64,000 nt of DNA, taken from the NCBI GenBank assembly GCA_021738725.1, contig JAIPBE010000010.1:1-64000 (forward strand), written 5' to 3'. A program made the position numbers and the translations under genes. Of the stretch, positions 1 through 64,000 are shown piece after piece; within the stretch, counting starts at the first letter, position 1, and each line of letters begins with the position of its first letter. The stretch comes from Saprospiraceae bacterium (lineage in GTDB: Bacteria; Bacteroidota; Bacteroidia; Chitinophagales; Saprospiraceae). A model generated the notes under the pieces. That model searched no databases. It was not told the origin of the DNA and was given only the letters and a program-made list of their open reading frames with translations.

Positions 1-248
1 CTTGGCGGAAGGCGATGCAGGGCAAAAGTCCCTGCATATCAAAATTCACGATGACACCCAAGAATGGAATACTGCACCTGCGTTGAAGGCAATGCCCAAT
101 AGAATTTCTTTTGACACTTTTGAATCAAAGAATAAGAAAGCCCAATTTGGTGATAAGCGCTTTCGACAACCCCGAGGACTCTGTAATGATGTCCGGGATT
201 GCCGATTGCGTATGAATAAAAACATGAGAGTGTACACCCGGTTTGAGA

Positions 249-406
249 GTACGACTAGAGTACAATGAATGTACCATGAGTGTACGTTTAGAGTACCATA
301 GGAGTACGACAGGAGTACGACAGGAGTACGACAGGAGTACGACAGGAGTACGACAGGAGTACGACAGGAGTACGACAGGAGTACAAAAGGAGTACAAGGG
401 AAGTAC
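249..406. repeat. 11-bp phased GTAC minisatellite
   Basis: GTAC occurs at exactly 11-bp steps fifteen times in a row (249, 260, 271 and so on to 403). The seven central units are identical (ggagtacgaca), while the outer units keep only GTAC and a purine-rich neighbourhood. Because 11 is not a multiple of three, all frames are free of stops, which creates long artificial ORFs on both strands. I regard it as non-coding. The period is close to one helical turn, so each palindromic GTAC faces the same side of the DNA. Confidence 0.9.
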
Positions 407-520
407 AGGAGGTTCAGCACTGAAGCACAGATACAGCACAGATAAGGTACCAAAGGAGTGCCGGTAATGCAGTTGGAGAGTACAAACGAAGTAGGACATG
501 AATGACCCAAAGACGAACCG

Positions 521-536
521 CCCCGAGTACTCGGGG
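521..536. repeat. REP-like palindrome CCCCGAGTACTCGGGG
   Basis: This is a perfect 16-bp palindrome in a gene-free stretch. The same core recurs at 51041-51054, and with a CA centre at 50977-50992, so it is a dispersed intergenic element rather than a chance palindrome. A stem of seven or eight base pairs is possible in RNA, but no T-run follows, so it is not a typical terminator. Confidence 0.7.
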
Positions 537-588
537 GGGATGATGAGCGGGATGCATTCTTTTGGCGCGTCAAAAAGGGAGCGCCTCG

Positions 589-612
589 CCGGTCCGCCAG
601 CTGGCGGACCGG
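589..612. repeat. 24-bp perfect palindrome (CCGGTCCGCCAG arms)
   Basis: The arms CCGGTCCGCCAG and its complement abut without a spacer. Palindromes with a CCGCCAGCTGGCGG core are familiar as intergenic scatter in Bacteroidota genomes (general recollection). A degenerate relative, cgcctaccggcgg, lies at about 7559-7573. No function is assigned. Confidence 0.65.
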
Positions 613-1127
613 GCCAAGTATGAAATACTACAACTAAAAAGTTGTGCACAGAACCACAGAGCAAAACTCCAACCCCCAATGTTGGGCGACAAACAATCCT
701 GGACAGATGCCCTGCATGCTACCCTGGATATATCGCTACCTGCTGGTACCCAGCAATGCCTTTCGGCGCTATCTACCCCATACCCAATGGGCGATGGTCA
801 GGAGGACGCATATCAACAGAAGTTTCATGTTGTAAACATCTGCGTTCCGGGGAAGATTACCCTGTTTCTTCTGCAGGTTTGTCCGGGCGGCGTCCATTCC
901 GATCTGGATGCACTCGGAGGAACGTGGGGCAACTAACTGACCAGTCTGGGTGCGGGTTTGGTGGCACTTCGTGGCTATGACCAGAACGGTTAGAGCAATG
1001 GTTTTTGACCCATCCGAGACATGCCGATCCAATACTTGATGGCCTCCGGATCAAAACTTTGAACGGTATGGTGTGTTCCCATTGCAGGAAGTGTGAACAA
1101 CAAAGTGATGGATAAGTCGTTTTGTCG
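613..1127. other. gene-free stretch
   Basis: Several short overlapping frames are open on both strands here, but none has a recognisable domain, a signal sequence, a plausible start context or consistent codon use. Bases 1-248 are equally featureless. I see no RNA gene. The desaturase promoter lies at the right edge. Confidence 0.5.
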
Positions 1128-1135
1128 TACCTTTG
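1128..1135 (+). promoter_or_regulatory. promoter -7 box for desaturase
   Basis: TACCTTTG matches the Bacteroidota -7 consensus TAnnTTTG. It ends 21 nt before the ATG at 1157, leaving a short leader. A TTTTG stands just upstream, but the usual -33 spacing is not met. Confidence 0.6.
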
Positions 1136-1156
1136 CGGCTTCTACTAACAGAGCGT

Positions 1157-2293
1157 ATGACCTTTATTCCTCCCAAGTATAACAAGCACTCGCTGGCGAC
1201 TTTCTATCCGACGTTGCGCAGCCGGGTAAACAACTACTTTACCGAGAACAATCTCTCTCGGAATGCGAATGCCACCATGGTGACCAAAACGGTCATCCTG
1301 CTGGTGGTCTATCTGGCACCTCTCGGCTTGCTTTACTTTGGTGACATTTCGTCCAAATGGATGGTCTTCGGCTTGTGGGTCATCATGGGATTTGGCATGG
1401 CCGGCATCGGCATGGCCGTCATGCATGATGCCAATCACGGCGCTTATTCAAAGAATACCAAGGTGAACAATCTGATCGGGTATCTCCTCAATATGGTAGG
1501 GGGTAATGCCGATTTCTGGAAGATCCAGCACAACGTATTGCACCATACCTATACGAATGTGACCGGAGCCGATGAAGATATCGATACACCACCTTTTTTA
1601 CGGTTTTCGCCACATGAAGAGCGGAAGTGGATCCACCGTTATCAGCATTGGTATGCCCTGTTCTTTTATGGATTTCTGACCATTCCCTGGATCACCAGCA
1701 AGGAATTACAGCAGTTGAATGATTACAGAAAGAAGGGATTGATCCCGGGTGGCAAGCCGTTCAGGAACCTTTTGATCCGTTCTATCGTATGGAAGATTGG
1801 GTACTACGTGTATTTGCTCGTGTTACCCATGTTGCTTACACCTGTATCCCCGTGGTTTACACTGATCTGTTTCCTGACCATGCATTATATAGCGAGTTTC
1901 TTGCTGGGCATGATCTTCCAAACAGCGCATGTAATGCCCTCACTGGACTTCCCGAAACCGGACGAAACCGGCAATCTGGAAAACAATTGGGCCGTACATC
2001 AGTTATATACCACTACGAATTATGCCCCCAAGAGCCGGGTTTTTGCCTGGTTTGTTGGAGGCTTGAACTTTCAGGTCGAACACCATCTGTTCCCCAACAT
2101 TTGCCACGTCCACTACAAACGGATATCGGCGATCGTCAAGGAAACAGCCAGGGAATTTGGCCTGCCTTATCACTCACAGAAAAATTTCCTGGACGCTGTT
2201 CGGGGCCATCTTCAAATTTTGAAGACGCTCGGACGCCAGGATCATTTGCCGGTTCCTGCAGGCATTCCCATGGAAGAAATGCAGTCCGTTTAA
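1157..2293 (+). CDS. membrane fatty acid desaturase
   Basis: 378-residue integral-membrane acyl-lipid desaturase that introduces double bonds into membrane fatty acids, using a di-iron centre and reduced electron carriers. All three histidine boxes are visible: HDANH at residues 90-94, HNVLHH at 125-130 and QVEHH at 306-310. The QVEHH form is that of the front-end/delta-5/6-like branch. Hydrophobic stretches flank the boxes (about 45-90 and 195-260). No cytochrome b5 domain is fused. The ATG at 1157 was chosen over an upstream TTG in frame at 1133 because that codon overlaps the promoter box. The gene stands alone. The family is clear; the regiospecificity is not. Confidence 0.93.
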   Translation: MTFIPPKYNKHSLATFYPTLRSRVNNYFTENNLSRNANATMVTKTVILLVVYLAPLGLLYFGDISSKWMVFGLWVIMGFGMAGIGMAVMHDANHGAYSKNTKVNNLIGYLLNMVGGNADFWKIQHNVLHHTYTNVTGADEDIDTPPFLRFSPHEERKWIHRYQHWYALFFYGFLTIPWITSKELQQLNDYRKKGLIPGGKPFRNLLIRSIVWKIGYYVYLLVLPMLLTPVSPWFTLICFLTMHYIASFLLGMIFQTAHVMPSLDFPKPDETGNLENNWAVHQLYTTTNYAPKSRVFAWFVGGLNFQVEHHLFPNICHVHYKRISAIVKETAREFGLPYHSQKNFLDAVRGHLQILKTLGRQDHLPVPAGIPMEEMQSV

Positions 2294-2474
2294 CCCAAAT
2301 TATTATTCACACCTCCTCGTTCTCGTTACTTTTTCCTGCAAGCGGAGTATCTGGTTTTGACAAAAGAGTCATCCATTCAGCCCCGCGACCGGACCGCCCG
2401 ACCTTCTCGGATCTGTTCCGGACCTATCCTGCCGGACACGGCCGGGCCTGAGGCGGCTCATTTTAAGCAGTTTT

Positions 2475-3743
2475 ATGAAAGATCAAACAACTTCGCGGTT
2501 CAAGCGTAAACCATCACGCTCGTCCGCACCCCATGCCGGTGGATCAAATTCCGGCAGACCACAGCGTGACGGATCCCGATTTGGGGGGCCGTCCCGCGGC
2601 AATGGTAAGAAATTCAAAAAAAGCGCGGAGATCCCCCACTACAAGTTTATCCAGGCAGCCCTTCCCAAGGAGGAAGAGCCAACCATCGAGACAAGACCTT
2701 ATTCCAGTCTGGATCTGCATCCGGATCTGCAACGGGTGATCGCCTCGAAAGGCTATACCCACACCACCCCCATCCAGGATCAGGCCATCGAGCCAGGGAT
2801 CGCCGGACGGGATATCCTGGGTATCGCTCAGACCGGTACGGGCAAAACCGCTGCGTTTCTCATTCCCATGATCCAAATGTGGCTGGTCGATCCCGATTTC
2901 CCATCTGCACTGGTCACGGTTCCGACAAGGGAACTGGCTCTCCAGGTGGAAGATGAGTTCCGCAGCCTGACCAAAGGCCTGGGCATGTATTCTGCCACCT
3001 TCATCGGTGGAGGAAGTGTCAGCGCCGACGTCCGCAAGCTGCAACAGGGACATCACCTGATCGTCGGAACCCCGGGTCGACTCCTCGACCTGACCCAGCG
3101 CCGCGCCCTCAATCTTCGTCCGTTTACCACTCTGGTCCTGGACGAATTTGATCGCATGCTGGACATGGGCTTCATCAATGACGTGAAGAAGATCATCGAA
3201 CTGATGCCGAACAGGCACCAGACGATGCTATTCTCCGCTACTATCGACAAAAGTCAACAACCCTACATCCAGGAGTTGCTTACGGAACCGGTCACCGTTC
3301 AGGTCAACTCCGGCGCACAGACAGCCGAGCATATCGAACAGGATGTGATCCGGATCGAACCGGGGATGGACAAATTTCAGATGCTGGAAGATCTCTTGCA
3401 CAAGCCGGAGATGGAAAAGGTGCTGGTCTTTCTGGAAACCAAACATCGTGTCGACAAGCTGACGACCAAACTGGTCCGCTCCGGATTTAAAGCCCAGCAG
3501 ATCCATGGCAACAAATCACAAAGCCAGCGCCAACGGGCATTGGAGTCCTTCCGCTCTGGCAGATCCTCCATCCTGGTAGCGACAGATGTAGCCTCACGAG
3601 GACTGGATATCAGTGATGTGACCCACGTGATCAACTTTGAGACACCGAAGACATTTGACAGTTATATCCACCGGATCGGACGTACCGGCCGGGCGGGTAA
3701 AGCAGGCAAGGCCTTTACCTTTGTAGAAGGAATCGTCAAATAG
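2475..3743 (+). CDS. DEAD-box RNA helicase, RhlE-like, with DEFD motif II
   Basis: 422-residue ATP-dependent RNA helicase, probably acting in ribosome assembly or RNA turnover in the cytoplasm. Residues 1-50 are a basic Arg/Ser/Gly-rich tail. The Q motif (TPIQDQAI), Walker A AQTGTGKT (118-125), PTRELALQ, TPGRLLD, SAT and the C-terminal HRIGRTGR arginine-finger motif are all present. Motif II reads DEFD (223-226) rather than DEAD. The catalytic D and E are kept, so the protein should be active. It ends soon after motif VI without the basic C-terminal extension of many RhlE proteins. A strong terminator follows at 3771. Confidence 0.93.
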   Translation: MKDQTTSRFKRKPSRSSAPHAGGSNSGRPQRDGSRFGGPSRGNGKKFKKSAEIPHYKFIQAALPKEEEPTIETRPYSSLDLHPDLQRVIASKGYTHTTPIQDQAIEPGIAGRDILGIAQTGTGKTAAFLIPMIQMWLVDPDFPSALVTVPTRELALQVEDEFRSLTKGLGMYSATFIGGGSVSADVRKLQQGHHLIVGTPGRLLDLTQRRALNLRPFTTLVLDEFDRMLDMGFINDVKKIIELMPNRHQTMLFSATIDKSQQPYIQELLTEPVTVQVNSGAQTAEHIEQDVIRIEPGMDKFQMLEDLLHKPEMEKVLVFLETKHRVDKLTTKLVRSGFKAQQIHGNKSQSQRQRALESFRSGRSSILVATDVASRGLDISDVTHVINFETPKTFDSYIHRIGRTGRAGKAGKAFTFVEGIVK

Positions 3744-3770
3744 CCCCAAACAGATGATCTTCATCATTCG

Positions 3771-3805
3771 GCAGACCGGAAGTCACTTTGTGGCTTCCGG
3801 TCTGC
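3771..3805 (+). terminator. intrinsic terminator after the helicase gene
   Basis: A perfect 12-bp stem (gcagaccggaag with its complement) encloses an 11-nt loop and is followed by gtatttta. It sits 27 nt downstream of the helicase stop codon. Confidence 0.8.
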
Positions 3806-3833
3806 GTATTTTAGGCAGCACAATCAAACCACT

Positions 3834-4241
3834 ATGAGAAATCACATTATCCCTGCTATCGTTGCCGGTGTCGTATTGCTCATCCTCAGCGTGGCTACGC
3901 TGTATGGATTGGTCGCCCTGTTTCCCGGGTTGGCTCAGGAGTATTACAACCCCATCTTCCGCGCGGAAGATGACCGGAACTGGATGTATTATGTGCATCC
4001 GTTTATCCTCAGCTTCGCACTCGCCTGGTTTTGGGATCGGTTCAAAGAAAAATTCTCAGGCTCCTGGATCCTTCGCGGACTCGAGCTTGGACTGGTCTAT
4101 GTGATCGTCGCGACCATACCGGTGATGTGGATCACGTTCAGTGCCATCGACGTGGGTGCTTCCATGGTCATGACCTGGATCGCCTACGGATTTGCACAGA
4201 CCACCGTTGCCGGTTGGATCTTCGCCAAAATGAATCCATAG
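3834..4241 (+). CDS. small four-helix membrane protein, unknown
   Basis: 135 residues with four hydrophobic segments (about 6-30, 53-68, 82-104 and 108-130) separated by short charged loops, one of them WDRFKEKFSG. I do not recognise the family. The signal-like first helix has no cleavage site, so an inner-membrane protein is likely. The ATG at 3834 follows the helicase terminator by 28 nt, so the gene must have its own promoter, although no clear TAnnTTTG box is visible. Coding is supported by the regular pattern of helices and loops. Confidence 0.75.
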   Translation: MRNHIIPAIVAGVVLLILSVATLYGLVALFPGLAQEYYNPIFRAEDDRNWMYYVHPFILSFALAWFWDRFKEKFSGSWILRGLELGLVYVIVATIPVMWITFSAIDVGASMVMTWIAYGFAQTTVAGWIFAKMNP

Positions 4242-4388
4242 GAGGCGAATGCAGCCCTGTCTGGACTATATTGACCGGCACTCTGGCCCCCAGAGTCGCC
4301 TGTCGATCTATCTGCATACCATGTTTGCGCCATACGGAGTTGGTGCAAATTGGGTATCTCATGAACTTCCATTCTTCTAGGGAAAGAA

Positions 4389-4640
4389 ATGGATCTGTTA
4401 CCTCCATGTACTCCGGACGGGAGTGTCAAGGTCGGGTTTACCCAAGGCAATGAGTTGTCGAATCGGCTTGGATTGTTCGCATCCAAGGGCAGGAAGCAGG
4501 TGCTGAGCGTCACCTTTCAAGTATTGGATGATGTTCCTGAAGCGGCGCTATGGGAAAGCGATATCGAAGCGTTGGCACTGGATCTGCAGTCCAGTCCGTA
4601 TGAAAGGTGGTTGGGACAGGAAGGCGACGCGATCAAATGA
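4389..4640 (+). CDS. hypothetical 83-residue protein
   Basis: Small ORF starting with ATG after a purine-rich agggaaaga. Its stop directly abuts the stop of the convergent superoxide dismutase gene. The product has balanced composition, no signal peptide and no membrane segment. I recognise no domain. It could be a real small gene or a chance ORF in an otherwise empty 400-bp gap. Bases 4242-4388 show nothing else. Confidence 0.35.
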   Translation: MDLLPPCTPDGSVKVGFTQGNELSNRLGLFASKGRKQVLSVTFQVLDDVPEAALWESDIEALALDLQSSPYERWLGQEGDAIK

Positions 4641-5348
4641 TCAACCGAAGAGGGTATTGACCCGTTCCCAGTTGACGACGTTCCAGAAGGCGCTGATATA
4701 GTCACTCCGCTTGTTTTGATAGTGGAGGTAGTAAGCGTGCTCCCAGACATCCAGGCCAAGGATGGGTATCCCGGTTTTATCGGTGATCTTCGTCATCAGG
4801 GGGTTATCCTGATTCGGAGTGGAAGTGATGAACAAGCCACCTGCCCCGTCCTTGCAAAGCCAGGCCCATCCGGACCCGAATCGACTTCCTGCGGCATCCG
4901 CAAACGCCTTCTTGAATGTATCCATATCACCCCATTCCCGTTGAATGGCGGCAGTCAGTCGTTCGCCGGGTTGTGTTTTTTTCGGGGTCATCCATTCCCA
5001 GAACATGGTGTGATTCCAATGACCACCTCCGTTGTTGCGCAAGGCCGTGTCCCCCGGTTTGATGGTGGCCAGCAGTTTTTCCAATGAAAGGCTTTGCAAG
5101 TTGAGATGGGGCTCCAGCGCAGTGTTGAGTTTGGTCACATATCCCTTATGGTGCCGATCATGATGAATCTCCATCGTTTTGGCATCAATGCTTGGTACCA
5201 GATCCGCGAAACCATAAGCCAAGTCCGGAAGAGCATAGGGGTAGCGACCCATAGAAGCGGCACCAACCATCGTTTTTAAGGGCGAACATCCCACAAGTGT
5301 TCCTGCTCCAATAATTCCTGAAAGTTTTAAAAATGTGCGCTTTTCCAT
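4641..5348 (-). CDS. exported superoxide dismutase (Fe/Mn family)
   Basis: 235-residue superoxide dismutase. Metal ligands are visible in MEIHHDRHH (His62), GGHWNHTMFW and the signature DVWEHAYY. The GGHxNH context and NQDNPLM resemble the manganese-type subgroup. Unlike cytoplasmic SODs it begins with an export signal: KRTFLK is twin-arginine-like and LVGC (Cys21) is a lipobox, so it is probably a lipoprotein or periplasmic enzyme guarding the envelope against superoxide. The ATG at 5348 was chosen because the signal starts there and a promoter box lies 15 nt upstream; the longer upstream frame has no support. Confidence 0.93.
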   Translation of the reverse strand: MEKRTFLKLSGIIGAGTLVGCSPLKTMVGAASMGRYPYALPDLAYGFADLVPSIDAKTMEIHHDRHHKGYVTKLNTALEPHLNLQSLSLEKLLATIKPGDTALRNNGGGHWNHTMFWEWMTPKKTQPGERLTAAIQREWGDMDTFKKAFADAAGSRFGSGWAWLCKDGAGGLFITSTPNQDNPLMTKITDKTGIPILGLDVWEHAYYLHYQNKRSDYISAFWNVVNWERVNTLFG

Positions 5349-5363
5349 GGTTTGATCTTTCTT

Positions 5364-5371
5364 CCAAGGTA
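5364..5371 (-). promoter_or_regulatory. promoter -7 box for superoxide dismutase
   Basis: On the minus strand the sequence reads TACCTTGG, one base off TAnnTTTG, ending 15 nt before the SOD start codon. Confidence 0.45.
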
Positions 5372-5470
5372 CAACAAATGAGACCGCCTCAGGGTTTTCC
5401 GAGACCTTGGAATTCGTAGAGATGGTTTGGGGAGGCGTACAATGTGACGGAATTTCCGATCTTGACTTCG

Positions 5471-6688
5471 ATGAGCAATGCGATCTATTTTCTTCCATTC
5501 GTTTTCTGTTTATGGATGACCAGTCCGCTCCAGGAGCCAGGGTTGACGACCGCTCAGCCGGGATTGGCTGACAACCACTATTATTCAGAGATCCCCTTCC
5601 GCATGGAGCGGGGAAAGATCCTGGTGACCGTCCGGATAGGGAATGCTGATCGCACATTCCTGGTAGATACGGGTGCGCCTTTTATGGTGGATGTTGCACT
5701 GGCTGAAGAAATGGGGTATACCGTTGTCGGTTCGAAGGGATTGAAAGATGCAGCAGGGAACACCACGCGGGTGAACACCCTCGAGGTGCCAGAGCTGGTG
5801 CTCGGAGAAGTGCGCTTTTCGAATTTGCACGCTCTGGTGTATGATTTTCACAACAGCCTGTTGGGATGCTTCGGGATCGATGGTATCATCGGCAGCAATC
5901 TGTTGAGTAAAAGTGTGATTCAGTTTGACTGGAAGGCCGGAAGAATGATCTTGACGGATGATGCTCATCGGCTGGGACTGGAGGTCGCGGAATCGATCAA
6001 GATCCGTGTCGATAAAAAGCAATCCAGCCCCTATGTACCGGTCCGGTTACAAGAAAGAATCAGGATCTGGAGCTTGCTTGATACGGGCTCGGACGACTTC
6101 TATACGATCAGTCAGCAGGATCTCGCGGCTGTTCAGGCGAAAGGACATCTGACGGCTGCGCCATTATCACAGGCTTCCGGAAGTGCCTCCCTGGGATTGA
6201 TCGGGGGGAATGATTCGGACAAAGAACTGCTCATTGATGCTGGTTCACTCGCGTTGGAGCAGGTCCGCGTGGCGGCAAATGTCGCCATTGAATCCAATCA
6301 GGATCAGGACTCCCGGCTTGGGACTCAATTGCTGGAGCGAGGCACCCTGACCATCGATTACAAAAAGAGACGCGTCTGGTTTGTCCCCTATCCGGATTTG
6401 CCAGACTACCAGTACAGTCAGTTTGGATTGGGCTTTGTTCCGGTAGGGGATTACTGGATCATCAAGGAAGTCTGGTCGGGATCGGAAGCAGCAGAAGAGG
6501 GTGTCGTCAATGGGGATACGCTATTGCATTACGGGCGCATTGACATGACTGCGAACAGTGTTTGTGACGTCTTGTTCCAGCTGCCAGCAGAAAGAGAAGC
6601 AGACAGTTTACAGGTGGTGGTCAAGCACGTACATCCCGGAGAAGAGAGAGGTTATACCTTGAAAAAACGGGTTTATTCAGGCGATTGA
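5471..6688 (+). CDS. secreted retropepsin-like aspartyl protease with PDZ domain
   Basis: 405 residues. An N-terminal hydrophobic signal (residues 1-22) is followed by two pepsin/retropepsin half-domains, each with a catalytic motif: VDTGAPF (Asp66) and LDTGSDD (Asp204). A C-terminal PDZ-like domain (about 320-395; contains GSEAAEEGVVNGDTLL) follows. Single-chain retropepsin-like proteases with PDZ domains are common, mostly uncharacterised envelope proteins in Bacteroidota. The ATG at 5471 is preferred over a GTG in frame at 5444 because it places the signal peptide at the N-terminus. The 3' end overlaps the convergent glycosyltransferase gene by 16 nt. Confidence 0.88.
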   Translation: MSNAIYFLPFVFCLWMTSPLQEPGLTTAQPGLADNHYYSEIPFRMERGKILVTVRIGNADRTFLVDTGAPFMVDVALAEEMGYTVVGSKGLKDAAGNTTRVNTLEVPELVLGEVRFSNLHALVYDFHNSLLGCFGIDGIIGSNLLSKSVIQFDWKAGRMILTDDAHRLGLEVAESIKIRVDKKQSSPYVPVRLQERIRIWSLLDTGSDDFYTISQQDLAAVQAKGHLTAAPLSQASGSASLGLIGGNDSDKELLIDAGSLALEQVRVAANVAIESNQDQDSRLGTQLLERGTLTIDYKKRRVWFVPYPDLPDYQYSQFGLGFVPVGDYWIIKEVWSGSEAAEEGVVNGDTLLHYGRIDMTANSVCDVLFQLPAEREADSLQVVVKHVHPGEERGYTLKKRVYSGD

Positions 6689-7434
6689 TGACCGTGTTGT
6701 CGGAGGGCTACTTCCCGCCAATACACATAGGACGCAGAGCTGCATGCAATGATCCAGCCAACCCGACCATCCAGGAATCCAAGTGCCCCGATATATTCTC
6801 GGAGAAACCGATAGGCAGGCTTGACCCATACGCGAAGCCAACTGCCGGATTTGCCTTTTCGCATCAGTTCTTTGGCAGCCAATTGGCTGTATCGTTTCTG
6901 TTTTTGGAATAATTCGTCCCGGTTCTGGTAGGCATAATGGATGAGGTCGCCGGTCAGCGTACCGACTTGAACGGTCGGTCCAATGGAGATGGATTCATGG
7001 ATGATGGCGGGGCCATAGGAGCACGTGCGGCGATCGAAAAGCCGGACGATTCGATCGGGATACCATGCGCCGTGACGGATGGGTTGCCCGGCAAAATGAT
7101 TGAGTCGATTCAGGACCCATGCATCTGCGGTCCAGTTGGTACAAGCATGTTGGATGGAGGTGGCGAGTTTAGGGCTGAGGACCTCATCGGCATCCAGGAC
7201 TAGAATGTGATCCTGCCTCGCCTGATCAACCGCAAACTGTTTTTGGTCGCGAAAACCGAGGAAGGGTTGTTGGATGATCCGGGCTCCGAAGGATTCGGCG
7301 ATGGCGACAGTTTGATCGGTCGACCCGGAATCCACGATGAGGATCTCCTGGACGATATCCTGTGCACTGGCCAGACAATCAGCGAGATACTGTTCGGCAT
7401 TCAGGGTGATGATGACCAGGGAGAGGGCAGGCAT
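6673..7434 (-). CDS. family 2 glycosyltransferase, LPS-core type
   Basis: 253-residue GT-A fold glycosyltransferase resembling the WaaE/KdtX/LgtF group that adds glucose to lipopolysaccharide inner core. The start SLVIITLNAEQYLADCLAS, the VDSGSTDQT loop and the DADE metal-binding motif are typical. A C-terminal amphipathic/hydrophobic stretch (about 210-245) probably attaches it to the inner membrane. Its exact sugar donor cannot be read from sequence. It is monocistronic and convergent with the aspartyl protease gene. Confidence 0.88.
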   Translation of the reverse strand: MPALSLVIITLNAEQYLADCLASAQDIVQEILIVDSGSTDQTVAIAESFGARIIQQPFLGFRDQKQFAVDQARQDHILVLDADEVLSPKLATSIQHACTNWTADAWVLNRLNHFAGQPIRHGAWYPDRIVRLFDRRTCSYGPAIIHESISIGPTVQVGTLTGDLIHYAYQNRDELFQKQKRYSQLAAKELMRKGKSGSWLRVWVKPAYRFLREYIGALGFLDGRVGWIIACSSASYVYWREVALRQHGHQSPE

Positions 7435-7683
7435 GCTGCAAACTTACGATGGAGGGACGTTATGGGGTTATTTCGTTATTGAGTTATTTCGTGGACCGAA
7501 TGAAAGGCGCCAGGATGGACGGTGGAAATTCCAAATTTCAAAAAACTAATCATAAACCCGCCTACCGGCGGCCAGGAAAATTCCAAATCCGAAATTCAAA
7601 TGACCCAAATAAAAGGGACTGAGATGGGTAGAACGTAGAACGTAGAATGAAGAATGGACAACGAATAACCAACTGAATTCCGT
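7435..7683. repeat. intergenic low-complexity repeats
   Basis: The gap contains no gene. It is built of degenerate short repeats: two passages of the form ttatttcgttattgagttat at about 7466-7495, aattccaaatt-type words at about 7525-7600, and gtagaacgtagaacgtag at about 7626-7645. The same word families recur at 8.7, 12.0 and 18.6 kb. Confidence 0.6.
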
Positions 7684-7691
7684 TATCTTTC
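7684..7691 (+). promoter_or_regulatory. -7 box 5 nt before the GNAT start
   Basis: TATCTTTC resembles TAnnTTTG and ends only 5 nt before the ATG at 7697, which implies a leaderless or nearly leaderless transcript. Confidence 0.5.
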
Positions 7692-7696
7692 TTGAT

Positions 7697-8254
7697 ATGA
7701 TGAATACATCAAAGGCATTGATTGAAACGAAGCGGTTACGACTCCGGACCTGGCGGACGGACGATGTGGATCGTTTTGCTGAGATCAATGCGGATCCGGA
7801 GGTGATGCAGTTTTTTCCAGGGCCCCTTACTAAAGCGGAAACGGCAGCTATGATCGAGCGTATGCAGACACATCAGCAGGAGCATGGATTCTGTTTTTGG
7901 GCGGTGGATCAATTGTCGGATAATTCGTTGATCGGAATGATCGGTCTCAGTCGTCCAAAGATGGACGTCCACTTTACACCCTGTGTGGAAATTGGTTGGC
8001 GTCTTCATCCAGATAGCTGGGGCAAGGGCCTGGCCACAGAGGGTGCCCGTGCTTGTTTGCATTATGCCTGGAATGATCTGGGACTGGACGAGATCGTTTC
8101 TTTTACGGCAGAAATAAATAAGTCTTCCGAGCGCGTGATGCAAAAGATCGGCATGACCAGAGACGCTACATTCTTTCATCCAAAAATTCCTAAGGACCAC
8201 CGACTGCAACCGCATGTACTCTATCGAATTCGACCATCATTGTTCCCTGTTTAG
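7697..8254 (+). CDS. GNAT acetyltransferase, RimJ/RimL-like
   Basis: 185-residue N-acetyltransferase that moves acetyl from acetyl-CoA to an amino group. The RLRLRTWRTDDVDRFAEIN start, the EIGWRLHPDSWGKGLATEGA acetyl-CoA loop and the following NKSSERVMQKIGM are characteristic of the RimJ/RimL subgroup (Acetyltransf_3). The target is unknown; such proteins modify ribosomal proteins, antibiotics or small amines. A second ATG follows directly at 7700. The cupin gene begins 35 nt downstream, so the two may be cotranscribed. Confidence 0.9.
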   Translation: MMNTSKALIETKRLRLRTWRTDDVDRFAEINADPEVMQFFPGPLTKAETAAMIERMQTHQQEHGFCFWAVDQLSDNSLIGMIGLSRPKMDVHFTPCVEIGWRLHPDSWGKGLATEGARACLHYAWNDLGLDEIVSFTAEINKSSERVMQKIGMTRDATFFHPKIPKDHRLQPHVLYRIRPSLFPV

Positions 8255-8289
8255 TCGAGACTGTGGGCTCTTCTATTAAATCGTACACC

Positions 8290-8619
8290 ATGCAAAAGCC
8301 ACATATTTCATTAGCAGAAGCTTATACCAAACTGGGTCAATCCAGTGAGCTGTTTCAAACCTTTTTCACGCATGGGACCTTGTCGATCGAATTGTACCAA
8401 CCCAAGGGAAAGGATCTTCAGCAGCCTCATCTACAGGACGAGGTGTATGTTGTAGCTCGGGGTGAGGGCACCTTTATGGTTTCAGAAACACGGGTGTCGT
8501 TTGAAGCTGGGGATGTATTGTTTGCGCCTGCCGGGGCGGTGCACCGGTTTGGGACCTTCAGCGAAGACTTTCTGGTTTGGGTGATCTTCTACGGGCCGAA
8601 GGGAGGGGAAGGAAACTGA
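8290..8619 (+). CDS. small cupin-domain protein
   Basis: 109-residue single-domain cupin_2 protein. The first motif reads QPHLQDEVYVVARGEGTF, and the second is around AGDVLFAPAGAVHRF, supplying His and Glu residues for a metal site. There is no signal peptide. Substrate unknown. The ATG at 8290 is preferred to an upstream GTG at 8263, which lies 9 nt after the GNAT stop and only adds a non-conserved tail. Confidence 0.85.
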   Translation: MQKPHISLAEAYTKLGQSSELFQTFFTHGTLSIELYQPKGKDLQQPHLQDEVYVVARGEGTFMVSETRVSFEAGDVLFAPAGAVHRFGTFSEDFLVWVIFYGPKGGEGN

Positions 8620-8894
8620 GACGAAGAGATGGAGAGACGATGGGGCGGTATTGGGTGTTTGGCATTCGGTGTTCGGTTACACCAGGTGGTCTCGGAATGG
8701 GTTATTTCGTGATCGGGTTATTGCGATATTTCGAGGACCTAGGACCGAGACCTTGACCGTGCCTGAAGATGCTTCATTGATAATGGAGGATAATAGAACT
8801 GGGAATCGGATTTGAATTCAATCCTACATCTTGGATTACCCTGTTTTAGAAACGACATTTATTTTCCTCTTAACCTCATAACCTCCGCCACTCC
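8620..8894. repeat. intergenic stretch with degenerate repeats
   Basis: No gene is seen. The words ggtattgggtgtttggcatt and gggttatttcgtgatcgggt belong to the same scattered families as those at 7.5, 12.1 and 18.6 kb. The right end contains taacctcataacctcc, matched by a similar phrase near 18655-18690. Confidence 0.5.
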
Positions 8895-9602
8895 TCAACG
8901 GATATGGCTAAGGAATTCATTTCGAGTCTTTGCCTCCAGGAATTTGCCTCCATATTCCACGGTGATCGTACTGCTCGTCTGATCTTCAATGCCACGCGAG
9001 CACACGCAGTGGTGTACGGCATCGATCATCACGGCGACATCTTTCGTCCCCAGAATTTCCTGAAGGTCATGCGCGATCTGCATGGTCAGTCGTTCCTGGA
9101 CTTGTGGTCGTTTGGCATAGTACTTTGCAATGCGGTGGAGCTTGCTCAATCCGATCACCTTCCCATTGGGAAAGTAGGCGATGTGCACCTTTCCAGTGAT
9201 CGGCACAAAGTGGTGCTCACAATGGCTGTGCAGAGAGATGTTCTTTTCGACCAGCATCTGCTGATAACCGAATTTATTTTCGAAAAGAGAAATGGAGGGC
9301 TTGTTGTCCGGGTCCAATCCACTGAAAAACTCCTCGACATACATCTTGGCCACGCGGTTGGGGGTGCCACTCAGACTGTCATCAGACAGGTCCAGTCCCA
9401 ACGTGTGCATGATCTCTCGGAAATGCTTGGCGATTCGGACCATCTTCTGGTCATTGCTTAGCGCAAAGGCGTCATCGCGCAATGGCGTCTCCAGTGAAGA
9501 AGCGGTATGTTGATCACCCATCTCCAGGTCGTGGCGGAGGGTGGGCGTATCCCATGTACTTTGCTGGTGGCCATTGACCACTGGACTATTCTCGAATTTC
9601 AT
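8895..9602 (-). CDS. folE: GTP cyclohydrolase I
   Basis: 235-residue enzyme converting GTP to 7,8-dihydroneopterin triphosphate, the first step to folate and other pterins. The core motif SLHSHCEHHFVPITGKVHIA and the C-terminal HHCVCSRGIED carry the zinc-binding Cys and His residues. The N-terminal ~45 residues are a poorly conserved extension. The gene is monocistronic on the minus strand, separated from the pirin gene upstream by an AT-rich region. Confidence 0.97.
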   Translation of the reverse strand: MKFENSPVVNGHQQSTWDTPTLRHDLEMGDQHTASSLETPLRDDAFALSNDQKMVRIAKHFREIMHTLGLDLSDDSLSGTPNRVAKMYVEEFFSGLDPDNKPSISLFENKFGYQQMLVEKNISLHSHCEHHFVPITGKVHIAYFPNGKVIGLSKLHRIAKYYAKRPQVQERLTMQIAHDLQEILGTKDVAVMIDAVHHCVCSRGIEDQTSSTITVEYGGKFLEAKTRNEFLSHIR

Positions 9603-9620
9603 CGTTCAGAGAGGTTGGTT

Positions 9621-9706
9621 GTGTCCAACCGGACACGGGAAGAAAACGATTAAATCGTCTTAATGTTTAATGTTTTAATCAATTAACGATATAATCATTA
9701 AACAAA
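9621..9706. promoter_or_regulatory. hairpin and AT-rich repeat upstream of folE
   Basis: A small stem-loop (gtgtcc, aacc, ggacac; 9621-9636) lies 19 nt before the folE start. Further upstream, 9646-9706 is almost pure A/T, with repeated TTAAT/ATTAA words about 10 nt apart. It may include the folE promoter, but no TAnnTTTG box stands out and the words also fit the genome's low-complexity intergenic families. Confidence 0.3.
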
Positions 9707-9751
9707 AAGAGCCTAAAGAGAGAATCGAAGTCCTGATCTGTTCTTTTGTGC

Positions 9752-10654
9752 TCAGGAAATGGACATGGGCACCTCCATCAATAGAATGCGGGAGTCCTCT
9801 TTGGCCTGGAACGTAAACTGATCGGTATCCCAGATGCCCAGGCCATCTCTCCGTCCCAGAAGTTGATCTTCGATCTGGCTATTGCCTTCTAGAATGAAGG
9901 CGTACACGCCATTTCCTTTTTTCTTGATCGAATAGGAAGCTATTGAACCGGCGTCAAAGTCGCCGATAGAGAACCAGGCATCCTGGTGGATCCAAACGCC
10001 CTGGTCATCCGGGGATGGGGAGAGAATCTGCGTGAATGTATTTTTTTGGGCGACATCCCGGATGGAGATCTGGTCATAGCGTGGCGTGACCTGCTTTTCC
10101 CGAGGAAAAAGCCAGATCTGCAGGAAGCGAACTTCTGCATCATTGTTCCGATTGTATTCGCTGTGATAGATGCCGGTACCGGCACTCATAACCTGGACAT
10201 CGCCTTCCCGGATCACCGCCACATTTCCCATACTGTCCTTGTGTTCCAGATCTCCCGACAAGGGGATGGAGATGATCTCCATATTGTCATGGGGATGCGT
10301 GCCAAACCCTCTACCCGGGGCCACCACATCATCATTGAGCACACGAAGGGCCCCAAAGTGGATCCGTTCCGGATCGTAGTAGTTGGCAAAGCTGAAGGAA
10401 TGATGAGAATCGAGCCATCCATGATTGGCATGGCCTCGCGAATCTGCCTTGTGAAGAATCATCTTCATATTGGCATGGGGGTTGGTGATGACTTCAGAAG
10501 AGGTTGGCAAGTGGTTGAAGCCGACCTGCTCGAACAGTTTGTCATAGGTGGATTCTTTTACCTTGACATTCCGGGCACGCAGGAATGTGGGTGTCGCGGC
10601 GGCGGCACTGAGGCCAAGGAGGGTGTTCCTGATAAACTTCTTTCTATCCATCAT
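9752..10654 (-). CDS. pirin-family bicupin with export signal
   Basis: 300-residue pirin/YhhW-type bicupin. The N-terminal cupin contains HGWLDSHHSFSF, GTHPHDNMEI and GDVQVMSAGTGIYHSE, the family's metal-binding histidines and glutamate. Members can oxygenate quercetin or act as regulators. Unusually, residues 1-26 form a basic-then-hydrophobic signal (DRKKFIRNTLLGLSAAAA) that suggests export to the periplasm; most pirins are cytoplasmic. Two ATG codons in tandem (10654 and 10651) could start it. Confidence 0.9.
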   Translation of the reverse strand: MMDRKKFIRNTLLGLSAAAATPTFLRARNVKVKESTYDKLFEQVGFNHLPTSSEVITNPHANMKMILHKADSRGHANHGWLDSHHSFSFANYYDPERIHFGALRVLNDDVVAPGRGFGTHPHDNMEIISIPLSGDLEHKDSMGNVAVIREGDVQVMSAGTGIYHSEYNRNNDAEVRFLQIWLFPREKQVTPRYDQISIRDVAQKNTFTQILSPSPDDQGVWIHQDAWFSIGDFDAGSIASYSIKKKGNGVYAFILEGNSQIEDQLLGRRDGLGIWDTDQFTFQAKEDSRILLMEVPMSIS

Positions 10655-10837
10655 CTACAGAATCAACATTGTGACACAGGTCAGATAGAATAATGCCGTC
10701 AGAAGTGATATTGTTCACTGAAAGGTACCGGATATGGACGGATATACGAGAACCAAGAGGGATACCTTATCTTGAGAAGAACTGTGCCATTCCTTTGTAT
10801 GGTGGATCCAGAATTTTACGAATTCAATACACGCTTT

Positions 10838-11359
10838 ATGAGATACATCCATTTGGTATTCCTCATGATCTTGTCAGGAAGTTGTCTCCAAGCACAACAA
10901 GACCCATTTCTAGGTGATTTTTTATTGCGCTGGCAAAATGCCCATGCCTATACAATGCAGATGGTGGAGGCCATGCCGGAACAATATTTTGATTTTCGAC
11001 CCGTGGAAGAGGAAATGACCTTTGGTGAGCAATGCATGCACATGGTCGGCAATATCTATAATCTGACCAATCGCTACATCCAGGAGGATACGTTGTATCA
11101 AAAGCCGGATACCCATGCTTCCACCATGACGAAGCAGGAGATTCTGAACCGGGTAAACAAGGCATTTGATGATGCAGGAAGTGCCGTCCTGAATCTCGAC
11201 CCTCGGGATCTGGATACAGTAACAGATTTTTTTGCCGGCCCGATCAGCAAGCGACGAGTGGTGATGTTGTTGAATGATCATCAATCCCACCATCGGGGAC
11301 AAATGGTCGTCTATCTCCGGTTGAAAGGCATCACGCCTCCAAAGTATGTGGGATGGTAA
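10838..11359 (+). CDS. exported DinB-family protein
   Basis: 173 residues. A signal peptide (MRYIHLVFLMILSGSCLQAQ) precedes a DinB-like four-helix bundle with the metal-binding histidine pattern: CMHMVGNI in the second helix and NDHQSHHRGQ in the third. DinB-fold proteins are thiol-dependent metalloenzymes such as bacillithiol transferases, but many Bacteroidota members are uncharacterised. The ATG at 10838 was chosen over 10772 because it starts exactly at the signal peptide. Confidence 0.87.
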   Translation: MRYIHLVFLMILSGSCLQAQQDPFLGDFLLRWQNAHAYTMQMVEAMPEQYFDFRPVEEEMTFGEQCMHMVGNIYNLTNRYIQEDTLYQKPDTHASTMTKQEILNRVNKAFDDAGSAVLNLDPRDLDTVTDFFAGPISKRRVVMLLNDHQSHHRGQMVVYLRLKGITPPKYVGW

Positions 11360-11415
11360 TCCAAATTCAATAGGACCGAACACCGAATTTCGAATCCCGA
11401 TTTCATTACAGATCG

Positions 11416-11423
11416 TATCTTAC
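11416..11423 (+). promoter_or_regulatory. -7 box 4 nt before a small lipoprotein gene
   Basis: TATCTTAC, a partial match to TAnnTTTG, ends 4 nt before the ATG at 11428. Confidence 0.4.
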
Positions 11424-11427
11424 TCCC

Positions 11428-11718
11428 ATGAAAAAACAAGTTTTCCTTCTATTCGTTGTGCTGGGATTGATCTTCCTCATTTCCGGGTGCATGCCGGGAG
11501 GGGGGCATAATGGGCCTGCCACTCCGGCCGGGTTTTTTATGGGGGTCTGGCATGGGTGGATCGCTCCGATATCGCTGATCGCCGGTTTGTTCAATGATGC
11601 CATACGGGTCTATGAGCCGTATAATTCGGGTTGGTGGTATGACTTCGGATTCTACATTGCCGTCATTTCCGGCTTTGGGAGCATCGCCTTGTTTCGCAAG
11701 AAGGCTTCGGGGAAGTAG
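11428..11718 (+). CDS. small membrane lipoprotein, unknown
   Basis: 96 residues. The N-terminal hydrophobic stretch ends in a lipobox LISGC (Cys21), followed by a Gly/Pro-rich loop, a hydrophobic segment (about 34-54) and a final membrane helix (about 70-88) with a basic end (RKKASGK). I do not recognise a named family. It could be a two-helix membrane protein with its Cys lipidated. It stands alone between gene-poor stretches. Confidence 0.75.
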   Translation: MKKQVFLLFVVLGLIFLISGCMPGGGHNGPATPAGFFMGVWHGWIAPISLIAGLFNDAIRVYEPYNSGWWYDFGFYIAVISGFGSIALFRKKASGK

Positions 11719-12644
11719 GTGTTTTTAGTTCCTCATTCCTGGTTCCAAGTTCCTTTGTTCCAGGTTCCTGGTTGACTTTGGGATGAGCATCTAGCCAGGA
11801 GCGATTGGCTGTCCGGACACCCCGACCCCGAGTCCTTAGGGGGGAGGCCGGATCCAGACAGAATCGTCTGAGTTCAATGTTCAATGCACTCGCCTTCGGC
11901 TCCTGTGGTTAATGTTCAAAGTGGTACCGGTTTTATGATCCTGGTTCCTCAAAAAACCTCAATCTTGACTGCCAGAGGCATTAACCCAATAGCGAAATAA
12001 CACCTTCATCGTCCATCTCAGCCTTGGAGATTAGGAATGCGGCAGCTGCAGCAGACGTAACAATCCAAACCTTATTCTTCGAAATAACGAAATAGCCCAA
12101 TAACGAAATCACCTTCTTTCCATTGAATTCGGCATTGGTTTGGAAGCCCCTACGCCCAATACCCAACACCCAATACCAAATTTCAGCCTTCATCCCTGAC
12201 TCCTCGGTGCTTCTCTCGGTCCGTTGTCAGATCTCTGTTGTCGGTTATCCGTCTTCAGTTGTGTGTAGAGAGTAGAGAGTAGAGGGTGAGTGAGAGTTGT
12301 GCTGTGGACCTATTTCACGATGTACCAACAACACCAATACCCAATACCCGCAATGCCACGGTGAAACCTGATGGTTAGAAAAGGATTGGTGGTTTTCAAA
12401 TGTGCATAGGGTTGCTGGTGCTTTTGAGTCCCGCCCACCACTCTTCTACATTTGCCGGTCCGGGTTTGATCATTGTAAATTCAGATTTGGGAATTGTTTG
12501 TCATTTGAGATTTGACATTTGGTGCTTCACATCGACCCCCACAGGCTGGCATTCACCTTTACGGATCCCTCAAGCCACTGCATTCCCCAACAAGTTCTTG
12601 CTGCCTTAACGTATCCTTTACTGTGATTACGCTTTTATTTGGCG
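11719..12644. repeat. 926-bp gene-free stretch of degenerate repeats
   Basis: No credible gene or RNA is seen. It is a mosaic of short-period degenerate repeats: ttcctggttccaagttcc words (11733-11775), gttcaatgttcaatg (about 11873-11885), cgaaataacgaaatagccca (about 12080-12105), cccaatacccaacacccaat (about 12150-12178), agagtagagagtagagg (about 12266-12283) and caatacccaatacccgcaat (about 12332-12352). One partial relative of the CCCCGAG palindrome lies near 11825. Confidence 0.65.
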
Positions 12645-12652
12645 TATCTTTG
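12645..12652 (+). promoter_or_regulatory. promoter -7 box for bipA/typA
   Basis: TATCTTTG is an exact match to TAnnTTTG, 26 nt before the start codon. Confidence 0.65.
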
Positions 12653-12678
12653 CGCCCATTTTCAGATAATACCATCGT

Positions 12679-14493
12679 ATGCAATCCATCCGCAACATCG
12701 CCATCATCGCCCACGTCGACCACGGGAAGACCACCCTCGTCGACAAGATGCTCTTCGCAGGCCATTTTTTCAAAGAGCACCAGGAAGTTGGTGAGCTGGT
12801 CATGGACAACAATGACCTCGAGCGGGAGCGTGGGATTACCATTCTGGCCAAAAACGTGGCCATGATGTACAAGGACACCAAGATCAATATCATCGATACA
12901 CCAGGTCACTCCGATTTTGGTGGTGAGGTTGAACGTGTACTGAACATGGCGGATGGCGTTCTCCTGCTGGTGGATGCATTCGAAGGACCTATGCCCCAGA
13001 CACGTTTTGTTCTGGAAAAGGCGCTCGAACTGGGACTCAAGCCCATCGTGGTCATCAATAAAGTGGACAAAGAAAACTGTACACCCGACGAAGTCAATGA
13101 CGAGGTGTTCGAGCTGATGTTCAATCTGGAAGCGACCGAGGAGCAGCTGGACTATCCGACGATCTTTGGCTCAGCCAAGCACGGCTGGATGAGTACCGAC
13201 TGGAGGACCCCGACTGATAATGTCACGGCCCTGCTCGATGCAATCGTCGAACATGTCCCACCACCGGTGGCAGAGGAAGGAACTACTCAGATGTTAGTGA
13301 CTTCGCTTGATTTCTCTTCCTATGTCGGCCGGATCGCCATCGGTCGCTTGCACCGTGGAGAATTGAAGGACGGTCAGCAGATCGCGCTGATGAAGAAGGA
13401 CGGAACGATCCAGAAACAAAAAATGCGCGGCTTGTTCGTGTTCTCCGGATTGGAAAAGGTCAAAGCCGATGTAGTGAAAGCTGGTGATATCTGTGCGATT
13501 GTCGGGATCGAAGGCTTTGAGATCGGAGATACCATCGCAGATCCGGAGAATCCGGAGGCATTGCCGACCATCGCTATTGATGAACCGACCATCAGCATGA
13601 CGTTTACGATCAATGACAGTCCGTTCTTTGGTCAGGATGGCAAATTCGTCACCTCCAGGCATGTCAAAGACCGGTTGTTCAAAGAATTGGAAAAAAACCT
13701 GGCCCTTCGTGTTGAAGAAACGGGTACTGCGGATTCCTTTATCGTATATGGCAGAGGCGTGCTCCACCTCTCCGTACTGATCGAAACCATGCGTCGGGAA
13801 GGGTATGAATTGCAGATCGGCCAGCCTCAGGTCATCTTCAAGCGAATCGATGGTGTGAAATGCGAACCGATCGAGGATCTGCGGATCGACCTGCCCGAGA
13901 ATGTGGCAGGTAAGGCCATCGAGATGGTCACCAAACGGAAAGGCCTCATGCTGGAAATGATTCCGAAAGGCGATCGGATGTTGTTGAAATTCGAAATTCC
14001 TTCACGGGGCATCATGGGCCTTCGTTCCAGCTTATTGACAGCCACGGCAGGAGAGGCGATCATGAATCACCGATTCAAGGATTACCAACCCCACAAAGGA
14101 GATATCCCGGGCCGCCAGAACGGCTCCCTGATCGTGATGGAGACCGGCACGGCTATTCCATTTTCATTGAATAATCTCCAGGATCGTGGATTCTTCTTTA
14201 TTGGCCCTGGCGAAGAGATCTATGAAGGCCAGGTGATTGGGGAGAACACCCGGATCGGTGACCTGGTGGTGAACGTCACCAAAACGAAGAAGCTCAGTAA
14301 CATGCGCTCCTCCGGGAATGATGACAAGGTCAAGCTGGCACCGCCGTTGAAGATGACATTGGAGGAAGCACTCGAATACATCCAGGAGGATGAATATGTA
14401 GAAGTGACCCCCAAATCTATCCGCCTGCGGAAGATATTCCTGAAGGAGCATGACCGGAAGCGGGCAAAGAACTCTTCTATGGCCGGGGCATAG
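12679..14493 (+). CDS. typA: translational GTPase BipA/TypA
   Basis: 604-residue ribosome-associated GTPase of the EF-G superfamily that helps 50S assembly and stress adaptation. The G domain starts at once with [17 protein letters not shown]; the switch [18 protein letters not shown] and the NKVD specificity motif follow. Domain II, the EF-G-like domains and the BipA C-terminal domain complete a full-length protein. It has its own consensus promoter. Confidence 0.97.
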
Positions 14494-14573
14494 TGGCACG
14501 TCGTTTGGAAAGGCTTATATTGGCCTAGAAACCTTCAGAACCTTCTGGAGGTGACAGGAATGAGGCCAAGAAC

Positions 14574-15122
14574 ATGGCGAGGATCGAATTTCTACGTACC
14601 GCAATGAAAGATATCACCCAGACGGGCTCCGTCTGGGAGAGTTCCCGATTCCTGATCCGGAAACTGCTGGACCCCGTCGATTGGTCTGCTGCTACCACTA
14701 TCATTGAGTTGGGTACTGGCAACGGTGTGATCACCACATCGATCCTGCAGCGGATGTTGCCTGAGGCCTGCATGACCGCTTATGAGATCAACGCGGATTT
14801 TCTGGAGTTAACCCGTCATCGGATAAATGCGGATAGTCGTTGTACACTCACCGATGATAGTGCAGAATATCTTTCTGATATCTATCCTGAAGGCAGTGTA
14901 GATGCGGTTATTTCCAGCCTTCCGTTTGCCATCATGGATGAAGAGTTGCAGGAAACCATTCTTCGCCAGATTCATCTGGTTCTCAAACCGGGTGGCCAGT
15001 ATCTCCAGTACCAATATGCACCTACCAAGTATCGGATGATCACCCGACGGTTCAAGCGGGTTCGATTGGATTATACACTCCTGAATATCCCTCCGGCATT
15101 TGTGTATTCATGCGTCAAGTGA
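14574..15122 (+). CDS. SAM-dependent methyltransferase, phospholipid N-methyltransferase-like
   Basis: 182 residues with a class I methyltransferase fold. SAM-binding motif I is IIELGTGNGVIT, followed by an acidic YEIN end of strand 2 and ISSLPFAIM, the motif IV of the PmtA/KsgA-like group. PmtA-type enzymes methylate phosphatidylethanolamine. The closing segment TRRFKRVRLDYTLLNIPPAFVY also fits this group. Its substrate is inferred only. The gap behind it (15123-15354) holds a weak GGAGC/GCTCC stem (15176-15198) and no gene. Confidence 0.8.
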   Translation: MARIEFLRTAMKDITQTGSVWESSRFLIRKLLDPVDWSAATTIIELGTGNGVITTSILQRMLPEACMTAYEINADFLELTRHRINADSRCTLTDDSAEYLSDIYPEGSVDAVISSLPFAIMDEELQETILRQIHLVLKPGGQYLQYQYAPTKYRMITRRFKRVRLDYTLLNIPPAFVYSCVK

Positions 15123-15354
15123 CCGCTGGCGTGAATGCCCGGTCATTCAGTATGCGGATGAGTTATCACGTCCTCGGAGCAGGAAGCTTCTGCGCTCCTG
15201 AACAATAATATAAAGCATGGAATCTGCCGTGATGAAAGTCACGCGCGTATAATCCTCTGATCATTCCCCGGTTCTCCGTATTGTTGTTCCTTACATGCTG
15301 ATTCATTGGGCATCGCCCCTGCGTTGCCTTTCCATAGTCGCAAAAAGTACAGAA

Positions 15355-18129
15355 ATGGCAACTACTTTTCCCTATGTCTATTTCTTCGGTGGCGGACGCG
15401 CCGATGGTGATCGATCCATGACTCATCTGCTCGGTGGCAAAGGCGCCAATCTGGCCGAGATGGCGGGACATCCGGATTTGCAGCTCCCGGTACCTCCGGG
15501 TTTCACGGTGACGACAGAAGTCTGTACCTATTATGTGGTCCATAATAAGACGTATCCGGAAGGCCTTCATACTCAGGTCATGGATGCGCTGCAAGTCGTG
15601 GAGGAATTGATGGGCCGGCACTATGGCGATCCGGGCGACCCCTTGCTCCTGTCCGTCCGTTCCGGTGCACGACGGTCGATGCCCGGAATGATGGAAACCA
15701 TCCTCAATCTGGGACTGACCACAGACACTCTGCCCGGCCTGATCCTTCGGACGGGTGATGCCCGGTTTGCTTACGATGCCTATCGTCGCCTGATCATGAT
15801 GTATGCCGATGTGGTGATGGAAAAGGCTGCCGGGCGACCACCTGCTCAAGGGGTGGGTATTCGCCGGTTGATGGAAGACCGCTTGTCTACCCTCAAAAAG
15901 AAGAAAGGCGTCCGGGCCGATACAGACCTCCTGCCGGCGGATCTGATCCAGTTGACCGACGACTATAAGGTCTTGATCGAAGAAGTTTTTGGCGCGCCCT
16001 TCCCCGATGATCCCTGGGAGCAACTGTGGGGTGGGATCAGCGCTGTATTTGCCTCCTGGCAGGGAAAGCGCGCTGTCGAATATCGCAATATCGAAGGCAT
16101 CCCACATGACTGGGGAACTGCAGTCAATGTCCAGGCCATGGTCTTTGGCAACCTGGGAGACGCCAGTGCAACAGGTGTGGCGTTCACACGAAACCCGGGG
16201 ACTGGAGAGCATCAGTTTTATGGAGAATATCTGGTGAATGCTCAGGGGGAGGATGTCGTTGCCGGGACACGGACACCGGCACCTGTCAATGCCTATTCGC
16301 GCCATGACCAGAGCGCCAGTCTGCCGACCCTCGAGGAGATCATGCCGGATATCTATCAGGAACTGGATGCCTGTCAACGTCGTCTGGAAATGCATTATCA
16401 GGATATGCAGGACCTGGAGTTCACGATCGAACAGGGCGTGTTCTATATCCTCCAAACTCGAGTGGGAAAGCGCAATGGAGTGGCGGCTATCCGCATGGCC
16501 ACGGAAATGGTACGCGAGGGATTGATCGACGAGCAGACTGCCCTCAAACGAGTGGCGCCCACGCAGCTGATCGAGTTGCTTCTACCGCAGCTGGATCCAC
16601 AGGCAGAGTTGACCTCCTTGCCCATTGCCAAAGGATTGCCGGCGGGACCGGGAGGTGCCCGTGGACGGGCGGTCTTCACCGCTGAGGAAGCTGTCGCCTG
16701 GGCCGGCAGGGGAGAAGAGGTGATCCTGGTGCGAGAGGAGACTTCTCCTGAGGATGTGGATGGTATGCATAAGGCCAATGCCATCCTCACGAGCAAGGGC
16801 GGAATGACCAGCCATGCGGCGCTGGTCGCCCGGGGTTGGGGCAAATGCTGTATCGTCGGTTGCGGCACCATCGAGATCGCGACCGATCTGACCTCGTTTA
16901 CCACCGAAAGTGGACAGGTGATCCGCGAAGGGGACTGGATCAGTCTCAATGGGACAAGAGGTCTCGTATATGAGGGGCAGATGCCGATGGTGGCCAGTGA
17001 TCTGAATGGACATGGTCCCTATCATGAACTGATGCAAATGGTGGACCGGTACCGTCATCTCGGTGTTCGGACCAATGCCGATACGCCAGAGGCTGCCGCT
17101 CAGGCCCTGGAATTTGGGGCAGAAGGGATCGGCCTCTTCCGCATCGAACACATGTTCTACGGCGAAGGCAGTACAGATGCACTCTTCATTATGCGGAAGG
17201 TGATCATGAGCAAGACAGAAGAAGAACGACGTCATGCTCTGGACGAGCTCTTTCCCTTTATGAAAAAGGACATCAAGGCAACGATGGCCGTGATGCATGG
17301 AAAACCGGTGACCATCCGACTGATCGATCCCCCCCTCCATGAGTTTGTCCCGCATGATGAGGAGAAACTGAAAATGCTGGCTCGAGAGTTGAATATCAGT
17401 CAGCCCCAACTGGTCAAACGTATCGCCACTTTACACGAGAACAATCCGATGCTCGGACACCGGGGTGTACGACTGGGCATTACCTATCCAGAACTGACTG
17501 AAATGCAGGTCAGGGCCATCCTGGAGGCAGCAGGTGAACTGGACCAGGAAGGGATCTCCTGTTTTCCGGAGATCATGATCCCGCTGACCGTCTGTGTGAC
17601 GGAATTGACACATCAGAAACAGGTGGTGGATCGGGTCTCTGCAGAGGTCAATCAAAAGTTCGGTAAAGACATCTCCTTCCATTATGGGACGATGATCGAG
17701 GTGCCACGGGCGGCCCTTCGGGCTGGGGCGATTGCGCAAGTAACGGAGTTCTTCAGCTTTGGGACCAATGACCTCACTCAGATGGGTTTCGGATTCAGTC
17801 GCGATGATATCGGCTCATTCCTGCCGGATTATTTGCAATCCGGTATTCTGGCCAAAGACCCTTTCGCCACCCTGGACCAGGATGGGATTGGTGAGTTGGT
17901 TCGATTTGCCGTGGAGAGGGGTCGCCAGACCCGTCCTGACCTGAAAGTGGGAATCTGTGGCGAGCATGGTGGCGATGCAGAAAGTGTGCGTTTCTTCCAC
18001 AAGACCGGGCTGGATTATGTCAGCTGTTCTCCTTTCCGCGTACCCATTGCACGTCTGGCAGCAGCACAGGCGGCGATCGATATGCCTCATGTCAATCGTC
18101 CGACCAGGGAAATGACAGAAGTGAATTGA
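15355..18129 (+). CDS. ppdK: pyruvate, phosphate dikinase
   Basis: 924-residue enzyme interconverting pyruvate, ATP and phosphate with phosphoenolpyruvate, AMP and pyrophosphate. It is used in gluconeogenesis or PPi-linked glycolysis. The N-terminal ATP-grasp part begins YFFGGGRADGDRSMTHLLGG. The swivelling phosphohistidine domain carries GGMTSHAALVARGWGKCC (His487). The C-terminal TIM barrel has the catalytic Cys868 in ICGEHGGD. It is slightly longer than classical 870-880-residue versions. The ATG at 15355 was chosen because the conserved N-terminus starts there; the 20 extra residues of the upstream frame are not conserved-looking. Confidence 0.97.
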   Translation: MATTFPYVYFFGGGRADGDRSMTHLLGGKGANLAEMAGHPDLQLPVPPGFTVTTEVCTYYVVHNKTYPEGLHTQVMDALQVVEELMGRHYGDPGDPLLLSVRSGARRSMPGMMETILNLGLTTDTLPGLILRTGDARFAYDAYRRLIMMYADVVMEKAAGRPPAQGVGIRRLMEDRLSTLKKKKGVRADTDLLPADLIQLTDDYKVLIEEVFGAPFPDDPWEQLWGGISAVFASWQGKRAVEYRNIEGIPHDWGTAVNVQAMVFGNLGDASATGVAFTRNPGTGEHQFYGEYLVNAQGEDVVAGTRTPAPVNAYSRHDQSASLPTLEEIMPDIYQELDACQRRLEMHYQDMQDLEFTIEQGVFYILQTRVGKRNGVAAIRMATEMVREGLIDEQTALKRVAPTQLIELLLPQLDPQAELTSLPIAKGLPAGPGGARGRAVFTAEEAVAWAGRGEEVILVREETSPEDVDGMHKANAILTSKGGMTSHAALVARGWGKCCIVGCGTIEIATDLTSFTTESGQVIREGDWISLNGTRGLVYEGQMPMVASDLNGHGPYHELMQMVDRYRHLGVRTNADTPEAAAQALEFGAEGIGLFRIEHMFYGEGSTDALFIMRKVIMSKTEEERRHALDELFPFMKKDIKATMAVMHGKPVTIRLIDPPLHEFVPHDEEKLKMLARELNISQPQLVKRIATLHENNPMLGHRGVRLGITYPELTEMQVRAILEAAGELDQEGISCFPEIMIPLTVCVTELTHQKQVVDRVSAEVNQKFGKDISFHYGTMIEVPRAALRAGAIAQVTEFFSFGTNDLTQMGFGFSRDDIGSFLPDYLQSGILAKDPFATLDQDGIGELVRFAVERGRQTRPDLKVGICGEHGGDAESVRFFHKTGLDYVSCSPFRVPIARLAAAQAAIDMPHVNRPTREMTEVN

Positions 18130-18697
18130 ATGGACGCTATTCGCTATTCTCCATGTGTGGTTAAACCGAGTGGTTTTTTTAGTAATGGGTAAAAGGTAAT
18201 GGGTAAAGGCGGCAAAACATTCTTGGAGGGCTGTTCGCCATTCGCTGAGCCGGGTGAATAGACAACCAGAGAGCCGAATTAGACGGGTTGGTATTGCACC
18301 CCTTCAGGGCTTTGGTTGACGCGAAAATAGGGTCTTAGGCAATAAATTGAACGAGCATGGCGGCGGCTAAAGCACACCGATACGATTCAGGGATTTTTTT
18401 TTGCAGTATCACTAATAGTAAGATGGTGTTTTGCAGTTCGCCATTCGATGAGCCAGAAATATGGATAGCAAACACAAGCAGTTGAAAGGTAAATCCCCAT
18501 CTAATAACTAACTCGAAAGATATTCACAATTTTTAGGCTTTAGGGGGTGAAGCTGTCAACCTATATCATGAGGAGCCACCCATCCGATCGACGAATACCG
18601 AATGCCGATTACTGTATTCTTTTTCGAAATAACTCAATATCGAAATCACTCAATAACCTCCGAGCGTCCCCTCCAAACACGTAACCTCCAAACTCCT
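18130..18697. repeat. gene-free stretch with dispersed repeats
   Basis: No gene is seen. GTTCGCCATTCGnTGAGCC occurs twice (18233-18251 and 18436-18454), 203 bp apart, with 18 of 19 bases equal. Other words are gtaatgggtaaaaggtaatg (about 18182-18205) and cgaaataactcaatatcgaa (about 18625-18650), the latter related to words at 7.5, 8.7 and 12.1 kb. Confidence 0.6.
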
Positions 18698-18705
18698 TAC
18701 CTTCA
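18698..18705 (+). promoter_or_regulatory. -7 box 4 nt before the zinc-ribbon gene
   Basis: TACCTTCA, close to TAnnTTTG, ends 4 nt before the ATG at 18710. Confidence 0.4.
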
Positions 18706-18709
18706 CCTT

Positions 18710-18979
18710 ATGGGACGTTTCGATTCATTTTGTCAAAGCTGTGGAATGCCACTGGACCAGGATCCTGGGAAAGGAGGCACAGAAGCAGATGGCTCCAAAA
18801 ATGCCATTTATTGCAGCTACTGCTACGACAAAGGGCAGTTCAGGGATAATTATACCGATGCCAGACAAATGGTAACCTTTGCTCGGGAGAAACTGAAAGA
18901 AATGGGTTTCGGCTGGATCAAACGCTGGTTGTTTACCCTGCATGTTCCACAACTGGCTCGTTGGAAAAAGAAATGGTGA
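18710..18979 (+). CDS. putative zinc-ribbon protein
   Basis: 89 residues. The N-terminus carries two Cys pairs, CQSCGMP and YCSYCY, 25 residues apart, forming a zinc ribbon of the 'putative zinc ribbon domain' family. The C-terminal half is basic (FGWIKRWLFTLHVPQLARWKKKW). Such proteins are small cytoplasmic proteins of unknown role. An upstream in-frame extension from 18602 runs through repeat DNA and is rejected as the start. The hydrolase gene follows after 25 nt and is probably in the same operon. Confidence 0.85.
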   Translation: MGRFDSFCQSCGMPLDQDPGKGGTEADGSKNAIYCSYCYDKGQFRDNYTDARQMVTFAREKLKEMGFGWIKRWLFTLHVPQLARWKKKW

Positions 18980-19004
18980 TAATCCTTTCTCATTCCACTA
19001 TCAA

Positions 19005-19700
19005 ATGAGCCAACCACTGGTCCTCCTGCACGGTGCATTGGGCAGTTCTGAGCAAATGCACGCATTTGCTGACATGCTGCAGGGTGATTTCAAGGTGCAT
19101 ACCTGGGATTTTCCCGGTCATGGAGGCATGGCTGTACCCAATGCAGGGTATGCAATGACCGAACTGGTAGAAGCCCTCGAATCCTGGTTGTCCACGACAT
19201 TTGATGTGCCTGTCATCCTCTTCGGATATAGTATGGGCGGATATGCAGCTACAGTGCTTGCCTGTCGCCGGCCAGAGCTGATCAGCCACATTATCACCCT
19301 GGGCACCAAATGGTCCTGGTCGCCCGAAATCGTAGCACGAGAAGTGAAATTGCTCGACCCAAATGTCATCCAGGAAAAGGTTCCTGCTCTGGTGACCCTA
19401 CTGACGGATCGTCACACTCCGCAGGAATGGACCGATATCCTGCATGCTACGAGGCGACTGCTGGAGAGACTGGGTCAGGATCCCTTGATCGGGCCATCAG
19501 ATCTGGAAGGCTGTTCAGTTCCAGTCGATGTGTTGTGGGGGACGGAGGATCGGATGATCAGCCGCGAAGAATCAGAGGAAACCGCCAGGATCCTGCCCAA
19601 TGGTCAGTTTTATACACTGGAGGGGCAGCGCCACCCGTTCGAGCAGGTGGATATCAACATGCTGCGTGAGATGATCCGGCAGCGTCTCAGCATCACTTAG
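19005..19700 (+). CDS. alpha/beta hydrolase, MenH-like
   Basis: 231-residue alpha/beta-hydrolase. The oxyanion segment is LLHGALGSSEQM, the nucleophile elbow GYSMGGYAA contains the catalytic Ser, DVLWGTEDRMI holds the acid, and GQRHPFEQV supplies the His. The short lid and small size resemble MenH (SHCHC synthase), but no menaquinone genes are near, so only the fold is secure. The ATG at 19005 matches the N-terminus of the fold; the longer frame from 18942 overlaps the zinc-ribbon gene. Confidence 0.87.
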   Translation: MSQPLVLLHGALGSSEQMHAFADMLQGDFKVHTWDFPGHGGMAVPNAGYAMTELVEALESWLSTTFDVPVILFGYSMGGYAATVLACRRPELISHIITLGTKWSWSPEIVAREVKLLDPNVIQEKVPALVTLLTDRHTPQEWTDILHATRRLLERLGQDPLIGPSDLEGCSVPVDVLWGTEDRMISREESEETARILPNGQFYTLEGQRHPFEQVDINMLREMIRQRLSIT

Positions 19701-19710
19701 CAGGATGTCC

Positions 19711-19718
19711 TACCTTTG
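19711..19718 (+). promoter_or_regulatory. consensus -7 box 4 nt before the TonB-receptor start
   Basis: TACCTTTG matches TAnnTTTG exactly and ends 4 nt before the ATG at 19723. Together with the signal peptide that starts there, this points to a leaderless transcript. Confidence 0.6.
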
Positions 19719-19722
19719 TCGG

Positions 19723-21978
19723 ATGAACCTTTCTTTGCATTTTACCACCAAGGCGATTGTCACGCTATTCATCCTGCTCAGTGGGATGACCGTCCTTTTT
19801 TCCCAGACCGTTCATGGTGTTGTGACGGATGAGGATGATTATATTCTTCCTGGTGCCCAGGTCTATTTGGCCGGTACACAGGTCAGCGGTTTCGCGGATT
19901 CGATGGGTGGGTATCGATTGCCATGGGAGGAGGGGATTGAAGAGCCAGCCTATCTGATCGCTCGTCAGGTGGGCTATCTGCCGGATACTACGGTCATCAC
20001 CGGTCCTGGATACACCCATATCCATCTGGTTTCGGATGCTCGTCTGGAGACGATCACGGTCCGCGATCGGCATGATGGCCAGTTTGTGGACGGACTCAAT
20101 CCCGTGCGCACAGAGGTGGTCAGTGCGCTGGAGCTACAAAAAGGAGCATGCTGCGACCTGGCGGGTTGTTTCAACACCAATGCCACGGTACAAAAGAATA
20201 TAACCAATGTGATCACCCAGGCACAGGAGTTGCGAATCCTAGGTCTGGGAGGTGTGTACAACCAGGTCTTGCTAGAAGGCTTCCCCATGATCCAGGGACT
20301 GAGCTATACCTATGGGGTGAGTGCGTTGCCCGGAGCTTGGGTAGAGAATATCTATATCAGCAAGGGGGCCAATTCCGTGCTGCAGGGCTGGGAAAGTATC
20401 AGTGGCCAGATCAATGTGGAGATCCGGGAGCCGGAGACGGCACCACGGGCATTTCTCAACGGGTATATCAATTCCTTTGGAGAGAAACAGATCAACGGTG
20501 TGTTCAAACAGGAAGGTGAAGGATGGGGCAATCTGCTCTTTTTTCACACCGCACAACAGGGGAATCGCCGGGATATCGACAAAGATGGATTTCTCGACCT
20601 CCCGTTGGTGTCGCGATACGGATTTACAGACCGCATCCATCTGGGTACAGAGACCGGCCTGGGCTGGTCGTTGAAGGCAGGGGTTCGATTGACGACCGAA
20701 GAGCGGATGGGAGGACAGCGAGATTACCAACCCGACGATCATGCCGGCACACAGGAGGTTTATGGCCAATGGGTGCGCTATCAGGAACCGGAAATGTGGT
20801 CCAAAACGGCTTATCGATGGCACGATGACCAGCGAGTGGTGCTCTTTGCTTCGGCCCTTCATCACGAACAGCGGTCCTGGTACGGACTGACCCGATACCG
20901 GGCCAAACAGTCGACCGCGAATGTGGTCCTTCAGTACGAGTGGAACCCGATGGAGACATTGAATCTCAAATCGGGTGTCTCCTACCGATATCACGATCTG
21001 GATGAATCACTGTCTTTCTCCGAAAATCCACTTCAACTGGAGCATGATGGGACCTATGCGCGCACAGATCAGGTGGCAGGTGTATTTGCAGAAAATACCA
21101 CGATGTTCTTGTCAGACCGGCTGACCTGGATCCTTGGTGCCCGACTGGATCACCATCAGGATTTTGGCGTATTCTTTACGCCGCGGACGCTGTTGAAAGC
21201 GGATCTGTGGACCGGTAGTTCCCTGCGTGGTTCGATCGGTTGGGGATGGCGGACGGCCAATGTGTTTCCGGAGAATGTGATCCTGTTGGCCGGCAATCGT
21301 AACGTCGTCTTTCCGAAACCGCTCACCCCTGAAAAAGCCATGAACTGGGGGGTAAATATGAGTCAGCAATTCTATCTGGGTGACCTCACCGGTCGATGGG
21401 GAGCGGATTATTATCAGACTCGCTTTACCGATCAGATCTTCCCAGATTTTCAGCAGGATCCGCGGACGGCTGTGGTGGCCAATTTTACAGAGCCATCAAC
21501 CAGTCGCGCCTTTCAGACCGATCTGGATTTCACGCCCGTCCAGGGGATGCAGGTTAAAGTGGCTTACAATTTCCTGGAAGTGATTCGGGAAGTCAATGGC
21601 CAACAGGAAATATTACCGTTCAACTCCCGGCACCGCTTGTTGGCGGCCCTCTCTTATGCCACCCCAGACGGCCGTTGGCAGGGGGATGTCAATGCGCATT
21701 GGTATGGCCCGCAACAGTTGCCGGATACCCAGGGTAATCCGGAGGGTTTTCGTCGGCCTGACGAGTCGCCTGATTATTCGGTTTTGAATGCTCAGCTAAC
21801 GATCCGTCTGACACCATTCGAGATCTATACGGGATGCGAGAACATCCTGGATTTTCGCCAGGAGCGTCCAATTCTGGGCTGGGAGGACCCCTTCGGGCCC
21901 TATTTTGATTCTTCCTCAGTATGGGGGCCTACTCGTGGGCGAGAGTACTATTTGGGTGTACGCTGGACCTGGGAGTGA
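19723..21978 (+). CDS. TonB-dependent outer-membrane receptor
   Basis: 751 residues. A signal peptide (about 1-27, ending LFSQ) is followed by a carboxypeptidase-regulatory-like beta sandwich (TVHGVVTDEDDYILPGAQV). The plug domain contains GACCDLAGCFNTNATVQ and ISKGANSVLQGWESISGQIN. A 22-strand-type barrel ends in an aromatic-rich, Trp-containing C-terminus. The Cys pair at the plug start resembles a Bacteroidota receptor subgroup that I associate with metal uptake; this is recollection, not proof. An alternative ATG at 19705 would place the promoter box inside the gene. Its stop directly abuts that of the convergent anti-sigma-like gene. Confidence 0.92.
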   Translation: MNLSLHFTTKAIVTLFILLSGMTVLFSQTVHGVVTDEDDYILPGAQVYLAGTQVSGFADSMGGYRLPWEEGIEEPAYLIARQVGYLPDTTVITGPGYTHIHLVSDARLETITVRDRHDGQFVDGLNPVRTEVVSALELQKGACCDLAGCFNTNATVQKNITNVITQAQELRILGLGGVYNQVLLEGFPMIQGLSYTYGVSALPGAWVENIYISKGANSVLQGWESISGQINVEIREPETAPRAFLNGYINSFGEKQINGVFKQEGEGWGNLLFFHTAQQGNRRDIDKDGFLDLPLVSRYGFTDRIHLGTETGLGWSLKAGVRLTTEERMGGQRDYQPDDHAGTQEVYGQWVRYQEPEMWSKTAYRWHDDQRVVLFASALHHEQRSWYGLTRYRAKQSTANVVLQYEWNPMETLNLKSGVSYRYHDLDESLSFSENPLQLEHDGTYARTDQVAGVFAENTTMFLSDRLTWILGARLDHHQDFGVFFTPRTLLKADLWTGSSLRGSIGWGWRTANVFPENVILLAGNRNVVFPKPLTPEKAMNWGVNMSQQFYLGDLTGRWGADYYQTRFTDQIFPDFQQDPRTAVVANFTEPSTSRAFQTDLDFTPVQGMQVKVAYNFLEVIREVNGQQEILPFNSRHRLLAALSYATPDGRWQGDVNAHWYGPQQLPDTQGNPEGFRRPDESPDYSVLNAQLTIRLTPFEIYTGCENILDFRQERPILGWEDPFGPYFDSSSVWGPTRGREYYLGVRWTWE

Positions 21979-22758
21979 TCAGTGAATCAAGTTTGCCATC
22001 CAGTACCAGAAACTGCCCAACTGGTTGTTCAGAGATTTGGCATCGCCTTGGTGAGCTGATCGAGGGTTAGCAAGGATACTGTCGAGGTCTTGTTTGATGT
22101 TGGTAACTGGAAACTCTAGGTTCAATTTACACAGGACAGTGTTCCAACGAAGATCGTCTGCAAAGTCGAAAGGATCGTTCGCAGGAATGGTATTGAACAG
22201 TTCCAGTGCATCCTGAAATTGTCCGTTACGGAACATCGCATAGCCTTTCAGATAAACGAGGTTGGACTGTTCGGGTTCAATACGCAATTTGTCTTCCAGT
22301 TGTATTAGTGCCAGATCGGACTGCCCGTCTTCAATCAGAAGGATAATAAATTGCAAAGAACTGGCCGCGACGGAGTTTTCGCCACGCAGAGCACCGGTAT
22401 ATGGGATGGCCACAGCGTCTGAAAAGTCGGCAACGATATCGGAGTGGTTATATCCTCCTTGAGCAGCAAAGACAAGGGCGCCTGTCACAATGATGACCAG
22501 GCTGATTGCTGCTATCAATGCCACCCGTTTTACAGAGTACAGGGGGCTAATTGTTCGGACAGGCGTGTCAGCGAATTTTTTTCGCAGGTCCTGAGCAATA
22601 GAATATTCCATGAGTGCAGCCACCAGTTGACGGTCGACCTGTTCCATGTATGCTTCCGGATTGTTCTGGAGCCAATGGTGTAGATCTGCGATCTCTGCGT
22701 GGGTCAGTCGACCTTCTTCCCAGGCATCCAATTGTTGATGTAATGTTTCCACATTCAT
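21979..22758 (-). CDS. membrane TPR protein, probable anti-sigma partner
   Basis: 259 residues: a cytoplasmic N-terminal domain of ~85 residues (MNVETLHQQLDAWEEGRLTH, resembling the zinc-finger-less N-terminus of FecR-like anti-sigma proteins), one membrane helix (about 80-100), and an outer TPR-like part containing YLKGYAMFRNGQFQDALELF. Its ATG overlaps the stop codon of the upstream sigma-factor gene by 4 nt, so the two are translationally coupled. The role as an anti-sigma factor is inferred from this arrangement and topology. Confidence 0.75.
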   Translation of the reverse strand: MNVETLHQQLDAWEEGRLTHAEIADLHHWLQNNPEAYMEQVDRQLVAALMEYSIAQDLRKKFADTPVRTISPLYSVKRVALIAAISLVIIVTGALVFAAQGGYNHSDIVADFSDAVAIPYTGALRGENSVAASSLQFIILLIEDGQSDLALIQLEDKLRIEPEQSNLVYLKGYAMFRNGQFQDALELFNTIPANDPFDFADDLRWNTVLCKLNLEFPVTNIKQDLDSILANPRSAHQGDAKSLNNQLGSFWYWMANLIH

Positions 22759-23342
22759 AGACTTTGCTTTAGAATCCGTTCAATCTCCGGATGTTCTTGA
22801 ATGAGTTTTGCCAATTTTTTTGTGCACTGATATTTCAGCTTTCTCGCCATCATCTCACTGCTCAGATCAAGCATCTCGGAGATATCCTGCATGTTGGTGC
22901 GTTCCTGCCATAGTTGCAAGATGCGTATGCATCGAGAATCGAGCTTGATTATGAATCCCTGCAATAGTTGAGCGCGTTCCTGATCCATGAGCCAATGGTC
23001 TGGTCCGGGCACCTGGGCTTTCAAAATGTGGTCAGTTGCGGTTGTTTCCGGCTCTGTGCGCTTTCGCTTGCGAAGTTGATTCAACCAACACATTCGAGCT
23101 ATTCCGCAGAGGTAGGCAGGTAGTGTGCCCTTATGAACATATTTCCCATGCCGAATATTTCGGTCCATAATGATGATGCTTTCCTGATACATGTCCTCAG
23201 CATCCTGGATGTTACCACGCATCTTTAATATGGTACTGAAAACGGCCTTGCGTATAGCATGTTCTTGATAGATTGATGTCAACGCCTCTTGCCTGCCACA
23301 TCCTCCAGCCTTGATCTGGCCAATGATCTCCTCTTGTTCCAT
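22755..23342 (-). CDS. RNA polymerase sigma factor, ECF-like
   Basis: 195 residues. Region 2 includes NIQDAEDMYQESIIIMDRNI and LPAYLCGIARMCWLNQLRKR (core-binding and -10-recognition helices). Region 4 is a HTH around TNMQDISEMLDLSSEMMARK. It should direct RNA polymerase to a small regulon, held in check by the coupled membrane protein. The sequence departs from classical ECF sigmas, so sub-group assignment is open. A TATCTTTT box ends 5 nt before its ATG. It is divergent from the CHAT operon. Confidence 0.85.
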   Translation of the reverse strand: MEQEEIIGQIKAGGCGRQEALTSIYQEHAIRKAVFSTILKMRGNIQDAEDMYQESIIIMDRNIRHGKYVHKGTLPAYLCGIARMCWLNQLRKRKRTEPETTATDHILKAQVPGPDHWLMDQERAQLLQGFIIKLDSRCIRILQLWQERTNMQDISEMLDLSSEMMARKLKYQCTKKLAKLIQEHPEIERILKQSL

Positions 23343-23347
23343 AGGTG

Positions 23348-23355
23348 AAAAGATA
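23348..23355 (-). promoter_or_regulatory. -7 box 5 nt before the sigma-factor start
   Basis: The minus strand reads TATCTTTT, ending 5 nt before the start codon at 23342. A TTTG stands 24 nt further upstream, a plausible -33 element. Confidence 0.5.
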
Positions 23356-23426
23356 CACCGGAATCATGAAATCTGCGCTCAAAGACCTTCTCATTTCCAA
23401 CGGTGAAGTCCAAGAATGTGACTCCC

Positions 23427-23447
23427 ATTCGAAATATAATTTCGAAT
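23427..23447. promoter_or_regulatory. perfect inverted repeat between divergent operons
   Basis: Arms ATTCGAAAT and ATTTCGAAT flank a 3-bp ATA spacer. The 21-bp site lies in the 172-bp gap between the divergent sigma-factor and CHAT operons, 85 bp from one start codon and 68 bp from the other. The geometry fits a dimeric regulator's operator. No TAnnTTTG box is seen for the rightward operon, so it may depend on the neighbouring sigma factor (inference). Confidence 0.55.
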
Positions 23448-23514
23448 TTTACTCAAGTTTGGTAACACTCACCCAACTAACAACATACTACAGTACAACC
23501 AAAACTAGAGTACG

Positions 23515-24345
23515 ATGAAGACCAAATTCTCATGGGGAGGGATTACCTTGTTGGTAACCATGCTTTTAGCTCTTACAAGCAGTAAAGTGCTTGAGAATTT
23601 ATACCACACATTCAGTGACGAGGCAAACGTTACCGAGGACAATCACTACTATACCGAAGTTGGCATCCGGGCTGAGTACATTCGGGCCAGGTGCCGAAAG
23701 GTCTGTTTGGATGGTTTATCCAGTGGAAGCACCTTACTTGCCCTGCCTACTGGGGTTGTGTTGAAAGGACCTATGGATGAACAGCGGTTTGATGAATGCA
23801 TCCTGATTTGCAATGAACAGTCAGAGTTGTCGCCTGAATTTATCGCTTTGGAGCGGAGCCACTTGCAGACAGCCCTAGACTTGGGTCAAAATAAGGTAGA
23901 GCCGTTGTCCAACAAGTTTATCATACTTGCCTATCTCCCTCTTTTTACTTGGGATATTGTTGTACCATTGATGGTTCCTACCAATCCGCCTATCGGAGGG
24001 GGCGACTGTGGGTTATCTACTTGTCTAGGACATGTACATATCACACGGACCTCTATGGAGGACAACTATTTTCGTGTGATTGCTGCAGTGCCCGATTCAA
24101 GTATTACCACAAATATGGCTATAGAAGATGATGCCGGGACAGTATTGAAGGATATGGAGACAGAACCAGAATATTTGTCGGGAGGATATCGTCAAAGCAA
24201 GATTGCCTGGGATCAACTTTGTTCCCCCAGTCTGGAAATGCAGTCATTGAAGCTTCGCGTAACACGTTATTCTATAAGTGGTGATTCCGCTATCAATAGT
24301 ACCTGGACACCTATTTGGTTCAATTCAATTTGCACGGGTGAATAA
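23515..24345 (+). CDS. secreted or membrane-anchored protein, unknown
   Basis: 276 residues. An N-terminal hydrophobic segment (about 8-26) is a signal peptide or anchor. The rest is outside: two Cys-containing segments (RCRKVCLDG and ECILICNEQ) in the first half, a hydrophobic stretch around IILAYLPLFTWDIVVPLMVP (about 130-150), then GGGDCGLSTCLGHVHITRTS and a beta-rich C-terminal half. I do not recognise the family. It is 26 nt upstream of the CHAT gene and almost certainly in its operon, so it may be a partner or substrate of that protease-like protein. Confidence 0.75.
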   Translation: MKTKFSWGGITLLVTMLLALTSSKVLENLYHTFSDEANVTEDNHYYTEVGIRAEYIRARCRKVCLDGLSSGSTLLALPTGVVLKGPMDEQRFDECILICNEQSELSPEFIALERSHLQTALDLGQNKVEPLSNKFIILAYLPLFTWDIVVPLMVPTNPPIGGGDCGLSTCLGHVHITRTSMEDNYFRVIAAVPDSSITTNMAIEDDAGTVLKDMETEPEYLSGGYRQSKIAWDQLCSPSLEMQSLKLRVTRYSISGDSAINSTWTPIWFNSICTGE

Positions 24346-24371
24346 AAACAGAGGGAGTCTGCTTTCGAAAA

Positions 24372-27300
24372 ATGATTGATTTTGTGGCCCAATTTCCCCC
24401 TGGTATCCGGATCCCTTTCCTGGTGCTGGGGGTCTTTTTTTCTGGACAGTCTATTGCGCAGCATAGTAATGTTCACGTACCTTCTGTTCAGGATGCACTG
24501 ACTCGGATAGAGTTAGCTCGCCAGGCGGGCGATTGGAATGAGTACCATTCAGAGTTCTTGGGATTAGTTCGCCGTCCGGTCACTCTGGAGCAAGACAGAA
24601 TGGCAAAAGCAAGAGGCATTTTGATGGAACTGGATGCGTTGAAAAGTTCGGATAGCGGGCAATCTGAATTTGATTACATCCTGTATTGTCTCCAACAGTT
24701 TCCCTTGGGAATTGCAGAAACGGATTTTCTGTCTGGAATCCTTAAAAAAGGACTGACTGATCTGTCAGCTAAGCCGGATTTGGAACAGCCCATTCGCGTG
24801 TACTATTCTTTGGCCATACCGTTTGATTATGCAAACTGGCGAAAACAAATCGGATTCTATCAGGAAGCCATTGATACTATGGAGCGGGTAAAAAACCGCT
24901 TACTGCATCTCAATCCGGAAGAAATATGGATCCCTAACACAAGAAACTTTCTGTTGCATTGTTACAATATCCTCGGGGGCATCTATGCCGATTTAGGCAT
25001 GTTTCCTGTTGCGGTTTCCTATAATGATCTCTATTTAGCGATGATCAGAAATGACCCAGATCCTTGGGGCCGGGTTTTAGCGTTGGGTCGGAAGGGAGAT
25101 TATCTGCTCAACATGGGAGACACTGTGCAAAGCCTGCGGATACTGGAAGAGGCAGTTCATATTTGTGATGAAGAATACCCCAAGGTGTTGAAAAGCGAAC
25201 TCGAAAATAGTTCGACACCTTCGAATGATTATATCCGGTATACGTCCAGGTTGAAATCGGCTTATCGAGATTTGGCCAAGGTGTGTATTGTTACTGGCCG
25301 ATTTATACGGGCTGACCAACTGTTGACCAGAGTTGAATCCATGCCATTGTTGAGTCGGGAAGATCACATTTATCAGGTCGCCCATCGTGCCGATTATTTT
25401 GCAGGTATGGGCGATCTGAGGAAGGCGATCCAGGTACTGACCCCGGGATTAAATGCTGGGCTGGACATAGGGAGAGGGAATGCAAAACAACTGGCCGTAA
25501 AAGATGATCAGAGCTTGCGTTTGGTGATGTTCGTCGGATTGAAACTGGCTCGGCTGCAAATGGATGCTAAAGAATTTGATCGAGCAGAACAAACGCTTGA
25601 TCAACTGGAGTATGAGCTCCGAATGTTGAGAAGTGACTTGCGATTAGATGGGATTCGCCTTGGCATTGAGCGGATAAGACTAGACCTGATCAGACACAGA
25701 GAGCGTCCGTCGCGTATCGATCTTGACAGTGTTTTCAAACGGGTAGCCCATACTCAGTCATTAATCCTGGAATATCAGGCCACAACAACAGATGACGCCA
25801 GTAAGCTTGCGTTGAATCGCTCAGGTCGGGAACTGTTTGGTTTGGGGTTATCTCTTGCTTCGGCTATGCCATCTGGGTTGATCCAGGATGAATTGGCGAT
25901 CCAGCAAGCTGAAGCAGGAAGAGCCGTCTTATTAGACCAGGCCCTGCGCCTTCAGCAAACAGATCGGTTTCGTGGAATTCCTGATTCCTTTCGCAATGCA
26001 ATCATCCATATGAATGCATTGATCGAAGGATATGAACTTAGACAAAGTCTGGGACAATCCTTGTCTCAACATGACCAGTCCAATCTGACCACTTTACGAG
26101 AGGATAAACGTCGTATTACGCTTGACCTGAAGAACAACTTTCCAAAAAGCTATCGCCAGGCAATGGTGAGACAGCTACCTAGAGTGGATGATATACGTAA
26201 GCAACTGCCAATTGGTGCAGGAGTGCTTTCGCTGTCGCTGTACGACACCCTGATATTTGCTCAACTCATCACGAAGACAGAATCTGCTTTTTTTCAGATT
26301 CCTGTTTCCGTGGACTTCAGAGGGCAGATCAGAGCATTCCTTCATGAATTGAATGCAAGTCGAACAGAAAATATCTCAAACCCGATCAGCCAATCGTTCA
26401 TCCATCGTTCTAGATGGTTTTACAAGTTACTTTTCGAGCCGTTTGAAGAATTGTTACCTGAACGAATCTTGATTGTGCCGGAAGGCCCTCTTGCTTTTCT
26501 ACCCTTCGATGCTTTATTGACCGATGATCCTGGTAGTCATTTGTCCTGGGCCAGACTTCCCTACCAAATCAAAAAACGAGCATTAAGTGTTCACTTTTCT
26601 GTTGGAGCATGGGTAGAGGAAGAGCAAAAACGTTTGCCTGAATTTAAAGACCAATGGATCGGATTTGCTCCAGATTTTCCGGTACCTGTGGCATCTCAGT
26701 CTGATACTGGTATGCCCAGAGATATCCTTGTCAAGTTGCTGTACAATGAGAAGGAGGTACAAAGGGTGGGTGAGATCCTGGAAGGAAAGGCCTTTTTAGG
26801 TCAGGAAGCATCTTTGGCAAACTTTCGGCAAATTGTAGGCCAAGCGTCCATTCTCCATTTGTCAACGCATGCCAAGGCGAACGATTTACATGGCGATCAA
26901 TGTTTTATCGCATTTGCCAATTCACATTCGATGGCCCCGGCAGATCCAGGCGATACCTTGCGCAGTGCTGAAATATACGGGCTAACTATCCCCGCGGAGT
27001 TACTTATTCTTTCAGCTTGTGAAACCGGTATCGGTGAAGTGAAAGATGGAGAAGGAATGATCGGATTGCACCATGCGTTTATGCATGCTGGTGTCAGATC
27101 TATTTTGTCCACATTGTGGACGGTGGATGATCGGTCTATGGCCGATTTGATCGTTTTTTTTGCAAGCATGTTGTCTGGTGGCCTTCCAAAAGATATCGCT
27201 CTTCAAAGGGCCAAACTCCAGTTTATATCTGATCATCCAACACAAGCACATCCATTCTATTGGTCTGCCCCCACGATACAAGGCAGTTTGCAACCCCTGC

Positions 27301-27395
27301 GCAAGAAGAGGTATGGATGGTATTTTCTTGGTGGGTTCCTGGTCATCGTCGTTTTAATCTTCACTTATCGGACATTTTGGAACAGAGGAGATTGA
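24372..27395 (+). CDS. exported TPR-CHAT protein (caspase-fold)
   Basis: 1007 residues. Signal peptide (about 1-32), then a long alpha-helical region of TPR-like repeats (about 40-560), then a CHAT domain (about 650-970) of the caspase/separase superfamily. The catalytic pair is intact: His833 in LSTHAKA and Cys883 in LSACETG. A single membrane helix (about 980-1000) near the C-terminus is followed by a short basic tail. The TPR and protease domains should therefore face the periplasm, anchored by their C-terminus. CHAT proteins act as regulated proteases, some in bacterial defence; a membrane-anchored exported one beside a sigma/anti-sigma pair hints at envelope signalling. Substrate unknown. 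Confidence 0.9.
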   Translation: MIDFVAQFPPGIRIPFLVLGVFFSGQSIAQHSNVHVPSVQDALTRIELARQAGDWNEYHSEFLGLVRRPVTLEQDRMAKARGILMELDALKSSDSGQSEFDYILYCLQQFPLGIAETDFLSGILKKGLTDLSAKPDLEQPIRVYYSLAIPFDYANWRKQIGFYQEAIDTMERVKNRLLHLNPEEIWIPNTRNFLLHCYNILGGIYADLGMFPVAVSYNDLYLAMIRNDPDPWGRVLALGRKGDYLLNMGDTVQSLRILEEAVHICDEEYPKVLKSELENSSTPSNDYIRYTSRLKSAYRDLAKVCIVTGRFIRADQLLTRVESMPLLSREDHIYQVAHRADYFAGMGDLRKAIQVLTPGLNAGLDIGRGNAKQLAVKDDQSLRLVMFVGLKLARLQMDAKEFDRAEQTLDQLEYELRMLRSDLRLDGIRLGIERIRLDLIRHRERPSRIDLDSVFKRVAHTQSLILEYQATTTDDASKLALNRSGRELFGLGLSLASAMPSGLIQDELAIQQAEAGRAVLLDQALRLQQTDRFRGIPDSFRNAIIHMNALIEGYELRQSLGQSLSQHDQSNLTTLREDKRRITLDLKNNFPKSYRQAMVRQLPRVDDIRKQLPIGAGVLSLSLYDTLIFAQLITKTESAFFQIPVSVDFRGQIRAFLHELNASRTENISNPISQSFIHRSRWFYKLLFEPFEELLPERILIVPEGPLAFLPFDALLTDDPGSHLSWARLPYQIKKRALSVHFSVGAWVEEEQKRLPEFKDQWIGFAPDFPVPVASQSDTGMPRDILVKLLYNEKEVQRVGEILEGKAFLGQEASLANFRQIVGQASILHLSTHAKANDLHGDQCFIAFANSHSMAPADPGDTLRSAEIYGLTIPAELLILSACETGIGEVKDGEGMIGLHHAFMHAGVRSILSTLWTVDDRSMADLIVFFASMLSGGLPKDIALQRAKLQFISDHPTQAHPFYWSAPTIQGSLQPLRKKRYGWYFLGGFLVIVVLIFTYRTFWNRGD

Positions 27396-27402
27396 TCCTT
27401 TC

Positions 27403-27663
27403 TCAAGTTCTATGTTCGTTCAAAACCTGTGAGAAGGTACATATCCGCAGGAGCCATTTAAGGATTATGGTAGCCGATCTGAGTAGTGAAATGATTCCTT
27501 GAAGGATCAACATGCCATGATTGCCATATTGAATACAATCTGATTGATCCGGCTGGCAATAGAAGTTGTAATCTGCATGAATGGAGCTTATCTGCTCCTT
27601 TATGTTGCAGATAGTCTTTACAATGAACCAAACTTTTAAGGCACCTCCACCAACCTGCTCCAT
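27403..27663 (-). CDS. possible small protein downstream of an Arg/Tyr-rich ORF
   Basis: 86-residue ORF on the minus strand with ATG start, 6 nt after the stop of the ORF at 27670-27846. It has a hydrophobic C-terminal half (MLILQGIISLLRSATIILKW). No family is recognised. It could be a membrane-associated small protein or a chance frame in the 550-bp gap behind the CHAT gene. Confidence 0.25.
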   Translation of the reverse strand: MEQVGGGALKVWFIVKTICNIKEQISSIHADYNFYCQPDQSDCIQYGNHGMLILQGIISLLRSATIILKWLLRICTFSQVLNEHRT

Positions 27664-27669
27664 CCCAAT

Positions 27670-27846
27670 CTATTGTGAGACCAATTGGCTCCACAGATCA
27701 TTAGGAAGCATCCCTTTGCGATATCCCTTGTACTCCGGATACTGCGAAGGATTATACCTGTTGGGGTTCTCCTTGCGTCGCCACCCCGATCCTGAAGATT
27801 CAGTTGTGCGTTCCCCTCCACAGTAAAAATGCCCAAGGTAAAGCAC
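27670..27846 (-). CDS. possible 58-residue basic protein or gene remnant
   Basis: Open frame without ATG; GTG at 27846 is the first candidate start. The product is rich in Arg, Lys, Asn, Pro and Tyr and contains GWRRKENPNRYNPSQYPEYK, a composition more protein-like than expected by chance. It may be a small gene or the decayed 3' end of a larger one. Confidence 0.25.
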   Translation of the reverse strand: MLYLGHFYCGGERTTESSGSGWRRKENPNRYNPSQYPEYKGYRKGMLPNDLWSQLVSQ

Positions 27847-27948
27847 TGTAAACTAGCTGGTAAGGAAAAATTATTCGAATGGGTGGTCACATTCCGCTTG
27901 GTAGCGACATTGATTTTCAGGAACCTTTGCGTCACTCAATACCTAACC

Positions 27949-28209
27949 ATGGCAGCATATCAAGCAACCCGCCTTGAACATGAACACCACAGTAGCCCAC
28001 TGCAGATATTAAAAGAAGAACACCTCTCTGAAAGGGAGCTGGAGGTCCTCGATCTGGTTGTACATGGACTCACTTCCGAGGAGATAAGCAGTCAACTGTA
28101 TATCAGTACCAGTACGGTTATCAGTCATCGAAAGAACATGCAGCGAAAAATGAATGCTCGCAATTCCGCGCATCTTGTCTTTCTGGTCTGTAAACTTGGT
28201 TTACTATAA
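27949..28209 (+). CDS. stand-alone LuxR/GerE-type HTH protein
   Basis: 86 residues that are little more than a LuxR-type DNA-binding domain: LSERELEVLDLVVHGLTSEE, followed by the recognition helix in STSTVISHRKNMQRKM. No receiver or sensor domain is present. It probably acts as a transcriptional regulator, perhaps of the adjacent CHAT/sigma locus (inference). The ATG at 27949 is chosen over 27829; AACCTTTG at 27922-27929 is a likely -7 box. An intrinsic terminator follows. Confidence 0.85.
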   Translation: MAAYQATRLEHEHHSSPLQILKEEHLSERELEVLDLVVHGLTSEEISSQLYISTSTVISHRKNMQRKMNARNSAHLVFLVCKLGLL

Positions 28210-28240
28210 AGACTCTTCATTGCCTTTTGTACTTTGTTTT

Positions 28241-28262
28241 GCCCCGGCTGAAGCGCCGGGGC
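28241..28262 (+). terminator. intrinsic terminator after the LuxR-type gene
   Basis: An 8-bp GC stem (gccccggc / gccggggc) with a 6-nt loop, followed by atttttgc, lies 31 nt after the stop codon. Confidence 0.85.
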
Positions 28263-28298
28263 ATTTTTGCTTGCCAGGCAACTCTTCGATGAATCGAT

Positions 28299-28306
28299 GT
28301 ACCTTA
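28299..28306 (+). promoter_or_regulatory. promoter -7 box for the serine hydrolase gene
   Basis: TACCTTAG, two bases off the consensus, ends 21 nt before the ATG at 28328. Confidence 0.4.
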
Positions 28307-28327
28307 GTCCAAAAGGTTATCTGGCGC

Positions 28328-29635
28328 ATGAAGCAGGTTCACATTCTTTTTCTATTCGTATGTACAGCCAGTATGGGGCTGCAGAAGATCCAGGCCCAAT
28401 CGCTCTATTTTCCGCCGGCTGGCCCTGCTTGGGAAACCATAGATCCCATCACAGAGCTCAACTGGTGCCAGGAAAAACTGGACACGCTGCAGTCATTTCT
28501 GTTGGACCGGGATAGCAAAGCCTTTATCATCCTCAAAGGGGGTAAGATCGCGGTGGAATGGTACTACGACGGTTTTACAAAGGATAGCATTTGGTACTGG
28601 GCCAGTGCCGGAAAATCGCTGACGTCCACCCTGGTCGGTATCGCACAGCAAGAAGGATTCCTCGATCTGGATGACCCCACATCAGACTATCTGGGCACCG
28701 GATGGACCGCTTGTTCGCCGGCCGATGAAGAGAAAATTACCATCCGCCATCAATTGACCATGACCTCCGGTCTGGATGATGGACTCGGTGATGTCGATTG
28801 TACCGATCCGGCATGCCTCGAATGTCTGGCGGAACCCGGCACACGTTGGGCATATCACAATGCCCCTTATACCTTGCTCGATCAGGTGATCGCCGGGGCT
28901 ACAGGGTCCACCATCAACAACTTTTTTGCCACGCGGATCGGCTCCAAGATCGGTGCGGTCGGGTTGTATCTGAAACTGGGATTCAACAATGTGTTTTTCA
29001 GTCGCCCCCGGGATATGGCCCGTTTCGGGCTCCTCATCCAGGCAAAAGGGACCTGGAATGGGACACCCGTTCTGTCGGATACCAATTATTACAACCTGAT
29101 GGTCAATACCTCTCAGGATTTGAATAAATCATATGGATATCTATGGTGGCTGAATGGGAAGGGTCAGCATATGCTGCCCGGATTACAATTCAAGTTCAAC
29201 CAGGACCTCATCCCCACCGCACCGGATGATCTGTTTGCCGGATTGGGCAAAAATGATCAGAAAGTGTATATCGTACCCAGCCAGGATCTGGTAGTGGTGC
29301 GCATGGGCAATTCGGCGGGTCCGACACTACCGGCACTGTCTGGTTTTGACAGTCAGTTGTGGACCCTGATAGGGGATCTGTCCTGCACCTCCTCAACCCA
29401 TCCTGCATGGACCGAACCAGAACTCCACCTATGGCCTAATCCTGCCCGAAGCATCGTCACCATCGACGGTTTTCCGTCTGGAGGTCGATGGGAACTCTCC
29501 TCCATCACTGGCCAGGAGATTCGGAAAGGTGATCAACATACGGTTGATGTCGCTGCGCTGCCAGCGGGCAGCTATGTCCTCACCATCCGATCGGAATCAG
29601 GAGAGATCCAGAACAGACAACTTCTGGTGCACTAG
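28328..29635 (+). CDS. T9SS-exported serine hydrolase (class C beta-lactamase family)
   Basis: 435 residues. A signal peptide (about 1-24, ending IQAQ) is followed by a beta-lactamase/esterase-family domain with catalytic SAGKSL (SxxK) and YHN (YxN motif). The last ~75 residues (LHLWPNPARSIVTIDGF to the end) are a type IX secretion C-terminal domain, so the enzyme should be sent to the cell surface or medium. Family members hydrolyse esters, peptides or beta-lactams; the substrate is not known. The ATG at 28328 begins the signal peptide. Confidence 0.92.
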   Translation: MKQVHILFLFVCTASMGLQKIQAQSLYFPPAGPAWETIDPITELNWCQEKLDTLQSFLLDRDSKAFIILKGGKIAVEWYYDGFTKDSIWYWASAGKSLTSTLVGIAQQEGFLDLDDPTSDYLGTGWTACSPADEEKITIRHQLTMTSGLDDGLGDVDCTDPACLECLAEPGTRWAYHNAPYTLLDQVIAGATGSTINNFFATRIGSKIGAVGLYLKLGFNNVFFSRPRDMARFGLLIQAKGTWNGTPVLSDTNYYNLMVNTSQDLNKSYGYLWWLNGKGQHMLPGLQFKFNQDLIPTAPDDLFAGLGKNDQKVYIVPSQDLVVVRMGNSAGPTLPALSGFDSQLWTLIGDLSCTSSTHPAWTEPELHLWPNPARSIVTIDGFPSGGRWELSSITGQEIRKGDQHTVDVAALPAGSYVLTIRSESGEIQNRQLLVH

Positions 29636-29664
29636 AAGTGGACTCACCCTGAGGGTGCTCCGTA

Positions 29665-30969
29665 TCAGGTATGCATCAGCAGGTAGACACCTGCCCCTGC
29701 AAAATATCCAGCCAGAGCGAGGATGGAGATCCGTTTCATGTACCAGATAAAATCGATCTTTTCCAACCCCATGACGGCCACACCTGCCGCAGAACCGATG
29801 ATGAGACAGCTGCCTCCTGTACCGGCGCAATAAGCTAGAAAATCCCAGAAGTTGCCATTGGCAGCAAAGGGTCCAGTAGCCGCAATATCATACATGCCCT
29901 GAGCAGCCGCGACCAGTGGCACGTTGTCAATGATGGCAGACAGCAAACCGATCAGGATATTGATCCCGTAAATATTACCGATGCTGCTATCCAGGGCCAT
30001 GGCCAGATGCGCCAGGTGACCTGCCTGTTGCAACCCGGCAACTGCCATCAGGATACCCAGGAAGAAAAGAATACTGGCTGTATCGATCCGGCGAAGGATA
30101 TGCAGCACACTCATCTTATTCCGAAACTCAGTTGGTTTCTTTCGGTGCATGATCTCGGTGCTGATCCACAGGACACTCAAACTGAACATCATCGCCATAA
30201 AGGGTGGCAGGTGCGTGATCTGTTTGAAAAATGGGACAAACAGCAAACCGCCAATACCGAGTAAAAAGACACGCAGTCGTTCCTGACGGGTTGCCTCGAG
30301 TTTCTGTTCTTCCTTGGTGAGTTCCTTGGTCACTTTAGGCTCTATGACCAGCTTACTCTTGCGCAGGGTAAACGTGAGGATGATCAATGGCACCAGGAGT
30401 GTCGCCAGACTGGGGATCAGCAGATTCTGGATGAAGCCAAGCGAGTCTGGCAATTGGCCTTTGATCCACAACATCGTGGTGGTCACATCGCCGATAGGAG
30501 ACCAGGCGCCTCCGGCATTTGCGGCTATGATGATCAAACCGCCATATAACCACCGGGTCTTTTGATCGGGTACCAGCTTGCGCAACAGGGAGATCATGAC
30601 GATCGACGTGGTCAGGTTATCCAGGGCGGCAGAGAGAAAGAATGTCACAAATCCGATGATCCAGGCCAGCCGGACCGGGTCACGTGTCTTGATACGATCC
30701 GTAATGATGGAGAAGCCATTATGGGTATCTACGACTTCCACTATGGTCATGGCGCCCAGCAGAAAGAAGAGGATGCTGGAGATGTCGAACAGATGGTGTA
30801 CCAGAGACTCCTGCGACTCATGCGGACTCTGTGTCGTGAAGACGAGAATTACCCAGATCACCATGCCGGTGAATAATGCGGAGGCCGCCTTGTCGACCTT
30901 GATGGGGTGTTCTAATGCGATCGCCAGGTAACCCAGGACAAAAACCGCGATCATGAGAGTTGTAGCCAC
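29665..30969 (-). CDS. nhaD: Na+/H+ antiporter NhaD type
   Basis: 434 residues with about 12 membrane helices. It matches the NhaD family of the ion-transporter superfamily: the conserved AALDNLTTSIVMISLLRKL and IIAANAGGAWSPIGDVTTTM segments, and the mirrored IIDNVPLVAAAQGMY near the C-terminus. It should exchange sodium for protons across the inner membrane, suitable for a marine or saline organism. The start at 30969 lies 25 nt after a TACATTTG promoter box. Confidence 0.93.
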   Translation of the reverse strand: MATTLMIAVFVLGYLAIALEHPIKVDKAASALFTGMVIWVILVFTTQSPHESQESLVHHLFDISSILFFLLGAMTIVEVVDTHNGFSIITDRIKTRDPVRLAWIIGFVTFFLSAALDNLTTSIVMISLLRKLVPDQKTRWLYGGLIIIAANAGGAWSPIGDVTTTMLWIKGQLPDSLGFIQNLLIPSLATLLVPLIILTFTLRKSKLVIEPKVTKELTKEEQKLEATRQERLRVFLLGIGGLLFVPFFKQITHLPPFMAMMFSLSVLWISTEIMHRKKPTEFRNKMSVLHILRRIDTASILFFLGILMAVAGLQQAGHLAHLAMALDSSIGNIYGINILIGLLSAIIDNVPLVAAAQGMYDIAATGPFAANGNFWDFLAYCAGTGGSCLIIGSAAGVAVMGLEKIDFIWYMKRISILALAGYFAGAGVYLLMHT

Positions 30970-30994
30970 GTGTATGGATTGTCAATTGAAGCGG

Positions 30995-31002
30995 CAAATG
31001 TA
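30995..31002 (-). promoter_or_regulatory. promoter -7 box for nhaD
   Basis: On the minus strand TACATTTG matches TAnnTTTG exactly, 25 nt before the nhaD start. Confidence 0.6.
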
Positions 31003-31136
31003 GGCTAAATCATCGTCCAATGCACTGATCTGATCCAGAACAAAAGAACTTTTATCCATCCCGATCGTTAGGAGTGTCATGCCTTTGTGTGGTAAAATTC
31101 GGGGACCAAAGCCCGGAATTTATTGAAACCTCCTTT

Positions 31137-31691
31137 ATGAAGATTGTCATTATTTCCGGTAGTCCCAGAGAGCAAAGCGTCAGTCACCGCATAGCTCGTC
31201 ACCTTTTTGAACGGCTCAGTGGGTCAGCTGATCTGGAGCTGGCCTTTATCGATATGCAGACAGAATGGCTGCAACCCATTCAACAGGTGTGGAAGAATGA
31301 ATCACTGATCCCTGAAGATAAACTGTCGGTCTATACGAATATGGATCAGGCAGACGGGTTCATCATTGTCAGTCCGGAATACAATGGAGGTTACTCCTCG
31401 GTCATGAAGAATTTTCTGGATCATTTTCCAAAGAAGATCTTTCACCGCAAGGCCTGGGGGATCGTTACCGGTTCGACCGGTGCGATGGGAGGCATGCGTG
31501 CTTCACAGCAATTGCAGCTCCTGGGAGCGGCCCTGTCTGCGATCATCAGTCCGCGTATGCTGATTACTCCACATATGGACAAGAAGTTTGATGAGACCGG
31601 GCACTTGCTGGATACTGATTTTGAGCGGCAAATCGAAGGCTTTCAGTCGGAATTCCTTTGGCTTACATCCCGATTATTGGACCGTACCTGA
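31137..31691 (+). CDS. NAD(P)H-dependent FMN reductase
   Basis: 184-residue flavodoxin-fold protein of the FMN_red family. IISGSPREQSVSHRIA is the phosphate-binding loop, and SPEYNGGYSSVMKNFLDHF is the family's flavin/dimer signature. It is likely to reduce FMN, quinones or azo compounds in the cytoplasm. The ATG at 31137 starts directly before the first beta strand; the 21-residue extension from 31074 is not conserved-looking. Confidence 0.9.
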   Translation: MKIVIISGSPREQSVSHRIARHLFERLSGSADLELAFIDMQTEWLQPIQQVWKNESLIPEDKLSVYTNMDQADGFIIVSPEYNGGYSSVMKNFLDHFPKKIFHRKAWGIVTGSTGAMGGMRASQQLQLLGAALSAIISPRMLITPHMDKKFDETGHLLDTDFERQIEGFQSEFLWLTSRLLDRT

Positions 31692-31810
31692 TCGCATTCC
31701 CGGCAGTCGTCCTGTAAATGTTTGCAAGCCACAGATCGTCTGGGCAATTCACCTTGAACGGGATTGATAGATATCATGCCGGTTTCTGATTGGATGGTCT
31801 CCAGAGGGAG

Positions 31811-31818
31811 TACCTTTA
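31811..31818 (+). promoter_or_regulatory. promoter -7 box for the SulP operon
   Basis: TACCTTTA differs from TAnnTTTG in the last base and ends 18 nt before the ATG. Confidence 0.5.
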
Positions 31819-31836
31819 CGCATCTGGAAGTGTCCT

Positions 31837-33507
31837 ATGGCGAAAAGCGAGTTTGTACCAAAATTGTTCAGTTTATTACGGGAAGGGATCTCTCGTAAAC
31901 AGATCGGGAAGGATGCGCTCTCAGGTGTCATCGTGGGGATCGTTGCCCTGCCGCTGGCCATCGCTTTTGCGATCGCGTCAGGTGTCGGACCTGAAAAGGG
32001 TTTGATCACGGCGATCATCGCCGGACTGACCATCTCCATCTTCGGAGGCAGCCGTATCCAGATCGGCGGACCCACCGGTGCGTTTATCGTGATCGTATTC
32101 GGCATCGTCCAACAGTATGGGGTGGAAGGGCTGACAGTCGCCACTTTTATCGCCGGCTTTCTCATGCTTGGTATGGGGTTTCTGAAACTTGGGCGTCTCC
32201 TGAAATACTTCCCTTTCACATTGATCGTCGGCTTTACCAGCGGGATCGCAGTGATCATTTTCTCCTCCCAGGTCAAAGACCTTCTGGGGTTGCAGATACA
32301 TGAGATGCCGGTTGCCTTTCATGAAAAATGGCTGGCTTACTTCCATGCGGTAGGAACCGTGAATCAATATGCTCTGGGCATTGGACTTTTCGCCTTTCTG
32401 ACCACCATGTACCTGGGGCGGATCGTCAGGGTCGTCCCAGGCTCCTTGATCGCCATTGTGGTCGCGACAGTCCTGACTGCCTGGTTTCAATGGCCGGTGG
32501 ATACCATTGGATCGAAGTTCGGGGCTATCTCCGGGTCAATACCCACCCCCCACCTCTACCTCGTAGATTGGGAGACATTTAAGGAATTATTGCATCCCGC
32601 ACTGGCGATTGCCCTGTTAGGGGCTATCGAATCCCTCCTATCGGCTGTGGTCGCTGATGGGATGATCGGAGGGCGACACAGACCTAATATGGAGCTGGTC
32701 GCTCAGGGAGGGGCCAATATCCTGAGTGCCATGTTCGGAGGTATTCCCGCAACTGGGGCCATAGCCCGGACGGCAACCAATGCTCGCAGTGGTGGACGAA
32801 CACCGATCGCCGGCATCGTCCATGCCATCATTCTGCTTCTGGTTTTTCTGATCGCCTCACCATTGACGGCGCATATTCCTCTGGCCGCTCTGGCCGGGAT
32901 CCTGATCGTGGTGGCCTGGAATATGTCAGAAATACATGCCTTCCTCAGCATCTTGCGATCGAACCGCTATGATATCGCCGTATTGCTCACTACGTTTTTC
33001 CTCACGATCTTCTTTGATCTGATTCTGGCCATCGAGATCGGTATGGTACTGGCGGCATTTCTGTTCATGAAACGAATGGCGGACGGCCTGCAGTTAAATC
33101 CCATCCTCGGCGATGAAGGAGAAGAGTCACTGTTCGAGAATGAAGGAGGTTCATTACCAACCGGGGTGGCCGTCTTTCAGATCAACGGACCACTTTTTTT
33201 CGGGGCGGCCCAGCGTTTTTATGATGCCATGAATGAGGTAGGATCGCACTATCAATATCTGATCCTGAGGATGCGCTATGTGCCTCTGATCGATGCGACC
33301 GGCCTTCAACGGTTGAAAGAGATCCTGAAGGAGATGAAGGAAAGGCATGTCCACGTCATTTTCTCAGGAGCGAACGAGGTGATTCGTGCCGAGATCCTGG
33401 CCACCGGCATGGTCAACAGTGAAGACATTTTTGCCAGTTATGAGGAAGCATTGCTTCTGGTTCGTCATCAATTGGATGGTCTGGATCAAATCCATAAATC
33501 GACCTGA
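31837..33507 (+). CDS. SulP-family anion transporter with STAS domain
   Basis: 556 residues. A membrane part of about 12-14 helices opens with DALSGVIVGIVALPLAIAFA, the SulP signature, and IQIGGPTGAFIVIV. A C-terminal cytoplasmic STAS domain (about 440-545; includes LRMRYVPLIDATGLQRL) completes it. Family members carry sulfate, bicarbonate or dicarboxylates; which of these applies cannot be read here. The methyltransferase gene begins 2 nt after the stop, so the two form an operon. Confidence 0.93.
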   Translation: MAKSEFVPKLFSLLREGISRKQIGKDALSGVIVGIVALPLAIAFAIASGVGPEKGLITAIIAGLTISIFGGSRIQIGGPTGAFIVIVFGIVQQYGVEGLTVATFIAGFLMLGMGFLKLGRLLKYFPFTLIVGFTSGIAVIIFSSQVKDLLGLQIHEMPVAFHEKWLAYFHAVGTVNQYALGIGLFAFLTTMYLGRIVRVVPGSLIAIVVATVLTAWFQWPVDTIGSKFGAISGSIPTPHLYLVDWETFKELLHPALAIALLGAIESLLSAVVADGMIGGRHRPNMELVAQGGANILSAMFGGIPATGAIARTATNARSGGRTPIAGIVHAIILLLVFLIASPLTAHIPLAALAGILIVVAWNMSEIHAFLSILRSNRYDIAVLLTTFFLTIFFDLILAIEIGMVLAAFLFMKRMADGLQLNPILGDEGEESLFENEGGSLPTGVAVFQINGPLFFGAAQRFYDAMNEVGSHYQYLILRMRYVPLIDATGLQRLKEILKEMKERHVHVIFSGANEVIRAEILATGMVNSEDIFASYEEALLLVRHQLDGLDQIHKST

Positions 33508-33509
33508 TC

Positions 33510-34124
33510 ATGTTTTTTAGAACAAACTCCTGGAACAAGTTTCGATACAGCTTATATGTGCCGGTGTACGATGCCCTGGGTCGCTGGTTTGCCCCCTACC
33601 AGCGACAATCCATCGACGGATTGCAGATCAGGCCGGGCCAGAAGGTTCTGCTGGTCGGCGCTGGCACGGGACTGGACCTCGAGCACATTCCTCATGGTGC
33701 GGAGATCACAGCCACCGACCTCACGCCCATGATGGTCCAACGGATCAAGGTGCGCAATCGATTGCTCTTTCACCATTTGGATACCCGGGTCATGGATGGC
33801 CAGAAACTCGATCTCCCGGATGATTTCTTTGATGTGGTGATCCTGCATCTCATCCTGGCGGTTATTCCCGATCCGGTGGCCTGCCTCCGTGAGGCCGGAC
33901 GAGTCCTGAAGCCCGGTGGCCAAATCGGTATTTTTGACAAGTTCCTCCCGCCGGGGGAGAAGTCTCCCCTGTGGCGCCGGTGGGTGAATATCTTCACGTT
34001 TATCATTGCAACCGATATCAACCGCCGTTTTGAGGATATACTGCAAAAGACCAGCCTCCGGAAAATCTCGGATGAAGCGGTCGGGTGGGGTGGTAACCTG
34101 CGGGTCATTCGCCTGGAGAAATAG
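33510..34124 (+). CDS. class I SAM-dependent methyltransferase
   Basis: 204 residues. SAM motif I is VLLVGAGTGLDLEHI; the acidic TATDLTP and the post-motif VLKPGGQIGIFDKF are also present. It resembles UbiE/phosphatidylethanolamine methyltransferase-like enzymes. It follows the SulP stop by 2 nt and is translated from the same message. The substrate is unknown. Confidence 0.87.
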   Translation: MFFRTNSWNKFRYSLYVPVYDALGRWFAPYQRQSIDGLQIRPGQKVLLVGAGTGLDLEHIPHGAEITATDLTPMMVQRIKVRNRLLFHHLDTRVMDGQKLDLPDDFFDVVILHLILAVIPDPVACLREAGRVLKPGGQIGIFDKFLPPGEKSPLWRRWVNIFTFIIATDINRRFEDILQKTSLRKISDEAVGWGGNLRVIRLEK

Positions 34125-34239
34125 GGAACACCACCGTCGAAGTCCGTGAAACTTTCCGATTCCAGTTGGCCTTCATACGGGTTCATATGGAAAGTGAATT
34201 GGAATGACATTGCAGACGGACTCCAAATCCCAATTCCTG

Positions 34240-34247
34240 TATCTTGT
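34240..34247 (+). promoter_or_regulatory. -7 box for the CDF exporter gene
   Basis: TATCTTGT lies 17 nt before the ATG at 34265 and only 2 nt before an in-frame GTG at 34250. Confidence 0.4.
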
Positions 34248-34264
34248 CGGTGTCAAGCCCGCTT

Positions 34265-35269
34265 ATGGAAAGTGCCCACCAGAATTTTCGACTGCAGCGA
34301 TGGATCCTCCTCATCGGTGTTGTCCTCTTTGTCATCAAGGTGGTGGCCTGGTCGATCACCAATTCTGTTGCCATCCTGACAGATGCTCTGGAGAGCACAG
34401 TGAATGTGGTCTCGGCGGCCCTGGGTTTGTACAGTCTCTGGCTGGCGGCCAAACCACGCGACAATAATCATCCTTATGGGCACGGAAAGGCAGAATTTCT
34501 TTCGGCGGCCATTGAAGGGACCCTGATCGGGGTGGCCGGCGGTTTGATGATCTGGGAAGGGATCCATCGCCTGCTGGAGGAAGAGCCGGTCGAGCATCTG
34601 GACCAGGGAATTATTCTGGTCGGGTTTGCCGGGGGGATCAATTTTATCATCGGGTTGTTGGCTTTGCGTATGGGAAAGCGCAATCATTCGCTGGCCCTGG
34701 AGTCCAGCGGAAAACACCTGTTGTCGGATGCCTACAGTACAGCTGGCCTGCTCGGGGGGCTGCTACTCCTTTGGATCACCGGCATGACCTGGCTGGATGC
34801 TGCAGTTGCTATGTTGCTTGGGCTGATCATTCTGGTGACGGGCTACGGTATACTGCGTAAGTCCATTGCCGGCATCATGGATGAGGCGGATGAGGCCCTG
34901 TTGGTCGAATTGATCGATTACCTCAATGCCCATCGTCGGGAGGCCTGGGTGGATATCCACAATTTGCGGATCATCAAGTACGGAAGTGTGTTGCACATCG
35001 ACTGCCATCTGACGGTGCCCTGGTATTTTCATGTACAACAATCCCATTATGAGGTAGATGCCCTGGAGCAGCTGGTTCAGCAGCGATATGGCCATCGTGT
35101 CGAACTCTTTGTCCATACGGACGGGTGTCGCCCATCCGCTTGCCGGCTCTGCAAACTGGAGGTTTGTCCAGAGCGGCAATACCCATTTGAAACCCGGGTA
35201 GACTGGACGCTTGAAAATGTCATTTCCAATGAACGCCATAGCCTCCAGAAACAGGTCAAGTCGTCTTAA
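34265..35269 (+). CDS. cation diffusion facilitator metal exporter
   Basis: 334 residues from the ATG; an in-frame GTG at 34250 is an alternative start. Six membrane helices; TM2 contains AILTDALESTVN and TM5 SGKHLLSDAYST, whose His/Asp residues form the transport metal site. A cytoplasmic C-terminal domain follows, ending in a Cys-rich extension (CRPSACRLCKLEVC) that could bind zinc or a similar metal. It probably exports Zn2+, Fe2+ or Mn2+ in exchange for protons. The first TM2 motif lacks the second aspartate of YiiP, as in several Bacteroidota relatives (recollection). Confidence 0.92.
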   Translation: MESAHQNFRLQRWILLIGVVLFVIKVVAWSITNSVAILTDALESTVNVVSAALGLYSLWLAAKPRDNNHPYGHGKAEFLSAAIEGTLIGVAGGLMIWEGIHRLLEEEPVEHLDQGIILVGFAGGINFIIGLLALRMGKRNHSLALESSGKHLLSDAYSTAGLLGGLLLLWITGMTWLDAAVAMLLGLIILVTGYGILRKSIAGIMDEADEALLVELIDYLNAHRREAWVDIHNLRIIKYGSVLHIDCHLTVPWYFHVQQSHYEVDALEQLVQQRYGHRVELFVHTDGCRPSACRLCKLEVCPERQYPFETRVDWTLENVISNERHSLQKQVKSS

Positions 35270-35605
35270 CGTCCGAACCAGGACAGGCGAACGACCTCGA
35301 ACTTCTAATAGATTTATAATTTGGTTTGTCTTAGGAGGAAGAGGAAAGGACGCCATCCAGGGTGCGACCCGCAGATATCCTTGAATCGTTTGACTATCAA
35401 GCGCATATGTGTGATGTCCTGCTTCCCACTTCAGTTGGATCGGGCAACAGGAGTATATTGTGGAGGAAAGATTGCCAGGTGAAGAAAGTCATTGGTTGCT
35501 TTTTCAACCTATCCCCGATCTGCTTGTCAGGACGCTTTCAACAATGTGTAGCGATTTGGTATTCATGAGGATGAGCTCCCTGGTCGGAACAAACTATTGT
35601 ATACA
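35270..35605. other. 336-bp intergenic stretch
   Basis: No convincing gene. A 68-residue frame from 35362 has no recognisable features. The region presumably holds the promoter of the export operon, but no clear TAnnTTTG box is visible near 35580. Confidence 0.4.
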
Positions 35606-37345
35606 ATGATGCCCCATTCTTCATCGGAACCGTTGACGCCTTTGCGACGCTTTTGGCGGCTGCTGGCTATGGATCGCAGTGAGATCGGAGTGATCTATCT
35701 CTATGCGGTGTTCAATGGTCTGGTCAACCTTTCGCTCCCTCTGGGAATTCAAGCCATTATCAATCTGATCATGGGAGGACGGGTATCCACCTCCTGGTTG
35801 ATCCTGGTGACGGTGGTGATCATGGGTATTGCTCTGGGAGGTGTGATGCAGATCATGCAATTGAAGATCACGGAAAACTTGCAACAAAAGATCTTCACCC
35901 GGGCGGCTTTTGATTTTGCCTTTCGCATTCCGAGGATGCGGTTGGATGCTCTGGATAAATATTACCCACCCGAACTGGTCAATCGATTTTTTGATACCAT
36001 TTCTGTGCAAAAGGGATTATCCAAGATCCTTATTGATTTTTCAACCGCATCATTGCAGGTCTTTTTTGGTATTATTTTGCTTTCTTTTTATCACCCGTTT
36101 TTTATTCTTTTCAGCTTTATTCTGCTACTGTTGGTCGTGCTGATTTTTCGCTATACCGGGTGGATCGGTTTGCGCACCAGTCTGCAGGAATCAAAATATA
36201 AATACGAAGTTGCCCATTGGCTGGAAGAGTTGGCTCGCGCCATGATCTCCTTCAAATTGGCAGGCAAGACAGACCTGCCTCTTCGCAATACGGATGAACG
36301 GGTTGCCGGTTATCTGGAATCCAGGAATGCCCACTTTAAGGTCCTGCAGATCCAGTATATCCTGATGGTTATTTTCAAGGTGTTGATCGCTGCCGGTCTA
36401 TTGCTGGTCGGAGGATTTCTGGTGATCGAGCAGGAGATGAATATCGGTCAGTTTGTCGCTGCCGAGATCATTATTATCCTGGTGATTTCCTCTGTGGAAA
36501 AGCTGGTCATGAGTTTGCAGACCATCTATGATGTGCTGACCTCTCTGGAGAAAATTGGTACCGTCACAGATATTCCACTGGAGCGGGATGCGGGTATCAG
36601 TTCGGATCCTTCCGGGAGTGAGACCGGATTGGAGGTAAAGATTAAAAATCTCCATTTTCAATTTCCGGACAGTGAGCGGCCCATTCTGAACGGTGTGGAC
36701 CTGCATATTCATCCGGGCGAGCGATTGGCGATCGTCGGCCCGAATGGCTCCGGGAAGTCGGTGTTGATGCGTTTGATTGCCGGATTGTATGAGCACTATA
36801 CCGGATCGATCAGCTACAATAATATTCCCCTGGGGAATATTGATCTTTCCTCCTTGCGCAGTGTCCTGGGCAACAGCTTGTCACAAGACGAGATATTTGA
36901 AGGAACCTTGCTTGAAAACCTGACGATCGGTCGGCCGGACATTCCCTTTGAAAAGGTCAAGTGGGCAGTCGAGCGCGTGGGGCTGAATGAATTTGTGGAA
37001 ACCTTGTCCAGGGGTTATGAAACCCGATTGGGTACAGAAGGCCGCAAACTGTCCAGAACGGTGATCCAGAAGGTCATACTGGCCAGGTGTATCGTCTCGC
37101 AACCGCGCTTGATCCTGCTGGAGGACTGGCTGGGTCGAATCGATCTTCCGGATCGCGATTGTGTGGAAGACTGCCTTTTTGGTCCGGATGGTTCCTGGAC
37201 ATTGGTCAGTATTACAAATGACCTTGCATTCGCCCGGCATTTTGATCGGATCGCCATCCTTTCAGAAGGGAAGGTCGTCGCCATCGGAACTTCTGCAGAT
37301 CTGCAGAGCCATCCGGCCTTTCAATCATTGTTTAACCTATCCTGA
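35606..37345 (+). CDS. ABC export ATPase/permease with degenerate ATPase motifs
   Basis: 579 residues. An ABC exporter membrane domain of six helices (about 30-300), without an N-terminal peptidase, is followed by a nucleotide-binding domain. Walker A GPNGSGKS (378-385) is intact. The signature, normally LSGGQ, reads LSRTV (482-486), the Walker B end reads ILLEDW, and the switch histidine is replaced in SITNDLAF. The neighbouring HlyD and TolC genes make this a type I secretion-like system. ATP binding is likely; the rate of hydrolysis is doubtful. ATG codons at 35606 and 35609 are both possible. Confidence 0.9.
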   Translation: MMPHSSSEPLTPLRRFWRLLAMDRSEIGVIYLYAVFNGLVNLSLPLGIQAIINLIMGGRVSTSWLILVTVVIMGIALGGVMQIMQLKITENLQQKIFTRAAFDFAFRIPRMRLDALDKYYPPELVNRFFDTISVQKGLSKILIDFSTASLQVFFGIILLSFYHPFFILFSFILLLLVVLIFRYTGWIGLRTSLQESKYKYEVAHWLEELARAMISFKLAGKTDLPLRNTDERVAGYLESRNAHFKVLQIQYILMVIFKVLIAAGLLLVGGFLVIEQEMNIGQFVAAEIIIILVISSVEKLVMSLQTIYDVLTSLEKIGTVTDIPLERDAGISSDPSGSETGLEVKIKNLHFQFPDSERPILNGVDLHIHPGERLAIVGPNGSGKSVLMRLIAGLYEHYTGSISYNNIPLGNIDLSSLRSVLGNSLSQDEIFEGTLLENLTIGRPDIPFEKVKWAVERVGLNEFVETLSRGYETRLGTEGRKLSRTVIQKVILARCIVSQPRLILLEDWLGRIDLPDRDCVEDCLFGPDGSWTLVSITNDLAFARHFDRIAILSEGKVVAIGTSADLQSHPAFQSLFNLS

Positions 37346-37350
37346 TTCCC

Positions 37351-38745
37351 ATGCATCGCTTTCAAGAGTTTCGCAAAGCAGGAAGGTTGTCGACCGAGGA
37401 ATATCGTTCCTTTACTATGCTCCGTCAGTACCAGACAGGACGCACCTTTGCCAAGTTGATCCTGATCTCTCTGGGCATCTTCCTGGTCTTTCTTTTTTTA
37501 CCGTGGACCCAGAACATTCGTGCCAACGGCTTCCTGACCACGTTGCGGCCTGAGCATCGCCCTCAAACGGTCCATGCGATCATCGCCGGCCGCATCGATC
37601 AGTGGTATGTCCGCGAGGGCGATCATGTCCAGCCCGGAGACACCATCCTTCACCTGTCAGAGATCAAGGACGACTATTTTGATCCCAAACTGCTGGATCG
37701 GACCCGCCAACAGATCAATGCCAAAACGGGGGCCATGGATGCCTATCAGGAGAAGATCGGCTCGATGAATGCACAGATCGACGCCCTGTCCAAATCCCTC
37801 GATCTGAAACTGCAACAGTCCCGGAACTATATCCGGCAATCTGAATTGAAAGTCATCTCAGACAGCACAGATCTGGTGGCGGCTCGAGCCAACGAAGCGG
37901 TCGCAGATGCGCAGCTGAATCGGATGCGTCAACTACATCGGGACGGGTTGAATTCGCTGACAGACCTCGAGACGAGAAATCTGAAATACCAGGAAGCCAG
38001 TGCCAAGGCAGTGAGTGCGGAAAACAAATTATTGGCCAGTCGCAATGAGTTGTTGAATGCCCGGGTGGAACTGATCTCCATCGAACAGCAGTATCGAGAC
38101 AAACTCGCCAAAGCCAGGGCAGAGCGAGCTGCTGCTCTTTCGGAGTATTATGGAGCGGATAGTGAAGTGGCGAAGATGGAAGGGCAGTACAGCAATTATG
38201 AGGCCCGGGCGGGGTTTTATTTTGTGACCGCTGCGCAGGAAGGTATGGTGACGAAAGCCATTCGGGCGGGGATCGGTGAGACAGTGAAGGCCGGGGAGCC
38301 CCTCGTCAGTTTGATGCCGGTACATTATGAACTGGCAGTCGAAATGTATATCGAGCCGGTCGATCTCCCGTTGATCCAGATCGGGAACAAGGTTCGGTTC
38401 CTCTTTGATGGCTGGCCGGCCATTGTGTTTTCTGGCTGGCCCAATGCCACTTATGGCGCGTTTGGAGGCGAGGTGTTCGCCATTGATAATTTTATCAGTG
38501 AGAACGGGAAATACCGGGTTTTGGTCAGTCCTGATCCTGCAGACCACCCCTGGCCGAAGGGGCTGCGGGTCGGCTCCGGTGCCATCGGGATGGCCCTGTT
38601 GAAAGATGTCCCCATCTGGTATGAACTCTGGCGACAGCTGAATGGTTTTCCTCCGAATTTCTATCAGCAGAATGATCAGCTGCCAGCCCAGATCTCATCA
38701 GATCAGTATAAAGAGATGGGAAGGGAAACGCCAAAAAAGAAGTAA
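37351..38745 (+). CDS. HlyD-type membrane fusion protein
   Basis: 464 residues, beginning 5 nt after the ABC gene. One membrane helix (about 35-52) is followed by a lipoyl half (AIIAGRIDQWYVREGDHVQPGD), a long coiled coil (about 120-290), the second lipoyl half and a beta-barrel part. It should bridge the inner-membrane exporter and the outer-membrane channel encoded next. The C-terminal tail is basic. Confidence 0.93.
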   Translation: MHRFQEFRKAGRLSTEEYRSFTMLRQYQTGRTFAKLILISLGIFLVFLFLPWTQNIRANGFLTTLRPEHRPQTVHAIIAGRIDQWYVREGDHVQPGDTILHLSEIKDDYFDPKLLDRTRQQINAKTGAMDAYQEKIGSMNAQIDALSKSLDLKLQQSRNYIRQSELKVISDSTDLVAARANEAVADAQLNRMRQLHRDGLNSLTDLETRNLKYQEASAKAVSAENKLLASRNELLNARVELISIEQQYRDKLAKARAERAAALSEYYGADSEVAKMEGQYSNYEARAGFYFVTAAQEGMVTKAIRAGIGETVKAGEPLVSLMPVHYELAVEMYIEPVDLPLIQIGNKVRFLFDGWPAIVFSGWPNATYGAFGGEVFAIDNFISENGKYRVLVSPDPADHPWPKGLRVGSGAIGMALLKDVPIWYELWRQLNGFPPNFYQQNDQLPAQISSDQYKEMGRETPKKK

Positions 38746-38752
38746 TAGGAAC

Positions 38753-40192
38753 ATGACCAGTCTATTGACCCGAATCAAATGTCTGGCTATTGCATTCATG
38801 TGTACAAGCCTGATCTGCCTTCCCGACAGGGGCGTTGGACAGGAGGGTGAACCGCTGGTGCTGTCCCTCGAGGATCTGCTCAACCTGGTCCGTGAGTATC
38901 ATCCCGTTGCCCGACAGGCTGCGCTGCAGATCCAGCGTGGTGAAGCAGGACTTCGGATGGCAAAGGGTGGTTTTGACCCCAAACTTTACACGGCCATCGA
39001 TCAGAAATACTACAATGACAAATCCTACTTTTCACACCTGGAAGGAGGCTTGAAAGTCCCGACCTGGTTTGGTGTAGAATTCAAGGCAGGATTCGATCAA
39101 CAGTCGGGTGAATTTCTCAACCCGGAGAACACGACACCCACAGGCGGTCTGGTCATGGCCGGGCTGCAGATCCCTGTTGGTCAAGGATTACTGATCGACC
39201 AACGGCGGTCTGCACTCTTTGCAGCCCGAGTCTACCAAAAGGCAACTGAAGCCGAACGACGGATGATGCTGAATGACCTGCTCTTCGATGTATCGACAAG
39301 CTATTGGGATTGGGTGCTGACAGAATATAACCTCCGGATTCTGAGAGAGGCCAGAGACCTGGCCATGTCCAGGATGGAATTTGTCCGGGGAAGTTTTTCA
39401 CTGGGGGCCAAGGCAGCTATTGATACAGTGGAGGCCTTTATCCAGGTCCAACTATTGGATCAGCAATTACAAGAAGCACTGGTCGAAAACAATGCCATTC
39501 AGATGGAATTGTCCAATTACCTGTGGTCCGATGCATCCATTCCACTCGAATTGAAGGAGACCACTCTGCCACCCGATTCTCTTCAGTGGTTGGTAGCACC
39601 CAGGTTGTCTGCAGACACAGTGGAGTTGTGGATCAGCCGATTGGCCCTGGATCATCCCGATCTACAGCGAGCGGCTCTCAAGCTATCTGCCCTGGAGATC
39701 GACCGGCGTCTGAAGGCTGACAAACTCAAACCACGACTCAATCTGCAGTATAACTTTCTGACAGAACCTGTCGGAGATGCGTTCCTCAGCCAGATATCCC
39801 CTTCCAACTACAAGTGGGGACTGGAGTTTGAAATGCCTATTTTCCTCCGGAAGGAGAGGGGCGATCTCCAGTTGTCAAAAGTGAAGCTGGAAGAGGCCCG
39901 ATTAGTGCGTGACCAAAAGCTGCTCGAATGGCGAAACAAGGTCAGGACCTATGCATATGCCCAGGAGAATCTCCAAGGACAGATTCAACTGGCGGAGCGC
40001 ACAGTGCAGAATGTTCGCCAGTTGTTAGTTGCGGAGCGAAATCGATTCGAAAATGGGGAGAGCTCCCTCTTCCTGTTGAATATGCGTCAGCAGAAACTGA
40101 TCGAATCCGAAATGAAATGGATGGCCTTGAAGACCAAGCAACAACAGACAGGTTTGGCTCTCCGATGGGCGCTGGGCATCGGTTGGCAGTAG
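38753..40192 (+). CDS. TolC-like outer-membrane efflux protein
   Basis: 479 residues. A signal peptide (about 1-29) precedes two TolC-type repeats of long alpha-helices with short beta-strands (LSLEDLLNLVREYHPVARQA and ALDHPDLQRAALKLSALEID mark the two halves). It should form the outer-membrane channel of the export system. The start 7 nt after the HlyD stop was chosen over a 37-residue overlapping extension. A small stem-loop follows the stop. Confidence 0.92.
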   Translation: MTSLLTRIKCLAIAFMCTSLICLPDRGVGQEGEPLVLSLEDLLNLVREYHPVARQAALQIQRGEAGLRMAKGGFDPKLYTAIDQKYYNDKSYFSHLEGGLKVPTWFGVEFKAGFDQQSGEFLNPENTTPTGGLVMAGLQIPVGQGLLIDQRRSALFAARVYQKATEAERRMMLNDLLFDVSTSYWDWVLTEYNLRILREARDLAMSRMEFVRGSFSLGAKAAIDTVEAFIQVQLLDQQLQEALVENNAIQMELSNYLWSDASIPLELKETTLPPDSLQWLVAPRLSADTVELWISRLALDHPDLQRAALKLSALEIDRRLKADKLKPRLNLQYNFLTEPVGDAFLSQISPSNYKWGLEFEMPIFLRKERGDLQLSKVKLEEARLVRDQKLLEWRNKVRTYAYAQENLQGQIQLAERTVQNVRQLLVAERNRFENGESSLFLLNMRQQKLIESEMKWMALKTKQQQTGLALRWALGIGWQ

Positions 40193-40193
40193 T

Positions 40194-40210
40194 CCGAAGG
40201 GCTACTTCGG
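40194..40210 (+). terminator. stem-loop after the export operon
   Basis: ccgaag / cttcgg, 6-bp stem with a 5-nt loop, begins inside the stop-codon region of the TolC-like gene. No T-run follows, so it may be a weak or factor-aided terminator. Confidence 0.35.
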
Positions 40211-40270
40211 TCCGTTGGTGCAGACATGATCGGCCGACACCTGCCTTTTCAGAATGAATGGCTTGTGGGC

Positions 40271-40451
40271 ACCTCTATTAACCTCCGAAATAGACCAAGA
40301 CCAAAGAAGACCAAACGAGAAAAGGCGTTTCGAAGGAGAATAGCCATAGCTATGTGACTGAGAAACAACGAATTATCGCGAAGGTATTCTTTGGTAAGAA
40401 TATCAAAGATTTTCGTTTGGTCATTGAGTGGGGTTGATAGAGGTGCCCTTG
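40271..40451 (+). repeat. ~180-bp dispersed direct repeat, copy 1
   Basis: Shares long near-identical blocks with 50911-51130: ctctattaacctccgaaata, tagccatagctatgtgactg, and a run of about 70 bp from gcgaaggtattctttggtaa to gattgatagaggtgccc-like sequence. Inside it, TATTCTT-tggt-AAGAATA can form a hairpin. It is non-coding on both strands and lies between the export operon and the GT4 gene. Confidence 0.75.
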
Positions 40452-40529
40452 TATAAAATCTGTTTTGGATGACCCTGGATCCCTGTCGGAAGGAGGTAGA
40501 CTGATCGACACCAAATGCCCCTCACTTCT

Positions 40530-40537
40530 TATCTTTA
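40530..40537 (+). promoter_or_regulatory. -7 box 4 nt before the GT4 start
   Basis: TATCTTTA ends 4 nt before the ATG at 40542, another candidate leaderless start. Confidence 0.5.
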
Positions 40538-40541
40538 GCAA

Positions 40542-41687
40542 ATGAGTGAATCCCCGCTGAATATTGGCTTTGATGCCAAGAGACTCTTTCTGAATAATTC
40601 TGGTTTAGGCAATTATGCGCGCACCCTGGTCAATGGATTGGTGGCAGCACAGAATGAACTTACCTGTCATCTATATACTCCGGATACGGGCGATCGAGCG
40701 GATTGTCAAGTCTATCTGCAAGGGCCTCCTTTTGAGGTGCACACACCTTCGCGCGGAATGCCAGGTACCATCTGGAGATCGGTGGGTATCCCCAATGCCC
40801 TGGAACGGCATGGTGTGACCTTGTATCATGGATTGAGCAACGAACTCCCCATCGGTCTCAAAAAGATCGGGGTGAGATCAGTGGCCACCATACACGATCT
40901 GATCTACCGGCATTACCCCGCCCATTACAGCCGGATGGATCGGGTGATCTACAATGGGAAAACGAAATATGCCAGCGAGAATGCTGACCTGATAGTGGCG
41001 ATCAGTGAATGCACCAAACAGGATATCCTGGATGCGTATAAGGTCGATGAGGATCGGGTGACAGTGGCATATCAATCTTGTGATCCAATATTTTACGAGA
41101 CTGTCAGCGAGACTGAGGGGATAGAGATCCGCAACCGACTTGCGCTGCCCGGTGAGTATTTGTTGTATGTCGGTTCGGTGAATGAACGGAAGAACCTGCT
41201 CATGCTGGTCAAAGCCATGGAGTTGCTGCCCGACGAGCTTCGTTTGCCGCTGGTGGTCGTCGGGCATGGAGGCAGCTATTTGCGAAAGGTCAACCGGTAT
41301 CTGGACAGTCGGAAACTGTCCAGGTTTGTCTATTTCCGACCCGGCGTAGCTTCTGCGGATCTGCCTGCTATTTATCAGGGGGCAGCGGTCTTTTGTTATC
41401 CCAGTTTGTATGAAGGATTTGGAATCCCCATCCTGGAGGCTCTGGCCAGTGGTGCGCCTGTGCTGACCAGCCATCGATCGTCCATGCCAGAAGCCGGCGG
41501 TCCGGGCAGCCAGTATATAGATCCGGAAAATGCCGAGGAGATCGCCGATAGCCTTCGCCGGATATTGGAGAGTGACACTTTGCGCCAATCGATGGCCACC
41601 ATGGGCCGGGAACATGCCGATACATTTCGCCTGTCCAATACTTCTGCAAAATTGTGGGATTGCTATAAGCGTGTATTAGGGCAATAG
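40542..41687 (+). CDS. family 4 glycosyltransferase
   Basis: 381-residue GT-B fold enzyme. NSGLGNYARTLVNGL marks the acceptor domain's glycine-rich loop; the donor domain has LYVGSVNERKNLLMLV and the nucleotide-sugar motif PSLYEGFGIPILEALASGAP (E-x7-E). It probably builds a surface polysaccharide or glycoprotein glycan. It is monocistronic, with no other glycan genes nearby, so the sugar is unknown. Confidence 0.93.
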   Translation: MSESPLNIGFDAKRLFLNNSGLGNYARTLVNGLVAAQNELTCHLYTPDTGDRADCQVYLQGPPFEVHTPSRGMPGTIWRSVGIPNALERHGVTLYHGLSNELPIGLKKIGVRSVATIHDLIYRHYPAHYSRMDRVIYNGKTKYASENADLIVAISECTKQDILDAYKVDEDRVTVAYQSCDPIFYETVSETEGIEIRNRLALPGEYLLYVGSVNERKNLLMLVKAMELLPDELRLPLVVVGHGGSYLRKVNRYLDSRKLSRFVYFRPGVASADLPAIYQGAAVFCYPSLYEGFGIPILEALASGAPVLTSHRSSMPEAGGPGSQYIDPENAEEIADSLRRILESDTLRQSMATMGREHADTFRLSNTSAKLWDCYKRVLGQ

Positions 41688-41881
41688 GTCCACTTCTGGA
41701 TATTTTGTCTTCCACTCTTCGTAGGAATCTATGATAGAATCTTCTCGGATGGGTAAAGTGGATCGTCACTGGCTTCGGTGCGGAAGGCAGGCCAACCATG
41801 AAATTCAGTATGTTGTTTTTTTTTGTAAACCTGACCTTGAAATTCTGCCTTGATATGACCATTTCAATCAGGCAAAATAAA

Positions 41882-41906
41882 GGAGGCTCGCATGGTGCGA
41901 GCCTCC
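41882..41906 (-). terminator. intrinsic terminator of the lipoprotein gene
   Basis: A perfect 10-bp stem (GGAGGCTCGC / GCGAGCCTCC) with a 5-nt loop. On the minus strand it is followed by tttattttg, so it terminates the leftward lipoprotein gene at 41955; it may also stop rightward transcription from the GT4 gene. Bases 41688-41881 hold nothing else. Confidence 0.85.
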
Positions 41907-41954
41907 CTTCCTTATCGAATTCTCAGGGGCTGGTTTTCCCTGATTTCATTTCAT

Positions 41955-43379
41955 TTATTGCAGGCTAAATGTGAAGATGGTTTTTTCAGGAGCCGTACTG
42001 GTGACCCGTCCACTAAAAGATTGGGACTGAGTACCCTTGATCATACGTACCTGAAAGTCTTTGTCATTTCCATCAAACAGGTTGACCTTGACCGTGTAAG
42101 TGCCTTTTGGCATGCCGGCCAGGCTGGGTGCACAGATGTTTTCCTGGACCCATCCAGTTTCATCGATCATATCCCGGTCGAGCGTGATGCCGCCGATTCC
42201 AGGAGTTTTGTTAGACCAGAAGACATGCAGGTTGTCCGGTCCGTACAAGTGAAGGTCCAGATCGGAATCGCCATAGCTGTTGTTGCCATTGAACCAGGTC
42301 AAAGTGGCTTGAAAATCACCGGTGCAAACGGGGATCGTGGCCAGTGGTTTGTATTCAAAACAGTCGATATTACTATAACTGCCACCGCTCGGTAAATTCG
42401 GTCCGACAGACCAGCCGGTACAAAGTGTGGCGCTGGAGCAAGTGACCACATCATTGATCGTAAAAGTCAGAGGCAAAGTGTATTGTTTGCATTCTGGAGA
42501 GCTTAATTGGGATGATTTGTGTGAGACGATCAATTGGGCGGTGTACGTGCCTTGGGGTCCCATAAAGGTGAGTCCCTGATTGTGATTCGGTCCCCATCCA
42601 GTGACATTGGGTGGTGTCATGACTTCCCAATATCGGCGACCGTTGGTCGCATTCGGATTGTAGGGTGCCCAAAGGGACAATTCTTCAGGATAGGTGGGCA
42701 CAAAATCGGTAATGATCAATTTATTGTAACAGTCATTCGCGTACCATGATCCGGTATTTGCAGTAGCTGGATACCAGCCATTTGTATTGAATGTTCTGAG
42801 TCTCCAGCCGCCAGCGCCAAAGGGTGCTCGAGTACGGTTTATGTCGGCAACGTTGGCGAGTATGTAGGTGCCCAGTTCATAAACTGCTGCGCCTACTTCA
42901 GCTTTGTCCTCGTCATAATAGGTGATCGGGAATACCCCATATTCATTGCGATCGGTATTGAATCCAACGACACAAACCTGGTCAGGGGCAGTGCCATCGG
43001 GTAATGTAAATAGCAGCCATAAAGGCTCCTGAAAAATAAATCCTTCCGGGCCAAAGTTGGTGGTCTGGCCCACCAGTTTCATATTGGAGGGTAATGCTTT
43101 GGGGAGCGCACCTCCTTTTTCGATGGTGAAGCTGACAGTAGCTGTATTGCCATTTGCCAGTTCGGGGATGGCATTTGGCGGAATGATCAGTGAACTGCCG
43201 TCCAGGGTCAGCACACCACCCGGTTCGTCCGAAGCGATCTGCTTGATCATGGATTGAGTGGTGGGATTCGGATCGGTATTATCCTTTTGACAACTTCCGA
43301 TGAGAACCATAGCAAGGAAAAGCGTCAGTATTCCAATCATCGGAATCAGCGTCCCTCTGATAAGTCGCATGGTGTTCAT
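41955..43379 (-). CDS. secreted lipoprotein with DUF2135-like C-terminus
   Basis: 474 residues. The N-terminal hydrophobic segment ends with lipobox LIGSC, so it is a lipoprotein. Residues ~50-170 form a beta-sandwich of the kind seen in Bacteroidota cell-surface lipoproteins (GGVLTLDGSSLIIPPNAI, a ZU5-like start). The C-terminal third resembles DUF2135/YfaP-like domains: SDLDLHLYGPDNLHVFW and a Gly/Asp-rich GGITLDRDMIDETG, possibly calcium-binding. Function unknown. Confidence 0.8.
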   Translation of the reverse strand: MNTMRLIRGTLIPMIGILTLFLAMVLIGSCQKDNTDPNPTTQSMIKQIASDEPGGVLTLDGSSLIIPPNAIPELANGNTATVSFTIEKGGALPKALPSNMKLVGQTTNFGPEGFIFQEPLWLLFTLPDGTAPDQVCVVGFNTDRNEYGVFPITYYDEDKAEVGAAVYELGTYILANVADINRTRAPFGAGGWRLRTFNTNGWYPATANTGSWYANDCYNKLIITDFVPTYPEELSLWAPYNPNATNGRRYWEVMTPPNVTGWGPNHNQGLTFMGPQGTYTAQLIVSHKSSQLSSPECKQYTLPLTFTINDVVTCSSATLCTGWSVGPNLPSGGSYSNIDCFEYKPLATIPVCTGDFQATLTWFNGNNSYGDSDLDLHLYGPDNLHVFWSNKTPGIGGITLDRDMIDETGWVQENICAPSLAGMPKGTYTVKVNLFDGNDKDFQVRMIKGTQSQSFSGRVTSTAPEKTIFTFSLQ

Positions 43380-43698
43380 GGCTGGATATTTATAATGGAA
43401 AATCTTATTTCGCAGCCCTAAGATGACCCTCCGATGCAGCCGAAAGCAATGAGGAGGATCATCTCAGGCATTCAGGAAGATCCTTGGAGAAAGGATGCTC
43501 TGTCTACTATCTTGAGCTCACTCATTTCTCTTGTCCGGCGACCCATTTTTCGATCAAAAATTCGGTAGACGAGTTGGAAAGTGTGATGTTATTTCTGTCT
43601 TTTTTATCGCTACTGTCCGTATTTTTTCTTGCGTGATTGCGATCACCAATGGTCTTGCCTTTTCGGGCGAACTTGCCACCTAACTATGCCTGTTGATC
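43380..43698. other. 319-bp divergent intergenic stretch
   Basis: Lies between the leftward lipoprotein gene and the rightward T9SS gene. TAAGATTTT on the minus strand near 43400 is a poor promoter candidate. Nothing else is recognisable. Confidence 0.4.
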
Positions 43699-45318
43699 AT
43701 GACGAACAGAACATTTTTCAGCGTGATGCTGCTGCTCTTTACTGCAGTCACCATGCCGGCACAAAACATTTCCAGTTATTCCATTACCCTGGAAGAATTG
43801 GACTTGCCTTCATTTCCAGGGCTGCAATCCTATGTTCTGGGCACATCAGCGGATGAGTGGCTGGTGATCGGCGGACGTACGGACGGGTTGCATAGACGAC
43901 AGCCCTTTGCTGCCTTCCAACCAGAGGGGAACAATACAACCATTTACGTCCTGGATCCCGGATCGGGAGAGGTCTGGTCTGCCGGAGTGGGGACGCTCCC
44001 GAGTTCACTGCAGGAGCAATTGCAGACCACCAACATGGAATTTTTTGATGGTGAAGATCACCTGGTGCTCATCGGTGGGTATGGGTACAGCCTGTCGGAA
44101 AATGAACATATCACCTTTCCCTATCTGACCCGAGTGGACAAGGCGGGGTTGATCCAGGCCATCAAGTCGGGAGCGGATATTGTCCCTTACTTCCAACAGA
44201 TCCAGGATGATCGGTTTCGGGTGACAGGCGGATATCTCGGCCGGATCGGGGAGACTTATCTCCTGGTGGGTGGACAGGACTTTGAAGGGCGATATAATCC
44301 GATGGGTCCCAACCACGGACCTGGATTCTCTCAGGAGTATACCAATGCCATCCAGCGCTTTACCCTTCTGGATGACGGGATGAATATTGCGGTGGCGGAT
44401 TGGCAGATCACGGTGGACAGTCTGGAGCTGCACCGGCGGGATTACAATCTGGTTCCGCAGGTCTTTCCCGGAGGGGAATATGGGTATACGGCCTTCTCTG
44501 GTGTCTTCCGTTATGATGCTGATCTGCCCTGGTTGAATACGGTAGACATCAGCAATGGGGGGTATACGGTGGTGCCCGGTTTCAATCAATATCTCAATCA
44601 GTATCACACCGCGCATGCAGCCTTGTTTGATCCGGCTTCCGAAGAGATGACCACCTTATTTTTTGGGGGAATTGGTCAGTATTACCTCAACGATCAGGGC
44701 GTCCTGGTCCAGGATGATAATGTCCCGTTTGTCAAGACCATCAGTTGTGTGACCCGGGATAAGACCGGCCAGATGGTCGAAACGATAGCGGGTCAAATGC
44801 CGGATTACCTGGGAGCGAGTGCCGAGTTTATCCCTCGTCCGGGTGTTGCCTTCGCGGCACCGGGGATCCTGGATATCGGGGAGTGGCCGACTGGCCAGGC
44901 CATCGATATCGGGTACGTGATGGGCGGTATTCAATCCACCGAATCGAACATTTTCTTTGCGAATGAAGGCGACCTCAGTGTGGCCAGCAACAGGATCTTT
45001 CGCGTGTGGGCAGAGAAGATGACAACCGCTACAGAGCCGGCTCCTGGTGTGACCGCGGAGGGGTATTTCCAGTTGCGTATCCATCCGAATCCCGCTTCAG
45101 ACCGGTTGCATATTTACTTCCGCACCCATAAGCGCGAGTGGGTCCAGTTGGCCCTGTTTGACCTCCAGGGAAAACGGGTAGGTCCGTCGTTTGAAGGTGT
45201 GTTGGATGCAGATCGTCACGAATTTGAGTGGGCCCTGGACAGCTTGCAATCGGGCACCTATTTTCTGCGTTTGCAGAACAGGGGCGAATTTGAGGTGGAG
45301 CAGATGATGGTGAAGTGA
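43699..45318 (+). CDS. T9SS-secreted beta-propeller-like protein
   Basis: 539 residues. A signal peptide (about 1-22) is followed by a repeat region with kelch-like blades (ADEWLVIGGRTDGL, GEDHLVLIGGYGYSL, GETYLLVGGQDFEG, TTLFFGGIGQYYL) and a C-terminal type IX secretion domain (LRIHPNPASDRLHIYF to EFEVEQMMVK). The protein should be secreted or bound to the surface. Ligand unknown. The ATG at 43699 is two codons into a TTG-started frame. Its 3' end and the bases after its stop are duplicated 1.8 kb downstream. Confidence 0.88.
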   Translation: MTNRTFFSVMLLLFTAVTMPAQNISSYSITLEELDLPSFPGLQSYVLGTSADEWLVIGGRTDGLHRRQPFAAFQPEGNNTTIYVLDPGSGEVWSAGVGTLPSSLQEQLQTTNMEFFDGEDHLVLIGGYGYSLSENEHITFPYLTRVDKAGLIQAIKSGADIVPYFQQIQDDRFRVTGGYLGRIGETYLLVGGQDFEGRYNPMGPNHGPGFSQEYTNAIQRFTLLDDGMNIAVADWQITVDSLELHRRDYNLVPQVFPGGEYGYTAFSGVFRYDADLPWLNTVDISNGGYTVVPGFNQYLNQYHTAHAALFDPASEEMTTLFFGGIGQYYLNDQGVLVQDDNVPFVKTISCVTRDKTGQMVETIAGQMPDYLGASAEFIPRPGVAFAAPGILDIGEWPTGQAIDIGYVMGGIQSTESNIFFANEGDLSVASNRIFRVWAEKMTTATEPAPGVTAEGYFQLRIHPNPASDRLHIYFRTHKREWVQLALFDLQGKRVGPSFEGVLDADRHEFEWALDSLQSGTYFLRLQNRGEFEVEQMMVK

Positions 45319-45441
45319 ACAATCATTCCAGTAGTCTGGCAATGAGTGGAAAAATCCTGGCCATCAGGTGGATATGTTCTTCAGCTTATTTTCGGACCTG
45401 ATCAGGTGGAAACGGTGAAAGTGGTGGTACAACATTGAAGG
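45155..45441 (+). repeat. T9SS 3'-end repeat, copy A
   Basis: Covers the last ~55 codons of the T9SS gene and ~120 bp beyond its stop. It matches 46932-47216 throughout, with many differences in third codon positions. After the stop TGA at 45316, the same frame runs through eight codons, a second TGA, and then 30 codons ending at 45438 that read like another T9SS tail (SWPSGGYVLQLIFGPDQVE). Confidence 0.85.
45346..45438 (+). pseudogene. second T9SS-tail remnant behind the gene
   Basis: In the frame of the upstream T9SS gene but behind two stop codons, 30 codons encode SWPSGGYVLQLIFGPDQVE and end in KVVVQH, a pattern typical of the end of a T9SS C-terminal domain. The equivalent at 47123-47215 differs mostly by synonymous or conservative changes. 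It has no start and is read as the relic of an older gene end. Confidence 0.55.
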
Positions 45442-45468
45442 ATCTGGAGCATTGGAGCATTAGGGGAT

Positions 45469-46155
45469 TCAATATAGTATTGATCGAATGGATTCCTGGA
45501 TTCGTTGATATCGGATGGCTCGTGATTCAAAATAGAGATGCGCCTGGACAGCCTCCTGATAAATTGGATCCTCAATCATCTTGATTAGTTGTCCATTCAG
45601 AAATGGTTTGACATCCTGCGGGGAGTCCCTCAACGCTGTGATGATGTCGGTCTGATTGTCCAGAATATACACGATGTCTTCAAAGTCCTGACTGGTGCGA
45701 GGGTCGATTGCGCCTCTTGATTGGAATGCTGCAAATTTTGATGCTAAGAAATAGGGTAAGGGCATGACGTGAATTGAAAACCCACCCAGGTCCAGAATAT
45801 GTCGAGCATTATACCCTGGACCAAACCAGGGATTGGCAGGTGCCCATCCAATTTCTTTGGTGTTCATCACATCAAGGAGAATATCATCAAAACGAAACCG
45901 GCAGATTACCCGATCTTCTGATGACTGAATGAACCCCTTATCAACGAGTTTTTGTCGGAGAGTTTCAAGCTCTCCGGCAGTGGCTAATGAAACAGAAATG
46001 TCGATATCCTTTGTTGGCCGGATATCATCAGCAGCCGGGTCATTGATGTACAGACTGACAACCGCCCCTCCAACATAAACAACCTCATCGTTCAGTTCGC
46101 CAAGGCCTTCAGCAATACGACGAATCACATCCCTGTTGATGATCGTATTCTTCAC
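45469..46155 (-). CDS. nucleotidyltransferase-fold toxin-like protein (AbiEii/DUF6036-like)
   Basis: 228 residues. The NTase-fold core shows VYVGGAVVSLYIND followed by RPTKDIDISV, giving the GG motif and a DxD pair for metal and nucleotide. The GTG start at 46155 overlaps the stop of the upstream HTH gene by 4 nt (GTGA), which fits translational coupling; the ATG-started frame from 46239 would overlap by 88 nt. Pairs of such NTases with HTH proteins behave as toxin-antitoxin or abortive-infection modules in studied cases. Activity is inferred. Confidence 0.8.
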   Translation of the reverse strand: MKNTIINRDVIRRIAEGLGELNDEVVYVGGAVVSLYINDPAADDIRPTKDIDISVSLATAGELETLRQKLVDKGFIQSSEDRVICRFRFDDILLDVMNTKEIGWAPANPWFGPGYNARHILDLGGFSIHVMPLPYFLASKFAAFQSRGAIDPRTSQDFEDIVYILDNQTDIITALRDSPQDVKPFLNGQLIKMIEDPIYQEAVQAHLYFESRAIRYQRIQESIRSILY

Positions 46156-46670
46156 TTGATTCGATTTTCCAAATGTTGAAGAGCCATGTTCCTTTCCCTG
46201 GTGCGGCCAACACGCAATGTATCTACCAGAGCGAGCCATTCGTGAAATTCAGGGTCAACCAGTGCCACTTGAGGGACGGTTGGATAAAGAGGAGGTATGC
46301 CCTGGCCCCGGACCTGCCCTTTTGCCCACGGCCAAACATAGACATCATTGGCGTTCACGAACTCTTCTACAAGTGGGCGCATCGAATGAGCTGTAGGTAC
46401 CCCTCTTGATGTTGAACCTGGTCTGGCAGGATAAATGACGGCTATCCCAAATCGTAAAAAGTCCATGAACAAACCTTTCATGACGACCTGCTCTGTTCTG
46501 CCTAAGAGCCCGGCATAGCTGGATCTGGCCAGAGACTGACTGATTTCGCTTTGACTCATGAATAAAGCTCTGGCCAAAGCTGTCTGGGTCATTGGGGCTT
46601 CTCCTGCCTTCAGGATTCTTAAGAGAATCAGGACATCCTGCGGTTTCATTTGAGGTATAGCGTTTTTCAT
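46152..46670 (-). CDS. winged-HTH regulator, probable antitoxin/autorepressor
   Basis: 172 residues. The N-terminus is a MarR-like winged helix (TQTALARALFMSQSEISQSL). The middle and C-terminal parts contain conserved aromatic and proline segments (YVWPWAKG, IPPLYPTVPQ) of unknown fold. It precedes and overlaps the NTase gene. Two 26-bp palindromes upstream, the first only 2 bp from its start codon, suggest it represses its own transcription. Confidence 0.8.
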   Translation of the reverse strand: MKNAIPQMKPQDVLILLRILKAGEAPMTQTALARALFMSQSEISQSLARSSYAGLLGRTEQVVMKGLFMDFLRFGIAVIYPARPGSTSRGVPTAHSMRPLVEEFVNANDVYVWPWAKGQVRGQGIPPLYPTVPQVALVDPEFHEWLALVDTLRVGRTRERNMALQHLENRIK

Positions 46671-46672
46671 AT

Positions 46673-46698
46673 ATATCGTATATCGCGATATGCAATAT
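46673..46698. promoter_or_regulatory. operator-like palindrome 1 of the NTase/HTH pair
   Basis: Imperfect 26-bp palindrome (half-site ATATCGTATATCG; two mismatched pairs) centred on TATCGCGATA. It ends 2 bp before the HTH start codon, where a bound repressor would block transcription or initiation. Confidence 0.7.
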
Positions 46699-46738
46699 TA
46701 TGTATTACTATATTGACTTACAAGCGATTTCGAAAAAT

Positions 46739-46764
46739 ATATTGCGTATCGCGATACGCAATAT
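46739..46764. promoter_or_regulatory. operator-like palindrome 2 of the NTase/HTH pair
   Basis: Perfect 26-bp palindrome with half-site ATATTGCGTATCG and the same TATCGCGATA centre, 66 bp from the first centre. The promoter is presumably between the two sites. Confidence 0.75.
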
Positions 46765-46931
46765 TATACAATTTTGAAGAAGCAATCAGGATGGGCTTTT
46801 CCCGGTTTATTGAACGGGATCTGGTATGAATCTGCCTGAAACTGCCTACTCCTGGATGATCTTTTGCCCCCTTTCTGCGCATATATTTCATGAATTGTTG
46901 TTTCCAGCGCGTATAATTCCTGGGGCGCGCA

Positions 46932-47095
46932 TGTTTAGCCTCCAGGGAAAGCGGGTCGGACCCTCCTTTGAAGGCGTCCTGGATGCAGATCGTCAAGAGT
47001 TTGAATGGGCGTTGGACAGCCTGCCATCGGGCACGTATTTTCTGCGTTTGCAGAACAGGGGCGAATTTGAGGTGGAGCAGATGGTGGTGAAGTGA
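46932..47095 (+). pseudogene. silent T9SS C-terminal domain copy
   Basis: An open frame beginning within SLQGKRVGPSFEGVLDAD and ending EFEVEQMVVK reproduces the last ~54 residues of the T9SS protein ending at 45318. There is no signal peptide or passenger domain; the preceding frame (from 46826) is unrelated. It is a gene-end relic. Confidence 0.8.
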
Positions 47096-47216
47096 ACAAT
47101 CATTCCAGTAGTCTGGCAATGAGTGGAAAAATCCTGGCCTCCAGGCGGGTATGTCCTACAGATTATGTTTAGTCCAGATGAGGTGGAGACGATAAAGGTG
47201 GTGGTTCAGCATTGAG
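46932..47216 (+). repeat. T9SS 3'-end repeat, copy B
   Basis: Homologous to 45155-45441 in the same orientation, including both in-frame stops and the trailing 30-codon tail. The two copies flank the nucleotidyltransferase/HTH pair. Confidence 0.85.
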
Positions 47217-47269
47217 GGTGTCGCTGAAGTTTTGCAGTGATTCCATGGGTATCCTGGACGATTCATCAT

Positions 47270-47378
47270 TCTTTCTGCGCGCATAATTCATGTAATCAGG
47301 TGATTTGCGCGTATATTTCCTGTATAGCGCATGCTTTTCCTGGTTTATGCGGTATAATGCACGTATAAATCCTGAATT
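47270..47378. repeat. degenerate GCGCGTATAATTCCTG motif cluster
   Basis: Relatives of gcgcgtataattcctg occur about 20-30 bp apart at 47277, 47308, 47333 and 47360 (approximate). Further copies lie at about 46876 and 46909, and one at about 15243. They crowd the upstream region of the Fic gene and surround copy B. Confidence 0.45.
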
Positions 47379-48953
47379 GTGGCAATTGGCGCACATTTTT
47401 CTCATTCTGCTCCTGTTTTTCATGGAAGGCAAGCACCGGAGTCAGGCCATGTAGTCGGGTATGGGGCGATCATTCACGGCCTTGGGTTGAGCATGCCCAT
47501 GCCGACCTGTTTGGCCTTAGTCAGCGACCGCAACCGCCGTCTTGAGTTGGATTCGTGGATGATATTGCCCTCCCGATATCTGCCTGATGACAAGGATGAA
47601 ACTGACCAGATCCGGGCGCTCTACAACCACCTGGTCTTTGCCCTGAAGTATGAAGGTGTGGATCTGCTTTTCTTCAGCCAACTGGCCAAAACCATGCATG
47701 AGGAGGAGATGATCGACCTGGTCCGGATCGAACCGGCCGGGCAGTACAGCCGACGCATCTGGTTCTTGCTGGAATGGGTGAGTGAGACCGAATTGAATGT
47801 GCATTCGGATCTTAAGAAACGAAGATATGTAGAGGCACTCAACCCGAAGCAGCAGTTCGGTCTTTCGAATGGAACTCCTTCGCCCCGCCATAAGGTGGTG
47901 GACAATATCCCAGGTACGCCCGGATTTTGTCCGTTAGTCAGATGCTCTGCAAAACTGCAGGAAGCAGTAGCCATCACTCCGAACGATCTCTGGCCTAAGG
48001 TGTTTGGGGGGATGCGCCCTGATCTGATCAAACGTTCAGCAGCTTTATTGTTGATCAATGACTCCAAGGCATCCTTCAGCATAGAAGGAGAAAACCCAAA
48101 AAGTCGGAGAGCGGCATTGTGGGGACAGGCCATCGGACAGGCTGGCAGCCGGCCGTTGAGCAAGGAAGAATTTCTGAGACTGCAACAACTGGTGATCGGG
48201 AGTGACCGGTTTGTCCGGCTTGGATACCGGACTGAAGGCGGGTTTGTCGGACTCCACGAACGAGAAACCGGCATGCCCATTCCGGATCACATCTCAGCGC
48301 GATGGGAGGATGTAGAGACGTTGATGAACAGTCTTGTGGAGACCTATCGATGCCAGAAGGACAATGGGTATCACGCGGTGCTTGCTGCTGCGGTTTTGGC
48401 CTTCGGATTCGTATTCATCCATCCGTTTGTGGATGGTAATGGACGGATACACCGATACCTGTTTCATCACATTCTGACGGAAAGTAAATTCAATCCACCG
48501 GGCCTCGTATTTCCAATCTCGGCATCCATCCTGGATCATTTGGATGGGTATCGTCGACTTCTGGAGGGGTACTCTATCCCTTTACTGGATTGGATTGACT
48601 GGCAACCGACTGAGGACAATAATGTCCGGGTATTGAACGAAACAGCCGATTATTACAAGTATTTTGATGCGACCCCTTTTGCCGAATTCCTGGTGGATTG
48701 CCTCGAGGATACAGTGAACCGGATCATTCCGGGCGAGATCAGGTATCTGAAACAGTTTGATGCGTTTAAAATGGCCATTGATGATCAGTTCGATCTACCG
48801 AACCGCCTGGTCGATCTTTTGTTCCGATTCCTGGACCAGAACGGGGGCAAATTATCACAAAGAGCCCTGGCAAAGGAATTCTCCGGATTTGAGGATAGGG
48901 ATAAAGAGGCCGTTGAAACCATTTTCTTGCAAATCCAGAATCAAGTCAACTGA
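47379..48953 (+). CDS. Fic-domain AMP-transferase, self-inhibited class II
   Basis: 524 residues from the first GTG. The Fic core HPFVDGNGRIHRYL (His348) is complete, so AMP or another nucleotide can be moved to a target side chain. The inhibitory motif SFSIEGE lies upstream of the core, as in class II Fic proteins whose Glu blocks ATP binding. The C-terminal part is a winged-HTH-like domain. The start is uncertain: the family-like VVGYGAIIHGLGLS segment begins before the first internal ATG (47493), and an ATG at 47420 in another frame stops after ten codons, so a frameshift near 47450 is possible. Confidence 0.87.
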   Translation: MAIGAHFSHSAPVFHGRQAPESGHVVGYGAIIHGLGLSMPMPTCLALVSDRNRRLELDSWMILPSRYLPDDKDETDQIRALYNHLVFALKYEGVDLLFFSQLAKTMHEEEMIDLVRIEPAGQYSRRIWFLLEWVSETELNVHSDLKKRRYVEALNPKQQFGLSNGTPSPRHKVVDNIPGTPGFCPLVRCSAKLQEAVAITPNDLWPKVFGGMRPDLIKRSAALLLINDSKASFSIEGENPKSRRAALWGQAIGQAGSRPLSKEEFLRLQQLVIGSDRFVRLGYRTEGGFVGLHERETGMPIPDHISARWEDVETLMNSLVETYRCQKDNGYHAVLAAAVLAFGFVFIHPFVDGNGRIHRYLFHHILTESKFNPPGLVFPISASILDHLDGYRRLLEGYSIPLLDWIDWQPTEDNNVRVLNETADYYKYFDATPFAEFLVDCLEDTVNRIIPGEIRYLKQFDAFKMAIDDQFDLPNRLVDLLFRFLDQNGGKLSQRALAKEFSGFEDRDKEAVETIFLQIQNQVN

Positions 48954-48962
48954 TATCTGGCT

Positions 48963-48982
48963 CCGGATGGGAAAGCATCCGG
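48963..48982 (+). terminator. stem-loop after the Fic gene
   Basis: CCGGATG / CATCCGG with a 6-nt loop starts 10 nt after the stop. No T-run follows directly, so the call as terminator is weak. Confidence 0.35.
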
Positions 48983-49113
48983 GTCAGACTGCTAAATGGA
49001 GGTCACGTAAGGCCGGTTTTACTTTTTGAAACCCTCTTTTGTGTTTTGTGTTCGTAGCGTTGATCGTAAATACATCCGACTAGATCACAAAGATGTCATA
49101 AAGCAAGATATAG

Positions 49114-49148
49114 TTTACAAAAATGCTTACTTTTGTTAAATATATTTT
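49114..49148. promoter_or_regulatory. hipBA operator and -7 box
   Basis: A near-perfect dyad (TTTACAAAA ... TTTTGTTAAA, 49114-49140) precedes TATATTTT (49141-49148), which ends 5 nt before the hipB start. The dyad is well placed for autorepression by HipB. Confidence 0.5.
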
Positions 49149-49153
49149 ACGTT

Positions 49154-49474
49154 ATGCCAAAGAAGCGGATTGTCATTCTACCCAAAACGAAGAACGTTCT
49201 CAGTGAAATGGGTGAGCAAATAAAGCTTGCTCGATTGAGAAGGCAACTAAGCTCTGAACAAGTAGCTGAGCGAGCCAATATCAGTCGACCGACATTGACA
49301 TCAATTGAGAAAGGGGCTCCTACTGTCAGTATTGGTTCGTACATCGTAGTCCTCCAAGTGCTCGGTTTGGAAAAAGATTTTCTATTGCTGGCGAAAGATG
49401 ATGAGCTTGGAAGGAAATTACAAGATGCTAGAATCCATACGGGCGAAAGGGCACCAAAACGAAGAGATCAGTGA
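49154..49474 (+). CDS. XRE-family antitoxin, HipB-like
   Basis: 106 residues with a Cro/C1-type helix-turn-helix (MGEQIKLARLRRQLSSEQVA and SRPTLTSIEKG). In HipBA modules this protein neutralises the kinase and represses the operon. The ATG at 49154 is chosen over a TTG in frame at 49133 that overlaps the operator. The hipA start overlaps its stop by 4 nt. Confidence 0.88.
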   Translation: MPKKRIVILPKTKNVLSEMGEQIKLARLRRQLSSEQVAERANISRPTLTSIEKGAPTVSIGSYIVVLQVLGLEKDFLLLAKDDELGRKLQDARIHTGERAPKRRDQ

Positions 49475-50748
49475 ATCCAAGGCAAGACAGCACGAGAAAC
49501 ATAATTGTATATGCTCATTGGCGAGATATGAACGTCCCCGTGCTCATGGGAACGTTGCAGTCTGAACGCCTCAGAGGGAAAGAGATTTTCGCATTTGAAT
49601 ATAGTCGGGATTGGCTGAAGACAGGGCCATCGCAAATCGTAGACCCTGGCTTGCAACTGTATCCTGGTCTACAGTATGTCGATGGAAAAAAAGAAAACTT
49701 TGGTATGCTCATGGATTCTTCTCCAGATCGTTGGGGTAGAATCCTGATGCGGAGAAGAGAAGCGGCCTTGGCTCGAAAGGAGGAAAGAGCCGTGCAAAAG
49801 CTATTTGAGACTGATTATCTTCTTGGTGTCTATGATGGATTCAGGATGGGTGGACTTCGGTTCAAAGTTGAGGATGGAGGCCCATTTATGAATGACAATA
49901 TGGCCTTGGCCAGTCCTCCTGGAGCTTCATTGAGGAAATTAGAGCAAATCAGTTTACGACTGGAAGAGGAGGATGTCATAGACGATCCTGAATACTTGAA
50001 GTGGCTAAACATGCTCGTTGCTCCTGGTGCATCGTTAGGAGGTGCAAGGCCCAAAGCAAATATCCTTGATAAGAATGGGAGTTTATGGATCGCAAAATTT
50101 CCTAGTCGGATCGATCAAGAAGATATTGGAGGCTGGGAGATCGTCACCTATGAATTAGCCAAAGCAGCAGGAGTACATATGGCCCCGTCAAAGGCCCGAA
50201 AGTTTACCTCCGGTTACTTTACTTTCTTAACCAGGAGATTTGATCGAACAGCTCAGGGCGAAAGAATACACTTTGCCTCTGCAATGACAATGCTCGGGTA
50301 TAACGATGGACAAGATTATATGGATGGGGTTAGTTATCTCGAGTTAGCTCAATTCATTATATCTCATGGGGCTGATGTACAGCAAGATTTGGAGGAACTT
50401 TGGAGAAGGATAGTATTCAGTATATGTGTTTCAAACACAGACGATCACCTGCGAAATCACGGTTTTATCTTAACAGCAGGGGGTTGGAGGTTATCACCGG
50501 CTTATGACATTAATCCTGCTGAGAATGGAGCAGGATTGAAATTGAATATCTCTGAAGATGACAATTCATTAGAACTTGAATTGGCCATGCAGGTTGCTAA
50601 GTATTTTAGGGTGTCAGAAAAGAGAGCCTTGGAAATATGTGAACATGTCAAAGAATCAGTAAGAAACTGGAGAGAAGTTGCTACAAATTTTGGAATATCG
50701 AGAGGTGAGCAAGAACTAAAAGCGTTAGCATTTCGCCAGGCGGAATAG
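49471..50748 (+). CDS. HipA-family serine/threonine kinase toxin
   Basis: 425 residues starting with GTG inside GTGA, coupled to hipB. An N-terminal HipA domain is followed by the kinase fold: SLGGARPKA (ATP loop), WIAKFPS (lysine), catalytic SNTDDHLRNHGF (Asp/Asn, 321-332) and the metal-binding AYDINP. HipA kinases phosphorylate tRNA synthetases such as GltX and cause growth arrest or persistence. Here all key residues seem present. Its composition is more AT-rich than neighbouring housekeeping genes, as is that of hipB, consistent with horizontal transfer. Confidence 0.92.
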   Translation: MNPRQDSTRNIIVYAHWRDMNVPVLMGTLQSERLRGKEIFAFEYSRDWLKTGPSQIVDPGLQLYPGLQYVDGKKENFGMLMDSSPDRWGRILMRRREAALARKEERAVQKLFETDYLLGVYDGFRMGGLRFKVEDGGPFMNDNMALASPPGASLRKLEQISLRLEEEDVIDDPEYLKWLNMLVAPGASLGGARPKANILDKNGSLWIAKFPSRIDQEDIGGWEIVTYELAKAAGVHMAPSKARKFTSGYFTFLTRRFDRTAQGERIHFASAMTMLGYNDGQDYMDGVSYLELAQFIISHGADVQQDLEELWRRIVFSICVSNTDDHLRNHGFILTAGGWRLSPAYDINPAENGAGLKLNISEDDNSLELELAMQVAKYFRVSEKRALEICEHVKESVRNWREVATNFGISRGEQELKALAFRQAE

Positions 50749-50976
50749 CCTGGTAAGCAAGGATCTGAGGGGTGGTGCGAAGTCCGGAGTGTTTAACCCT
50801 CAAGAATGTTTTCCATATTCTGTCGGGACCCTTCGGAATCAGAGAGTTAAACCATTTTGGAACAGGGGGCACGCCCACGGAAATACACACTCAAGACACT
50901 TTTGGACACGTCTATTGACCTCTGAAATAGACCGAATCCAGGAAAGGCCTAGCGAGACTCGCCTCCGGGCCTCCCC

Positions 50977-50992
50977 CCCCGAGCACTCGGGG
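50977..50992. repeat. REP-like palindrome, variant centre
   Basis: CCCCGAG-CA-CTCGGGG, the same arms as at 521-536 with one centre base changed, inside the extra segment of repeat copy 2. Confidence 0.6.
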
Positions 50993-51040
50993 TCGGTGGG
51001 GGCAAAGAAGCTAGCCATAGCTAAGTGATTGAGAACTAAT

Positions 51041-51054
51041 CCCGAGTACTCGGG
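51041..51054. repeat. REP-like palindrome inserted in repeat copy 2
   Basis: CCCGAGTACTCGGG is identical to the core at 521-536. Copy 1 of the surrounding repeat lacks it, which suggests insertion. Confidence 0.65.
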
Positions 51055-51220
51055 ATATGGCGAAGGTATTCTTCGGTAAGAATATCAAAGATTTTCGTTT
51101 GGGCATTGAGTGGGGTTGATAGAGATGCCCTAGAAGCAGTTGGAAAGAGGATCGGCCTGATGCTCAATCCCCTTTAGGGCCAACGGCTCGGTCCTTAGTT
51201 TGAGGGCACTCTCCTGGCAG

Positions 51221-51301
51221 GTCCAACCATCCTTGGAAGGGTTTCTGGATACAGTTCGTATGGAGGCAGAACGGGCGTTGGACACGCTGCTGTCGGGTCC
51301 T
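51221..51301 (+). pseudogene. decayed T9SS-tail copy C
   Basis: About 80 bp align with 46953-47033 of copy B (ggtccaaccatccttggaag, then cgggcgttggacacgctgct) with roughly 70 percent identity by eye, and with a broken frame. It is the third trace of the same gene end, now beyond the HipBA locus. Confidence 0.6.
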
Positions 51302-51448
51302 AATTTATAAGGACTCTAAAATGGTGATGAATGCATGATCGAGCAGATATCGATCAAATAGCGTTTGCTTCGTAAGTATTACATTATCAATGCATCATGA
51401 CATGTTTGAACCCTGCGCATGAGGCGCATTTTTATTCTCTTAATATGT

Positions 51449-51478
51449 TTTGATTTTATTCAGATTAGCATATCTTTA
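51449..51478 (+). promoter_or_regulatory. consensus Bacteroidota promoter
   Basis: TTTG at 51449-51452 and TATCTTTA at 51471-51478 are separated by 18 nt, the best -33/-7 pair in the window. Transcription should start near 51485, giving a leader of about 310 nt before the giant secreted protein. Confidence 0.65.
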
Positions 51479-51521
51479 ACAGTTGAGCCGTGCTACAAAA
51501 AGTGAGGTCTTGTCTATCTAT

Positions 51522-51737
51522 ATGTCGTTTAGATATCCACAAGGAGGAAGGACAACTGTCCATTCAGTTACCAGATATGGGTATACTGCATTCGGTTTCC
51601 CTGAACTGATCCGAACTTTTTCCACCTATCAAGCAGCATTTCAGAGAGTTACAAGCTCTATCCTGACAAGGATGCCCTTGTCAGACGGCCTTCTTTCAAG
51701 GACAACCTCGCACTTCGGGTTTATCCCATTGATGTAA
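51522..51737 (+). CDS. doubtful 71-residue ORF in the leader region
   Basis: ATG-started frame encoding SFRYPQGGRTTVHSVTRYG and ending with TAA at 51737. The text resembles short ORFs that I vaguely recall from other Bacteroidota intergenic regions. It may be a real leader gene, but a structured RNA or chance is as likely. Confidence 0.2.
   Translation: MSFRYPQGGRTTVHSVTRYGYTAFGFPELIRTFSTYQAAFQRVTSSILTRMPLSDGLLSRTTSHFGFIPLM
51663..51684 (+). ncRNA. hairpin in the leader of the giant gene
   Basis: A perfect 9-bp stem, ctgacaagg / ccttgtcag, with loop atgc, about 180 nt downstream of the predicted transcription start. No T-run follows. It could be a regulatory element of the long leader. Confidence 0.35.
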
Positions 51738-51795
51738 TGATTGCCGATCATTCACTTCGTTCATTTTCCAAGCTACGACCACTATACGCCAACTT

Positions 51796-54700
51796 ATGCG
51801 CAGACTGATTACCCTGATTCCCATTTTTCTGTACTTTCTGGCACCCGCTGTGGCCCAACCTCCGGCACCGTGTACAAACGGGACTCAGAATACCTGTAAA
51901 TGCAATACCTCTCCGGTCCTCTGTTCGATCGAAGAACTGGACGGATACACCTATTCCATGACCACCTTTCTCCATCCGACGGATGGTCCATATAAGTCAG
52001 GCGGTGGAACCCAGTACATGTGCCCGGGTTCTAATGGCACAACGTCTCACAACCCGACCTGGTTCCGGTTTCCAGCCTGGTGTACGGAATTGGAGCTTGA
52101 GGTGTGTTACACAAACTGTGTGGATGGTCCCGCTTGCTTTGGTGGAGGTGATTTCGGGATCCAGGCGGCGGTGTATTCCGATTGTTTCGGTTGTCCTACG
52201 GATCCTCCATGTACCGGACCCAGCTGGGAACAGACCAGTTACAATCCACCACCATATACTTTTGCCGTCGGTTGCGATACAGACGTTCCCGGGTGTGTGA
52301 ACAACAGTTGCCGAAACGTCGTCATGACCGGCCTCACCTTGGGTCATGTCTATTACTTTCTTGTGGATGGATGTTGTGGATCTGCATGCGATATTGAGAT
52401 CAACGTGCTCGGTGCTTGTGGTGTGCCAGAGATTGACGAGATCACCGAGATCACGGGTCCAACATATGTTTGTACAGGAACGACAGCCACCTATTCAGTC
52501 GAGCGTCCAGAGGGGGCCAACTGGCTGCACTGGTATCTGGAAGGCGTTTTGCAAAAAGAAGGAGTAGCCAACTCTACCAATAAAAACTGGACGACGACAT
52601 GGACCACACCAGGAACCTATGAAGTCTGTGTGGATGCGTCAAACCAACCATGTATCCCCGTGACTGAGGATCCAGAACCCTATTGTATCATGGTAACGGT
52701 GTATGACATTTCACCTGAAGATCCCCCCCCCGCATATGTTTGCCCGGGCGGAACCTTTGAATATGAGAAGGTTTTCTATGGCCCCGGAATGTATAACTTC
52801 AACTTCCCCAATTCGGACGGATGTGACTCCATGGTCACCCTGACAGTGATAGAAGACCCCATCGAATATGAAGATCTGGGTACCTTCGAGCTTTGTGATG
52901 GGGAAAGTGTGGATATCGGTGGCTTCAACTATAATATGCCCGGGATGTTCGACATCACCATCTCCCAGCAGGACCCCCCTTTCTGTGATAGTATCCTGAC
53001 ATTTGAAGTTGTCGTCTATACCGCAGATGCCGGCACCCTGGATGTGGATCCCTCCCCTTTATGTCCGGAGGATACGACCACCATCACCGTCACGGGATTC
53101 AACAATGACCCGGATAACGAGCAATACATTGTCATCGTGGATGATGCCGGTGTAGTCGTAGAGGTCATCACGGGTGGCACCGGCGAATTCACTCACGACG
53201 AGTGTGCTGAATTTACCGTGTACAGCCTGAACTTTCATCCGTACGGCGGGAATGCTGCACCGACAATCGGGAGCGATTTTACGACCTATGACTGCACCAG
53301 TGGGTGTTGTGATATTGTAGAACAGCCCCTGGTCTTTGAAGATGATGAAGCACCGACCTTCCCCAATCCACCCCAGGACTCCACGCTGGCGTGCATCTGG
53401 TTGCTGAATCCCATGTTGGACCTCGCCTATGAAGACAACTGTATCGATGCGGGTACAGTCTCCGGCGTGGAGACAGGTTCTGCCAACCTGTGTGACGGAG
53501 GAACCATTACCCGTACATGGACCATTACAGATCTGTGCGACAATACCACTACCCATATCCAAACCCTCACTGTAGAGGGGTTGGCCGAATTTGAATTCAT
53601 CGACCCTCCTGGAGACGAGACCATTATTTGCGATTCCATCCCGACCACCCACCCCAACCTGCAATACACCAACAACTCGGATGGGCCCTGCCTCATCGAA
53701 GGCTTTGTAGTTCCGGTGGTGACCGGCTCTGCGGACTTGTGCGGTGGAGAAATCACCCGCACCTGGACCTATACGGATACCTGTATGCGGACCATTCAAC
53801 ATGTTCAGGTGATCACGGTCGAGCCGACAGACCTGCCTGAATGGGTCAATCCACCGGACAATATTACCGTGTCCTGCGATTCAGTACCTGCCGGGCCCAT
53901 CGATCTGGTCATCAGCAACGGCCTCACGGGCGATTGCGGCATCAACGATACCATCGTCGGACAGACCTTTGGCACCTATGACCTTTGCGGAGGAGAATTG
54001 ATCTACACCTGGGATTATACCGATCCCTGTGGCACTTCCTTCAATTATCAACAAGTGGTGACCGTCAATGAGGTCATCGAAGCGGATTGGGTGGATGCAC
54101 CACCGGATATCACGGTAAGTTGCGATTCGATCCCCACATCCCATCCCAATCTCGACTACACCAACGGATATATGGCCGGCTGTGAAATATCCGGCACAGC
54201 AGTACCGACCACCACCGGGTCGGCAGACCTGTGTGGTGGAGATATCACCAATGTCTGGACATTTACAGACGATTGTGGTCGAACGAAAACACATACCCAG
54301 GTCATCACGGCTACACCTGTCGATGAAGCGGTATTCGATACTCTGCCACCGAGCATGACCATCACGTGTGATGAGATCCCTACCTCCTTGTTCAACTTGA
54401 ATTATGACAATGGAGAAAGTGGGACCTGCCAGATATCTGGAACGGTAGTACCTGTCCAAACGGGTACAGCAGATCTATGCGGTGGGGTCATCACCTATGA
54501 TTGGGAATTTACGGATGCCTGCGGTCGTACTACGACCCATACCCAGGTGCTCACAGTCACCCCGGTCCCGGAAGCCACGTTCGACACCTTGCCGCCGAGT
54601 ATGACCATCACCTGTGATGAAATACCGACGTCCCTCTTCGACTTGAATTACGACAACGGAGAAAGTGGCGCCTGTCAGATATCCGGAACAGTGACCCCGA

Positions 54701-57700
54701 CCCAGACGGGGACGGCAGATCTATGCGGTGGCGTCATCACCTATGAATGGGAATTTACGGATGCTTGTGGTCGAACCACCAACCATACCCAGGTGCTCAC
54801 AGTCACACCGGTCCCGGAAGCTACTTTCGATACCTTGCCTCAGAGCATGACGATTACCTGTGATGAAATACCGACTGCTCTGTTAGACTTGAATTACGAC
54901 AATGGGGAGAGCGGTGCCTGTCAGATATCCGGAACAGTTACTCCGACCCAAACCGGTACAGCAGATCTGTGCGGTGGCGTCATCACGTATGAATGGCAGT
55001 TCACCGATGTTTGTAATCGGGTTACAACCCATACCCAGGTATTGACCGTCACCCCTGTCCCGGTGGCTACGTTTGATACGCTGCCGCCCAGCTTGACCAT
55101 CACCTGTGCAGAAATTCCGACCACGACGCTCGATCTGAACTATGACAACGGCGAAAGTGGTGCTTGTCAGATTTCGGGAACGGTGTCGCCAGTCGTGACG
55201 GGTACGGCTGACCTCTGCGGAGGAGTGATTACCAATACCTGGGAATTTACAGATGTATGCGGACGTGTCACAACTCATGTCCAGGTGCTGACGGTGACCC
55301 CTGTCCCACCGGCAACATTTGATTCGTTGCCTCCGAGTATGACCGTGGATTGTGCAAACATCCCCACTTCTGCTCCTTCATTAAGCTACACCAATGGTGA
55401 AAGCGGTGCATGTGCAATAACCGGCACTGTAGCACCCGTGACCACTGGCATGGCCGACCTGTGTGGTGGTGTGATCACCAACACCTGGGAGTTCACCGAT
55501 GTCTGTGGCCGACTGATCAGTCATGTACAAGTGATCACTGTTACGCCGGTTCCAGAAGCGGTGTTGGATACCATGCCGGCCAGTATGACCATTACCTGTG
55601 CGGAGATTCCGACCACCCCACTGAATATTGACTATACCAATGGATTGACCGGCGCTTGCCTGATCTCGGGGACGGCCGTGCCGGTTGTTACAGGTAGTGC
55701 CGACCTCTGTGGTGGCGCCATCACCTACTCCTGGACCTTTACGGATGCCTGCAGCCGGACGACGACATACGCCCAAACCCTGACCGTCACCCCGGTCCCT
55801 CCGGGTGTCTTTGACTCCCTGCCTCCGAATCTCACAGTTGACTGCGCCAATATTCCCACTACGGCACCTTCGCTGAACTATGATAATGGGGAGAGCGGTG
55901 CCTGTGCGATCACCGGATCAGTCGCACCTGTGACCACTGGTTCGGCGGACCTCTGTGGAGGTTCAATTACCAATACCTGGGAATTCACCGATGTCTGTGG
56001 CCGGACCATCAATCATGTCCAGGTCATCACCGTTACACCCGTTCCGGAAGCGGTTCTGGATACCATGCCGGCGAGCATGACCATCAGCTGTTCAGAGATC
56101 CCGACCACACCCCTCGATATTGACTATACCAATGGATTGACAGGTGCCTGCCTGATATCAGGTACAGCTACGCCCGCAGTGACAGGCTCTGCAGATCTTT
56201 GTGGTGGTACCATTACGAACACCTGGTCATTTACCGATGCCTGTAACCGGACGACGACGCATGTGCAAACCTTGACTGTCACACCGGTCCCGATCGCTAC
56301 GTTCGATACGTTGCCGCCGAGTATGACGGTAGATTGCGCGAATATACCGGCCTCTGCCCCTGTCCTCAACTATGATAATGGTGAATCAGGAGCATGTGCG
56401 ATCACCGGATCTGTCGCAGCCGCAACCACCGGTTCTGCGGACCTCTGTGGAGGGACCATTACCAATACCTGGTCTTTCACGGACGTCTGTGGTCGAGTCA
56501 TCAACCATGTGCAGACGATCAACGTGACCCCTGTACCGGAGGCAGATTTTGATACATTGCCACCGAGCATGACCATCACTTGTGCTGAAATTCCTACGAC
56601 TACACCCAACCTTGATTTTTCAAATGGCCTCTCCGGTGCCTGTCTGATTTCAGGTTCGGTCACGCCGTCCATCACCGGTTCAGCAGATCTTTGCGGAGGG
56701 ACCATTACCAATACCTGGTCATTTACCGATCCGTGCGGTCGGGTGAAAACGCATGTCCAGACCCTGACGGTGATGCCTGTCCCTGAAGCGGATTGGGTCA
56801 ATCCGCCGCCGGCAGCGATCACCGTCGATTGCTATAACATTCCGGCTTCGGCACCGCCTCTGCAATACACGAACAATCTTGCTGGCGCCTGTCTTATTTC
56901 CGGAACAGCAGCGCCTGTTATGACTGGCGGTGCAAGTGAATGTGGTGGGACCATCACCTTTACCTGGACATTTACAGATGCCTGTAATCGGACCAAGACA
57001 CATGTACAGACAGTCACTGTGACACCAACACCCCCGGCCACATGGGTCAATCCGCCGGCGAGCATCGTGGTGGACTGTTATAATATTCCTGCCGGACCGC
57101 CGAATCTTCAATATACCAATGGAGAAACGGGAAATTGCGGAATTACTGGCACTGTTCCAGGTACGCAGACAGGATCAGCCAACCTGTGCGGTGGCGTGAT
57201 CCAGTACGCCTGGACATTTACCGATCAATGTGGTCGGAACATCCAGCATTTCCAGACCATCACGGTGACCCCGACACCCGCTGCCGCATTTGTGAATCCA
57301 CCTCCTGCCTTTCTGGTCATCGACTGCGAGGATATTCCTGCAGGGGGACCTCCCAACCTGCAATACACCAATAATGAAACCGGATCTTGCGAGATCTCGG
57401 GAACCGTTCCGGCAGTCCAGACTGGCTCAGCAGGCCTGTGTGGCGGAACCATCAACTATACCTGGACCTTTACGGATCAGTGTGGCCGGATCATTCAGCA
57501 TATTCAGAGCCTTGTCGTCAATCCGGCACCGGAAGGTGACTTCCAGAATCCACCGGCGAGCATCACCGTGAATTGTGCCAACATACCGGGATCTGCACCT
57601 CCCCTGACTTTTACCAATGGCCTGGGGGGGACTTGTGGCATTTTCGGATCTGTGCCCGCTCAATTGGTGGGCAGCCCGGACCCATGCGGCAGCCAGTACT

Positions 57701-60700
57701 CCTACCAGTGGCAGTTCACAGATCAATGTGGGCGTACCAAGACGCACACGCAGTTTATAACGGTAACGCCGACACCAGAGGCAACATTTACCAACCCACC
57801 TTTGGATATCACCGTAGATTGTAACCAGGTCAGCAGCAACCTGCCCGCCTTGCAATACACCAATAATGAAGCGGGCAATTGTGCGATCACAGGAAGTGTC
57901 CAGGGCCAGCAAACGGGAACGTACGACTATTGTGGTGGAACCCTGTTCAATGATTGGGAATTCACGGACAATTGCGGACGCACCATCTCACATACCCAGA
58001 CGGTTACAGTCCTGCCTTCACCCGCCGCTGTTTTTCAAAATACTCCCGCAGATATCACCGTGACCTGTGATAATATTCCCGGTCCGAATCAGGCACTTAC
58101 CTACTCGAACGGGCAAAATGGTGCCTGCTCGATCCAGGGGAGTATTCTGCCTTCCGAGTCCGGTGTATGGGACGCCTGCGGTGGCTATAAAATATTTGAA
58201 TGGTTCTTCCAGGATGATTGCGGAAGAACCATCCAGCACACACAGAATGTCACCATCCTCAAAGGCCCGGATCCAGTATTTATCGATCCACCAATGGATG
58301 TGACGATCAGTTGCAGCGAAGCGGAACAACTGGATCCTTCCATTCTGATCTCCTATTCCAATTATGGCATCGGTGACTGTGAAAATCAGGGAACTGTGGA
58401 GGCGTTCCAGGATGCCACCTACAATGAATGTGGTGGTACCATTCTCTACACCTGGGAATTGGATGCCTGTGGCACCACCATCACCCATACCCAGGTATTC
58501 ACTGTGGAACCTGTGGCCGACCCGGTATTTGTGGCCGGACCTCCTGACCTGACGCTCGAATGTGGTGAGCCTTTGCCACCACTCGACGAATTGTATTACT
58601 TCAACAACCAGTTCGGGATCTGTGAGATCGAAGGATTCGTTCCGCCCGATGTCACTGAAGTAGACCATGTATGGACGATCACCTGGGAGTTCACTAACCC
58701 TTGTACGGGCAATGTGATCACCGAAAAGCAGGTGATCCTGGAGAAACCGGATCCGATCATGCAAGTGGACCCGGATACTGTCCGGATCTGTCTCGGTGAA
58801 AACTTCGATCTGTCCACCTTGCAGGTGGTCGACGTGAACAATGCGAAACCGAGTATCACGTATCACACCGGTACACCGGCTACAACAGCCAACCAGTTGC
58901 CCGGGACGATCGTGAATCCGATCGTGACCACGGTTTATTACATCAAAGGCACCACCTTCTTTGGTTGTGTCGGCGAAATACCCTTTACCCTGATCGTGGA
59001 TCAGCCGGTCACCGCGGGTGGCAATGGTGGCGGATACCTCTGTAACGGAGCAGCAAACGTCAATTTCTTTACCTACATCAATGGCAACTATACACCTGGT
59101 GGAACATGGATTGATCCGAATAATAGTGGGATCGATATTTTCCCACCGACCGATGTCAGTTTTGCAGGAGTCGCTCCTGGCATCTATACCTTCCATTATG
59201 TGGTGCCGAATAACGGGGCTTGCGAAGGCGATACATCCACCATTGCACTGTCTTACGTGGCACCGATCAATATATTGATAGACAGCCTGGTCTGTGAATC
59301 CAGTCAGGACTTCTACAATGTCTATTTCACTCTGAATACGTTTGTGCCGACCGTTTCGATCGGGACTTTGGCCAATCTGGGCAATGGCAAATATTCTGTG
59401 AGCGCCATTCCTGTCGATTCGTCACTGACCATCGTCGGTACGGATCCTGCCAGTGGCTGTCTGGCAACGGTGGTGATCGATCCACCCAACTGTAATTGCC
59501 CACCTGTCCCCAATCCGGTAAACCTGGGTGATCCGGTTATTTGCCAGGGTGAACCCATTCCGACCTTACAAGTTACAGTGGGCCCCGGCGATATTGCTAA
59601 CTGGTACAATGCTCCGAATGGTGGAACACTTCTCCAGGCCAACAGTACCACTTATACACCTGGTGTCTCTAACCCGGGCGTGTATGTTTATTACGTGGAG
59701 GCCGTGAACGCCATGTTCCCGAACTGTAAGAGCACCCAACGAACCCCGGTTGAATTAACCATTCAACAGAAACCAACGGTCGTCAATGGTGTGCTGAAAT
59801 CCTGCGATGCTAACAGCGACGGTTTTGCCAGCTTTACCCTGAGCAATGCAAACACCCAGGTGAATGGCAATCCGAATAACACCTTCGTGTATTATGGAAC
59901 AGCGGCAGACGCTCAGAATGGCGTGAACCCCTTAACCAACAGCTATACGAATACCGTTCCCTATCAACAGACCATTTATGTGGTGGTGACCAACCAGGCC
60001 GGCTGTAAATCGCAGTCCCAGGTCACCCTGATCGTCTTCCCGACCATTCAATTGACTGCGAATGTCACGGGTGAAACCTGTCTGGGTGATGCGAATGGCA
60101 GTGTCATCATCAGCTCGACAGGTGGTACCGGGCAGGTGCTGTACAGCCTGATGAACAGTAACTATAACGCACAGACCACGTACACCAACCTGACAGCCGG
60201 CGCCCATACGGCCTGGGCGCGTGATACATTCAACTGTACCGTTTCCCAACCATTTACGATTCCGGACGGATTGGAACTGGTGATCGATGTATTCACCGTA
60301 GTGTGCAACAATAACAACACACCGAGTGATGCCACCGATGATTTCTATACGATCACATTTACGCTGAGCAACAACCAGGTCAATGCGGGCACCTTCAACG
60401 TGACCGGACCGGGTGTGAACCAGGGACCGTTCACATATGGACAGTCACACAATTTCACATTACCTGCCAACGGCCAGTCATTGACGCTGACCTTTACAGA
60501 TGCCGTGAAAGGTTGCCCGGTCACTCAGCAGATCGGTCCACTGAATTCCTGCTCTACGGATTGCCTCATCACCATTACCACATTGACAAAAGTGTGTAAT
60601 GATGCAGGCACCAATTCGGATCCTGCAGATGACTATTACGAATTCACGGTGAATGCAACAGCTGTGAATGGTGGCGCATCCAACAGTTTCATCGTGGTGA

Positions 60701-63700
60701 TCGGCGGAACTACATACGGTCCGTTCACCTATGGCACAGGAGGTACATTCACCTTGCCGGCGAACGGAACGAATCCAGTCGTAACCTTTATTGACAATGA
60801 TGATCCGCAGTGTTCTGCCAGTCAGTCGGCTGGTGTCCTGGCACCTTGTTCCAACACCTGTTTGATCACAGCAGTGGTGGACAGCATCAAGTGCGATGGG
60901 CTGGGTACAGAAAATGACATTTTTGATGATGTCTTTACCTTCCAGCTCACCGTGAGCGGTTTGAATAAGTCAACGACCTGGTATGTCGATCCCATTTCGG
61001 GGACGACCTATCTATATGATGTCGCCCAAACCTTCGGGCCGTATCTGATCGCCAATGGAGTAGTGGTCCTCACCCTGGTGGACAGTGCTGATCCGAATTG
61101 TACCGTGGTCGTCCAGGTGACACCGCCACCACCTTGCTCGGAGCCTTGCGAACTGGCCGTTGCCAATTTGAACCTCGGCCCTTGTAACGACAACAATACA
61201 GGTCCGAACGATATGGATGACTTCTTCTCGGTTTCATTTACCGTGAATACTGTGTTGGGCACGACCTCCCAATATCAGGTGACCTGGAATGCCATGACCT
61301 GGGGGCCGTTCAACTATGGATCCCAGATCAACCTGCCAAATGTGCCAGCCAATGGCCAGACCATTACGCTGCTGATCACCGACGTCAACAACCCGGCATG
61401 TGTTACATCCGTAGATGTGATGAAGGATCCTTGTTCGACGTGTACGCAAACTGCAGAGGCTGGTCCGACATTCGAATTGGGATGTCTGACACCCAATGTC
61501 ATTCTACAAGGATCGGCCAATCCTCCGAATGGTGTCTTTGCCTGGACAGGACCCAACAATTTCATGTCCGCTATCCCGACACCTATCGTGAGCTTCCCGG
61601 GCACCTATATCCTGACCGTCACCTACCCCAACCAGTGTGTAGCGATCGATAGTACAGTGGTGACAGTGGATCAATCCATCCCAATTGCGGATGCGGGTCC
61701 TAATGCCGTTATCACCTGTGTGATCGATACGATCATTCTAGGGGGACCCAGTACATCTTTAGGTCCGGATTTCATTTATATCTGGAAGAATGGAGCAGGC
61801 ATTCAGATCGGAAATATGCCGACCCTGGTGATCACTCAACCGGGCACCTATACCCTCCAGGTAATCAACTTTACCAATAACTGTAGTTCTCCGATCGATC
61901 AGGTGGTGGTCACTCTGGATCAGGAGATCCCGATGACCCCGATCTATACAGATCCGGCAGGAGCCTTAGGGTGTCTGGTGGATACGGTGACCCTTTCTAC
62001 CGATCCACAGGTCGGTGTGGTGTTCACCTGGACACAAGGAGGAACCACAGTCAATGGTCTCAGCTATGACCTGACCACACCGGGTTTGGTCACACTGACC
62101 GCCGTCGATACGACGAATGGCTGTTCCGGTGCCAGTCAGATCACCATCAATGATGAGACAGATATACCGTTGGTCAACAATGGTATCCTGAAATCCTGTG
62201 ATCCGGATGGAGATGGTCTTGCCACTTTCAACCTGGCATCTGCCAATTCCCAGATCAACCCGGATGCGACCAATACATTTACATACTTTCTGACACTCGC
62301 GGATGCGCAGGCAGGGGCCAATCCACTTCCGGCATCCTATACCACCGTCACCCCTGGCCAGCAGGTGGTCTATGTCCGCGTAGCCAATGCCATCGGATGC
62401 TATGATGTGGCCAGTTTGACACTGATCGTGTTCCCGCCGATCAACTTGCAGACTATTGTGACCGGTGAGACCTGTCTCGGTGATGCCAATGGATCTGTGA
62501 CCCTCAGTTCCACTGGAGGGACAGGACAAGTGCAGTACAGTCTGATGAACAGCAACTACACCCTGCAGACCGTATTTGGATCACTGACAGCAGGTGCACA
62601 CACCGCCTGGGCGAGGGATACTTTCGGATGTACCGTGAGCAAGCCGTTCACTGTACCGGTTGGACTGGATCTCAACCTGGACAACTTCGAAGTTGTCTGT
62701 GATAATAACGGTACCCTGGCGGATGCCACGGATGACTTCTACGTGATCACCTTCTCGGTCAGTAACAGCCAGGCCAATGCCGGCACATTCAATGTCACAG
62801 GTACAGGTGTGAATGAGGGACCATTTACCTATGGGGTCTCGCACAGCTTCACCATTCCGGCAAACGGACAGACACTGACCCTGACGCTGGCCGATGTCGT
62901 GAAAGGATGTTCCCTGTCGGAGCAGATCGGACCGTTGAATTCCTGTTCCACAAACTGTCTGCTCACCATTACCACATTGACAAAAGTGTGTAATGACAAC
63001 GGAACGGATTACGATCCCGCTGATGACTACTACACCTTCACCGTGAATGCCACAGCACTCAATCCGGGTGCCAGTGGGACCTTCAATGTGATCGTAAGCG
63101 GTACCACATACGGGCCATTTAACTACGGCACTGGAGGAACATTTACGATCCCGGCCAACGGGACGAATCCTGCGGTAACCTTCCGGGATGCAGATGACAA
63201 TCAATGTTCAGCCTCCCAATCTGCCGGTGCCTTGATCCCTTGTTCAGACAAGTGCCTCCTCAATGCAGTCGTAGCCAATATTGTCTGTGATAAAAATGGA
63301 ACAGACAATGATCCACTGGATGATACCTACGACTTCGAATTGACCGTCACCGGATTTAATAACTCCGCTGAATGGTATGTGGATCCGAATACCACGACAA
63401 CCTATCCATACGGAGCCTTGCAGAATTTTGGTCCTTACCTCATTAGCAATGGCAATCTGGTGCTGACCCTGGTGGACCTAGCGGATCCTTCCTGTACGGT
63501 AGAGATCACTGTGATACCACCACCACCTTGTTCTGAACCGTGCGAGGTGGAGCTGGTCAACCTGAATGTGGGTCCGTGTAACAACAACAATACGGGACCA
63601 ACTACCGCAGATGACTACTTCGACGTATCATTTGTGGTCAACGCAATTCTGGGCAACACCAGCACCTATGAGGTGACCGGCGGCGGTATGACCTGGGGAC

Positions 63701-64000
63701 CCTTTACCTATGGTTCGCTGGCTGTCCTGAATAATCTTCCGGCGAATGGACAGGTGATTACACTCACCATACTCGATCTGAATAATCCGAATTGCTCAAC
63801 AACGATCAATGTCAGCCAGGATCCATGTTCTGAATGCAAGCAGACAGTGGAGGCAGGTCCATCATTCACCCTGGACTGTAACATCCAAACGGCGACGTTG
63901 AATGGCTTGGCCAATCCGACGGTCGGGGCGTCCTATCTCTGGTCCGGACCCAATGCATTCAGTTCGACGATCCCCAATCCGGTGGTGTCCTTCCCGGGTA
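51796..64000 (+). CDS. giant secreted multi-repeat adhesin-like protein (3' end outside window)
   Basis: At least 4068 codons with no stop; I checked the frame at 53041, 57001, 60001 and 63001. A signal peptide (RRLITLIPIFLYFLAPAVAQ) is followed by a Cys-rich N-terminal domain (about 25-190), PKD/Ig-like segments (to about 515), about 22 repeats of ~82 residues, a linker of Ig-like segments, and then a ~798-residue block present twice. SprB-like segments (GETCLGDANGSVIISSTGGTG) occur in the duplicated block. Such proteins in gliding Bacteroidota are exported by type IX secretion and used in adhesion or motility; the sorting domain is expected beyond the window. The ATG at 51796 begins the signal peptide. 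Confidence 0.9.
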   Translation, partial: MRRLITLIPIFLYFLAPAVAQPPAPCTNGTQNTCKCNTSPVLCSIEELDGYTYSMTTFLHPTDGPYKSGGGTQYMCPGSNGTTSHNPTWFRFPAWCTELELEVCYTNCVDGPACFGGGDFGIQAAVYSDCFGCPTDPPCTGPSWEQTSYNPPPYTFAVGCDTDVPGCVNNSCRNVVMTGLTLGHVYYFLVDGCCGSACDIEINVLGACGVPEIDEITEITGPTYVCTGTTATYSVERPEGANWLHWYLEGVLQKEGVANSTNKNWTTTWTTPGTYEVCVDASNQPCIPVTEDPEPYCIMVTVYDISPEDPPPAYVCPGGTFEYEKVFYGPGMYNFNFPNSDGCDSMVTLTVIEDPIEYEDLGTFELCDGESVDIGGFNYNMPGMFDITISQQDPPFCDSILTFEVVVYTADAGTLDVDPSPLCPEDTTTITVTGFNNDPDNEQYIVIVDDAGVVVEVITGGTGEFTHDECAEFTVYSLNFHPYGGNAAPTIGSDFTTYDCTSGCCDIVEQPLVFEDDEAPTFPNPPQDSTLACIWLLNPMLDLAYEDNCIDAGTVSGVETGSANLCDGGTITRTWTITDLCDNTTTHIQTLTVEGLAEFEFIDPPGDETIICDSIPTTHPNLQYTNNSDGPCLIEGFVVPVVTGSADLCGGEITRTWTYTDTCMRTIQHVQVITVEPTDLPEWVNPPDNITVSCDSVPAGPIDLVISNGLTGDCGINDTIVGQTFGTYDLCGGELIYTWDYTDPCGTSFNYQQVVTVNEVIEADWVDAPPDITVSCDSIPTSHPNLDYTNGYMAGCEISGTAVPTTTGSADLCGGDITNVWTFTDDCGRTKTHTQVITATPVDEAVFDTLPPSMTITCDEIPTSLFNLNYDNGESGTCQISGTVVPVQTGTADLCGGVITYDWEFTDACGRTTTHTQVLTVTPVPEATFDTLPPSMTITCDEIPTSLFDLNYDNGESGACQISGTVTPTQTGTADLCGGVITYEWEFTDACGRTTNHTQVLTVTPVPEATFDTLPQSMTITCDEIPTALLDLNYDNGESGACQISGTVTPTQTGTADLCGGVITYEWQFTDVCNRVTTHTQVLTVTPVPVATFDTLPPSLTITCAEIPTTTLDLNYDNGESGACQISGTVSPVVTGTADLCGGVITNTWEFTDVCGRVTTHVQVLTVTPVPPATFDSLPPSMTVDCANIPTSAPSLSYTNGESGACAITGTVAPVTTGMADLCGGVITNTWEFTDVCGRLISHVQVITVTPVPEAVLDTMPASMTITCAEIPTTPLNIDYTNGLTGACLISGTAVPVVTGSADLCGGAITYSWTFTDACSRTTTYAQTLTVTPVPPGVFDSLPPNLTVDCANIPTTAPSLNYDNGESGACAITGSVAPVTTGSADLCGGSITNTWEFTDVCGRTINHVQVITVTPVPEAVLDTMPASMTISCSEIPTTPLDIDYTNGLTGACLISGTATPAVTGSADLCGGTITNTWSFTDACNRTTTHVQTLTVTPVPIATFDTLPPSMTVDCANIPASAPVLNYDNGESGACAITGSVAAATTGSADLCGGTITNTWSFTDVCGRVINHVQTINVTPVPEADFDTLPPSMTITCAEIPTTTPNLDFSNGLSGACLISGSVTPSITGSADLCGGTITNTWSFTDPCGRVKTHVQTLTVMPVPEADWVNPPPAAITVDCYNIPASAPPLQYTNNLAGACLISGTAAPVMTGGASECGGTITFTWTFTDACNRTKTHVQTVTVTPTPPATWVNPPASIVVDCYNIPAGPPNLQYTNGETGNCGITGTVPGTQTGSANLCGGVIQYAWTFTDQCGRNIQHFQTITVTPTPAAAFVNPPPAFLVIDCEDIPAGGPPNLQYTNNETGSCEISGTVPAVQTGSAGLCGGTINYTWTFTDQCGRIIQHIQSLVVNPAPEGDFQNPPASITVNCANIPGSAPPLTFTNGLGGTCGIFGSVPAQLVGSPDPCGSQYSYQWQFTDQCGRTKTHTQFITVTPTPEATFTNPPLDITVDCNQVSSNLPALQYTNNEAGNCAITGSVQGQQTGTYDYCGGTLFNDWEFTDNCGRTISHTQTVTVLPSPAAVFQNTPADITVTCDNIPGPNQALTYSNGQNGACSIQGSILPSESGVWDACGGYKIFEWFFQDDCGRTIQHTQNVTILKGPDPVFIDPPMDVTISCSEAEQLDPSILISYSNYGIGDCENQGTVEAFQDATYNECGGTILYTWELDACGTTITHTQVFTVEPVADPVFVAGPPDLTLECGEPLPPLDELYYFNNQFGICEIEGFVPPDVTEVDHVWTITWEFTNPCTGNVITEKQVILEKPDPIMQVDPDTVRICLGENFDLSTLQVVDVNNAKPSITYHTGTPATTANQLPGTIVNPIVTTVYYIKGTTFFGCVGEIPFTLIVDQPVTAGGNGGGYLCNGAANVNFFTYINGNYTPGGTWIDPNNSGIDIFPPTDVSFAGVAPGIYTFHYVVPNNGACEGDTSTIALSYVAPINILIDSLVCESSQDFYNVYFTLNTFVPTVSIGTLANLGNGKYSVSAIPVDSSLTIVGTDPASGCLATVVIDPPNCNCPPVPNPVNLGDPVICQGEPIPTLQVTVGPGDIANWYNAPNGGTLLQANSTTYTPGVSNPGVYVYYVEAVNAMFPNCKSTQRTPVELTIQQKPTVVNGVLKSCDANSDGFASFTLSNANTQVNGNPNNTFVYYGTAADAQNGVNPLTNSYTNTVPYQQTIYVVVTNQAGCKSQSQVTLIVFPTIQLTANVTGETCLGDANGSVIISSTGGTGQVLYSLMNSNYNAQTTYTNLTAGAHTAWARDTFNCTVSQPFTIPDGLELVIDVFTVVCNNNNTPSDATDDFYTITFTLSNNQVNAGTFNVTGPGVNQGPFTYGQSHNFTLPANGQSLTLTFTDAVKGCPVTQQIGPLNSCSTDCLITITTLTKVCNDAGTNSDPADDYYEFTVNATAVNGGASNSFIVVIGGTTYGPFTYGTGGTFTLPANGTNPVVTFIDNDDPQCSASQSAGVLAPCSNTCLITAVVDSIKCDGLGTENDIFDDVFTFQLTVSGLNKSTTWYVDPISGTTYLYDVAQTFGPYLIANGVVVLTLVDSADPNCTVVVQVTPPPPCSEPCELAVANLNLGPCNDNNTGPNDMDDFFSVSFTVNTVLGTTSQYQVTWNAMTWGPFNYGSQINLPNVPANGQTITLLITDVNNPACVTSVDVMKDPCSTCTQTAEAGPTFELGCLTPNVILQGSANPPNGVFAWTGPNNFMSAIPTPIVSFPGTYILTVTYPNQCVAIDSTVVTVDQSIPIADAGPNAVITCVIDTIILGGPSTSLGPDFIYIWKNGAGIQIGNMPTLVITQPGTYTLQVINFTNNCSSPIDQVVVTLDQEIPMTPIYTDPAGALGCLVDTVTLSTDPQVGVVFTWTQGGTTVNGLSYDLTTPGLVTLTAVDTTNGCSGASQITINDETDIPLVNNGILKSCDPDGDGLATFNLASANSQINPDATNTFTYFLTLADAQAGANPLPASYTTVTPGQQVVYVRVANAIGCYDVASLTLIVFPPINLQTIVTGETCLGDANGSVTLSSTGGTGQVQYSLMNSNYTLQTVFGSLTAGAHTAWARDTFGCTVSKPFTVPVGLDLNLDNFEVVCDNNGTLADATDDFYVITFSVSNSQANAGTFNVTGTGVNEGPFTYGVSHSFTIPANGQTLTLTLADVVKGCSLSEQIGPLNSCSTNCLLTITTLTKVCNDNGTDYDPADDYYTFTVNATALNPGASGTFNVIVSGTTYGPFNYGTGGTFTIPANGTNPAVTFRDADDNQCSASQSAGALIPCSDKCLLNAVVANIVCDKNGTDNDPLDDTYDFELTVTGFNNSAEWYVDPNTTTTYPYGALQNFGPYLISNGNLVLTLVDLADPSCTVEITVIPPPPCSEPCEVELVNLNVGPCNNNNTGPTTADDYFDVSFVVNAILGNTSTYEVTGGGMTWGPFTYGSLAVLNNLPANGQVITLTILDLNNPNCSTTINVSQDPCSECKQTVEAGPSFTLDCNIQTATLNGLANPTVGASYLWSGPNAFSSTIPNPVVSFPG
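53340..58760 (+). repeat. ~22 tandem repeats of ~246 bp (82 residues)
   Basis: Each unit starts near a PP-x-ITV/MTI strand and carries four recurring Cys positions: in TCDEIPT-like, GACQISGT-like, ADLCGG and FTDACGR-like segments. The number and spacing suggest two disulfides per unit in an Ig-like fold. Neighbouring units near 54580-55070 are almost identical at the DNA level, while the first and last units are most divergent, as expected from internal duplication. Confidence 0.9.
59782..64000 (+). repeat. 2394-bp tandem duplication inside the giant gene
   Basis: The block from 59782 to about 62172 is repeated from 62173 to beyond the window end at an offset of 2394 bp (798 codons). The offset is constant at three anchors: the LKSC codons (59794/62188), accattaccacattgacaaa (60571/62965) and the codons of a DPCS motif (61427/63821). 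The block includes SprB-like and Ig-like units. Confidence 0.9.

Follow-up and report, generated by a model that had tools for sequence, protein, structure and literature searches.

Genes and features of the locus

Our analysis concerns a stretch of 64,000 nucleotides from a Saprospiraceae bacterium (the window), in which an ORF check recovered all five ORFs of the locus exactly where an earlier note, made from the sequence, had placed them. On the minus strand lies the gene of an ECF-type sigma factor of 195 aa (22755..23342; ORF, NCBIfam and Pfam matches), which passes the cut-off of the NCBIfam ECF model TIGR02937 (47.6 bits, cut-off 42.9) and matches Sigma70_r2 with E 2.3e-7. A gene on the same strand, overlapping it by 4 bp, encodes an anti-sigma-like membrane TPR protein of 259 aa (21979..22758; ORF, domain matches, AlphaFold2 model). 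Domain matches and the AlphaFold2 model divide this protein into cytoplasmic helices (residues 3-64), a single transmembrane (TM) helix (76-100; 22459..22533, minus strand), a flexible linker (101-132; 22363..22458, minus strand) and a TPR domain (134-257). Fold searches for an anti-sigma domain matched mainly residues 124-257 and returned TPR proteins. The linker is modelled at low confidence (pLDDT about 60-82) and may be a candidate cleavage region. The description of sigma factor and membrane TPR protein as coupled genes is borne out. Since the latter follows directly after the sigma gene, has one TM segment and has its N-terminus inside, as judged from sequence features, it fits the build of a membrane anti-sigma factor and is the putative one of the neighbouring sigma factor. 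Of the 55 sigma genes surveyed, 52 have a homologue of it beside them, and in 46 of 50 homologues linked to a CHAT gene the N-terminal flank of the TM segment is more positive than the C-terminal one.

The plus strand encodes a TPR-CHAT protein of 1007 aa with a signal-like N-terminus and a C-terminal anchor (24372..27395; ORF, Pfam, sequence features, model). Its CHAT domain (residues 680-972; 26409..27287, plus strand) matches Pfam PF12770 with 168.4 bits (cut-off 24; E 3e-49), and both codons of the dyad, His833 (26868..26870) and Cys883 (27018..27020), also on the plus strand, specify residues invariant in all 29 rows of an alignment. The pair, said beforehand to be intact, is kept in 122/122 CHATs checked, a count taken from an alignment because a regular-expression count had missed several proteins; such constancy points to some role for catalysis. 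The dyad is equally intact in CHATs unlinked to a sigma/anti-sigma pair (41/41) as in linked ones, a point against the mechanism proposed below.

The predicted signal peptide and the C-terminal TM anchor (residues 983-1004; 27318..27383, plus strand; model helix and sequence features) are likewise family traits, given that an N-terminal hydrophobic segment is present in 46 of 50 linked CHATs and a C-terminal anchor in 43, of which 42 end in a basic tail. The anchor count uses a cut-off of 1.3, at which 26 of 40 unlinked CHATs are anchored too; it replaced a cut-off of 1.6, which misplaced proteins anchored by eye and at which pair-linked proteins made up 38/67 'anchored' and 11/26 'unanchored' CHATs, with no apparent difference. 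The anchor was dropped as a marker of linkage. Because N-terminal segments, anchors and basic tails recur in linked CHATs, the CHAT domain and the TPR domain of the anti-sigma-like protein are predicted to be periplasmic and should both face that compartment. The anchor of the window's own CHAT protein, however, carries a charge of +4 before and +1 after it, the reverse of the family trend, and counts against the proposed topology.

Ahead of the TPR-CHAT gene, 23515..24345 (plus strand) encodes an exported-like protein of 276 aa that homologue comparison marks as a genus-restricted companion: among 60 relatives, just the three congeners that carry the module possess it, and C60, C95, C99, C165 and C170 are invariant in all three copies. 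Searches with it gave nothing better than E 0.2 in Pfam and no convincing match in the PDB (best E 0.82). A perfect inverted repeat, a possible operator, was indeed found at 23427..23447 (no strand assigned), with two 9-nt arms and a 3-nt spacer; none of these 21-bp repeats is expected from 100 shuffles of the window, and the genome holds one perfect copy. By eye, the closest relative keeps the right arm only and the next relative lacks the repeat. Neither the 276-aa protein, limited to 3/60 relatives, nor the repeat, reduced to a half-site in one relative and rejected as a conserved operator, belongs to the conserved core. Further towards the companion gene, GGTAACA (23461..23467, plus strand) may serve an ECF promoter as a -35-like element, and the same heptamer precedes the equivalent companion gene of locus L059. 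Downstream of the module there is, as claimed, a gene for a LuxR-type HTH protein (126 aa; 27829..28209, plus strand; GerE match with E 1.4e-18); in the relative L058, too, the module is followed by a similar ORF (13488-13820). Whether the LuxR-type gene belongs to the module is uncertain.

Recurrence of the gene set in Bacteroidota

Of the 85 anti-sigma-like genes listed from 40 genomes, 47 have a TPR-CHAT gene no more than 6 kb away where 1.84 are expected by chance, a count biased upwards as the anti-sigma query was built from linked genes. The 88 neighbourhoods surveyed hold 93 complete CHATs; 49 of them have a sigma/anti-sigma pair within 3 kb, oriented towards CHAT, away from it or in the same direction, and the other 44 have none in that range. 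A set of named genomes, whose loci are partly the same as those of the 88 neighbourhoods, gave 33/80 linked, and all nine flavobacterial loci of the named-genome scan have the pair 0-23 bp from CHAT. Zobellia russellii (L233) and Maribacter halichondriae (L263) are examples of carriers of the compact form. Among loci picked across the phylum, 11/20 show sigma directly followed by an anti-sigma-like gene, and a strong relative of the anti-sigma-like protein is present in 21 of 24 genomes with CHAT vs 2 of 16 without. That these genes are mere chance neighbours in a TPR-rich genome might seem to draw on nine other CHAT matches in the same genome, of which the seven whose C-terminus is complete all lack a sigma gene in the flanks taken. 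Yet the 47 linkages against 1.84 expected, and the keeping of the module across families of the phylum, refute this idea. Synteny in relatives, on which the proposal had been staked beforehand, is thus present, and sigma/membrane-TPR pair plus TPR-CHAT form a recurrent set. We regard it as nearly certain that sigma factor, anti-sigma-like protein and TPR-CHAT protein are functionally linked and recur together.

The following counts weigh against the mechanism proposed below. Mapped onto the CHAT tree, linkage changes 23 times compared with 29 in shuffles, pointing to frequent switching; the labels count as linked L281, where sigma and anti-sigma-like genes flank CHAT on opposite sides, and L286 and L287, where the anti-sigma-like gene alone was seen beside it. 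When loci of the anti-sigma family were picked for lacking CHAT, 17/20 were without CHAT nearby, and the family being often without such a neighbour, it can evidently function without CHAT. At E 1e-20, up to 19 TPR-CHAT matches per genome occur in some Saprospiraceae-type genomes.

The genes found between pair and CHAT are exported-like in 18 of 21 cases (one being itself a CHAT; background 385/737), and 17/21 are codirectional with CHAT. Type IX sorting tails were scored in 8/20 of them vs 51/787 with a model that is biased, having been seeded from those genes. Companion proteins include type IX cargo, an M23 peptidase and subtilases (the latter in L088 and L104). These counts favour an alternative in which CHAT is an output: sigma would switch on the CHAT operon, the protease would process exported companions or damaged envelope proteins, and the anti-sigma factor would sense something else. 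In its favour, too, GTAAC stands upstream of 25/70 sigma units vs 60/415 distant ones, and GGTAACA precedes the companion gene both in the window and at L059. But GTAAC shows no excess before linked CHATs (12/46, unlinked 11/35), and linked (7/29) and unlinked (4/21) genes upstream of CHAT carry type IX tails about equally often. With CHAT matching the anti-sigma-like protein more closely than it matches sigma, and with a known fusion of TPR-CHAT to an anti-sigma factor (both below), we consider this alternative unlikely, albeit the strongest of those weighed here. The side-by-side genes in many Bacteroidota suggest a widespread signalling unit, in which a protease controls a membrane-bound brake.

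Relation to known CHAT and anti-sigma systems

PDB searches with a whole-protein profile were swamped by TPR matches and a single CHAT-part sequence matched nothing, which is why we used a profile of the CHAT part. Its best sequence match is DdvA of Myxococcus xanthus (E 2.3e-7, His and Cys kept), ahead of Csx29 (E 0.005). According to PDB titles and alignments, DdvA (8rot, 8rw5) is the transmembrane anti-sigma factor of the ECF sigma factor DdvS with TPR-CHAT at its end, of which 587 residues align with ours (Z 22.4, rmsd 5.9); PMC4374960 agrees that it serves an ECF sigma factor. Whereas DdvA joins anti-sigma and TPR-CHAT on one chain, two genes encode them here, and TPR-CHAT comes with a signal peptide and a C-terminal anchor of its own. 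The fusion nonetheless supports a link between CHAT and anti-sigma.

By fold, the CHAT model is best matched by Csx29 (8eey; Foldseek E 1.5e-15; Z 28.2, rmsd 6.8, 588 aligned). As PMC10028731 describes Craspase (type III-E CRISPR), its CHAT protease Csx29 cuts Csx30, an inhibitor of CASP-sigma, and so relieves inhibition; a TPR-CHAT protease, an inhibitor of an ECF-like sigma and the sigma itself in one locus resemble our set and, by analogy, may set a precedent for proteolysis that releases a sigma factor. Csx29, however, acts with an RNA-guided complex, whereas our CHAT protein appears exported from its sequence features, with a signal-like N-terminus and an anchor in place of the cytoplasmic location of the Craspase protein. 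With 11.5 bits against a cut-off of 300 for the NCBIfam Csx29 model, it also falls outside the Csx29 family.

That CHAT relatives act in CRISPR type III-E could hint at a phage-defence switch, in which infection activates the protease and sigma launches a programme of protection or suicide. A PADLOC 2023 search for four proteins, using models without cut-offs, gave E 0.0022 at best and no match to the 276-aa protein. Such weak matches lend no support to the defence role that had been suggested, and the predicted export of CHAT and companions such as type IX cargo, subtilases and an M23 peptidase also speak against it. We judge this reading very improbable.

DegS is a serine protease, and a caspase-fold CHAT protein would replace it here if the locus worked like RseA/DegS/RpoE of E. 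coli. That system, in the account of PMC10028731, likewise combines a membrane anti-sigma factor, a periplasmic first protease and an ECF sigma factor. ECF54 sigma factors have CHAT and subtilase genes in their context and, in section 3.3 of PMC8999054, are reportedly without an anti-sigma factor; here, in contrast, the sigma gene is followed by one for a membrane protein built like an anti-sigma factor. Our literature searches found no function for exported TPR-CHAT proteins. The locus had been called potentially undescribed; with DdvA in the PDB and CHAT near ECF54 already reviewed, this is too strong a word, and the locus is better seen as a fresh variant of a CHAT/anti-sigma wiring already known.

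Partner matching and the proposed mechanism

Among paralogues within genomes, CHAT matches the anti-sigma-like protein (0.536) as tightly as sigma does (0.492; each 0/1000 permutations), while CHAT and sigma reach 0.305 (15/1000 permutations). When split by domain, sigma tracks the cytoplasmic half of the anti-sigma-like protein (0.525), which supports the putative binding and inhibition of sigma by that protein, and the TPR region of CHAT tracks the periplasmic half (0.507) rather than the cytoplasmic one (0.048; 84/1000). This contrast drops from 0.59 to 0.19 without genome G034, is weaker with another distance and gave no clear result over all pairs. Two observations suit another alternative: the periplasmic half is the best match of CHAT's TPR region, and DdvA retains TPR-CHAT on one chain. 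TPR-CHAT could then be a non-proteolytic partner whose TPR part binds the TPR domain of the anti-sigma factor and keeps or frees it through a change in conformation, with the protease acting elsewhere or on itself only. A dyad intact in every CHAT checked argues against this, and we hold it to be improbable.

A conserved Arg in the linker was considered as a CHAT-specific cleavage site and dismissed because it occurs in 37/46 CHAT-linked and 10/15 unlinked anti-sigma-like proteins; its conservation falls below 90% in a second alignment. Other linker motifs did not differ significantly between linked and unlinked proteins.

To our minds, CHAT probably acts on the anti-sigma factor in some way; that it cleaves the anti-sigma factor itself is a tentative step further, and direct contact between the two as well as the nature of the signal are our surmise. 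The single-pass anti-sigma-like protein would hold the ECF-type sigma factor through its cytoplasmic domain, while its TPR domain would lie in the periplasm. TPR-CHAT, exported and anchored through its C-terminus in the same membrane, would present its TPR and protease domains to that domain. Once an envelope signal arrives, perhaps sensed by way of the variable exported companion, the CHAT dyad would cut the periplasmic part of the anti-sigma factor, most likely in the flexible linker just past the membrane, and sigma would be freed. As a whole, this proposal of a three-protein envelope-signalling module of Bacteroidota, with CHAT cutting the anti-sigma factor to free sigma, strikes us as a serious possibility that falls a little short of probable. 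A fuller version is rather unlikely to be right in every part: a periplasmic anchored CHAT protein (separase/caspase-like) as the first-site protease, TPR docking on the anti-sigma factor, a set of paralogous channels, about ten at most in one genome, each specific for its partners and with its own exported companion as signal or cargo, DdvA as the fused form and a spread over much of Bacteroidota.

If true, caspase-like proteases would join signalling across the bacterial envelope, and the wiring of the CRISPR Craspase would exemplify a wider CHAT/anti-sigma theme. Between the fused DdvA and the split forms of Bacteroidota, this theme is testable in cultured bacteria.

Gene order at the locus and in the genus

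The sigma/membrane-TPR pair that an earlier note had described as divergent from genes for a 276-aa protein and a 1007-aa TPR-CHAT protein is arranged in just this way in the window. Genes for an ECF-type sigma factor (195 aa, 22755-23342) and an anti-sigma-like protein that has TPR repeats and a single TM segment (259 aa, 21979-22758) overlap by 4 bp on the minus strand; diverging from them are genes for an exported-like protein (276 aa, 23515-24345) and the TPR-CHAT protein (1007 aa, 24372-27395), which are spaced by 26 bp and followed by a LuxR-type gene. C138 and C173 of the sigma factor are invariant in 12/12 aligned module sigma factors (window and relatives).

A CHAT orthologue was found in two of four congeners searched (56% and 39% identity), both of which have the sigma and anti-sigma-like genes together with a 276-aa relative in unchanged order; in the remaining two, neither CHAT (at E 1e-20) nor the 276-aa protein had a match. 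The 276-aa protein is present in 3/60 relatives, these being only the three genus genomes that have the module. Its relative in congener locus L058 (8246-9055) carries a lipobox-like LSSC behind a hydrophobic start and that in congener locus L059 a TM segment followed by a proline run, while the window protein is devoid of a lipobox-like motif.

Linkage of CHAT to sigma/anti-sigma-like pairs in Bacteroidota

Conservation of the set, for which the earlier note had proposed a neighbourhood survey, was assessed in several samples. Among 87 CHAT neighbourhoods plus the window (7 from the same genome, 80 from relatives at the top of the match list), searched with profile models made from the module proteins themselves, 49/93 complete CHATs have a pair within 3 kb, and the anti-sigma-like gene directly follows 52/55 sigma genes. 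Orientation relative to CHAT was classed for 38 pairs near CHATs then considered anchored: 17 pairs are convergent with CHAT, 15 divergent from it and 6 codirectional. The reverse search (40 genomes, 127 CHAT matches) took the 85 top-ranking anti-sigma-like genes and placed 47 within 6 kb of CHAT, with 1.84 expected under uniform placement. Its query, built from CHAT-linked proteins, favours linked genes early in the ranking (25 of the first 28), but 10/29 of the last third are still near CHAT. A scan of named genomes (77 loci, partly overlapping with the neighbourhood survey) found the pair within 4.5 kb of 33/80 CHATs, and 0-23 bp away in 9/9 loci from Kordia, Dokdonia, Pelagihabitans, Zobellia, Aureibaculum and Maribacter, all Flavobacteriaceae, and from Tenacibaculum, a further member of that family. 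Finally, 20 phylum-wide loci, hand-picked from the 96/296 genomes with a strong match, comprise 11 with sigma followed by anti-sigma-like gene, one with the two flanking CHAT on opposite sides, two with the anti-sigma-like gene alone and six with neither. Synteny of CHAT with the pair, on which the earlier proposal hinged, is kept in both CHAT-bearing congeners and extends beyond the genus.

This linkage is labile over the CHAT tree: its state changes 23 times among 106 proteins, compared with 29.0 in shuffles (equally low in 1/500). Both partners also occur apart. Among 20 loci of the anti-sigma-like family, picked because no CHAT was listed close by, 17 have no CHAT-model match and 19 a sigma gene; L168, one of the three with a match, is TPR only by Pfam. 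At locus L181 (9181-10842), a subtilase with a type IX tail adjoins a CHAT-free pair, and other proteases may occupy the place of CHAT in this manner. The window genome has nine further CHAT matches; the seven of them with complete C-termini are unanchored, and their sampled flanks contain no sigma gene. In the same genome, a second CHAT group (contigs C28, C80, C83, C68, C105 and C12; L021-L026) has a signal-like N-terminus in most members, no C-terminal anchor and tails ending in WAGF, and its sampled flanks are likewise free of sigma genes; C68 holds two full copies and one fragment close together. The His833/Cys883 pair reported as intact aligns to His and Cys in 122/122 CHATs (52 linked, 41 unlinked, 20 phylum-set, 9 flavobacterial), with retention equal in unlinked and linked proteins.

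Topology, companion genes and partner matching

By simple counts of hydrophobicity and charge, used in place of SignalP or TMHMM, 46 of 50 linked CHATs have an N-terminal and 43 a C-terminal hydrophobic segment. The signal peptide and anchor claimed for the window CHAT recur as such segments; its tail, however, is one of two linked exceptions to a charge trend in which the tail is more positive than the preceding stretch (36 vs 2 proteins) and net positive in 42/43 proteins with a C-terminal segment. Of 50 anti-sigma-like proteins, 46 are more positively charged on the N-terminal than on the C-terminal side of their TM segment. Given these biases, the positive-inside rule predicts that CHAT and both TPR domains face the periplasm.

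Genes between pair and CHAT are exported-like in 18/21 cases (one itself a CHAT; background 385/737) and share the CHAT direction in 17/21. Their content varies by module: type IX tails alone, subtilase, M23 peptidase, FG-GAP, thiol-activated-cytolysin-like, LRR or methionine sulfoxide reductase. A type IX tail model matches 8/20 companions vs 51/787 other genes, a contrast inflated by seeding the model from these companions. In L085, an environmental relative, the cytolysin-like gene (4147-5973; PF01289, E 3.4e-36) sits between sigma pair and CHAT. At the surveyed loci GTAAC precedes 25/70 sigma units vs 60/415 distant units, in many cases no more than 30 bp from the predicted sigma start (e.g. 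GGGTAACCTTTT), possibly reflecting autoregulation or miscalled start codons; the promoter-motif search returned no motif that settles whether CHAT is a sigma target.

Partner matching compared paralogue distances in multi-module genomes (115 within-genome pairs, 46 modules), permuting partners inside genomes. It gave 0.536 for CHAT-anti-sigma (0/1000 permutations), 0.492 for sigma-anti-sigma (0/1000) and 0.305 for CHAT-sigma (15/1000). With the anti-sigma-like protein divided at the membrane, its cytoplasmic half is a better match for sigma (0.525, 0/1000) than the periplasmic one (0.362, 11/1000), whereas the CHAT TPR region follows the periplasmic (0.507, 0/1000) rather than the cytoplasmic half (0.048, 84/1000); the catalytic part tracks both halves (0.516 (6) and 0.307 (8)). 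Pairwise-score distances point the same way for the CHAT TPR region (periplasmic 0.513 (14), cytoplasmic 0.178 (133)), with the half-contrast equalled in 3/500 permutations, but over all pairs these CHAT domain-split results are not clear, and the half-contrast drops from 0.59 to 0.19 when one genome (G034) is removed. While joint duplication of whole modules would yield part of this signal, the matching fits docking of CHAT to the anti-sigma-like protein in the periplasm.

Fold, DdvA and a proposed mechanism

The AlphaFold2 model of the anti-sigma-like protein (mean pLDDT 88.1) comprises cytoplasmic helices (3-64), one TM helix (76-100) and the TPR domain, joined to the TM helix by a linker of lower confidence. 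The TPR-CHAT model (mean pLDDT 79.2) matches Csx29 (8eey, E 1.5e-15), DdvA (8rot, E 3.5e-14) and separases in fold; VIA-align 2 aligns 588 residues with Csx29 (Z 28.2, rmsd 6.8) and 587 with DdvA (Z 22.4, rmsd 5.9). A profile of the CHAT part matches six PDB sequences, DdvA (2.3e-7) and five Csx29 forms (0.005-0.007), and its alignment keeps the dyad His and Cys in DdvA. DdvA, from another phylum, is the cognate anti-sigma of the ECF factor DdvS (PMC4374960). It is a transmembrane anti-sigma fused to TPR-CHAT whereas the Bacteroidota set consists of separate proteins, so that the fusion provides Rosetta-stone evidence for their cooperation.

A search of the literature on CHAT with sigma/anti-sigma factors yielded Craspase papers, a CalpL paper, a conflict-system paper (PMC8195603) and a review of non-canonical ECFs, which places CHAT and subtilase genes in ECF54 context without an anti-sigma (PMC8999054). 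In this literature, limited to open-licence papers, the split set of Bacteroidota was not found described. CHAT would act on the anti-sigma in the periplasm, most probably by cutting linker 101-132; motif comparisons of this linker revealed no cleavage motif that backs a cut there. In Craspase, a CHAT protease cleaves the inhibitor of a sigma factor and so releases the factor (PMC10028731). To our minds, the most economical reading would combine this wiring with DdvA, an anti-sigma bearing TPR-CHAT, and the separate proteins of the Bacteroidota set.
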